From contig JAQTRE010000001.1 in assembly GCA_028711995.1 (NCBI GenBank), forward strand, positions 1 through 33,798: 33,798 nt of DNA, written 5' to 3'. Positions 1 through 33,798 of this stretch are shown here, one piece after another. Under the pieces are notes generated by a model. That model saw only the letters and a program-made list of their open reading frames with translations, was not told the origin of the DNA and did no database searches. The position numbers were made by a program, and so were the translations under genes. The stretch is from Dehalococcoidia bacterium (GTDB lineage Bacteria > Chloroflexota > Dehalococcoidia > SZUA-161 > SpSt-899). Position 1 is the first letter of the stretch. The number at the start of each line of letters is the position of its first letter.

Positions 1-18
1 CCTTGCTCAAGAGGATGA

Positions 19-567
19 CTATCGGCCTTTCATCTGCTCTTTGCCGTGAGCATAACCGCGCTCGAAGGCCTTCATGTTCAGCTCTTCGGTTCCCTTGGGG
101 ACCGAATCCAGAACGGACTTCTTCAGGGCATCCACCGAAACCGTGTCGATCACCGACGCCAGAAAGCCCAGCATGACAATATTGGCCACTGCGCTACGGC
201 CCAGCTCTTCAGCAATGCGGGTGGCCGGGACTTTCAGTATCCTGGACTCCTGCGATTTATTCGGCTTGACCAGACCGTCATCGATGATCACCGTGATGTC
301 ATCTCCGACGTTGGCGGCATATTTGGTGTATGCCTCCGGAGACATCGCCACCACGACAGCCGGGTTCTCGATATAGGGATAACCGCCGGGCTCATCGGAA
401 ATGACTACCTGCGCGCTGCACGCACCGCCACGCGCTTCCGGGCCATAAGCCTGGGTGAAGGTAGCATGCCTTCCATCGTAAATAGCGGCCGCCTGACCCA
501 CGATATTTCCGGCCAAGATGATCCCCTGTCCGCCAAATCCGCTCAACCTGATCTCAGTTCGGCTCAT
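19..567 (-). CDS. korC: 2-oxoacid:ferredoxin oxidoreductase, gamma subunit
   Basis: This 182-aa protein is the gamma subunit of a four-subunit 2-oxoacid:ferredoxin oxidoreductase, which decarboxylates a 2-oxoacid to acyl-CoA and reduces ferredoxin in the cytoplasm. The N-terminus has the family's glycine-rich signature GFGGQGIILAG, followed by the TFTQAYGPEARGGACSAQVV segment typical of KorC/PorC. Length is normal for a stand-alone gamma subunit. It is the last gene of the cluster that reads leftwards from korD, and it is separated from korB by the GreA-like gene. A GGAG motif lies 7 nt before the ATG. The 2-oxoglutarate specificity is inferred from the KorABCD arrangement; another 2-oxoacid (branched-chain or pyruvate) cannot be excluded from sequence. 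Confidence 0.9.
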   Translation of the reverse strand: MSRTEIRLSGFGGQGIILAGNIVGQAAAIYDGRHATFTQAYGPEARGGACSAQVVISDEPGGYPYIENPAVVVAMSPEAYTKYAANVGDDITVIIDDGLVKPNKSQESRILKVPATRIAEELGRSAVANIVMLGFLASVIDTVSVDALKKSVLDSVPKGTEELNMKAFERGYAHGKEQMKGR

Positions 568-625
568 ACATCACTCCAAGGGTTGCGGGTCCGGCCCCGA
601 AAATCCGCTTCCCCGAATCTGCCAT

Positions 626-1177
626 CTACTCCGTTTCGACTGCCCGGGAAAGAATCTCCTTGCGTTCCCTTAACTGAGCTTCGATAAGGCCAAGCCTCTC
701 TCGGGCATCGTGATATCCGGCATTCTCCGAGAGGTCTCCCTCTTCTCGGGCTTCCGCCACCTGGGCAATGACCTTCAGTCTCTCAGCCGAGAGTTTTTCC
801 ATCTCTTCCTCAAGCGTCTGCCGACTCTCCGGCGAAAGCCGGAACGTTTCCCGTTTTGCATTGGTTGCTTTGGCAGCGGTCTTGGGCTCTTTTCTCTCGA
901 TGATGCCAATGGCTATGTTACTCCGCACCCATCCTTGTTCTTTGGAAAAGTCAAAGAACTTTTCCAGCGCCTCGGTACGCTTTCTGCGCTCCGGCACTTT
1001 CTTGACCTCCATTACGAATTCCCTGGCTTCAACGGTGGTAAGGGTGAACATGGGGCACTCCCTGCCACATAACGTGGCAAAGCGGGAGAGATCTGATCTC
1101 ATGCCATAGACAGCCGACGGGCTTTCCAGGAATGCTTCAATAGCACTTCCCAGAGAGATACTGTTGTTATCTACCAT
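626..1177 (-). CDS. SAM-like / GreA N-terminal domain fusion protein
   Basis: This 183-aa protein joins two recognisable parts. Residues about 8-80 resemble the SAM-like core-binding domain of tyrosine recombinases, but no catalytic domain follows. Residues about 110-183 match the N-terminal coiled coil of GreA/GreB, with the tip motif EEGDLSENAGYHDAR that carries the acidic residues GreA inserts into the RNA polymerase secondary channel. The FKBP-like C-terminal domain that anchors GreA to polymerase is absent. The gene sits between korB and korC with gaps of 89 and 58 nt. A role at RNA polymerase, in DNA binding, or both is inference. The domain calls come from motif recognition only. Confidence 0.7.
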   Translation of the reverse strand: MVDNNSISLGSAIEAFLESPSAVYGMRSDLSRFATLCGRECPMFTLTTVEAREFVMEVKKVPERRKRTEALEKFFDFSKEQGWVRSNIAIGIIERKEPKTAAKATNAKRETFRLSPESRQTLEEEMEKLSAERLKVIAQVAEAREEGDLSENAGYHDARERLGLIEAQLRERKEILSRAVETE

Positions 1178-1266
1178 CAGTCTTCCGTCCTCGCTCCGGG
1201 GGGTTGATGGGATAGGTCCCGGAAATTTGCATATTTTGCGTATAGTGTTGCTGATCGACCATTCGA

Positions 1267-2127
1267 CTACTTCTTTGTTGACTGCACCTCAGCGGCAGTT
1301 TTTGGGCTTCGAATTCTGGACTGCAGATCGGAAAAAGTGGGGCGCTCGATATCGACAAACTTTCCCACGGTGATCGGATCAGTCATGCCGATCCCCACTT
1401 CTCCAAGCTGAGCGCCGTGCTTGATGACGCTGTTATCGCGATAATATTTCAGCTGGGTCAAACCGCTTCCCTGACGGTTCTTTCGCCCATAGTGAGTTGG
1501 ACAGGGAGTGATCACCTCCACAAAGCTAAAGCCTTTTTTATGGAGCGCCTCCGTCATGGTATTCTCCAGGCGGCGCACATGGATAGCGGTCCAGCGGGCA
1601 ACGTAAGTAGCTCCGGCGGCCGTCACCAGATTCGGCAAGTTAAATGCGGGCTCAAAGTTGCCCAAGGGAGAAGTGCTTGTGCGCGCATTGACCGGCGTGG
1701 TGGGAGCCACCTGTCCACCCGTCATCCCATAAATGAAGTTATTGACACAGATGACCGTTAAATCCATGTTCCTTCGAGCAGCATGGATAAGATGATTTCC
1801 GCCGATGGAAGTGAGATCGCCGTCACCGCTGAACACCACCACCTTCATCTCCGGATTAGCCAGCTTCAAGCCGGTGGCGAATGGAATAGCACGCCCATGA
1901 GTCGTATGGAAGGAATCCAGCTTCACATAGCCGGCAACCCGGCCGGTGCATCCGATTCCCGAAACGATAGCCACCTTTTCCAGCGGCAATTCGCTCTTGA
2001 CCAGGGCGCGCAAGAAACTCTGCAACACCGTTCCCAACCCACACCCTGGGCACCAGATATGAGGGAGACGGTCCTGCCTCAAAAGAAAGCCGGTTTCAAT
2101 GTGATCGTCTTTTCCGTTCCCGTTCAT
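1267..2127 (-). CDS. korB: 2-oxoacid:ferredoxin oxidoreductase, beta subunit (TPP-binding)
   Basis: This 286-aa beta subunit binds thiamine diphosphate and carries out the decarboxylation step. Visible signatures are HIWCPGCGLGT near the N-terminus, GIGCTGR, the HGRAIPFATGLKLANPE stretch and the TPP/Mg motif GDGDLTSIGG followed by NNFIYGMTGGQ. Its start overlaps the korA stop by 4 nt (ATGA), so the two subunits are translationally coupled. Length agrees with KorB proteins, and the separate alpha, gamma and delta genes around it show the four-subunit architecture rather than a fused pyruvate:ferredoxin oxidoreductase. Confidence 0.93.
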   Translation of the reverse strand: MNGNGKDDHIETGFLLRQDRLPHIWCPGCGLGTVLQSFLRALVKSELPLEKVAIVSGIGCTGRVAGYVKLDSFHTTHGRAIPFATGLKLANPEMKVVVFSGDGDLTSIGGNHLIHAARRNMDLTVICVNNFIYGMTGGQVAPTTPVNARTSTSPLGNFEPAFNLPNLVTAAGATYVARWTAIHVRRLENTMTEALHKKGFSFVEVITPCPTHYGRKNRQGSGLTQLKYYRDNSVIKHGAQLGEVGIGMTDPITVGKFVDIERPTFSDLQSRIRSPKTAAEVQSTKK

Positions 2128-3275
2128 TTGGCCGCCTTCTTAATGGCTTCAAGGATCACCTTGGGATCGTGCACCGCACCACCCATGTGGGGCACCAGAA
2201 TCGTTTTGGCCTTCCCTGCAACGCATCTCTCTACTTCCAATGCGATCTGACCGGCATTGAGCTCCGGAACCACAAAGGCTTTCACCTTGCCCGCAATCTG
2301 CCGGATTCTCTCATCCGGGAAAGGCCATACGGTAATGAGCCGGAGCATGCCCACCTTTACACCCTCTTCCCGCGCGGCCTTAACCGCCAGCAGGGCCACT
2401 CGAGCTGAAATCCCATAGGAGCAAACCACTACCTCGGCACCGTCGATCTGATCCTCTTCAATCTCAATGATGTCCTTCTTATTGAGATCGATCTTATCGA
2501 TCAGCCTTCGCACCAGCTTTTGCTGCGCTTCGGCGCTCATATCCGGATATCCTCTCTCGTCATGAGTGAGGCCAGTCACATGATAGAAATAGCCCTCGCC
2601 CGCGTTGGCCATAGGCGGGACCAGGTCGGCATCGGGCTTATAGGGCAAGTATTCCTCCGGAGGAAGGGAGGTTTTTCGGCGGGGGAATATCTCCAGTTGC
2701 TCCGGTGGAGGGATGGTCACCTTCTCGCTCATATGGGCCACCGATTCATCCCCCATGATCAACACCGGAACGCGATATTTTTCGGAGAGATTGAAGGCTT
2801 TGATCGTCAGGGTGAACATCTCTTGCGGCGAACTGGGAGAAAGCGCGATAATCCCGTACAGACCATGAGACCCCCAGCGAGCCTGCATCATATCACCCTG
2901 AGCCGTCAGAGTGGGCAGGCCGGTCGATGGACCCGCACGCTGAACATCGGCTACCACACACGGCGTCTCCATCATAGCGCCAAGGCCGATATTCTCCATC
3001 ATCAGGCTGAAGCCCGGCCCGGAAGTGGCGGTCATCGATTTGACCCCGCCCCACGATCCTCCCAGGATAGCGGCCATCGAAGCGATCTCGTCTTCCATCT
3101 GGATAAAAGTGCCGCCCACCTCGGGAAGCCTCTCCGCCATCCGCTCCGCGATCTCTGTGGCCGGGGTAATGGGATATCCGGCAAAGAAGCGGCATCCGGC
3201 ACTGATGGCGCCTTCAGCACAGGCTTCATCCCCGTTCATGAAAAACTCACCGACCAAAGGACCGTGACTAGCCAT
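2124..3275 (-). CDS. korA: 2-oxoacid:ferredoxin oxidoreductase, alpha subunit
   Basis: This alpha subunit of about 383 aa contributes the pyrimidine-binding part of the TPP site and much of the dimer core. It has the typical opening FMNGDEACAEGAISAGCRFF, the GYPITPATEIAE motif, MEDEIASMAAILGGSWGG and TATSGPGFSLM, all diagnostic of KorA. I place the start at the ATG at 3275 and not at the in-frame ATG at 3293, because GAGGAGG ends 6 nt before the 3275 ATG and nothing comparable precedes the upstream one. With this start the gene begins 5 nt before the end of korD reading, so the two genes overlap slightly. It overlaps korB by 4 nt at its own end. Confidence 0.93.
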   Translation of the reverse strand: MASHGPLVGEFFMNGDEACAEGAISAGCRFFAGYPITPATEIAERMAERLPEVGGTFIQMEDEIASMAAILGGSWGGVKSMTATSGPGFSLMMENIGLGAMMETPCVVADVQRAGPSTGLPTLTAQGDMMQARWGSHGLYGIIALSPSSPQEMFTLTIKAFNLSEKYRVPVLIMGDESVAHMSEKVTIPPPEQLEIFPRRKTSLPPEEYLPYKPDADLVPPMANAGEGYFYHVTGLTHDERGYPDMSAEAQQKLVRRLIDKIDLNKKDIIEIEEDQIDGAEVVVCSYGISARVALLAVKAAREEGVKVGMLRLITVWPFPDERIRQIAGKVKAFVVPELNAGQIALEVERCVAGKAKTILVPHMGGAVHDPKVILEAIKKAAK

Positions 3276-3552
3276 CGCTTGCCTCCTCTTCATCCTGATC
3301 TACGGTATTGGCAGTAATGGCAAAATCGGGGCAGAGGAGTTCACACAGACCGCAGCCAGTACAATCGGCAGGATTGGCGGCATACGGGAAATGATATCCC
3401 TTCAGGTTGAATTCGGGAGACTCTTTCAGCACATGTCTGGGACAGAAGTTAATACAAAATCCGCACCCTTTGCACCGGTCCGGGATCACATGCGTCTGAC
3501 CATAAATGGGTTTAACTTTTTCTTGATCTAGAGGGCTTCTCCAGTATTTCAT
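3268..3552 (-). CDS. korD: 2-oxoacid:ferredoxin oxidoreductase, delta subunit (2x[4Fe-4S])
   Basis: This 94-aa ferredoxin-like subunit passes electrons from the TPP site to free ferredoxin. It holds two canonical cluster motifs, CKGCGFCINFCP and CTGCGLCELLCP, each CxxCxxCxxxCP, so two [4Fe-4S] clusters are expected. It is the promoter-proximal gene of the cluster, and its last codons overlap the korA start region. GGAG lies 6 nt before the ATG. The promoter-like sequence upstream is listed separately. Confidence 0.92.
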   Translation of the reverse strand: MKYWRSPLDQEKVKPIYGQTHVIPDRCKGCGFCINFCPRHVLKESPEFNLKGYHFPYAANPADCTGCGLCELLCPDFAITANTVDQDEEEASDG

Positions 3553-3604
3553 CGGTTCTCCGGACTCCTGCTGGAAAGGTTAGCCGTCATCAAGGACAGC
3601 CTTC

Positions 3605-3634
3605 ATTCTATCACAAGCGGGGCGGTTGAATCAA
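3605..3634 (-). promoter_or_regulatory. Putative sigma70-type promoter of the kor operon
   Basis: Reading on the minus strand, TTGATT (3629-3634) and TAGAAT (3605-3610) are separated by 18 bp and point into korD, whose ATG is about 50 nt downstream. Four of six and five of six positions match the consensus. It is a motif match only, with no transcript evidence. Confidence 0.5.
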
Positions 3635-3746
3635 AACCAAGTATAAAATGCTTGATCCACCCATCTTCTTGGGGAGGGGCAACACCACACAGAGCACTAC
3701 TATTTTGAGAACAAACCCACGGTTCCGGGTCGAATCCGCCGATTGA

Positions 3747-5942
<2,196 letters not shown>

Positions 5943-5969
5943 TCGGAGCATCATTTGAATATTGGCATT

Positions 5970-6033
5970 GTCATTCCCGCGAAAGCGGGAATCCATATAA
6001 CGAAGCATGGATTCCGGATCAAGTCCGGAATGA
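5970..6033. repeat. Cloverleaf-like palindromic intergenic repeat
   Basis: Two hairpins lie side by side: ATTCCCGC-GAAA-GCGGGAAT (5973-5992) and ATTCCGGA-TCAAG-TCCGGAAT (6011-6031). The outer ends GTCATTCC and GGAATGAC are also inverted copies, and the inner flanks (GGAATCCAT/ATGGATTCC) pair across the centre, so the 64-bp unit can fold as a cruciform or cloverleaf. This is the form of REP/MITE-like repeats dispersed in many bacterial genomes. It may also end ligA transcription. Only one copy is in this window. Confidence 0.75.
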
Positions 6034-6091
6034 CCGGCCTTGTATTACATGAGGTGTTTGCAAGTTTTGATCAGAGCTTCTTTACAAAAAT

Positions 6092-7285
6092 ATGGATAAC
6101 ATCGCACTGATTGCCACCTCAACCTTCGGGCTGGAGAGAGTGGTCAGAAATGAAGTGGAAGCCCTGGGATTTGGAAAGGTGAAGGTCTCGGATGGAAGGA
6201 TCGAGTTCGAAGCAACGCCTAACGATATCCCAAAAGCCAACTTGTGGCTCAGATGCGCCGATAGAGTGCTCCTTAAAATGGGCGAATTCGAAGCCCTTAC
6301 CTTTGAGGAACTTTTTGAAGGAACCAAGGCGCTGCCGTGGGAGAGATGGATCACTGAAGACGGCGAATTCACCGTCAACGGCAAGGCGGTAAACTCCACC
6401 CTGGGCAGCATCCGGGCATGCCAGGCAATCGTCAAAAAAGCCGTGGTCGAAAGGCTGAAGGAAAAGTACCACACGGAATGGTTCAAGGAAACAGGGCCGA
6501 AATTCACCATACAGATATCGATGCTGAAGGATATCGCCCTTCTGACCATCGATACTTCCGGGGCAGGGCTCCACAAAAGGGGCTACAGGGACGAAGCCGT
6601 GGAGGCTCCGCTGAAAGAGACGCTGGCGGCTGGGCTGGTCCTGCTCAGTTTCTGGGATAAGGATAGAATCCTGATCGATCCGATGTGCGGTTCCGGGACG
6701 ATCCCGATCGAAGCAGCCATGATCGCCCGGAATATAGCGCCGGGACTAAGGCGAGAATTTGCTTCCGAGCGCTGGCCGGAAATCGATGCCAGCGCCTGGA
6801 CCGAAGCAAGACGCTCCGCACACGATGCCATTAACTCCAATCGCAAACTCCAGATATTCGGTTATGATATCGACGGGAAGAGTATCGAATCCTGTAAAAT
6901 CAATGCCCTGAATGCCGGTGTCAAGGAGAACATTGTTTTTGAACAGAGGGCCGTAAAAGACCTAATGATCGATAAACAGTATGGAATCGTTATCTCGAAC
7001 CCTCCTTATGGAATCCGAATGGCGGATTTCCGGGAAATTAATGAAGTCTATATCTCCCTTAACAAGATATTCAGAAAGAAACGCGGGTGGTCGGTATATA
7101 TATTGACCGCCGACGAGATGTTCCCCAATTACTTCAAACGCTCGCCGCCCGATAGGGTCAGGAAGCTCTATAACGGCAGAATAAAGGTGGACTATTATCA
7201 GTATTATGGGGAAAGACCCCGTCAGCACCAGGCCCCCCTGAAAACCGAGCCAGTTCCGGAGGAAGGCTCGCTTCCGGCAGATTAG
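6092..7285 (+). CDS. THUMP-domain class I RNA methyltransferase (RlmL N-terminal/YpsC-like)
   Basis: This 397-aa protein is predicted to methylate guanine N2 in 23S rRNA, by analogy with the N-terminal half of E. coli RlmL and with B. subtilis YpsC. The first 155 residues or so fit a ferredoxin-like plus THUMP RNA-binding region. The methyltransferase half contains the SAM-binding motif DPMCGSGTIPIEAAMIA and the catalytic SNPPYGIRM motif typical of N-methyltransferases acting on exocyclic amines. Length matches YpsC-type proteins; the second methyltransferase domain of E. coli RlmL is absent. No clear ribosome binding site precedes the ATG. The exact rRNA position is not readable from sequence. 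Confidence 0.85.
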   Translation: MDNIALIATSTFGLERVVRNEVEALGFGKVKVSDGRIEFEATPNDIPKANLWLRCADRVLLKMGEFEALTFEELFEGTKALPWERWITEDGEFTVNGKAVNSTLGSIRACQAIVKKAVVERLKEKYHTEWFKETGPKFTIQISMLKDIALLTIDTSGAGLHKRGYRDEAVEAPLKETLAAGLVLLSFWDKDRILIDPMCGSGTIPIEAAMIARNIAPGLRREFASERWPEIDASAWTEARRSAHDAINSNRKLQIFGYDIDGKSIESCKINALNAGVKENIVFEQRAVKDLMIDKQYGIVISNPPYGIRMADFREINEVYISLNKIFRKKRGWSVYILTADEMFPNYFKRSPPDRVRKLYNGRIKVDYYQYYGERPRQHQAPLKTEPVPEEGSLPAD

Positions 7286-7439
7286 TGATCTCGATCCGAC
7301 TGGCTTTTGGGCTCCCATATTTCAACGGGCCCATCAGAGCGTCCCCAATAAATCCCCAGATTTGACTGGTACCAATTTCTCATTGCGATGAAGGGAACTT
7401 GGGGCTAAAGTATATCTACTACCTGCGGTTGGAGCGAAC

Positions 7440-7637
7440 ATGGCTACTGAATCTGTGGGAAAGGGCTCTGAAATGGATAAGAAAAAAACAAGAACCTATA
7501 CCATCACGACCAAAGACGGGGCCAGAATGACTGTGCCGAAAGACGTATTTCTGGAAGAGCTGGGCATGGCATGGCAGGCTGGCGCTACGATCAGAACAGG
7601 CGACCAATCCGTTCCTGAGAGTCCGGCCGCCAGTTAA
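7440..7637 (+). CDS. Small hypothetical protein
   Basis: This 65-aa reading frame starts with an ATG preceded by GGAG at 6 nt. The product is charged, with a lysine-rich stretch (MDKKKTRTYTITTKDG) and no membrane segment, cysteine cluster or known motif. The middle part, TITTKDGARMTVPKDVFLEEL, looks like a small beta-hairpin plus helix. An internal ATG at 7473 is an alternative start. The flanking DNA has no other gene, so this is a plausible but unproven gene with no assigned function. Confidence 0.45.
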   Translation: MATESVGKGSEMDKKKTRTYTITTKDGARMTVPKDVFLEELGMAWQAGATIRTGDQSVPESPAAS

Positions 7638-8143
7638 CCCCCGGAGGCGTGATTCCCGAGAGGAATCTGGCCATTGACGTTCCACATCATCCACCTCTGT
7701 CTCTAAAGACCTGTTCAGCGAGCCAAGCTGCGTCGGTCCGCCATTGCCCGTTTCAGATTCAAAACTCTCCTGTTTAGCACCACCCACAACCGCCGAAAAC
7801 CGCCCCAAAACGCGGGCGATATTTGCAAACCGTCAGACTCCCATTAGCTTCACTTCCGGCAACACAAGTTCAGCATGAGCTATCGAAGGGGATAATAACA
7901 CACAGCCACCTTCCTATGACCGCTAGGACCGCGCGAATACCAAAGGAGTAAATTGGGCCAGCCAGAGAGACGGGGATTTGAATCCATAATCTGGGACATG
8001 GGGTTTTGCGCAAGCTGGTACTCGTTAACTATGTGTGCAGCTTCACCTGCATTATCATAACTTGGCAAATCATACGTACTAACATGGAGTTTCAGAAGAC
8101 TCGCAGGCTGCATAGTACCCCTCGAAACGGGTATAATATCCTC
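7638..8143. other. Gene-poor stretch of about 500 bp
   Basis: No reading frame here has a credible start and protein-like composition on either strand. Frames that remain open on the minus strand run antisense into the MaoC-like gene. The stretch could be a decayed gene or an untranslated region. The only signal I can support is the -10-like hexamer at its right end, listed separately. Confidence 0.5.
8132..8137 (+). promoter_or_regulatory. Perfect -10 hexamer directly upstream of the MaoC-like gene
   Basis: TATAAT ends 6 nt before the ATG at 8144. A start of transcription 6-7 nt downstream would fall on the start codon and give a leaderless mRNA. There is no good ribosome binding site before the ATG, which agrees. 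The -35 region at normal spacing (8109-8114) matches the consensus poorly. Confidence 0.4.
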
Positions 8144-8596
8144 ATGAATCACAAACGATATTATGAAGATATCAAGCTTGGCGAGATGTACCGATCCGGA
8201 ACGTATCACCTCAGCGAGCAAGCGATCATTGATTTTGCCCGGCAATGGGACCCGCAGCAGGTCCATATCGATCCGGAGTTCGCAGCGCAAACCAAATTCG
8301 GCAACGTATTTGCCAGTGCAACTCATCTTGTGAGCATCACGACCAAGCTCTCTAACAGCGCTTGGGGAAGCATCGCCCTGAGTGCTGGCCTGGGATGGGA
8401 TAAGGTCCGATTTATATCTCCCGGATTGCCGGGTGCCAATCTCTACTCGGAAGCCGAAGTAATCTCAAAACGAGAGTCCGGATCTAATCCAGATGCCGGT
8501 ATCGTCACATGGGCAATGAGGTTGTTCAACCAACACGATGAACCTGTGATTGCTTATGAGGCCATTGGACTGATCGAAAAATATCACAAACAATAG
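8144..8596 (+). CDS. MaoC-like hotdog-fold dehydratase family protein
   Basis: This 150-aa protein resembles MaoC-type (R)-hydratases, which hydrate or dehydrate acyl-CoA thioesters. Visible hallmarks are the opening YYEDIKLGEMYRSGTYHLSE, the helix region IIDFARQWDPQQVHIDPEFA with the Asp/His pair of the hydratase active-site segment, and the later GLGWDKVRFISPGLPG and VTWAMRLFNQHDEPV strands. The frame is open upstream to 8006, but the ATG at 8144 gives the family length and the correct N-terminus. The substrate is unknown. It is followed after 18 nt by the YcxB-like gene, so the two may be co-transcribed. Confidence 0.75.
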   Translation: MNHKRYYEDIKLGEMYRSGTYHLSEQAIIDFARQWDPQQVHIDPEFAAQTKFGNVFASATHLVSITTKLSNSAWGSIALSAGLGWDKVRFISPGLPGANLYSEAEVISKRESGSNPDAGIVTWAMRLFNQHDEPVIAYEAIGLIEKYHKQ

Positions 8597-8614
8597 TTCA
8601 AGGAAGCTGCACGG

Positions 8615-9163
8615 ATGAAAATAGAACTGAACTTTCAAGTTACCAAGGAAGATTACCTGAGATTTCTCATGTATTCATCCGGAGAGTCTTCACTGCAAAG
8701 AGGACGCCGGAAGAGAAACAGGATAATTGTCACCATTCTTCTCGGCGCCATCTCTGCAATCGGCTTTTCTTCAGGGATCATAGCACTCGGCGGGACTTTT
8801 TCTGCCTTGACCGTCCTTGCGTATATCCTCCACCCACGATTCACAAAGTGGTGGTATGAAAAACGGTATAGCAAGTTCATAAACAAAACTTATAGAGAGA
8901 AGATCGGGAAGGAAGCGATATTCAGACTTGAGGAAGATGGTATCTATGAGAGCGGTGCAGGCACCGAGGGGAAAATCGAATTCTCTGCCGTGCGTTCGAT
9001 AGTCGAACTGGAAAACCATTTCTTAATTCGCTTGAAACAGTCAGCATCCATCATTTTGCCAAAAGAAAGACTGAATAAGAAGATACTGCGACGTTTTATT
9101 CAAGAGGTATCGAGACGAACAGGTCTTCCGATAACAGATCACACAGCAAGACGATGGAGTTGA
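8615..9163 (+). CDS. YcxB-like membrane protein
   Basis: This 182-aa protein has a short cytoplasmic N-terminus, two adjacent hydrophobic segments (about residues 31-70, beginning IIVTILLGAISAIG) and a soluble C-terminal domain of mixed strands and helices. The layout of two helices followed by a domain containing GIYESGAGTEGKIEFSAV and an ILPKERL motif fits the YcxB-like family, whose function is not established. AGGAAG lies about 8 nt before the ATG. It is the last chromosomal gene before the tRNA remnant. Confidence 0.55.
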   Translation: MKIELNFQVTKEDYLRFLMYSSGESSLQRGRRKRNRIIVTILLGAISAIGFSSGIIALGGTFSALTVLAYILHPRFTKWWYEKRYSKFINKTYREKIGKEAIFRLEEDGIYESGAGTEGKIEFSAVRSIVELENHFLIRLKQSASIILPKERLNKKILRRFIQEVSRRTGLPITDHTARRWS

Positions 9164-9201
9164 ACCAAGGCAACTCATCTTTCGCCCTACAAAACAAAAA
9201 T

Positions 9202-9236
9202 GGCCCCCGTCGGAAAAAATCCTAGAGGGCCGTTTT
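9202..9236. terminator. Bidirectional intrinsic terminator
   Basis: GGCCC (9202-9206) pairs with GGGCC (9227-9231). On the plus strand it is followed by GTTTTAG and would end the YcxB-like gene. On the minus strand it is followed by ATTTTTGTTTT, a better U-tract, and sits just after the tRNA-His 3' end, so it probably served the original tRNA gene. The loop is about 20 nt. Confidence 0.6.
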
Positions 9237-9248
9237 AGCTTCGGTTTT

Positions 9249-9298
9249 TGGGGTGGGTAGAGGGGATCGAACCCTCGATCTCCAGGGCCACAATCTGG
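9249..9298 (-). other. tRNA-His 3' half: probable prophage attachment site (attL)
   Basis: On the minus strand 50 nt reproduce the 3' half of a tRNA-His gene: anticodon arm with loop TTGTGGC (anticodon GTG, 9289-9291), a 5-nt variable loop, a T arm with perfect GAGGG/CCCTC stem, the 3' acceptor strand, discriminator C73 (a tRNA-His hallmark) and encoded CCA. The D arm is missing: only 8 nt lie between a GTGGGAG that could mimic an acceptor strand and the anticodon arm. A copy of the 3' half next to phage genes is the usual trace of tyrosine-recombinase integration. The intact tRNA-His gene and the integrase should lie at the other prophage end, beyond the right edge. Confidence 0.7.
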
Positions 9299-9412
9299 GG
9301 ACTGCCCTCCCACGGCATGTTTTTCTGTATCATAGCATGACATTTCACATTCAACAAGATGCCCCATGGTGATATGTCATACCACCAACGGTCGGTCAAT
9401 AACGCCGACTCC

Positions 9413-9432
9413 GTGATCGAAATGTGATCGAA
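9413..9432. repeat. Short direct repeat next to the att-like site
   Basis: GTGATCGAA occurs at 9413-9421 and again at 9424-9432, an 11-bp period equal to about one helical turn. It lies about 115 bp inside the presumed attachment site. Phage integrases use arm-type repeats in this position, so that role is possible but unproven. Confidence 0.3.
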
Positions 9433-9435
9433 CTG

Positions 9436-9621
9436 TCAGATTCGCTCCAGGCTCACTCTGCGGGGGGGGGGGGGCAGAGGGTTACCCCCATCAATAACTC
9501 CTTGCCGGTAACAGACTATCGCCAGTTCCTCCATCAGCGTCAAGGTATCCTTGGCATAATAACCCTTTGAGGGTTTCTCAGCTTCCAAATGTATTGCAGA
9601 CAGAATCTCATCGATAGTCAT
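9436..9621 (-). CDS. Small hypothetical phage protein with a proline run encoded by poly-G/C
   Basis: This 61-aa protein starts at the ATG at 9621, preceded by AAGGGAAGGG; the in-frame ATG at 9651 lies upstream of that motif and is less likely. The body is helical and acidic (MTIDEILSAIHLEAEKPSKG, then TLTLMEELAIVCYRQG). The C-terminus includes PLPPPPRR, encoded by a 13-nt C run on this strand. Slippage there would change the last residues. No family is recognised. It is the gene nearest the attachment site. Confidence 0.5.
   Translation of the reverse strand: MTIDEILSAIHLEAEKPSKGYYAKDTLTLMEELAIVCYRQGVIDGGNPLPPPPRRVSLERI
9462..9474. repeat. G13 homopolymer tract flanked by inverted CTCTGC/GCAGAG
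   Basis: Thirteen consecutive G residues on the plus strand lie inside the small gene at 9436-9621. CTCTGC (9456-9461) and GCAGAG (9474-9479) flank the run as inverted copies. Tracts of this length are prone to slipped-strand length change and to sequencing or assembly error. Confidence 0.85.
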
Positions 9622-9683
9622 GCTTTTCCCTTCCCTTTTGGTGGTTATCACTGTTTCCAGGTAACCAGTGCTGGCCCTAAAAT

Positions 9684-9762
9684 AAGATTGTGCCGAGTGT
9701 TGCTACGGTCCAAAAGGACACCGCCCTGCTCCTCACGAAGCGGGGACACTCGGCACAATCTT
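9684..9762. repeat. Perfect 17-bp inverted repeat enclosing two small hairpins
   Basis: AAGATTGTGCCGAGTGT (9684-9700) is repeated exactly in inverse orientation at 9746-9762. The 45-nt interval holds GTCC-AAAA-GGAC and a CCCTGC/GCGGGG stem with a 10-nt loop, so the whole element can fold as a three-way junction. It lies in the gene-free stretch 9622-9973 between the small gene and the LuxR-type gene. No U-tract follows, so it is not a simple terminator. It may be a structured RNA or a DNA site for a phage protein. Confidence 0.8.
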
Positions 9763-9973
9763 GCGAACGCTTCTAACCATCCTTGACCTTACATCAAGAA
9801 TGGGATGTTGGGCCCTTTCGGTTTTAGCAAAACATTTATACCATATTCGGTGGGATTTGTCACGTCACTTCGCTACATGGAGAGGCCCAGATTAATGGGG
9901 CTTAATTCTTAGCTTCGTGGGACCTTGCTCTTACCCTATTGGAATGACGGACCTAGCCTGCCTGAGGCCATCA

Positions 9974-10279
9974 TCAGCCTTCTTCCTGTGGTGTGTACTT
10001 GACCGATAGCGTTAGCATCCCTGTGGCGAGCCCTATTGCAACGGCCTGAGTGCGGTCCCCGGCTCCCAATCGCTCCAGTATGGCCCCCACATGGTTTTTG
10101 ACCGTCTGTTCGCTGATTCCTAAATGAGCTGCAATCTGCTTATTGCTCATTGCTGGTAGCAACGCAAATATCTTCCCCTCTGCCGGGGTTAGCCGGGGTC
10201 TTCCCCTCGGAACATACACGCTGTCTCGGACTATGACGTGGATTTCTGTCTCTCTGGATAGAAGATTCTCGCTGTTCAT
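9974..10279 (-). CDS. LuxR/GerE-type helix-turn-helix regulator (DNA-binding domain only)
   Basis: This 101-aa protein has a complete C-terminal LuxR-type DNA-binding domain: RLTPAEGKIFALLPAMSNKQ, then IAAHLGISEQTVKNHVGAIL and ERLGAGDRTQAV, the classic four-helix GerE pattern. There is no receiver or ligand-binding domain. I choose the ATG at 10279, with AAAGGA upstream, because the sequence before it codes for another small gene in a different frame. It is the last gene of the leftward late unit. A role in regulating phage or host genes is inference. Confidence 0.75.
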   Translation of the reverse strand: MNSENLLSRETEIHVIVRDSVYVPRGRPRLTPAEGKIFALLPAMSNKQIAAHLGISEQTVKNHVGAILERLGAGDRTQAVAIGLATGMLTLSVKYTPQEEG

Positions 10280-10296
10280 CGCTTTTTCATCCTTTC

Positions 10297-10455
10297 TTAT
10301 TTGAGCAAGTCTTCCACTGTTTCCCATCCCGCACCTGGTACCGATGCCGATCGCACCTGCATAGCTGATCCCGCCAATCGAGTGTCGCTGTCCGGGAAGT
10401 GGTCGCTATGGTTCTCCAGCGATGGCGACATGGCTTGGTGGGGAAACTCCGTCAT
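10297..10455 (-). CDS. Small hypothetical protein overlapping the holin candidate
   Basis: This 52-aa frame begins with an ATG that overlaps the stop codon of the holin candidate (ATGA), the usual sign of translational coupling. It ends just before the ribosome binding site of the LuxR-type gene. The product begins MTEFPHQAMSPSLENHSDHF and ends WETVEDLLK. It is polar, without a membrane segment or known motif. It could be a small lysis accessory protein, but that rests on position alone. Confidence 0.45.
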   Translation of the reverse strand: MTEFPHQAMSPSLENHSDHFPDSDTRLAGSAMQVRSASVPGAGWETVEDLLK

Positions 10456-10739
10456 TTGCTGGCCACCTGCTTGAAGAAATATCCCACAATCGCCCCGACA
10501 AGCGCAGCGTAAAGCTCAACTGGGATCGTCACATCGCTGGTTACGAATTTGTATACCAGCCCAAGGGTGAACGCAAGGGCTATCACCCCCTGGACAAAGG
10601 CCCATCCGATCTGCGCCAGTAACACCCGGATGAAGGACTGCTCGACTGTCTCGGCAGCGGGGGCTACATTAGCTGTAACCGCAATCACTGGCGCACCTGA
10701 AGCGTTTGATCCTGGAGTCGTCTTTTCTTCTTCTGCCAT
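10452..10739 (-). CDS. Holin-like small membrane protein
   Basis: This 95-aa protein has an acidic and Ala/Pro-rich N-terminus, then two hydrophobic segments (about residues 40-66, with IGWAFVQGVIALAFTLGLVY, and 72-92, with ELYAALVGAIVGYFF) and a short lysine-ended tail. Size, two-helix topology and position just after the tail genes suit a holin, which forms the membrane lesion at the end of the lytic cycle. Holins share no reliable motif, so the call is by topology and context. GGAGG precedes the ATG by 6 nt. No endolysin gene is recognised next to it. Confidence 0.55.
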   Translation of the reverse strand: MAEEEKTTPGSNASGAPVIAVTANVAPAAETVEQSFIRVLLAQIGWAFVQGVIALAFTLGLVYKFVTSDVTIPVELYAALVGAIVGYFFKQVASK

Positions 10740-10757
10740 TTCATACCTCCAGAGTTT

Positions 10758-10901
10758 TCACTTCAAGAGTCCGGCGTCTTTGAGCGCCAGGAGCTTGACT
10801 ACCTCAAGCCATTTGACGGTCTCCAATTCATTGACATTCGCTGTCCAATTGACATGTCCCTCTTTATCAACTGTGATCTCGATCTTCAAATTCTCAGGCA
10901 T
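10758..10901 (-). CDS. Very small phage protein
   Basis: This 47-aa frame starts inside the last codons of the upstream 75-aa gene (8-nt overlap) and has GAGGT about 8 nt before its ATG. The product begins MPENLKIEITVDKEGHVNWT and continues with a helical part, ETVKWLEVVKLLALKDAG. Its compact strand-then-helix composition is protein-like. Its place between tail-tip genes and the holin candidate is typical of small uncharacterised siphophage genes. Function unknown. Confidence 0.6.
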   Translation of the reverse strand: MPENLKIEITVDKEGHVNWTANVNELETVKWLEVVKLLALKDAGLLK

Positions 10902-11121
10902 TCTTCTTTACCTCACCCGTTAAATCGGACCGGGTTTTCTTAGGTGGCATGACCCTGATGGCCTCCTCAGCAATAAGCACCTTCTGTTCTTCCGATGTCA
11001 AGCCATCTAACCGACTCAGGGGAATTTGCAGTTGAAGTCCCTCGTCATCAACAAAGACCTCAGCTTCCAGTATCTTCCCCCGTTCGTGAGCGCTTCTGAT
11101 CGTTACTTTTTGATTTGCCAT
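10894..11121 (-). CDS. Small hypothetical phage protein
   Basis: This 75-aa protein has a strong ribosome binding site (GGGAGGACAGG before the ATG). It is a soluble charged protein with an N-terminal beta-rich part (KVTIRSAHERGKILEAEVFV) and a helical LTSEEQKVLIAEEAIR segment, ending in a lysine-rich tail. It lies 10 nt downstream of the tail-tip gene and overlaps the next small gene, so it belongs to the same transcription unit. No family is recognised. Confidence 0.6.
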   Translation of the reverse strand: MANQKVTIRSAHERGKILEAEVFVDDEGLQLQIPLSRLDGLTSEEQKVLIAEEAIRVMPPKKTRSDLTGEVKKNA

Positions 11122-11131
11122 CCTGTCCTCC

Positions 11132-13210
11132 CTAAGTCAAACTCCTGCCTGAAATGAACTGCTGAACAATCACATCAACCCGGATGCGGGTCAAGTCGTT
11201 TGGTGTGAACTTGACGGTGTGCCAACCACGCTGAATATTACCTCCGCCGTCAACCGCTAGGTGCCGGGTGATATCCACATCCGTCTGATACGTCTCGCCC
11301 GTCGCAATCACCGTCCCGTCGACTTCGATGTCGACGCCAGTTGCCGTTGGGCCCTGGTATATCCCAAAGGTCAGATCATGGCTATGGGCTGGCACGGTAA
11401 AACTATGGGTATGATTTGGGACATAAACCAGGTGGGTATGGTCTGGAATGTATACTGTATGAGTATGCTCCACGGCAGTTGAAGTCCAGACAGCGTTTCC
11501 GGACGATGGTGAGCCAACTATTGCCAGAGAGCCGAGGTCACTTCTGCCCAGGTATATCCAATCTGTGGGCGCGTCTGCAATACCTTCGGCTGGTATAGCA
11601 TGTGCGTGGGAACCACCTCCTGAGCTGGTTGTCGCGCTGCCTCCACCGGAATACGTGGACGTAAAAGTTCCCCCACCCGCGTCGCTACTGACATAACCTC
11701 CTCCACCTGAAGCCGCTGCCTTAGCGTAAGCCCAAAACGCGAGTACCTTCCAAGTCAAGAGCACCGCGTTGATGCGCACCGCTTGCGGGTGCAGATAGAA
11801 CTCATGCTCATAAGGGTGAGTTGGATCGCAGCTCGCGGTTTCCAGGAACGGCGTCAGGTTGGTGTAGCCGTCGGCATACTGGTCGCTGACAGCCTGCTTG
11901 CTGGCTAATTTGCTCAGGAAGTCGCCCAGGTTCTGGGTAATATTGGTAATATCCAGCGTAATATCTTCCGGCTGTCCCAGGTCATTTTTTCTGATCTTGA
12001 CAATCTGCAACCTCTGTTCTATACCGAGATCCTCGTCAATCACCATTACCTTGCTGCCGAGCTGAAGCCGCTCGAACTCCCGGCCCGGATACAACCGGGC
12101 GAGGTCTATGGAGTTGACCTTGTAGGTAGCCTTCGGATTCTTGATGTCGGTCAATATCGATCGCGCCCGCTCGATGAGCGTGCTCGGATGATTGATTCTC
12201 TTGTCCACCCACGGCTGAGAGATCACACCGTAAACTGTGGCTGTATCGGCCCGGAGATAATCGGCATGAACATGGGTAATCGTGTAACTCGCTGCCGGAT
12301 CGAAGTCGGCGATAGCACAACGGATGACATTATCGCCGCTACCCTGTTTCCAGACTGAACTGTTATCGGCTCCGTTCTTCTTGACGATCATTCCGGACGG
12401 CAGAACATTGCCCGCACCACTCCAAACATAGGCTGCATACTGGCCGCCGAGCGTGAGATAGCCATAACTGGAATCGCTGGATTTCGTGGCCACCACATCC
12501 GTTTCTGTCCAGTGGGATAGCTTGAGCTGATTCTGAGCCTCTCCCATACCCAAAGGAAACAGGCGCGTGCAAAGCGCTGTCCTGTCGACCTTCCTTTCAA
12601 CCTGGGTCATGTTTTTCCGGTAACGGAGCTGCTGACCCTTATCCTCACCGATGCTCTCTTTAATCCAAAGCTTGCGGATGGCCGGGTTCTGCGGATCCGG
12701 CCGGACATAGATATACCCGTTCACTAGATCGCGTACTGCCCAACACGCCTTCAAGAGGTATTCCCACTCAAATCGGATGGAAATCAACTTGTCCAGATTC
12801 GCATCGATTCCGCCAAGAGTCACTTTGATGCCAGTCACCTGGTAATTCAAAAGATCGGTCAAGACGGTGCTGGCAAGTTGGTTTGTGGCCTCGTAGTAAC
12901 CGGGGACGATGTCCCTGAGAAGCCTGGCAGCAAACTGTTCGCACTGGGCTTTGATCGTCGATGATGTGCTGTGATTCGCGGTACAATCGGTAATCAGATA
13001 AACGTCCTGCAGGCTGCCGTCCTCGTAAATCCAGACCTCTCGATCATCCTGGATATATGAAGCCTTGGGGTCATCGACTGGAAGTGAGAACCATCCTTTG
13101 GGCACCAGATTCACGGCCTGCTCGTATCCTACACCGAAAGCATTCTCCATGATGGCCAGCAGGTTTCCGGCAGCATCGTGAATCTCGACCCTGAATGATT
13201 TTACAGCCAC
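11132..13210 (-). CDS. Phage tail-tip protein (Tal/ReqiPepy6 gp37-like) with His-rich fibre segment
   Basis: This 692-aa protein is probably the baseplate hub/tail-associated protein that follows the distal tail protein in siphophages. The N-terminal 400 residues resemble the gp37-like/prophage tail-protein fold (FRVEIHDAAGNLLAIMENA; a central segment with LIERARSILTDI and SIDLARLYPGREFE). After about residue 500 comes a glycine/serine-rich linker, then a run of HxH motifs (about residues 581-610: HTH, HTH, HTH, HSH) like those that bind metal in trimeric fibre tips, and a C-terminal beta domain. It starts at a GTG overlapping the Dit stop, with GGAGC upstream. No lytic domain is seen. Confidence 0.75.
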   Translation of the reverse strand: MAVKSFRVEIHDAAGNLLAIMENAFGVGYEQAVNLVPKGWFSLPVDDPKASYIQDDREVWIYEDGSLQDVYLITDCTANHSTSSTIKAQCEQFAARLLRDIVPGYYEATNQLASTVLTDLLNYQVTGIKVTLGGIDANLDKLISIRFEWEYLLKACWAVRDLVNGYIYVRPDPQNPAIRKLWIKESIGEDKGQQLRYRKNMTQVERKVDRTALCTRLFPLGMGEAQNQLKLSHWTETDVVATKSSDSSYGYLTLGGQYAAYVWSGAGNVLPSGMIVKKNGADNSSVWKQGSGDNVIRCAIADFDPAASYTITHVHADYLRADTATVYGVISQPWVDKRINHPSTLIERARSILTDIKNPKATYKVNSIDLARLYPGREFERLQLGSKVMVIDEDLGIEQRLQIVKIRKNDLGQPEDITLDITNITQNLGDFLSKLASKQAVSDQYADGYTNLTPFLETASCDPTHPYEHEFYLHPQAVRINAVLLTWKVLAFWAYAKAAASGGGGYVSSDAGGGTFTSTYSGGGSATTSSGGGSHAHAIPAEGIADAPTDWIYLGRSDLGSLAIVGSPSSGNAVWTSTAVEHTHTVYIPDHTHLVYVPNHTHSFTVPAHSHDLTFGIYQGPTATGVDIEVDGTVIATGETYQTDVDITRHLAVDGGGNIQRGWHTVKFTPNDLTRIRVDVIVQQFISGRSLT

Positions 13211-14043
13211 CTATTGCTCCATGTGCTTCTGATCGTTCCGGATGGAAAGCCAGACACGGTGAGATAGTTGATCGCGTTTCCCTTCAAGACCGGGAATTCG
13301 CTGGCTGTTACACCGGCCATACTCGGCAAATCATTCAGGTAGACGGTCATCCTCTCGGAATCGATTTTCAGGATATCGCCTTCGGCCAGGCCTCCTATCC
13401 ACTGAAGCTCGGATTCAATGCCGAAAGTGCGGTTCTGAATTGAGACCACCGCATCGGCCTTATCCTCGATTGCCGTCAACTCGATCACAGGTGAGGCATC
13501 CATGTCGCCGCCTACCACCACCATAATCGTTTGAGGGTCTGATACGATATCCTGTACATCCTCGGACGCGACCCATGAATATGCAAAGGGGTCTGGGCAA
13601 ATCATCCCCAACTCGAATTCCGCTATGACAGCACCTGGGCTGACCTTCATGTCAGCCTGATATCTGGCTAACCAATAACGATCATTCTGCTTGTCAAAGA
13701 GAAGGGACTTGAGTCCACTTCTGCTGTCAAGCGTCTGGGCTATCCCTTGAAGCGCCTCCAACAGTTCGGCATACGAGTTGGCCTTGACCCAGCAGCGAAG
13801 ATTGAAACAACGGGGAGCATACTCTGGAAGAGTGTCATAGGCACCGTGCTTACCGGGTATCACAAGCAGGTTATCGCGGGAACCAGCGAGGATCTCACGT
13901 TCGGAACCACGAAGAAGACGGCAACCGTACATCGTGCCCAGGTGTCTGTAACCATAGACAAAGCTTGGGTCGCCACCTTTTCCCGTTGGATCATTTTGCG
14001 TCCATGCCCACCACCAATAGTTCATCAATGACTGGATGATCAT
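13201..14043 (-). CDS. Distal tail protein (Dit-like)
   Basis: This 280-aa protein lies between the tape measure and the tail-tip gene, the canonical place for Dit, the hexameric ring connecting tail tube and baseplate. The first part includes YRHLGTMYGCRLLRGSERE and GSRDNLLVIPGKHGAYD, like the siphovirus Dit N-terminal belt domain. CPDPFAY in the middle is a common marker of these proteins, and the rest is beta-rich (galectin-like C-terminal domain expected). One nucleotide separates its ATG from the tape-measure stop. Confidence 0.8.
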   Translation of the reverse strand: MIIQSLMNYWWWAWTQNDPTGKGGDPSFVYGYRHLGTMYGCRLLRGSEREILAGSRDNLLVIPGKHGAYDTLPEYAPRCFNLRCWVKANSYAELLEALQGIAQTLDSRSGLKSLLFDKQNDRYWLARYQADMKVSPGAVIAEFELGMICPDPFAYSWVASEDVQDIVSDPQTIMVVVGGDMDASPVIELTAIEDKADAVVSIQNRTFGIESELQWIGGLAEGDILKIDSERMTVYLNDLPSMAGVTASEFPVLKGNAINYLTVSGFPSGTIRSTWSNRWL

Positions 14044-14044
14044 A

Positions 14045-16522
14045 TTAAGCCCCGCTCCTCATTGCGCTCTTTTGGAGATCGAATAGCGCCTCCGCAACTC
14101 GCTGAATGTCCGCCTCTTCCCGGATGATCATCTGTGCGATATGAAAATGCTGGGTGATCGTATTGACGATCCCGCCGCTCTTCATCTTGCTGTCCGGAAC
14201 GATCCATTCCGATCCTTGCTCAGCCATGATCCCGCGCCGGCCGGTTCGTAAGCCGTACATCAAGGTCGGTTCGGTGATCAGCCCGCCAGTCGCATGTCCA
14301 TAAATTGGCGAACTGACTGGCAGATCCGATATGTACGGGCCATAAATCCCTTGGCTCTTGGCTTGCTCGTCCAACACCTGTTGCTTTGCTGCTATCAGGG
14401 CTTTCTGGTATAGAGCTTCTTCGGTGACTTGCCGGGCGTGAGAAGCCTTCGTTTCAGTCTCCTCATCCACCAGGCGCTGTTTGGTTGCTGCCAGCTTGAT
14501 GTTTTCGGCAAAGACCGCCCATGATGCCTCTTCAGCTATCTGCGCAAGTTTCTGTTGCAGGGCGGCGTCGAGAGCCGTCTTCTCATTGGCGAGGCGGGTC
14601 TCCGTCTCCTTGAGCATCTCGGATTCATGAGTTTTCTTGGCCTCCAGCTCTTCCTGTAGCGCCGTTTTCTTATTCTCGGCCTCAGTCCGGACATTCTCGA
14701 TGGAGTCTCGCAGGGCTTCTTTCTCTGCCTCTCTGGAATCCAGAAGTTTGTCGCGTTCGACCTGGGCAATGAACTCATTCAAGTCTTCGGTCGCCGAAGC
14801 CCGATCCGCATCGTTATCGGCCTGAGCCACTTTGTCCTGCAGCTCAAGCAGCCGTTTCTGATTTTGCTGGTCCTCAAGGATTCGGTTCTCGTCCTTCGTT
14901 CTGGCATCAATGGCGTCGATCTGATCCTGATATTTTTGCACCGCTGCCTGAGTGTCCTGGTCAAGAAGCTTGAACTTGGCAGCATATTCCTTGTCCAGCA
15001 GGGCCAGCTTCTCATTGCAAGCAGTCCTGGCTGCATCCAGCTCCTCATCGAGCTGTTGTTTCATATCATCCGTGGCCTGTCGGGCCAGATCGATCTTTGA
15101 CTGGTGATATTCCTCGGTTACCCCGTACTCTTCTCTGATCTTGGCAACCGCATCGTCATATTCCTGCTCCGCTGCCTTGCGCTTTTCTTCGATCACAGCG
15201 AGCTGATCCTTCAACTGCTGATCGAGTTGATCCTTGAGAGTAGCCGTCAGCGCCTCGGCCTTGAGCTTGATATCGGCCGCCATTTCGTCATAGGCGTCTT
15301 CAGCTTCTTTGGCGTGCTTCTTATGGAATGGGTTCATGCTGCCGAAAAACCCGCCGACCTTGCCAGCCACGTCACCGATCGCCCCGCCCACTTTGCTGGG
15401 CAGGAAGGTCACAACGTCAGCCACTTTTTTGAGTTCATCCTTGAACATCGTGAAGGCTTTGTAGATAGCGCCGCCCGGAAGCAACCAGCCGAAGCCGCTA
15501 TTGTAGACACCTAGCACCGTGTCCTTAACGCGGTTGAATATGTCCATAATGCCGCCCCATATCGTCTTGGCGAAACCGGATATCTTATCCCAGTTCCTCC
15601 AGAGAAGAATACCGGCGGCGACAACGGCGGTGATTGCGAGACAGACCAGCCCAACCGGTCCAGTCAAAAGGGTAAAAGCAGCACCGACCAAACCGATGCC
15701 GGCTGCCAGTGCGGGCAACATCCCGATAAGAAGCATCAGCGGACCGGCTATCAAAGCAAATCCTCCTGCCAACAATACTGTAACAATAATGACCTTTTGA
15801 ATCGGAGAGGGCATATCCTGGAACCAACCCATCACCGTATTAAGCACTCCCAGCAAGTCCTTGGCCACCGGGATGAAGGTGGTTCCGGCTTCTTCCATCA
15901 GATCGGAAAAGCTGTTCTGGACGTTTGCCATTGCCCCGGCTGTGCTCTGACCATAAGCTTCAGCTTGGCCGCCGAACTTGGCCTGCAATTGACCAAGAGC
16001 CTGTGTGGCAGTAGCGCCTTTTCCCAATTCGATTCCGTAGCGCGTGAGGATCTCCGTGTTGCCGGTTGACACCCTGCCCACTATCTGGGCGGCTGAGGTG
16101 TAATCCATGCTCTTGGCAACGGCCACGTCGAGGGTCAAGGGCAACATCTTCATGGCGACGTTATAGTCGCCTGTGATCTCTACCAGAGCGGCCAAGGCCT
16201 TCCGCTGGTCATCGTCTGAAACGGCTGTCTTTTTTGTGGTTGCCGCAATGGTCTTCTCCAGAGAGCCTTTGACCTTATCGTAGTTCACGCCGACGTTTTT
16301 CAAAGCAGAGGACAACTTGATGATCCCCGCCTCTTCATCGGCGGCGGCCTTGGTGGCCATCACCAGCACACCCGCCATACCCACGCCAAAGCCAGTCAAG
16401 GCGCCGCCGACCTTCTTGAGGGTCTGGTCTAGGCCACCGAGCTTGGTCACGGTGCCCTCAAGACCCTTAGAAGCCTCGTCTTTGAACTTCAGTAGGATTT
16501 CAAGTGTTGTTTCTGCGCCCAT
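14045..16522 (-). CDS. Tail tape measure protein
   Basis: This 825-aa protein sets tail length and occupies the tail lumen. The N-terminus is TP901-like (TTLEILLKFKDEASKGLEGT). A hydrophobic Gly/Ala/Leu-rich block lies near residues 243-308. A long, highly charged coiled coil spans about 390-720 with many Glu/Lys/Gln heptads. The C-terminus has the GGLITEPTLMYG and AEQGSEWIVP motifs often seen at tape-measure ends. It starts 2 nt after the stop of the frameshifted chaperone frame, the usual arrangement. Confidence 0.92.
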   Translation of the reverse strand: MGAETTLEILLKFKDEASKGLEGTVTKLGGLDQTLKKVGGALTGFGVGMAGVLVMATKAAADEEAGIIKLSSALKNVGVNYDKVKGSLEKTIAATTKKTAVSDDDQRKALAALVEITGDYNVAMKMLPLTLDVAVAKSMDYTSAAQIVGRVSTGNTEILTRYGIELGKGATATQALGQLQAKFGGQAEAYGQSTAGAMANVQNSFSDLMEEAGTTFIPVAKDLLGVLNTVMGWFQDMPSPIQKVIIVTVLLAGGFALIAGPLMLLIGMLPALAAGIGLVGAAFTLLTGPVGLVCLAITAVVAAGILLWRNWDKISGFAKTIWGGIMDIFNRVKDTVLGVYNSGFGWLLPGGAIYKAFTMFKDELKKVADVVTFLPSKVGGAIGDVAGKVGGFFGSMNPFHKKHAKEAEDAYDEMAADIKLKAEALTATLKDQLDQQLKDQLAVIEEKRKAAEQEYDDAVAKIREEYGVTEEYHQSKIDLARQATDDMKQQLDEELDAARTACNEKLALLDKEYAAKFKLLDQDTQAAVQKYQDQIDAIDARTKDENRILEDQQNQKRLLELQDKVAQADNDADRASATEDLNEFIAQVERDKLLDSREAEKEALRDSIENVRTEAENKKTALQEELEAKKTHESEMLKETETRLANEKTALDAALQQKLAQIAEEASWAVFAENIKLAATKQRLVDEETETKASHARQVTEEALYQKALIAAKQQVLDEQAKSQGIYGPYISDLPVSSPIYGHATGGLITEPTLMYGLRTGRRGIMAEQGSEWIVPDSKMKSGGIVNTITQHFHIAQMIIREEADIQRVAEALFDLQKSAMRSGA

Positions 16523-16524
16523 CG

Positions 16525-17039
16525 TCAGTCACCATTTCTGGATTTCCAGTCCGAATACTTTGCTTCGGTCTGCATAAACTGCCAAATCTTATCGACCATC
16601 AACGCTGGAGCTTTCAGATAGTCCTCGCAACTCCAGCCCATATGTTTCATAATCAGGTAGTCTCGATAGAACTCGGGGGCTACTCCCCGGCCTTGCTTGA
16701 GGAGAGACCAGAGATCGACGTCGATGTCCCCTCCTTCACCACCTGGGCCAAGAAAGGGTTCGCTTCGATTACCCCCTCGGTGATCTTGTCCACCACCATC
16801 GGATCGAGGTTCAGGATATGGGCGTTGTCGATCGGAGCCTTTGAACCATCGCCATCCTTGAACGTCCAGTCGACGACAAATGTCTTGAAGAAGTCGATCG
16901 CCCTTTGCTCCTCTGACTTCGCGCGGTTATCCATGGACGCGGCCAGCTTGAACCGCAACTCCTGATCAGCGATCTTGATCGTTACCTGTTCATCCTCAAT
17001 CGTGATCACCCTGGTCTTGTCGAATACAAATGCCTTCAT
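16525..17039 (-). CDS. Tail assembly chaperone, frameshift product (gpGT-like)
   Basis: A -1 shift at the slippery heptamer CCCTTTC (16752-16758) would fuse the first 96 residues of the gpG-like protein to 75 more residues read in the -1 frame, giving 171 aa. The extension has no stop codon until TGA at 16527-16525 and looks coding (DVDLWSLLKQGRG, PEFYRDYLIMKHMGWSCEDY, VDKIWQFMQTEAKYSDW). It ends 2 nt before the tape-measure ATG. In lambda-like and many other siphophages G and GT form a fixed ratio and load the tape measure. No frameshift product has been shown here. Confidence 0.75.
16680..17039 (-). CDS. Tail assembly chaperone (gpG-like)
   Basis: This 119-aa unshifted product is encoded immediately before the tape measure, the conserved chaperone position. 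It opens with a beta-rich region (MKAFVFDKTRVITIEDEQVT) followed by helices (EEQRAIDFFKTFVVDW; DPMVVDKITEGVIEANPF), like other siphophage chaperones. GGGAGGGAAC precedes the ATG. Its last 23 codons overlap the -1 frame of the gpGT-like product. It helps the tape measure fold and the tube to polymerise; this role is known for the family and inferred here from position. Confidence 0.75.
   Translation of the reverse strand: MKAFVFDKTRVITIEDEQVTIKIADQELRFKLAASMDNRAKSEEQRAIDFFKTFVVDWTFKDGDGSKAPIDNAHILNLDPMVVDKITEGVIEANPFLAQVVKEGTSTSISGLSSSKAGE
16752..16758 (-). promoter_or_regulatory. Programmed -1 ribosomal frameshift site CCCTTTC
   Basis: The heptamer follows the X XXY YYZ rule in the correct phase: C CCT TTC with codon 95 CCT and codon 96 TTC. 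Slipping to CCC TTT opens the 75-codon extension that ends just before the tape-measure gene. Phase was checked by counting from the ATG at 17039 (282 nt to CCT). Confidence 0.75.
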
Positions 17040-17055
17040 GTTCCCTCCCTCTTAA

Positions 17056-17100
17056 CAAAAAGGGCAACGAACAAAGTCCTGTCCTTCATCCGTTGCCCTT
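17056..17100 (-). terminator. Intrinsic terminator between gp10-like and chaperone genes
   Basis: AAGGGCAACG (17060-17069) and CGTTGCCCTT (17091-17100) form a perfect 10-bp stem around a 21-nt loop. On the minus strand it is followed by TTTTGTT. It lies in the gap between the gp10-like gene and the chaperone gene and would reduce, not abolish, transcription of downstream tail genes. Confidence 0.65.
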
Positions 17101-17120
17101 GGTATACCTCGTGAATCCAG

Positions 17121-17597
17121 CTATTTACCGAATCTGTTTTCTATATCATCCAGCACCTTCTTGAAGATTTGCTTAACATCGTCAATGTTCTTCCGAAACG
17201 TATTTCTGAACGGGTATCGGGGTTTGGTTCCCACCTCTCGGATCGACTGCTGAATTGCCCCTACCCTATTCTCAGAAATGCCCTTCCTTCTTGCCCAGGG
17301 CTTCAGCTCTGCCAATGGAACCGTGTGAGGGTTCTGTCCATACTCGATGTCCGGCGCGTATTCTACGCTGGTTCCAACCCGAGCCCAAAGCGGAACGACA
17401 TCAGGCGCGACAGAATGCGTGACTGAACCCATAAAGCGCCCTGTGTCAACCGCCCCAACCCTCTTGATTTCCTTCTTGGCCTCTCCCTCCATCAGAATGC
17501 TGGCGTCTTGCATCGCCTTCCTGACAGGCGGACCGATCAACGTGTCCGGCCTGAGCTTCTTGACGAGTTCATCCAGGCCATTGCATTCGATGTCCAT
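17121..17597 (-). CDS. HK97 gp10-like tail completion/minor protein
   Basis: This 158-aa protein matches the HK97 gp10-like family: MEGEAKKEIKRVGAVDTGRF (the VDTGRL/F motif is diagnostic), then GTSVEYAPDIEYGQNPHTVP and PRYPFRNTFRKN at the C-terminal part. The family acts in joining or completing the tail at the neck. Here the gene lies after the tail tube gene instead of before it, a small departure from the usual order. GAGGGAGACG precedes the ATG. Confidence 0.85.
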   Translation of the reverse strand: MDIECNGLDELVKKLRPDTLIGPPVRKAMQDASILMEGEAKKEIKRVGAVDTGRFMGSVTHSVAPDVVPLWARVGTSVEYAPDIEYGQNPHTVPLAELKPWARRKGISENRVGAIQQSIREVGTKPRYPFRNTFRKNIDDVKQIFKKVLDDIENRFGK

Positions 17598-17606
17598 CGT
17601 CTCCCT

Positions 17607-18608
17607 CTACGGCAGAGTTGCAAGACTGTTGACCACCCTCACCAGCCATTCATTGTCCCAGGTCGGATCGAACGTGCTCGTAAGTTTGACGTTCACGACG
17701 TCCATTCCGTTTTTGGTGCCCAGGCTCTCCCAATTAGTGTAAACGCCACAAATATCCAGCGCAAGCCTCTTAGCATGGCCTGTGACAATCTGCGATCCCG
17801 GAATGCTGAGCCTGATGAACCTCTTCGTTCCGGCATAGTATGCCTCGAATTCTGCGTTGGCCGTCTCGTTAAACTGGAAAGTCATGTCAAGTTCGACACT
17901 GCGCGGCCCCTCAGAATGGTCGGTAAACCAAAGCTCTCCATCCAGGAAATCTTGCGGTTCATACCCGGTGTCAAGTTTCCAGGTAAACTCGGTCAGCGTT
18001 TTCGACTTCTGGGTAGTTCCGATGGTAGCCCCGCTATCGTTAATGAAAACGATTCCCCTTTTGGCAACCACGTCCTCAACGGTCGGAACCACCAGACCGG
18101 TCTCAAAATCAGCCTTGGCAAAATTCTGGCCGAACATGTTGCAGGCGAGCTGTACTGCCTCATTGGCGCCGCCCTTGATTTCCAGAGTTTTGGCCAGCAC
18201 GTACTTGGTGATGAATGCCTGCACGTTGTTGCCATAGCGTAACGTGAAGCTGTTGGGGTTGTTTGCGCTGGTCAGACTCGGAACGAATGCCCACTCATAA
18301 GCATGAACAGAACCAGGGTCTGAGTCGAGCTGGGTGGGCACGATGTTACCCCTGATCGACATCAACAGATAATACAGGCATTGTTCAAACGAGAACGTCC
18401 CCTGCCGGCTGATTTCAGCTATCGTGTTGGTCTTGAGGTAACGTGTGTACTTCGATAGATGGCCGGTAGCCTCTTCAGGCAACGTAACAGTGGGGTTGTC
18501 TTTGTGGGTAAAGTTCCCCAACAGTACAGCCGTCGCTTCGGCCTCCACCCCATAACCACTCTCTTTGCCTATTTGCGCTTTGCGGAATGCAGAACTTGAT
18601 ACCACCAT
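17607..18608 (-). CDS. Major tail tube protein
   Basis: This 333-aa protein is the probable tail tube subunit. It begins VVSSSAFRKAQIGKESGYG, an opening common in phage tail tube proteins, and contains beta-rich segments with TLEIKGGANEAVQLACNMFG, FTWKLDTGYEPQ and VELDMTFQFNETANAEFEAY followed by RLSIPGSQI. The C-terminus reads NVKLTSTFDPTWDNEWLVRV. It lies between the neck genes and the chaperones, as expected for the tube. GGAGGTGAATT precedes the ATG, a strong site fitting an abundant protein. Confidence 0.8.
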   Translation of the reverse strand: MVVSSSAFRKAQIGKESGYGVEAEATAVLLGNFTHKDNPTVTLPEEATGHLSKYTRYLKTNTIAEISRQGTFSFEQCLYYLLMSIRGNIVPTQLDSDPGSVHAYEWAFVPSLTSANNPNSFTLRYGNNVQAFITKYVLAKTLEIKGGANEAVQLACNMFGQNFAKADFETGLVVPTVEDVVAKRGIVFINDSGATIGTTQKSKTLTEFTWKLDTGYEPQDFLDGELWFTDHSEGPRSVELDMTFQFNETANAEFEAYYAGTKRFIRLSIPGSQIVTGHAKRLALDICGVYTNWESLGTKNGMDVVNVKLTSTFDPTWDNEWLVRVVNSLATLP

Positions 18609-18622
18609 AATTCACCTCCACA

Positions 18623-19045
18623 CTAACTGAATTCGAATGCTTCTTTGGGCCGAACTTCTAACAAAAATTCAATACCGACATAAGGCGTTTTGCCCCACTC
18701 GGTATTCACTCGCTGATATCTCGCAATCCGGCTGTCAACCACCAGCCCTCCCAGTGTAATATTGTGATCGAAGGCGTCGAGCGTCGCGCCGATCAATGGC
18801 TCCAACTTTTCTTCAGCGGTCGGCAGATCCGGCCTGGCTACCAACACCACCATCCTGAGTCGGTGAGGCACGATCCTCTCCGACGGGTTTCTCACGATAT
18901 CATCACTATCGCCAATGAAGTTCAAGAAACATGGCGTATTGGGTATGCTCTCCGGCGGATAGGCCAAAGCCTCTTTCACGCCAGCGACCGACTTCTGGAT
19001 CAACACAAGTTTTTTCCTGATTTCACTCAGTTCTGGATCCATCAT
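18623..19045 (-). CDS. Tail terminator-like protein
   Basis: This 140-aa protein lies between the head-tail connector and the tail tube, where siphophages encode the tail terminator. It starts with a helix (IRKKLVLIQKSVAGVKEALAY) and continues with strands and the segment RMVVLVARPDLPTAEEKLEP, then TPYVGIEFLLEVRPKE, which suits the alpha/beta fold of terminators that cap the tube. No exact motif was identified, so the call depends mainly on order and secondary structure. Two adjacent ATG codons (19045 and 19042) follow a GAGGG. Confidence 0.6.
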   Translation of the reverse strand: MMDPELSEIRKKLVLIQKSVAGVKEALAYPPESIPNTPCFLNFIGDSDDIVRNPSERIVPHRLRMVVLVARPDLPTAEEKLEPLIGATLDAFDHNITLGGLVVDSRIARYQRVNTEWGKTPYVGIEFLLEVRPKEAFEFS

Positions 19046-19049
19046 TCCC

Positions 19050-20438
19050 TCACGGATACAGTATTGCTTTCCGGCGACCTAACCCTTTCATCAACAGCCG
19101 ATCGTCATTATCGAATCCGTCATAGACCGAAAACCCGCCGAATTCAGGCGAGGCCAACGCCCTGGCATAAGCAGTGTCTTTTCGCTTGAACAGCCGAGCC
19201 GCATTCTTGGCGCAAACGACCTGAACCTGTTCGGGTATCGACTCATACCCCCAGACACCGGTTACCTCAAGCGATCTGGTCTGAGTCGAGAACTTTTCCA
19301 ACTGGCCGTTCGGCAGGAGTTGTACCCACTTCTTCGGGGTCGAATTCTCGGGCCCCAGGGTAAAGTCAGTATTCTCAACCAGCGTGGTGGCAAACCCGCC
19401 ATCCATGCCAGTGTCGATCTTGACCGACGTAAGCGATCTCAAAGTGTCGATCAACTGGACCTTTCCTCCTGACGTGTTGTAATACTTGGCCGACTCAACA
19501 TCGTTCACCAGGAAACTCTGACCCCATTTGGCATCTATGCCCTTGGTAACGACCTTAATCAACTTGAGTATCAGCTCATCCCAGTCACTGCCGGTCAAAC
19601 TCAGCATTTTCTTGACTTCATCGACCGTGCAATAATAACGAGATGATTGCAGCTCGGTAATGAATGTCTGGTTGTAGGTGATCAGCGTCAAACTGGTGGT
19701 CTCGATATTGCCCGAACCGATCTGAATGCCATCCGAATCGGCCAGGCTAGTCATCCCTCCGGTAGCCGGATTCTGCATGGTCCAAAGCTTGGTCTCAATC
19801 GCATCAGCGGTCGAAAGCTCAGCCCCCAGCACTTTCTTGGTGAACAACAGCAAGCCCATTTTGTAATTGGCATAGAATCCGTCGAGCTGGCTGGCATAAT
19901 CGTACATGCCCTTGCCGTTCCACATCATAGCCGCCTTGAAGAACCACTCCAGCGCCTTGTCCCTCTTGCCCGCAAAGAAGTAGTCGAGGGCCACATAGCA
20001 GCAGGTATCAGCGTATCTCTCGGGTATCAAATAGACGAGCTTATCATGCCGCCGATATGCGACGAACTTTTCATTCGTGCTTGAGTACAGGTGATTCGTG
20101 GCATCGCCGATCCGGTCGTATCGCGGGATGTCCCGGCCGACGACGACCTCGAACATACCCGGCTGACCCACTATGCCGATCAGTCGTTCCACCTCTGCTT
20201 TGATGACTTGAGAATACGTGGGTCGCCACGGTTCCAAAGCACGATAGGCAAACAGGTTATCAGAGTAGACCCAGAAGACGTTCTGGTAGGTCAATGGCAG
20301 ATCATGGAACTCTTCCTCTGCCTGGAGAAGCCAGTGCGTTCCCTGATCATCACTCTCCGCACACATGTGTACACTGTCATCGTACAGGCTGAGCATATAT
20401 TCGCATGCCTGATCAATCTGTTGTGTTGTCGGTGCCAT
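19050..20438 (-). CDS. Head-tail connector with an extra N-terminal alpha-helical domain
   Basis: The C-terminal 195 residues of this 462-aa protein match the gp6-like/phage connector family: CTVDEVKKMLSLTGSDWDEL, VTKGIDAKWGQSF, LIDTLRSLTSVKIDTGMDGG, SLEVTGVWGYESIPEQV and AKNAARLFKRKDTAYARAL. That part alone would be a normal connector at the portal-tail joint. The first 260 residues are an additional helical domain with hairpin-like repeats (ADTCCYVALDYFFAGKRDKA; YANYKMGLLLFTKK; IETTSLTLITYN) that resembles an alpha/alpha toroid. Connectors normally lack such a domain. GAGGAACCT precedes the ATG. The toroid reading is by pattern only. Confidence 0.7.
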   Translation of the reverse strand: MAPTTQQIDQACEYMLSLYDDSVHMCAESDDQGTHWLLQAEEEFHDLPLTYQNVFWVYSDNLFAYRALEPWRPTYSQVIKAEVERLIGIVGQPGMFEVVVGRDIPRYDRIGDATNHLYSSTNEKFVAYRRHDKLVYLIPERYADTCCYVALDYFFAGKRDKALEWFFKAAMMWNGKGMYDYASQLDGFYANYKMGLLLFTKKVLGAELSTADAIETKLWTMQNPATGGMTSLADSDGIQIGSGNIETTSLTLITYNQTFITELQSSRYYCTVDEVKKMLSLTGSDWDELILKLIKVVTKGIDAKWGQSFLVNDVESAKYYNTSGGKVQLIDTLRSLTSVKIDTGMDGGFATTLVENTDFTLGPENSTPKKWVQLLPNGQLEKFSTQTRSLEVTGVWGYESIPEQVQVVCAKNAARLFKRKDTAYARALASPEFGGFSVYDGFDNDDRLLMKGLGRRKAILYP

Positions 20439-20450
20439 AGGTTCCTCGAC

Positions 20451-20479
20451 TTGAAATTCTTCTGGCCGTCTGGTAGAAT
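20451..20479 (+). promoter_or_regulatory. Sigma70-like promoter of the plus-strand membrane gene (first)
   Basis: TTGAAA (20451-20456), a 17-bp spacer and TAGAAT (20474-20479) lie in front of the ATG at 20489, with only 9 nt between -10 and ATG. Transcription would start about at or 2-3 nt before the start codon. The promoter overlaps the ribosome-binding region of the oppositely oriented connector gene. Confidence 0.7.
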
Positions 20480-20488
20480 GGGCCCATC

Positions 20489-20830
20489 ATGACTACGTTA
20501 ACTTTATCCAAACAACGGCCTCGAATCTGGTTGAACTCCGTGATCGCTTTCTTCATTGTCGCTGTTGCGGCCGGTTTTTTATGGCTTCTGATGGAGTCAC
20601 CCTCTGGTCACAACATCCTCTGGAGTTTTGGGACCGGATTCGGCGCTGCTTTCGTTCCCTTTGGATTGATTACGGCTGCCATAATACTTGCACCCCCTGT
20701 CTTTGTGGCTCGAAAGCTCCGGCCCACTGACACCCACATTTTCTATCCCGTGTTTGCCTTTCTGTGGGCCGTGCTTTCTTTCCTCATCAACTGCCTGCTC
20801 TTGATCTTTCTCGCCGGTCTGGCTGGATGA
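20489..20830 (+). CDS. Small three-helix membrane protein on the opposite strand (moron candidate)
   Basis: This 113-aa protein has a basic N-terminus (TLSKQRPR) and three hydrophobic segments: about residues 15-35 (SVIAFFIVAVAAGFLWLLM), 47-75 (GTGFGAAFVPFGLITAAIIL) and 87-112 (IFYPVFAFLWAVLSFLINCL). It lies on the plus strand inside the minus-strand late unit. Its stop codon abuts the stop of the adjacent fibre gene. It has its own promoter just upstream. Such autonomously expressed genes in prophages (morons) often alter the lysogen surface or exclude other phages. That role is inference; the protein itself is not recognised. Confidence 0.7.
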   Translation: MTTLTLSKQRPRIWLNSVIAFFIVAVAAGFLWLLMESPSGHNILWSFGTGFGAAFVPFGLITAAIILAPPVFVARKLRPTDTHIFYPVFAFLWAVLSFLINCLLLIFLAGLAG

Positions 20831-21769
20831 TCAGTAGATGTCGATGACGGCCAACTTCACCTGATTGCCGGTCGGGATGTAGATATAACTCCCGCTACTG
20901 ACACCACAGTCACTGGTATTGCTGTTGAATACGATGCTGCCACCTATGCTCCCCGTGTCCACGTAGAAATACCGCTTGAAAATCTCCACCTCGATCGCCA
21001 CGCCGAGTCCGCAAGTGTACACTTTGACGTTGTTCCATAAGAGATAGCCCGGGAACCAGTAAGGATCAAGGTCTATATCTGTGTACGACAACACTGTACG
21101 CACACCACTGACAACCTTGGCCAACTCAACCCTGACCTGATAACGAGGATTCTGTTGATAAGGGGTGTAGTACCGCGTATAAACGACAACCTCAACCCGG
21201 GTATTCCCATCGCTGGTTGACCGGATGGCCGGCAGTTTAACCCAAACCTGAAAGGTGTCTGTGTTTGGCGGGGTATTCGTAGCCCACCATTTTGCGGTAT
21301 AGATAATATTCGTATGAGCAGCCTCAGTATAAGCAGCGTTGGCTATGCCTGAGAAATCGCCCCTTTTGCCATACGTGGGATCATCCTCAATGGTCGGAGT
21401 TCCGCCCTGCCAGGCAAGCCGAGATCCATCAACAAAATATTCTTTCCACCTGTCGAGGCTGATGGCCTTGTCTGACAAAAGCGAAGGGTAGATTTTCCCC
21501 GCATACTTATTCTGGATTTTGATCTTGTCGCCACTTGTGACCGGTACCTCAAGCGGGATGAAATTATAGCAGTAGTCTTGGGCTGCCACCTCGAAAGCTT
21601 TGTTGCCGTCGAGTGCCGCCTCACTTCCGCCAATGTAGCCCGCTATCTCTCGGCTGTTCGGCTCGACAAGTCCTCTGATGACAAAATCTTCAGGTGCTGT
21701 GAACGTGAGGATTCCGGTGTTCGGGTACGGGTGCATGAACTTGCTTATCGTCGGTACTAACTGATTCAT
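20831..21769 (-). CDS. Fibre/adhesin-like protein, full-length paralogue 2
   Basis: This 312-aa protein has two parts. The N domain (about 1-120) contains PEDFVIRGLVEPNSREIAGY, the IGGSE motif, QDYCYNFIPLEVPV and LLSDKAISLDRW. The C domain (about 125-312) begins WQGGTPTIEDDPTYGKRGDF and ends in the segment IPTGNQVKLAVIDIY. Both parts are shared with the 307-aa neighbour, including the AGGAGAAAGAA leader before the ATG, which shows duplication at DNA level. The N domain matches the 107-aa gene and the C domain the 195-aa gene. The beta-rich composition suggests a carbohydrate-binding or fibre role; no catalytic motif is seen. Confidence 0.65.
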   Translation of the reverse strand: MNQLVPTISKFMHPYPNTGILTFTAPEDFVIRGLVEPNSREIAGYIGGSEAALDGNKAFEVAAQDYCYNFIPLEVPVTSGDKIKIQNKYAGKIYPSLLSDKAISLDRWKEYFVDGSRLAWQGGTPTIEDDPTYGKRGDFSGIANAAYTEAAHTNIIYTAKWWATNTPPNTDTFQVWVKLPAIRSTSDGNTRVEVVVYTRYYTPYQQNPRYQVRVELAKVVSGVRTVLSYTDIDLDPYWFPGYLLWNNVKVYTCGLGVAIEVEIFKRYFYVDTGSIGGSIVFNSNTSDCGVSSGSYIYIPTGNQVKLAVIDIY

Positions 21770-21781
21770 TTCTTTCTCCTG

Positions 21782-22705
21782 TTAATAAATATCTACGGCG
21801 GCCAACTTGACTCCGTTGCCGGTCGGGACAGACAGGTAGTCACCGCTTGCGATGGATGCGTCTTCGACCACAACAGCGTTGTCTTGATAGGAGGACCAGT
21901 TGGAGTTATAACTCAGCCCGCACTGGACATACACCCATATCTTGTTCCGGTTGAATCGATACTGGAACTTGTACCATTTCTCTTTGAATACCGAATACCC
22001 GTCTGATAACGAATACTGGTAGGAACCAATGACAGTTCTGGTACCACTCACAACCTTTGCAACCTCAAGTCCCAAGTACGCTGGGAGAGGATACGCAGCT
22101 CCTTTAGTGAGAAGCCTGATATCGTATCGGTTGTCTCCGGACTGGTCAGATCGGATACTCGGCAAGATCACCCAATCTGCAAAAGAGCCTCCGAATGAAG
22201 GGGTATTCTTGGGCCAGTAGTTTCCATTAACAATGATGTCACCATGGCTGGCACTGGAATACGCAGCGTTGGCGATGCCTCCAAAATCGCCGCGTTTTCC
22301 GAAAGTCGCATCATCCTCGATGGTCGGTTGGGCTCCGGACCAAGTCAAAGTCTTTCCCGTCATGAAGTATTCGATCCAGCGCCTCAACTCCACGAACTTG
22401 TCTGAGAGCAAAGAATACTTCGGGCCCGCCGAATAGTTGCAACAAAGCTTGATCAGATCACCCTCCGCTAATGGTATCTCCAATGGCATGAATTTGTAAC
22501 ATAGATCGTCCTTGACGAACTGGCCAACTTTCTCACCATCACTGAGACCCTCAGTGCCGCCTTTGTATATCTCGGTCAAGTAAGCCGACTCATTACCATC
22601 GATGAGGCCCCGCAGAACGAAATCCTCGGGTACATGGAATGTGCAGACAGACTGGTGACAGCCCATCTGCAAATGCTGAGATATTACTGGCACTAACTGA
22701 TACAT
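21782..22705 (-). CDS. Fibre/adhesin-like protein, full-length paralogue 1
   Basis: This 307-aa homologue of the 312-aa protein downstream shows the same order: VPEDFVLRGLIDGNE, YKGGTEG, DDLCYKFMPLEIPLAEGDLI, LLSDKFVELRRW, then WSGAQPTIEDDATFGKRGDF, GGIANAAY and a C-terminus VPTGNGVKLAAVDIY. The strong similarity with visible divergence indicates an older tandem duplication that may vary binding specificity. AGGAGAAAGAA precedes the ATG. It is probably a virion surface protein; the precise location in the particle cannot be read. Confidence 0.65.
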   Translation of the reverse strand: MYQLVPVISQHLQMGCHQSVCTFHVPEDFVLRGLIDGNESAYLTEIYKGGTEGLSDGEKVGQFVKDDLCYKFMPLEIPLAEGDLIKLCCNYSAGPKYSLLSDKFVELRRWIEYFMTGKTLTWSGAQPTIEDDATFGKRGDFGGIANAAYSSASHGDIIVNGNYWPKNTPSFGGSFADWVILPSIRSDQSGDNRYDIRLLTKGAAYPLPAYLGLEVAKVVSGTRTVIGSYQYSLSDGYSVFKEKWYKFQYRFNRNKIWVYVQCGLSYNSNWSSYQDNAVVVEDASIASGDYLSVPTGNGVKLAAVDIY

Positions 22706-22715
22706 TTCTTTCTCC

Positions 22716-23039
22716 TTACTCTCGAGTCAAATTCACCGTCTTGTCGGTGAGCAGTGAAAAGGGATGGTTGTTATACTGTGACCAGAGTTTGATGCGTTCA
22801 CCCTCCGCAACCGGAATTTCCAGCGGAATGAAGTTGTAGCAGAAGTCCTGATCCATTGCTTGTAGTTCCAGCGACCCGTCCTTCGTGTCTTTCGAGCCTC
22901 CAATGTATATTTCAAGAGTGAAGGCTGGATCAAAGACCACGATTCCCCGAATCACAAAATCAACGTCAGGAATCCATGTCTTAACCGTATCGTGGTCCGT
23001 ATAGCGGTCCGCACTGTTTGCAGGTTTGAGCTGGTTCAT
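22716..23039 (-). CDS. Isolated N domain of the fibre family
   Basis: This 107-aa protein matches only the N domain of the 307- and 312-aa paralogues: DVDFVIRGIVVFDPAFTLEI, YIGGSKDTKDG, QDFCYNFIPLEIPVAEGERI and LLTDKTVNLTRE. The stop codon falls exactly where the C domain would begin and directly before the ribosome binding site of the next gene. This looks like deletion of the C half between two tandem copies. AGGAGGTAAAG precedes the ATG, so the truncated form seems still expressed. Confidence 0.65.
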   Translation of the reverse strand: MNQLKPANSADRYTDHDTVKTWIPDVDFVIRGIVVFDPAFTLEIYIGGSKDTKDGSLELQAMDQDFCYNFIPLEIPVAEGERIKLWSQYNNHPFSLLTDKTVNLTRE

Positions 23040-23048
23040 CTTTACCTC

Positions 23049-23630
23049 CTATCCGATTTCAAGCGTAGTCAGCTTGAGATTGTTCTTCACTGGTATCAAA
23101 ACGCACTCGCCCGCCGGAATGGCGTCATCGACGGCCTCCAGACGGTGATTCACTCGGTCTCTATTGGATTCCTGGATCGAGAACAGGGCCTGAACCGATT
23201 TGCCGCTGGCCTCGAAGGTGAAATCTGTCGGTGAGAGTTCATAACCCTGAGTGCTGGTGCCGAGCTGACAAGCCAGCACTTCCCGTTTGCCGTTGGCATA
23301 CCTCACCAGCCTTGACAGGACATGCCAGTAGCTACCCCGGTAGGCCACCACCTCAACGGCGTACCTGACAGCTCCGGATGCGTTCGATCTTACCGAAGGC
23401 AAGGCAAACCACAGCTTTTCTTTGGCGTTGTGGATCGGCCTGGACGCCTGCTCGAACCGCCCGGCTATCTGGATGTCCTTGTGCGGGTTCTCCAGAACAG
23501 CATGTTCCTTGATCCTGCTGAAGTTCCGGTGTACTATTCCTGTTTCTGATTCTTCAAGCTCCGGTGCACCCCCTTTCCAATCGATATGCTTCGTGCGGAT
23601 CTCCTCGATGATTGCGACTTTCTCTTCCAT
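23049..23630 (-). CDS. Isolated C domain of the fibre family
   Basis: This protein of about 193 aa corresponds to the C domain of the full-length paralogues: WKGGAPELEESETG aligns with their WQGGTPTIEDD start, FALPSVRSNASGAVRYAVEV with LPAIRSTSDGNTRVEVV, YANGKREVLACQ with VVSGVRTVLSY, and the end IPVKNNLKLTTLEIG with IPTGNQVKLAVIDIY. It lacks the N domain and instead has a short helical leader (MEEKVAIIEEIRTKH). The ATG at 23630 has AAGGAG at 7 nt; another ATG at 23636 overlaps the stop of the preceding gene. This C-half gene is read before the N-half gene. Confidence 0.6.
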   Translation of the reverse strand: MEEKVAIIEEIRTKHIDWKGGAPELEESETGIVHRNFSRIKEHAVLENPHKDIQIAGRFEQASRPIHNAKEKLWFALPSVRSNASGAVRYAVEVVAYRGSYWHVLSRLVRYANGKREVLACQLGTSTQGYELSPTDFTFEASGKSVQALFSIQESNRDRVNHRLEAVDDAIPAGECVLIPVKNNLKLTTLEIG

Positions 23631-23632
23631 CG

Positions 23633-24532
23633 TCATTCTCCTTGCTGCTCCTCGGTCTCGATGCCGAGTTCTACCCAGCGGTCCTTGAACGTCTCAAGAG
23701 CCCCGTAGCGGTCGAGATAGCTCAACCGATGCGACAAGCGCGGGTCTCGCATCAAGTCCATGTTCATCAACCGCCAGGCTTCCGTCCGGTTCGGGCAGGT
23801 GCTATACCGATATGAGCATCCCGGCTTGTGCGGGAGAGTCTGCCCGTAAGGCGCTGACACTCCGCACTCGCTGCACGTCTGAATCGGTGGCGGCATCTGT
23901 GCGCCTTCCCCATACTCGTTGGGCGGATTCTGCATGTAGACGCCACCCAGGAAGAAGCCACAGGCCATCATCTGGGTGTTGACGTCGTCCCACCACGGGG
24001 AAGTCGTTCCCACCGATGGCCCCATCTGTATTCCCGATAGCACGGCAAACTCCCCGAGGTCTTGCCTCACCATCGGCATGCCCGCTATCCAATCGATGTA
24101 AAGCTCGGACTCGGTATTGGCATAGTCGGCCACTCTCACCTGAAAGTTCCGGTCGGTCAGATTGAGGCTGATACTCCTCATGCACATGGCCTTGTACTTA
24201 CCCGACTCCACAAAGTCACTGCGCTTGATGGCCCACTCTTTGATCTTCACCATCGCCAATGGATCGCCGCGAGCCACCCACACCTGAAGCTTGCACAAGG
24301 TGTTATTGGTAGCCGCCGCGTTGCTCACCCTGGCCCTCATATCAACTTCGAAGAAAGTTCCGGGGATAACGTCACCTTCGCTAAAAAGCTGGTCACCGGA
24401 AGCGCTGAGTTTGACGGCACTCTTGTACATGGCGCTACCCTCCTCGACAAGTGCGCCTTGCCAGAGCATGTCATAGCTTTTTCTGAACCAGAACGCCTTG
24501 ACTTCTTCGCCTAATTCAATCGGTACTGCCAT
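23633..24532 (-). CDS. Putative virion surface protein with a zinc-knuckle-like segment
   Basis: This 299-aa protein (start at 24532, AGGAGG 4 nt upstream) has a beta-rich first 150 residues (WQGALVEEGSAMYKSAVKLS; FFEVDMRARVSN; LCKLQVWVARGD) with the look of a carbohydrate-binding beta-sandwich. The second half has a Cys/His cluster, CSECGVSAPYG then HKPGCSYRYSTC, which could bind zinc. The C-terminus is helical and acidic. The MLWQG...LQVWVA pattern weakly recalls the C domain of the neighbouring fibre family. It overlaps the next gene by a few bases. No exact family is recognised. Confidence 0.5.
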   Translation of the reverse strand: MAVPIELGEEVKAFWFRKSYDMLWQGALVEEGSAMYKSAVKLSASGDQLFSEGDVIPGTFFEVDMRARVSNAAATNNTLCKLQVWVARGDPLAMVKIKEWAIKRSDFVESGKYKAMCMRSISLNLTDRNFQVRVADYANTESELYIDWIAGMPMVRQDLGEFAVLSGIQMGPSVGTTSPWWDDVNTQMMACGFFLGGVYMQNPPNEYGEGAQMPPPIQTCSECGVSAPYGQTLPHKPGCSYRYSTCPNRTEAWRLMNMDLMRDPRLSHRLSYLDRYGALETFKDRWVELGIETEEQQGE

Positions 24533-24541
24533 CATTCCTCC

Positions 24542-26809
24542 TTAAAGGGTGGGTAGGTTAACCGCGCTGGGATAGGCGTCTCCGTATTTGTGATAGTTGT
24601 AGATGCGGAGTGCCTGGATGAAAGCGCCTGTCGCCTCCATGTTGGTGGGCAGAAACACCGGACATTCAATCGGTTGGTTGAAGGGGTCGGGTTGGATGTA
24701 GTCTTCTACATAAGGAATTCCGCCACCGCCTTTGGAAGAGGCAAGGACCACAGCGTCTCTCTGCTTGGTAGGGCCACCAAAGGCATAATCAGAGATTGAC
24801 TTTGCGCAAAACACAGCGTCGAATGCCATAGACGGCAACCCGCTGCTATTCTCAATCGCCAACTTGCCCCAGAAGGCATCGGGGTGGCAAGTATGACCAT
24901 TTGACACCTGCGTCCAGTTTTCGTAATCCTGAGTAATGGGCAAGTCGTGCGTTTCCAAAAGGTTGTAATTTGATCCGTAAACATAAAGCCTGAGCTTCAG
25001 TCCATCGCTATGAGTCCCTTTAACTCGTGCGCCGATTGAATATCCTTGGTTGCCATCCAGATCAAAATAATTTCTGGTCATGGCGTGAACAAGTTTATAT
25101 CCAAAAGCGTACACAAAGTAGGGTAACGACGAATATCCGGAGTTGTAATCACCTCCAACTTCGCCTTTTCTCATGATCAGTCCGTTTGGCGGTGTTTGCC
25201 CCGGTACTTCCCAGACATTCCACAGTTCGCGAAAGGTTCCCGATTGCTCCCAGCATTGCATCATTCCGCCGGTATGATCGGGACGGTATCTGGTTTCCAT
25301 CCCCAATCTCTGTCCGCCAAATGTGGCCCCACGATTATATCCATAGTTATCAACATTGGCATGGAGGCCGTTGGCGCAATCCGTATAAACTCCCCATTGA
25401 GCCCAGCAAAGATTGCGGATCATCAGATCGGCCCAGGGTTTGAACCGATCGTCATCAGTTGGCCCGTAGCCGAGAGTAGCGCACAGAGCAGCAAAAGCGG
25501 CCGTGCGATAACCAGACCCGGACCACGAAGCCTTATTGAACATCTTCATTGGAGTATCTTTCATGAGGTCTACATCTGGAATTATCCAAGGCATGTCGAT
25601 AGTGATCTTGGCACCGAATACTCCAATGCCCAGATCAGAGATCATGCTATGGCAAATGTCTTCGGCGATTTGCCTCGGGGTTGTCTTGTCAAGTTTCAGT
25701 CTACTCAATAGCGGTATCCACCCAGGTATGAAATCATCCCAGTCAGTGCGATCATATTCGTGATCGGCATCGTATCCTTTGTTGAGTACATGGATAGCTT
25801 GAAGACAACTTATGTAGGGATCGAAGATACAATAGGCTATCCATGCAGCTTGCGATATCTCCAATCCATCCATCTCAAAGAAGTGGGTTTTGCTCTCGTA
25901 GGCATACCCGTAAGGGTAATAGTCGATGGTATGGTGTCCTGGCTCGTACCCATGCGCTTTACTGGCATCATGCCAGGAATCGCCTTCTTGAAAGAAAGTG
26001 ATCGCTTCATTCAAGCTTTTATTGAAAAGAGGATCGTAGATATCCTGGGTATACCCTTCGCGGGAAATGCTATTACTAATTTTGGTGGCCTTGGTTGTTT
26101 CACCAAATGCCTCGAAAGCACTCCTTGCCATCTGACAGCCGTGGCGAATGGTGTATCGCCCAGAGCCAAGGCCTTTGGCATCTCCGCCAGCCGATGACGG
26201 GTGTACAACCCATTGAGTGTTAACGGGAGTGTTTTGGTCTATGAGCGCAGCAACACACAGGTGCCCATAGTAAAGGTTGACGCTGGCCACATCGGCGGCC
26301 GCCCTGAATGCGAGAAGTGTGATCGTTACTGTCTGAATTCCGCTCGATGAGAATTCCCTCCTGATGTGCAACGTCGGCTGTCCATAATGAGCAAAGCTCA
26401 TTTTCCATTCTTTGAAGTATTCAATGCCCATTGCTTCATCCGGCGGCTGACTTGCCCGAAATGACACCGTAAACTCATCAAAGTCAATCCCAGATGATCT
26501 CTCTGAAGCGTCACATATGGCAGCAAACGCTGACCTTGGAGCGGAACCAGCTTGCCCGGTCAACCTGTTCGCATCCCAGTAATGGCCCAGAAAGCGAGGG
26601 GAGTAGGGATCGCTGCCTTGCCCTAGGTATCGGTTCACGATGATATAAAGCGGAACTGACGGGTATTCGCCAATAAAAGCGTAATCCCCGCCCTCTCGAT
26701 AATTACGGTCCACATACGATTTTGCGTAATTGATCCGAGTCCTGAGTTCGGTTTGCGTTGGCGGAATAATTACAGCCGGGGTTTGCGGAAGCGGGATTGG
26801 ATCACTCAT
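24542..26809 (-). CDS. Large alpha-toroid-like putative tailspike or head-decoration protein
   Basis: This 755-aa protein is one of the largest in the phage part. The middle (about residues 210-600) has repeated helical-hairpin-like segments rich in Trp, Tyr and Gly, such as GSGYRTAAFAALCATLGYGP and LMIRNLCWAQWGVYTDC, which recall alpha/alpha-toroid glycosidase-type folds. Near residues 630-700 a beta region (NQGYSIGARVKGTHSDGLKL) resembles a carbohydrate-binding sandwich. There is no signal peptide, as expected for a virion protein. AAGGAGAGT precedes the ATG. Recognition or trimming of a host surface glycan is plausible inference, but catalytic residues were not identified. Confidence 0.5.
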   Translation of the reverse strand: MSDPIPLPQTPAVIIPPTQTELRTRINYAKSYVDRNYREGGDYAFIGEYPSVPLYIIVNRYLGQGSDPYSPRFLGHYWDANRLTGQAGSAPRSAFAAICDASERSSGIDFDEFTVSFRASQPPDEAMGIEYFKEWKMSFAHYGQPTLHIRREFSSSGIQTVTITLLAFRAAADVASVNLYYGHLCVAALIDQNTPVNTQWVVHPSSAGGDAKGLGSGRYTIRHGCQMARSAFEAFGETTKATKISNSISREGYTQDIYDPLFNKSLNEAITFFQEGDSWHDASKAHGYEPGHHTIDYYPYGYAYESKTHFFEMDGLEISQAAWIAYCIFDPYISCLQAIHVLNKGYDADHEYDRTDWDDFIPGWIPLLSRLKLDKTTPRQIAEDICHSMISDLGIGVFGAKITIDMPWIIPDVDLMKDTPMKMFNKASWSGSGYRTAAFAALCATLGYGPTDDDRFKPWADLMIRNLCWAQWGVYTDCANGLHANVDNYGYNRGATFGGQRLGMETRYRPDHTGGMMQCWEQSGTFRELWNVWEVPGQTPPNGLIMRKGEVGGDYNSGYSSLPYFVYAFGYKLVHAMTRNYFDLDGNQGYSIGARVKGTHSDGLKLRLYVYGSNYNLLETHDLPITQDYENWTQVSNGHTCHPDAFWGKLAIENSSGLPSMAFDAVFCAKSISDYAFGGPTKQRDAVVLASSKGGGGIPYVEDYIQPDPFNQPIECPVFLPTNMEATGAFIQALRIYNYHKYGDAYPSAVNLPTL

Positions 26810-26836
26810 TTTTTACTCTCCTTACTGCTGATTGGA

Positions 26837-26865
26837 TTGACTTACTGTTAGATTTTTGCTAGACT
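26837..26865 (+). promoter_or_regulatory. Sigma70-like promoter of the plus-strand membrane gene (second)
   Basis: TTGACT (26837-26842), a 17-bp spacer and TAGACT (26860-26865) precede the ATG at 26874 by 8 nt. The arrangement is the same as in front of the gene at 20489 and predicts a leaderless or nearly leaderless transcript. Confidence 0.65.
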
Positions 26866-26873
26866 GTGGCCAA

Positions 26874-27218
26874 ATGAGCACTGAGACTTGTCCTAAAAGA
26901 TTGGAATGGGGTCCTTTCGTTGCTATCGGTTCCCTGATACTCTTCGTGCTGATTGCCATCCCTGTTATGATGGGCGGCGTCAACATTGACAGCGACGCTT
27001 CGAATTTCCTGCTGTGGGGCTTGTCAAACTTCGGAATGATTCTCATTGGGGTTTCGTTTGTGCTCGCTGCCCTATTTGCAATCCCCGTGTCCCTTCTCTG
27101 CTGGCTTTGTAAGAGTGGCCGCAAGGCTTTCTTCATAGCTAGCCTCATAATCTGGGGCATCGCTTCTTTTCTGCTGTCCGGCTTCATCTTCTTAATGCTC
27201 TTGGTAGCCGCTTCCTAG
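26874..27218 (+). CDS. Small three-helix membrane protein on the opposite strand (second moron candidate)
   Basis: This 114-aa protein has a short polar N-terminus (MSTETCPKR) and three hydrophobic segments: about residues 12-33 (FVAIGSLILFVLIAIPVMM), 43-75 (LLWGLSNFGMILIGVSFVL...) and 82-112 (AFFIASLIIWGIASFLLSGF). Length, topology, promoter placement and orientation are like the 113-aa gene at 20489, so the two could be distant paralogues. The upstream in-frame ATG at 26856 lies before the -10 hexamer and is rejected as the start. Its stop overlaps the stop of the convergent propeller gene at a CTAG. Confidence 0.7.
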   Translation: MSTETCPKRLEWGPFVAIGSLILFVLIAIPVMMGGVNIDSDASNFLLWGLSNFGMILIGVSFVLAALFAIPVSLLCWLCKSGRKAFFIASLIIWGIASFLLSGFIFLMLLVAAS

Positions 27219-28606
27219 CCCCTCAAGTGATCGAAGAACGTGCTCACCGTCGTATGTGCTCCCTCTACCTTTGACTTGTACATCACCAGAATGTATTGAT
27301 ATGGCCGGGTGAGCTTATGCGTCCCGGTGCCTCCAGGAGCCAGGTCAGCCGGTGCTTTCTCTTCCACCCAGTCTTCCGGCCGGGCGTCCCCACCGCCATT
27401 ATAAGCCGCTGCCTGCAGGAGTCCACCGAGCACCTTCCACTCCATGGTGTTGGTCAGACCGGTATTCTTGACAACGATATAGGTTTCGTCCCAATCTGCC
27501 ACCGGCACATACTCAAGGAACTTCCAGTCATTGGTCGTGTTGATATTCCAATCTAGTTGCCACGGAATATGCTGCTTCTGGGGTATCTCATCCAGGACAC
27601 CCACCTGAGCGCGGGCAATGCCATTCCAATCAATGAAGCCGATCCGTCCGTCAATGGTCGGGAACACCATGCAGATCTCTCCAAGCCCATGAACATCAAC
27701 GGTGTACACAGAAGATGCCCCGTCTGGTGTCTTGGCCGCCCGGTTCCCGATACCCCAGATCGGAGCGCCCATGAAGTGAATCGCAATAATACCGCCGCCG
27801 GACTCGCAGCCGACAACTGTTATCCAGCCGACGTTCTCGACACGCCCCATGCGGATCGCTGAGTGCGGCGAAACCAGAGAAGGGCCTTGCCGGTCTCTCG
27901 GTCTGGCCCACGTCCATCCGCCATCCGAATCTTTGATCTCCCAGACGCCACCATGAAACTCATTCGAGCAAATCAGGTAATCCCCGCCGTAATCCGGGGT
28001 ATGCAGTGAGGCATGAGCGCCTTTGATAGGGCAGACCTTTGAAGCATGACCGAAGTCATCTTTGTGCCAGGCCAGCGTACCATCGGATATCTTGTACTTG
28101 GCATAGTGATAACCAGACGGCCCGTTGTAATCGGTGAGGATCAGGTGAGGCACGGGGTCAACGCTCAGACAGGCCTCGTGGAGCCAGTTCGGGTCCCACT
28201 GTCCACCAGTTGCGCTGAGGGTGATCGTCTTCTTGATAGTCCCGGTGTTCCGATCAAACACAATCACCTGCTGGTCACGGTTACAGCAATAGATGTCGCC
28301 CCTGTTGCCAAAATTAGGCACGTCCGCCATCAACATTCGGGCAGTATGGGGATTATTGATGGCGCTGCCATTGACGGCCTGCTCCCACGTTATTTTTTTA
28401 CTGCCCAGATCGTAGACGAACGCTGCCTTGCGGGTGTGCGGATCGGCCATAATCAATTTTGCCCGGCCATCCAAAGGATCAATAATGTGTTCGGCATAGT
28501 GCGGGGTGTACCCTTCTCTACTGAACCATATCTCATGGCCAAAACCATAGCTGGCCACTCCATAGCCCGATGATGAACCGGATGAGCCACCACCTATGAA
28601 TCCCAT
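27215..28606 (-). CDS. Beta-propeller-like phage structural protein
   Basis: This 463-aa protein begins with a Gly/Ser-rich stretch (MGFIGGGSSGSSSGYGVASY). Repeated four-strand-like units follow, such as AKLIMADPHTRKAAFVYDLG, QVIVFDRNTGTIKKTITLSA, PHLILTDYNGPSGYHYAKYK and GRIGFIDWNGIARAQVG, matching PQQ/WD-like propeller blades (variable bound water-phase repeats with D-x-x-T/G turns). A shorter C-terminal beta domain (about 360-463) has KNTGLTNTMEWKVLGG. No signal peptide is present. GAGGAGG precedes the ATG. It may bind a receptor or decorate the virion. Blade count was not determined. Confidence 0.6.
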   Translation of the reverse strand: MGFIGGGSSGSSSGYGVASYGFGHEIWFSREGYTPHYAEHIIDPLDGRAKLIMADPHTRKAAFVYDLGSKKITWEQAVNGSAINNPHTARMLMADVPNFGNRGDIYCCNRDQQVIVFDRNTGTIKKTITLSATGGQWDPNWLHEACLSVDPVPHLILTDYNGPSGYHYAKYKISDGTLAWHKDDFGHASKVCPIKGAHASLHTPDYGGDYLICSNEFHGGVWEIKDSDGGWTWARPRDRQGPSLVSPHSAIRMGRVENVGWITVVGCESGGGIIAIHFMGAPIWGIGNRAAKTPDGASSVYTVDVHGLGEICMVFPTIDGRIGFIDWNGIARAQVGVLDEIPQKQHIPWQLDWNINTTNDWKFLEYVPVADWDETYIVVKNTGLTNTMEWKVLGGLLQAAAYNGGGDARPEDWVEEKAPADLAPGGTGTHKLTRPYQYILVMYKSKVEGAHTTVSTFFDHLRG

Positions 28607-28622
28607 TTAGTAGTCCTCCTCA

Positions 28623-29318
28623 TTATCTCGACACCTCAATTTCATTGTTATTGGTGGCATCGGTTGCCACTTTGATGAAGCGGAAGCCCCAGCCAATCGT
28701 TTTGGTAGACTCGCCACTGGCAGCAAGGACGATGGAATCAATCTGCCGATAGGTTCCGCCGTCATGCTTCCCTTGAATGTTGAAGGTGGCCGCCGCGTTG
28801 CTCTTGACCCAGATGGTCATCTGTTGGCGGAAGGTCCAGCCACCGCAATCCATCTCAACGGTCAAAGCCGCGCTGGTTGAGCTTCCCTCAGCGTGTTTCG
28901 GTTCACCAAGTTGGGACAGTTTGCTGTCCAAATCACTGAGTCTTCTCAGTATCGTCGAGCCAGTAGCATTCTGCGGGCTCGCCCCAGCATCCCCGATGCT
29001 CCTCAACGCCCCTTTGATCGTGTCGTCGATAAGGGCCTTAACCTCGGTCTCAATAATAGTGAGCTTCCCGCTCTCCGTCGCCGGATTCGTCGGAATATTG
29101 TCCGTCTTGGTCTTGATCAATGCCAGGGTGGTCTGAGTGGCAAAGTCTTTCCCTGTCAAGGTGGCCAAGTTACCGTCTTCTTGCGCCGGGTTGATCTGAG
29201 CCCCAGACACATTCTCCACCTGAACCCGAAAGAGCTTGGCGTAAACGCCTGTTGCCAGTTCCCTGAATCGAAATTTCAGTCCCCACGAAGACGAATTAGT
29301 CTCTTCTCTATCTGCCAC
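28623..29318 (-). CDS. Fibre-like phage protein with shared ELATGVYA anchor motif
   Basis: This 231-aa protein starts at a GTG with GGAGGCATAAC upstream. Near the N-terminus it has LKFRFRELATGVYAKLFRV, a motif shared with the neighbouring 125-aa protein. A helical coiled-coil-like stretch follows (FATQTTLALIKTKTDNIPTN; EVKALIDDTIKG; ILRRLSDLDSKLSQLG), then a C-terminal beta domain (AALTVEMDCGGWTFRQQMTI; AATFNIQGKHDGGTYRQID). Helical shaft followed by a beta head is a common fibre layout. The role in the particle is not known. Confidence 0.55.
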   Translation of the reverse strand: MADREETNSSSWGLKFRFRELATGVYAKLFRVQVENVSGAQINPAQEDGNLATLTGKDFATQTTLALIKTKTDNIPTNPATESGKLTIIETEVKALIDDTIKGALRSIGDAGASPQNATGSTILRRLSDLDSKLSQLGEPKHAEGSSTSAALTVEMDCGGWTFRQQMTIWVKSNAAATFNIQGKHDGGTYRQIDSIVLAASGESTKTIGWGFRFIKVATDATNNNEIEVSR

Positions 29319-29319
29319 G

Positions 29320-29697
29320 TTATGCCTCCACTATGCCTACGCTCTGGGCACTGGATGCAGCAATTGCATTCACTGCCCCGGTGAACAGATTCATCACGTT
29401 GATTTCATATCCGATGCCCGGGCTCAAACGAATTCCTTTGCCCACCACCGCATTGGCTCCAAACGCGAGGTAAACGGACTCTTCCCCAAGATTCATGATG
29501 CAGGCATACTTGCGGTTCACATTGGCTGCCAATACCGGAGTTGACGTAGCCTCAACGGATACCGATCCACCCCCGTTAGCAAACGACGAGAATTCATTCC
29601 GGGTTACCACCACCTCGGCATAGACGCCAGTCGCAAGTTCGATGAATTTGGCCTTGAGAGAGGCGGCATCAACCCGGGCAATTTCTTGGTTAGCCAT
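29320..29697 (-). CDS. Small beta-rich phage structural protein
   Basis: This 125-aa protein contains SLKAKFIELATGVYAEVVVT near its start, almost the same anchor motif as the 231-aa gene that follows. The rest is beta-rich: VSVEATSTPVLAANVNRKYA, CIMNLGEESVYLAFGANAVV and GKGIRLSPGIGYEINVMNLF. Short proteins of this kind following the capsid gene are often decoration or fibre-tip proteins. It overlaps the preceding small gene slightly. GAGGGG precedes the ATG. The function is inferred only from composition and position. Confidence 0.5.
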   Translation of the reverse strand: MANQEIARVDAASLKAKFIELATGVYAEVVVTRNEFSSFANGGGSVSVEATSTPVLAANVNRKYACIMNLGEESVYLAFGANAVVGKGIRLSPGIGYEINVMNLFTGAVNAIAASSAQSVGIVEA

Positions 29698-29902
29698 TCT
29701 TTGGCCCCTCTTCTTCCGATGTGGTTATGGTGATCTTCTTGTTCTTCAAGACATCATTCAGTTTGAACCCACCCAGACCGGCGACGGCGGCCACGCTGAG
29801 GGTAAGCACCTTGCCATCAATCCCATTGCACATCGCGACGCATTCCATGATGACAATGGCTGCGATCGCGGTCACTGTCGGGAGCGCTGATTTCCAATTC
29901 AT
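29690..29902 (-). CDS. Small membrane-anchored phage protein
   Basis: This 70-aa protein has two short hydrophobic segments (ALPTVTAIAAIVIMECVAM and VLTLSVAAVAGLGGF) and a charged tail (KKITITTSEEEGPKNG). I prefer the ATG at 29902, with AGGGG upstream, over the TTG at 29905. Topology resembles holin-like or membrane-associated small phage proteins, but its place among head genes is unusual for a holin. No family is recognised. Confidence 0.5.
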   Translation of the reverse strand: MNWKSALPTVTAIAAIVIMECVAMCNGIDGKVLTLSVAAVAGLGGFKLNDVLKNKKITITTSEEEGPKNG

Positions 29903-29913
29903 CAACGCATCCC

Positions 29914-30237
29914 CTAGCGCTTGTCATACCAGATGACCAGCAATTGCTTACCAGTAGTGTTCGTGGTGCTGAGTCGGATATTACCGTTTGATGTGATACT
30001 CGCCTCCGCCGTTCTGTCTGTGAGCATCGTGGCGGAAGTACCGTTATCCGGCTCGACCTGCAGAACGGACTTCAGCGTGTCTTCGGTAGTGATGCCACTG
30101 ATAGGGATATTGGTGTTGGCAGTAGTGCCCGCAGCGACGTTGACCTTCAGTCCCTGGAGTTCGATCAGAATCGCTTTCAGATCTTTGTCTATTCTTGATC
30201 CACCCCATCCGAATTTAGCTTTGATAGTTTGCAGCAT
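29914..30237 (-). CDS. Hypothetical phage protein
   Basis: This 107-aa protein has a strong ribosome binding site (GAGGTGAACC). A helical N-terminus (IDKDLKAILIELQGLKVNVA) is followed by a Thr/Asn/Ser-rich beta region (ANTNIPISGITTEDTLKSVL; SITSNGNIRLSTTNTTGKQL) ending in LLVIWYDKR. This resembles short trimeric fibre or decoration proteins with a helical anchor, but no family is recognised. It is co-oriented with the capsid gene. Confidence 0.5.
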   Translation of the reverse strand: MLQTIKAKFGWGGSRIDKDLKAILIELQGLKVNVAAGTTANTNIPISGITTEDTLKSVLQVEPDNGTSATMLTDRTAEASITSNGNIRLSTTNTTGKQLLVIWYDKR

Positions 30238-30245
30238 GGTTCACC

Positions 30246-30464
30246 TCACTTCTTCTTTGACTTGGGTTCGGACGTGTCCGGCGTGCCCTCGATTTTCTCG
30301 GCAGACTCGCCATCTGCAACCGGCGTCATCACCAGATTCTGATTCTGACTCAGTCTTTTTGCTGCGGCTGGCGCAAGACTTACCTCAACAGGTTGAGTTG
30401 TAAACTTTACGCCTATGCCTACAACGGTGTATGTGCCACCCTTTGTCTTGATACTGTATTTCAC
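30246..30464 (-). CDS. Small hypothetical protein following the capsid gene
   Basis: This 72-aa protein starts at a GTG with AGGAGGCAC just upstream, after the terminator that follows the capsid gene. It has a beta-rich N-terminus (YSIKTKGGTYTVVGIGVKFT) and a charged, Pro/Ser/Lys-rich C-terminus ending in KSKKK. The position immediately after the major capsid gene suits a small head protein. Function unknown. Confidence 0.55.
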   Translation of the reverse strand: MKYSIKTKGGTYTVVGIGVKFTTQPVEVSLAPAAAKRLSQNQNLVMTPVADGESAEKIEGTPDTSEPKSKKK

Positions 30465-30479
30465 CGTGCCTCCTGTTCG

Positions 30480-30508
30480 AAAAAGGGCTGGCTTTCTAGG
30501 CCAGCCCT
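30480..30508 (-). terminator. Intrinsic terminator after the major capsid gene
   Basis: AGGGCTGGC (30484-30492) and GCCAGCCCT (30500-30508) form a perfect 9-bp stem with a 7-nt loop. On the minus strand it is followed by TTTT. It lies between the capsid stop and the GTG of the next gene and would raise capsid mRNA relative to downstream genes. Confidence 0.75.
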
Positions 30509-30538
30509 GCTTTCTGTTATTTAGTCAGTTATTTTTGT

Positions 30539-31507
30539 CTACGCAGGGAGCCCTACGTCTTTCGCTTGGGCAATCGCGTCGGATTCTTCCTCGTTGAAGT
30601 CCCATCTGGCGGTGATGGTGAACTCGATCTGACGCTTTCTGGGCTTGCGCTCTCTTTCGAGCGTGATGTCTCTCTTCCAGCCTTGTACCAGGTTGGCCGG
30701 GTGAACGAACATCACGTCGGAAATATTGTCCACAGTCTCACGAGTTTCCGTCTTAATCTTGGGCAGCCAGATCACTGGCACGCCCTGATAGAAGACCGGC
30801 ACATCTTCGAGTAGAGCGCGATCCCCGGCAGCCGTTGCCCGGCCAGCCAGTTCATCCCGATATGCACGTTCGTACTGGAACGAACAATAGAGGCGCCACT
30901 CGTTCAGGGGCTTCGATCCGAAATGTTTGGACGGCACCGAGTTGATCAGAGCCTTGAAGACATCGGATACGGCACTGGGAGCAGCGCAGTTGTAGTCAGT
31001 GATATGCCCTGCCAGGCCAGTCAGCCAGCCAGTATGGGTAGGCACTGACAAAACCGCATCGGCCCCACTGGCCGCAGGATTGGCGTACATGCCAACCTCT
31101 TCGAAGTCTGCTGAAGCACGCCCGCCAATGAGATCCAGCAGGGTGCTTTCGAAATTCTCTTTCTCGATATTGTCTTCGAGAGTCGAGTAGAAGAGGTTTA
31201 CCGCGATGATGAACTCTTTGGCCACGAGTTGCCTCTGCTCGGTCTGATAGCCAGTGGTATCTGTGTGCTCGGTTCCCTCTGCTACTGGCTTCTGCAGGAC
31301 GCGGTTACCGAAGACGATCTTGTCGATATTCTTCGTGTCGCTCGTCATCTCCAGCGTTCTGACCTCTCTCATCAACTTCGAGTTGTCGATCGCTGCTCTG
31401 ATAAACCGGTCTGCCTGTTGGGGCAGGAGTTTAGCACTGCCGATGCCCTCAACCCAACCCTTCATAACTTGGTCTATTCGTTCAAGCAGTTGTGCTTCAG
31501 TAAACAT
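30539..31507 (-). CDS. Major capsid protein (HK97 fold, XkdG-like)
   Basis: This 322-aa protein forms the head shell. It lies directly after the protease/scaffold gene. Typical segments are ADRFIRAAIDNSKLMREVRT, TEQRQLVAKEFIIAVNLFYS with ENIEKENFESTLLDLIGGRA (E-loop/spine region), then ADFEEVGMYANPAA and LLEDVPVFYQGVPVIWLPKI near the end, as in capsid proteins of the PBSX XkdG type. AGGAGGTGTTGAA precedes the ATG, a strong site fitting an abundant protein. No N-terminal scaffold extension is present, which agrees with the scaffold being carried by the upstream gene. Confidence 0.85.
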   Translation of the reverse strand: MFTEAQLLERIDQVMKGWVEGIGSAKLLPQQADRFIRAAIDNSKLMREVRTLEMTSDTKNIDKIVFGNRVLQKPVAEGTEHTDTTGYQTEQRQLVAKEFIIAVNLFYSTLEDNIEKENFESTLLDLIGGRASADFEEVGMYANPAASGADAVLSVPTHTGWLTGLAGHITDYNCAAPSAVSDVFKALINSVPSKHFGSKPLNEWRLYCSFQYERAYRDELAGRATAAGDRALLEDVPVFYQGVPVIWLPKIKTETRETVDNISDVMFVHPANLVQGWKRDITLERERKPRKRQIEFTITARWDFNEEESDAIAQAKDVGLPA

Positions 31508-31541
31508 TTCAACACCTCCTCACTAAATACGGCAGTCGCCG

Positions 31542-32876
31542 CTATTTTCTCGGTCCGCCCATCGTGTTGACCCACGATGGCTTGCCGGATTCTTCATGCT
31601 TATCGGATTTCTCCGCCGACTCAACGCCGAGGGCGTTAGACGAGCGGGTCATCTTCTTCAGCGCGGCCTCCAGAGTCTCAACGCGCTTGGCCACAGCCTC
31701 GGCAGTCTCACCAGACTCTTTGACCTTCAGGGTAACCTGCTCAGCCGTTGCCACGCCCTTCAAGGACGTGACGATAGCGGTCAGAACTTCGCTCTGCGAC
31801 TTGACCACAACCATCAGGTCTGCAAGTGCCTTATTCAAACCCTCGACGTCTGCCTTGGTGGCAGTCTCCACTTTGGGAGGAGTTGTCTCGCCTCCCTCTT
31901 TCTTGGCCACAGTTTTCGTATCTTCCACTGCAACACCTCCCTGTTCGTTAATAATCGGCGAGTTCTTCTTCCCGCGCTCAGCGATGAACCCGGCAAGACC
32001 ATCTCGCTTGATCACATAGTATTGAGCTGCCTTGACAGCAGGCTTATCGACAAGAGCCACGGCTACTACATCCCATTCATCGCCCTTCATAAGCCGAAGG
32101 TCTTTGGCTTTAGCCACGGTATGGGACTTCGATGCCGCCTGGAGCATAGTCTTCCGGACGCCAAAGATGGAGAATCCGGTGAACTTGCCGCTCTTGACCG
32201 CCACCCAGGAATCGTCGTCATTGACCTTCACGGTGATCCACCAAGCACCGGCAGGAACTTCACCGCCATACCACTTGTACGTCTTCTGGCCGCCTTCTTC
32301 CTCGGTTGGAAAATAGACGCTCTCGACCGGGACGGCCACCCGGATGAACGTGTGCATCTCATCAATAACCTGGTAATTCTCCATGAACTTCAGGGCAACT
32401 GCTCGAATATCTTCCGGTCTCCAGAAGTCATTCTGCGAATCCACCTCACCGGCGACCAGCACCAAACCGCCTACTGTCCGCTCCTCCTCGGAACAAACCT
32501 TCAACTCCACGTCTTTGGTGAACAGAGCTTGAAACTCTGAGTCAGTGGACTTCTGGGTTTGCTGACTATCGAAGAGCCGAAGGCCGGATCTGAGCCAGGA
32601 AACGATCTTGCTCTCGTTGGCGCTGGAGGCAACAAAGGTCTCTTGGACTTTGACAGGAGCTGCAAAGGCGATTACACCGGCATCGTCCTCGACATATGCG
32701 TGCTTGTAGAGGCCTTGCCGAGTTTCGGCAATGAGGTAACCGGGGTAGATGTCTCTGATAAAGCCCTCGAATATCTCACCGTTGGGGCTCTTGCTATTGA
32801 GCATGTCATAGAACGCTTCGGAGATCCGGCGAGCCTTTTGCTGATAGCTTTCGTCTTTGACTGTCACATGATTCAC
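31542..32876 (-). CDS. Prohead serine protease (XkdF-like) with C-terminal scaffold-like region
   Basis: This 444-aa protein joins an XkdF/S78-type phage protease (residues about 120-290: LVLVAGEVDSQNDFWRPEDI, YQVIDEMHTFIRVAVPVESV, GAWWITVKVNDDDSWVAVK and GKFTGFSIFGVRK) to a charged helical C-terminus (EGLNKALADLMVVVKSQSEV; AEAVAKRVETLEAALKKMTR) that looks like a scaffold. It would guide shell assembly and be cleaved during maturation. The frame is open to a TTG at 32897, but GGGGAGG sits 5 nt before the GTG at 32876, so I use that start. Active-site residues were not mapped individually. Confidence 0.8.
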   Translation of the reverse strand: MNHVTVKDESYQQKARRISEAFYDMLNSKSPNGEIFEGFIRDIYPGYLIAETRQGLYKHAYVEDDAGVIAFAAPVKVQETFVASSANESKIVSWLRSGLRLFDSQQTQKSTDSEFQALFTKDVELKVCSEEERTVGGLVLVAGEVDSQNDFWRPEDIRAVALKFMENYQVIDEMHTFIRVAVPVESVYFPTEEEGGQKTYKWYGGEVPAGAWWITVKVNDDDSWVAVKSGKFTGFSIFGVRKTMLQAASKSHTVAKAKDLRLMKGDEWDVVAVALVDKPAVKAAQYYVIKRDGLAGFIAERGKKNSPIINEQGGVAVEDTKTVAKKEGGETTPPKVETATKADVEGLNKALADLMVVVKSQSEVLTAIVTSLKGVATAEQVTLKVKESGETAEAVAKRVETLEAALKKMTRSSNALGVESAEKSDKHEESGKPSWVNTMGGPRK

Positions 32877-32895
32877 GCTTGCCTCCCCGAATAAC

Positions 32896-32939
32896 AAAAA
32901 AGGACAAGTCCAGAGCGTTTGCTCTGATTCCTTGTCCTT
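32896..32939 (-). terminator. Strong intrinsic terminator between tRNA and head genes
   Basis: AAGGACAAG (32900-32908) pairs with CTTGTCCTT (32931-32939) and an inner stem CAGAGC-GTTT-GCTCTG lies between them. On the minus strand it is followed by TTTTTTGTT. It lies between the tRNA gene and the protease gene on the path of transcription from the 33081-33109 promoter, so head-gene expression would need read-through. Confidence 0.8.
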
Positions 32940-32972
32940 CCTTACTCCCTTGAGAGTCAGCTATTCAGTTTT

Positions 32973-33047
32973 TGGTAGCGCGGGTTGGATTCGAACCAAC
33001 GACCTCCGGCTTATGAGGCCAGCGAGCGGCCACTGCTCCACCACGCA
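32973..33047 (-). tRNA. tRNA-Met (CAT), initiator-like
   Basis: The 75-nt sequence folds as a cloverleaf. D stem is GAGC/GCTC, anticodon stem CTGGC/GCCGG with loop CTCATAA (anticodon CAT), variable loop AGGTC, T stem GTTGG/CCAAC, discriminator A73 and encoded CCA. The A11:U24 pair and the lack of a Watson-Crick pair at 1:72 (U-U) are features of bacterial initiator tRNAs. The anticodon stem has two of the three usual consecutive G:C pairs. D-loop position 21 is C rather than A. A tRNA-Ile reading a modified CAT is less likely given A11:U24. Confidence 0.85.
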
Positions 33048-33080
33048 CCGTTCCCCACAACGACATCCCTAATTGGCCGA

Positions 33081-33109
33081 ATTATAACACTATAGTAGAT
33101 CACTGTCAA
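33081..33109 (-). promoter_or_regulatory. Perfect consensus sigma70-type promoter
   Basis: On the minus strand TTGACA (33104-33109) and TATAAT (33081-33086) are separated by exactly 17 bp. Transcription would start near 33074, about 27 nt before the tRNA-Met, and continue toward the terminator and the head genes. Every consensus position matches. No ribosome binding site or gene lies between the promoter and the tRNA. Confidence 0.85.
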
Positions 33110-33241
33110 TTACTTTAGTATACATACTGGAATATGGAGGAGCCGTCGAAAAGAGTCGGTAATGTCTGAAGCTAAATCACCCAACAACCCCGAAACTGTT
33201 ATAGGTTTTTTCGACAGTGTCGTTAGGCGCCCATTCGGCAA

Positions 33242-33790
33242 TCATGGTATAGCCACATCCCGGAATATTCTTCGTCCGTCGATATCAAGACAAATCTGGT
33301 TGGCGCCTTTGTTGATGTAGTTGGTTGCGACACGCACGTCGCTTTCCCACCGGTTGCCAAGAAGGTCCTTTAGTTTTTGAATCTTCACAAGGTCGGCATT
33401 TCGTTTTCTGGTCAGATCCTGCTCCGTGGTGACGCCCCAAACCCACACTTCGACGTCTTTGTCATCCTTGAGGACGACCGATACGACGTCATATTCGTTC
33501 TCAACTGTATCGTCCTCGTTCAAGAGCTTGAGGTTTGGCAACGTGACACGGAAGGACACTTTTTGAGGTGGATGATTCAGAGCTTCTAGCAACGCATAAC
33601 ACTCAAGATCTTTGGCGGCGGTCGCCGCACCAGCAACAACCTGCCGAGCAAGTAGCTGCTGCACCTGAGTCGCAAGGTCGGCGATCCTCTGTGTCGGTCG
33701 CGGACCAAAGTACACCGTTTGCCAACTCAGCAATTGATCCCACAGAATCTCGGCGGCCTGTTCCTGCGTGGTCTCCAGATTCTTGCGCAC
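33242..33790 (-). CDS. Hypothetical protein, possibly 5' truncated by the window edge
   Basis: At least 182 aa, read from a GTG at 33790; the frame is open to the edge (GAA GCC before the GTG), so the true start may lie outside. Residues 1-80 are helical (LETTQEQAAEILWDQLLSWQ; IADLATQVQQLLARQ). The second half alternates strands and helices (NEYDVVSVVLKDDKDVEVWV, then KIQKLKDLLGNRWESDVRV), a pattern that recalls degenerate PD-(D/E)XK nuclease folds, but the ExK signature is not intact (EVW). It is upstream of the promoter-tRNA segment on the same strand. Function unknown. Confidence 0.55.
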   Translation of the reverse strand: MRKNLETTQEQAAEILWDQLLSWQTVYFGPRPTQRIADLATQVQQLLARQVVAGAATAAKDLECYALLEALNHPPQKVSFRVTLPNLKLLNEDDTVENEYDVVSVVLKDDKDVEVWVWGVTTEQDLTRKRNADLVKIQKLKDLLGNRWESDVRVATNYINKGANQICLDIDGRRIFRDVAIP

Positions 33791-33798
33791 GGCTTCAT

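Follow-up and report, generated by a model that had tools for sequence, protein, structure and literature searches.

A stand-alone, initiator-class tRNA gene carried by a prophage between a restriction cassette and a head maturation protease gene

Results

The window, that is, the whole stretch of 33,798 nucleotides that was analysed, forms the start of contig C1 and contains one end of a prophage. An attL-like repeat of 74 bp at 9225..9298 (no strand assigned) is 96% identical to a copy at C1:68068-68141, which overlaps the 3'-terminal 50 nt of a tRNA-His gene and is adjoined by an integrase gene (C1:67380-67934). The paired repeats and the integrase delimit a prophage of ~59 kb integrated at tRNA-His. 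Within it, a promoter, a tRNA gene and a terminator-like hairpin follow one another on the minus strand. Upstream of the tRNA on the same strand lies a type I restriction cassette (C1:33242-42708; L001:3242-12708), in the order GHKL-ATPase protein, EcoAI-type HsdR, HsdM, HsdS and a 695-aa protein; the last of these (whole gene C1:33242-35329) enters the window with its C-terminal part (33242..33796, minus strand). Farther upstream, outside the window and still on the same strand, are the genes for Mu-F, portal and the large and small terminase subunits. Downstream of the tRNA are a head maturation protease (Peptidase_S78_2; 31542..32876, minus strand; Pfam 1.7e-24, PHROG 1.4e-35), a capsid-family virion protein (phrog_1623; 30539..31507, minus strand; 2.4e-64) and tail genes, so that the cassette sits between the Mu-F and protease genes of the head module. 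The prophage carries a second tRNA gene, Trp(CCA), at C1:59160-59233 (L002:11160-11233), with neither a strong promoter nor a terminator of its own.

The sigma-70 promoter of the tRNA unit (33081..33109, minus strand) reads TTGACA, a 17-nt spacer with a TG extension, and TATAAT. It scores 12/12 against the consensus (33109..33081) and is the sole site scoring at least 11/12 in 68.2 kb. Direct reading of the sequence reveals AT-rich DNA upstream and a GC-rich discriminator, TCGGCC; TG extensions and GC-rich discriminators are often found in stable-RNA promoters. At the other end of the unit, an intrinsic-terminator-like hairpin (about 32896..32944, minus strand; -26.9 kcal/mol, z -6.85) is followed by at least 5 T after the stem, and none of 200 shuffles of 32944-32896 was equally stable.

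Between them lies a tRNA(CAU) gene of 75 nt with an encoded 3' CCA (32973..33047, minus strand), detected by ARAGORN and by the Rfam tRNA model (56.2 bits, E 1e-9, at 33047..32973). With its CAU anticodon and unpaired 1:72 (U1:U72), it belongs with the bacterial initiators. It also has A11:U24, G2:C71 and C3:G70, the determinants of formylation (PMC7949028), and G29:C41 and G30:C40, the two pairs of initiator tRNA contacted by A1339/G1338 of 16S rRNA (PMC11497404). Pair 31:39 is C:G, inverted from the canonical G31:C39. We know of no comparable 16S rRNA contact described for 31:39. High conservation of the three GC pairs is described for initiator tRNAs across all domains of life. Because the third GC pair belongs to the defining signature of initiators (PMC7949028) and is here C:G, we file the prophage tRNA as an initiator-class variant and not as a canonical member. 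An elongator Met or Ile2 tRNA is ruled out by R11:Y24 and the unpaired 1:72, and the host has separate CAT tRNAs (on C94 and C33). The original prediction had described a perfect -35/-10 promoter with 17-bp spacing, a tRNA with the initiator traits A11:U24 and unpaired 1:72, and a long hairpin with a U-tract; all three elements are borne out, with two corrections, one to the inverted 31:39 pair, which had escaped it, and one to the 'first' head gene, discussed below. The DNA sequence itself establishes the promoter, the tRNA, the terminator, the borders of the prophage and the order of its genes.

The host has one initiator gene of its own (C11:37923-37997), directly 3' of what reads, from its flank, as the end of a 23S rRNA gene. 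The prophage tRNA is 87% identical to it, with 10 differences in 75 positions. Five pairs changed from host to prophage (Sprinzl numbering): 1:72 from C:U to U:U, 5:68 from G:C to U:G, 27:43 from U:A to C:G, 28:42 from C:G to U:G, and 31:39 from G:C to C:G. Despite 8 stem substitutions, 20 of 21 pairs are standard in the prophage tRNA, the same number as in the host; pairing was kept this well in only 4 of 10,000 random trials (P = 4e-4). By this comparison of sequences, the fold has been kept by selection, and a decayed copy of the host gene is ruled out. The prophage tRNA and the initiators of the host lineage have U72 and a 7-nt D-loop in common, from which we infer that it probably came from a host of that lineage. 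It is not the host gene at the attachment site, since attB is tRNA-His and the prophage tRNA lies ~24 kb inside the prophage.

The anticodon stem was then compared between viruses and cells. In a sample of viral contigs, the initiator core was constrained while the anticodon stem could vary; a first pattern required a D-loop of at least 8 nt, which excludes the type of the window and the host, and a second used a 7-nt loop. All viral counts are of the matches listed. Those of the second pattern comprised 112 distinct tRNAs, with 24 GGG/CCC, 44 AGG/CCU and 18 UGG/CCA stems, the rest being mixed. Among the same listed matches, 109 had G:C and 3 had G:U at 30:40, pair 29:41 was changed in 78/112, pair 31:39 was other than G:C in 21/112, and pair 1:72 was not Watson-Crick in 92/112. 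The longer-D-loop sample gave 23 of 116 listed matches without G31:C39. Thus viral initiator-like tRNAs (L292-L411, L040-L159) commonly lack the GGG:CCC stem and keep G30:C40. The 251 genomes of the host's phylum had 172 canonical stems and 16 AGG/CCU, and the sole changed base 31 was that of the prophage tRNA itself. Pair 31:39 was therefore other than G:C in 21/112 listed viral tRNAs versus 0/~188 matched cellular genes of this phylum (Fisher P ~3e-10, the counts being of sequences and not of independent events). Cellular DNA contaminating the viral contigs would add canonical forms and so weaken the contrast.

The cellular control for 31:39 consists of this one phylum and one total count over species genomes: among 84,980 of the latter, 30 stretches kept pairs 29-30 and changed 31, a raw total and not a frequency. 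One of the 30 (L438, a contig of 11,667 bases) agrees both in length and in match position with L045, which is listed as viral. Four Azambacteria MAGs (L431, L433, L445, L448) carry U31:G39 initiator-like tRNAs, each in a similar short cluster of tRNAs, and this may be a genuine cellular variant in that lineage. The A29:U41 (AGG:CCU) initiator is itself a natural cellular variant, found in the 16 of 251 phylum genomes above (L413-L420), which rules out AGG:CCU as a virus-only form. No account of the stem pattern of viral initiator-like tRNAs was found in the open-access literature, subscription papers lying outside the search.

The frequent loss of GGG:CCC in viral initiator-like tRNAs may reflect relaxed constraint or nuclease evasion, the latter having been proposed in print for phage tRNAs as a whole (PMC10264068). 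Applied to this locus, the prophage tRNA would replace a host initiator cut by a VapC-type anticodon-stem-loop nuclease. Enteric VapC cuts tRNA-fMet between A38 and C39 (PMC4105405), and the change falls exactly there: the putative host cut site is A38^C39, and the prophage tRNA has G39 paired to C31. The host genome contains five PIN-domain (VapC-type) matches, and the prophage Trp(CCA) is likewise changed at 31:39 (a C:U mismatch versus U:A in the host). Codon compensation cannot account for the prophage Met and Trp tRNAs, since these amino acids have one codon each. However, no host nuclease is known to cut the host initiator, and phages are reported to have mostly refrained from carrying tRNA-fMet where it is a VapC target (PMC10264068). 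Moreover, most of the listed viral changes fall at 29:41 and not at 31:39; as 29:41 lies away from the cut site, relaxed constraint on all but G30:C40 fits the viral pattern as well or better. We regard nuclease evasion as an unlikely explanation of the prophage gene.

The terminator bears on a different explanation, that of the original prediction, in which the unit was the leader of the late genes on the plan of lambda pR'-tR'. Under this scheme the promoter would drive the protease, capsid and tail genes after antitermination, and the tRNA would be the default short transcript. The span from promoter to terminator is indeed short, ~180 nt. Direct reading places the protease ribosome-binding site (RBS), GGGGAGG, at 32882-32888 and its GTG start at 32876, the listed TTG at 32897 falling inside the terminator; because the RBS begins ~8 nt past the U-tract and this interval has no promoter, any transcript that serves the protease gene has to pass the terminator. 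This arrangement is not confined to the tRNA unit. With a cut-off of -18 kcal/mol or below and a U-tract, the prophage has five strong terminator-like hairpins on its coding strand and none on the opposite strand, and four of the five immediately precede an RBS with its start codon (C1:50273, 32900, 30484 and 17061). Besides the hairpin of the tRNA unit, these are 30484..30508 (minus strand; dG -21.7, z -4.30) before the gene at 30246-30464, 17061..17100 (minus strand; dG -25.7, z -5.44) before a tail-region gene at 16680-17039, and C1:50273 (L002:2270-2307, prophage coding strand). These three gene starts have neither a tRNA nor a strong promoter. One of the strong terminators precedes the gene for a phage protein in which a DAM-like methylase is fused to a GNAT-like domain (L002:864-2252).

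With four terminators directly before an RBS, read-through appears to be a general need of the operon; either processive antitermination or leaky terminators that tune gene dosage may provide it. A scan of 20 early-region proteins, in which divergent antiterminators could be missed, recognised none of the Q/N type, and the neighbour of the tRNA unit is the restriction cassette, not an antiterminator gene. Nor does the late operon open with the unit: genes for terminase, portal and Mu-F precede it on the same strand, and the operon starts (terS/terL) ~14.6 kb upstream, so the protease is not the first head gene. What survives of the earlier interpretation is the initiator class, the location on a phage and the crossing of the terminator for protease expression; the late-unit leader and the lambda plan find no support, and we consider them improbable.

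The unit and its neighbouring cassette appear instead to be an addition to the head module. In four related viral loci (L006-L009), distant relatives with ~30% identity in the capsid, portal or Mu-F lies at most ~2.5 kb from the capsid gene and there is no tRNA; given this compactness, the 10-kb cassette and the tRNA are best read as an insertion. A search of genome contigs with the protease found no relative, the downstream protease occurred in 0 of the other 98 relatives searched, and no close sequenced relative of the prophage was found. Consistent with the claim that the tRNA is phage-borne, its flanks were absent from the relatives searched, in which the tRNA body alone matched. It is very improbable that the tRNA is part of the restriction cassette, alongside the 695-aa protein, in a defence or addiction unit with, for example, a protected or decoy target: the tRNA adjoins HsdR-HsdM-HsdS-695 aa on the same strand, but it has its own promoter, the association was not seen to recur, and the 695-aa protein, weakly similar to HD-domain hydrolases (E 1e-3), could be assigned to no family in our searches, had no relative among plasmid, phage and viral collections, and was matched once, weakly, across 300 genomes of the phylum.

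Discussion

Taken together, the data point to a moron-like, stand-alone gene for an initiator-class tRNA in a temperate phage, placed under its own strong promoter between a restriction cassette and the protease gene; we consider this reading probable. The promoter is of a constitutive type, from which the tRNA would be transcribed both in the lysogen and during phage growth. The transcript would end at the terminator, and late phage transcripts would read through it, as through its three sisters; the terminator may in fact belong to the phage operon, where these sisters occur, rather than to the tRNA. Once made, the tRNA is predicted to receive methionine from MetRS, to be formylated and to function at the P site, the unpaired 1:72 and the 16S-contacted pairs 29:41 and 30:40 being kept and the third pair, 31:39, changed. 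Its P-site efficiency may be lower, since the third GC pair of the initiator signature is not kept. The prophage would in this way add a second initiator gene to a one-initiator host, and extra initiator supply from a constitutive unit is the plainest reading of its function. Phage translation might conceivably benefit from initiator tRNA that is supplied steadily or resists nucleases.

A broader view, which we hold to be doubtful, is that phage initiator tRNAs form a distinct functional class that has shed GGG:CCC and kept only G30:C40. Such tRNAs could still serve at the P site yet avoid host nucleases or quality control that recognise the canonical stem, and the prophage copy would serve lysogen and phage alike. 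Phage tRNA-fMet is already known, whereas the stem pattern is what our search of the open-access literature did not find. That viruses commonly break the first and third pairs and keep the second is a natural experiment on the requirements of initiation, and suggests a candidate reason why phages carry tRNAs for amino acids with one codon, for which codon compensation is no explanation.

The locus can be set beside four known systems. Like lambda pR'-tR', it has a strong promoter, a short transcript and a terminator ahead of phage genes, but it does not open the late operon, no antiterminator was found among the early proteins scanned, and the transcript is a tRNA. With bacterial initiator tRNA-fMet it has in common CAU, the unpaired 1:72, G2:C71, C3:G70, A11:U24, G29:C41, G30:C40 and the loop CUCAUAA; it differs in having C:G at 31:39, in being prophage-borne and in its own consensus promoter, whereas the host gene follows 23S rRNA. 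Initiator-class tRNAs are also carried by Stenotrophomonas phage vB_Sm_QDWS359 and reported in Erwinia jumbo phage pEa_SNUABM_47 (PMC9686651), while the gene described here stands alone, with its promoter and terminator, in an integrated prophage. Among the viral matches listed, a solitary gene with a promoter of at least 10/12 and a terminator occurred in 2 of 292 cases, both GGG:CCC. In layout the locus resembles prophage morons, extra genes flanked by conserved phage genes and equipped with a promoter and a terminator of their own: the unit has both elements and is absent from the same place in the distantly related phages L006-L009. It departs from them in that its product is a tRNA and its terminator has sisters in the operon.
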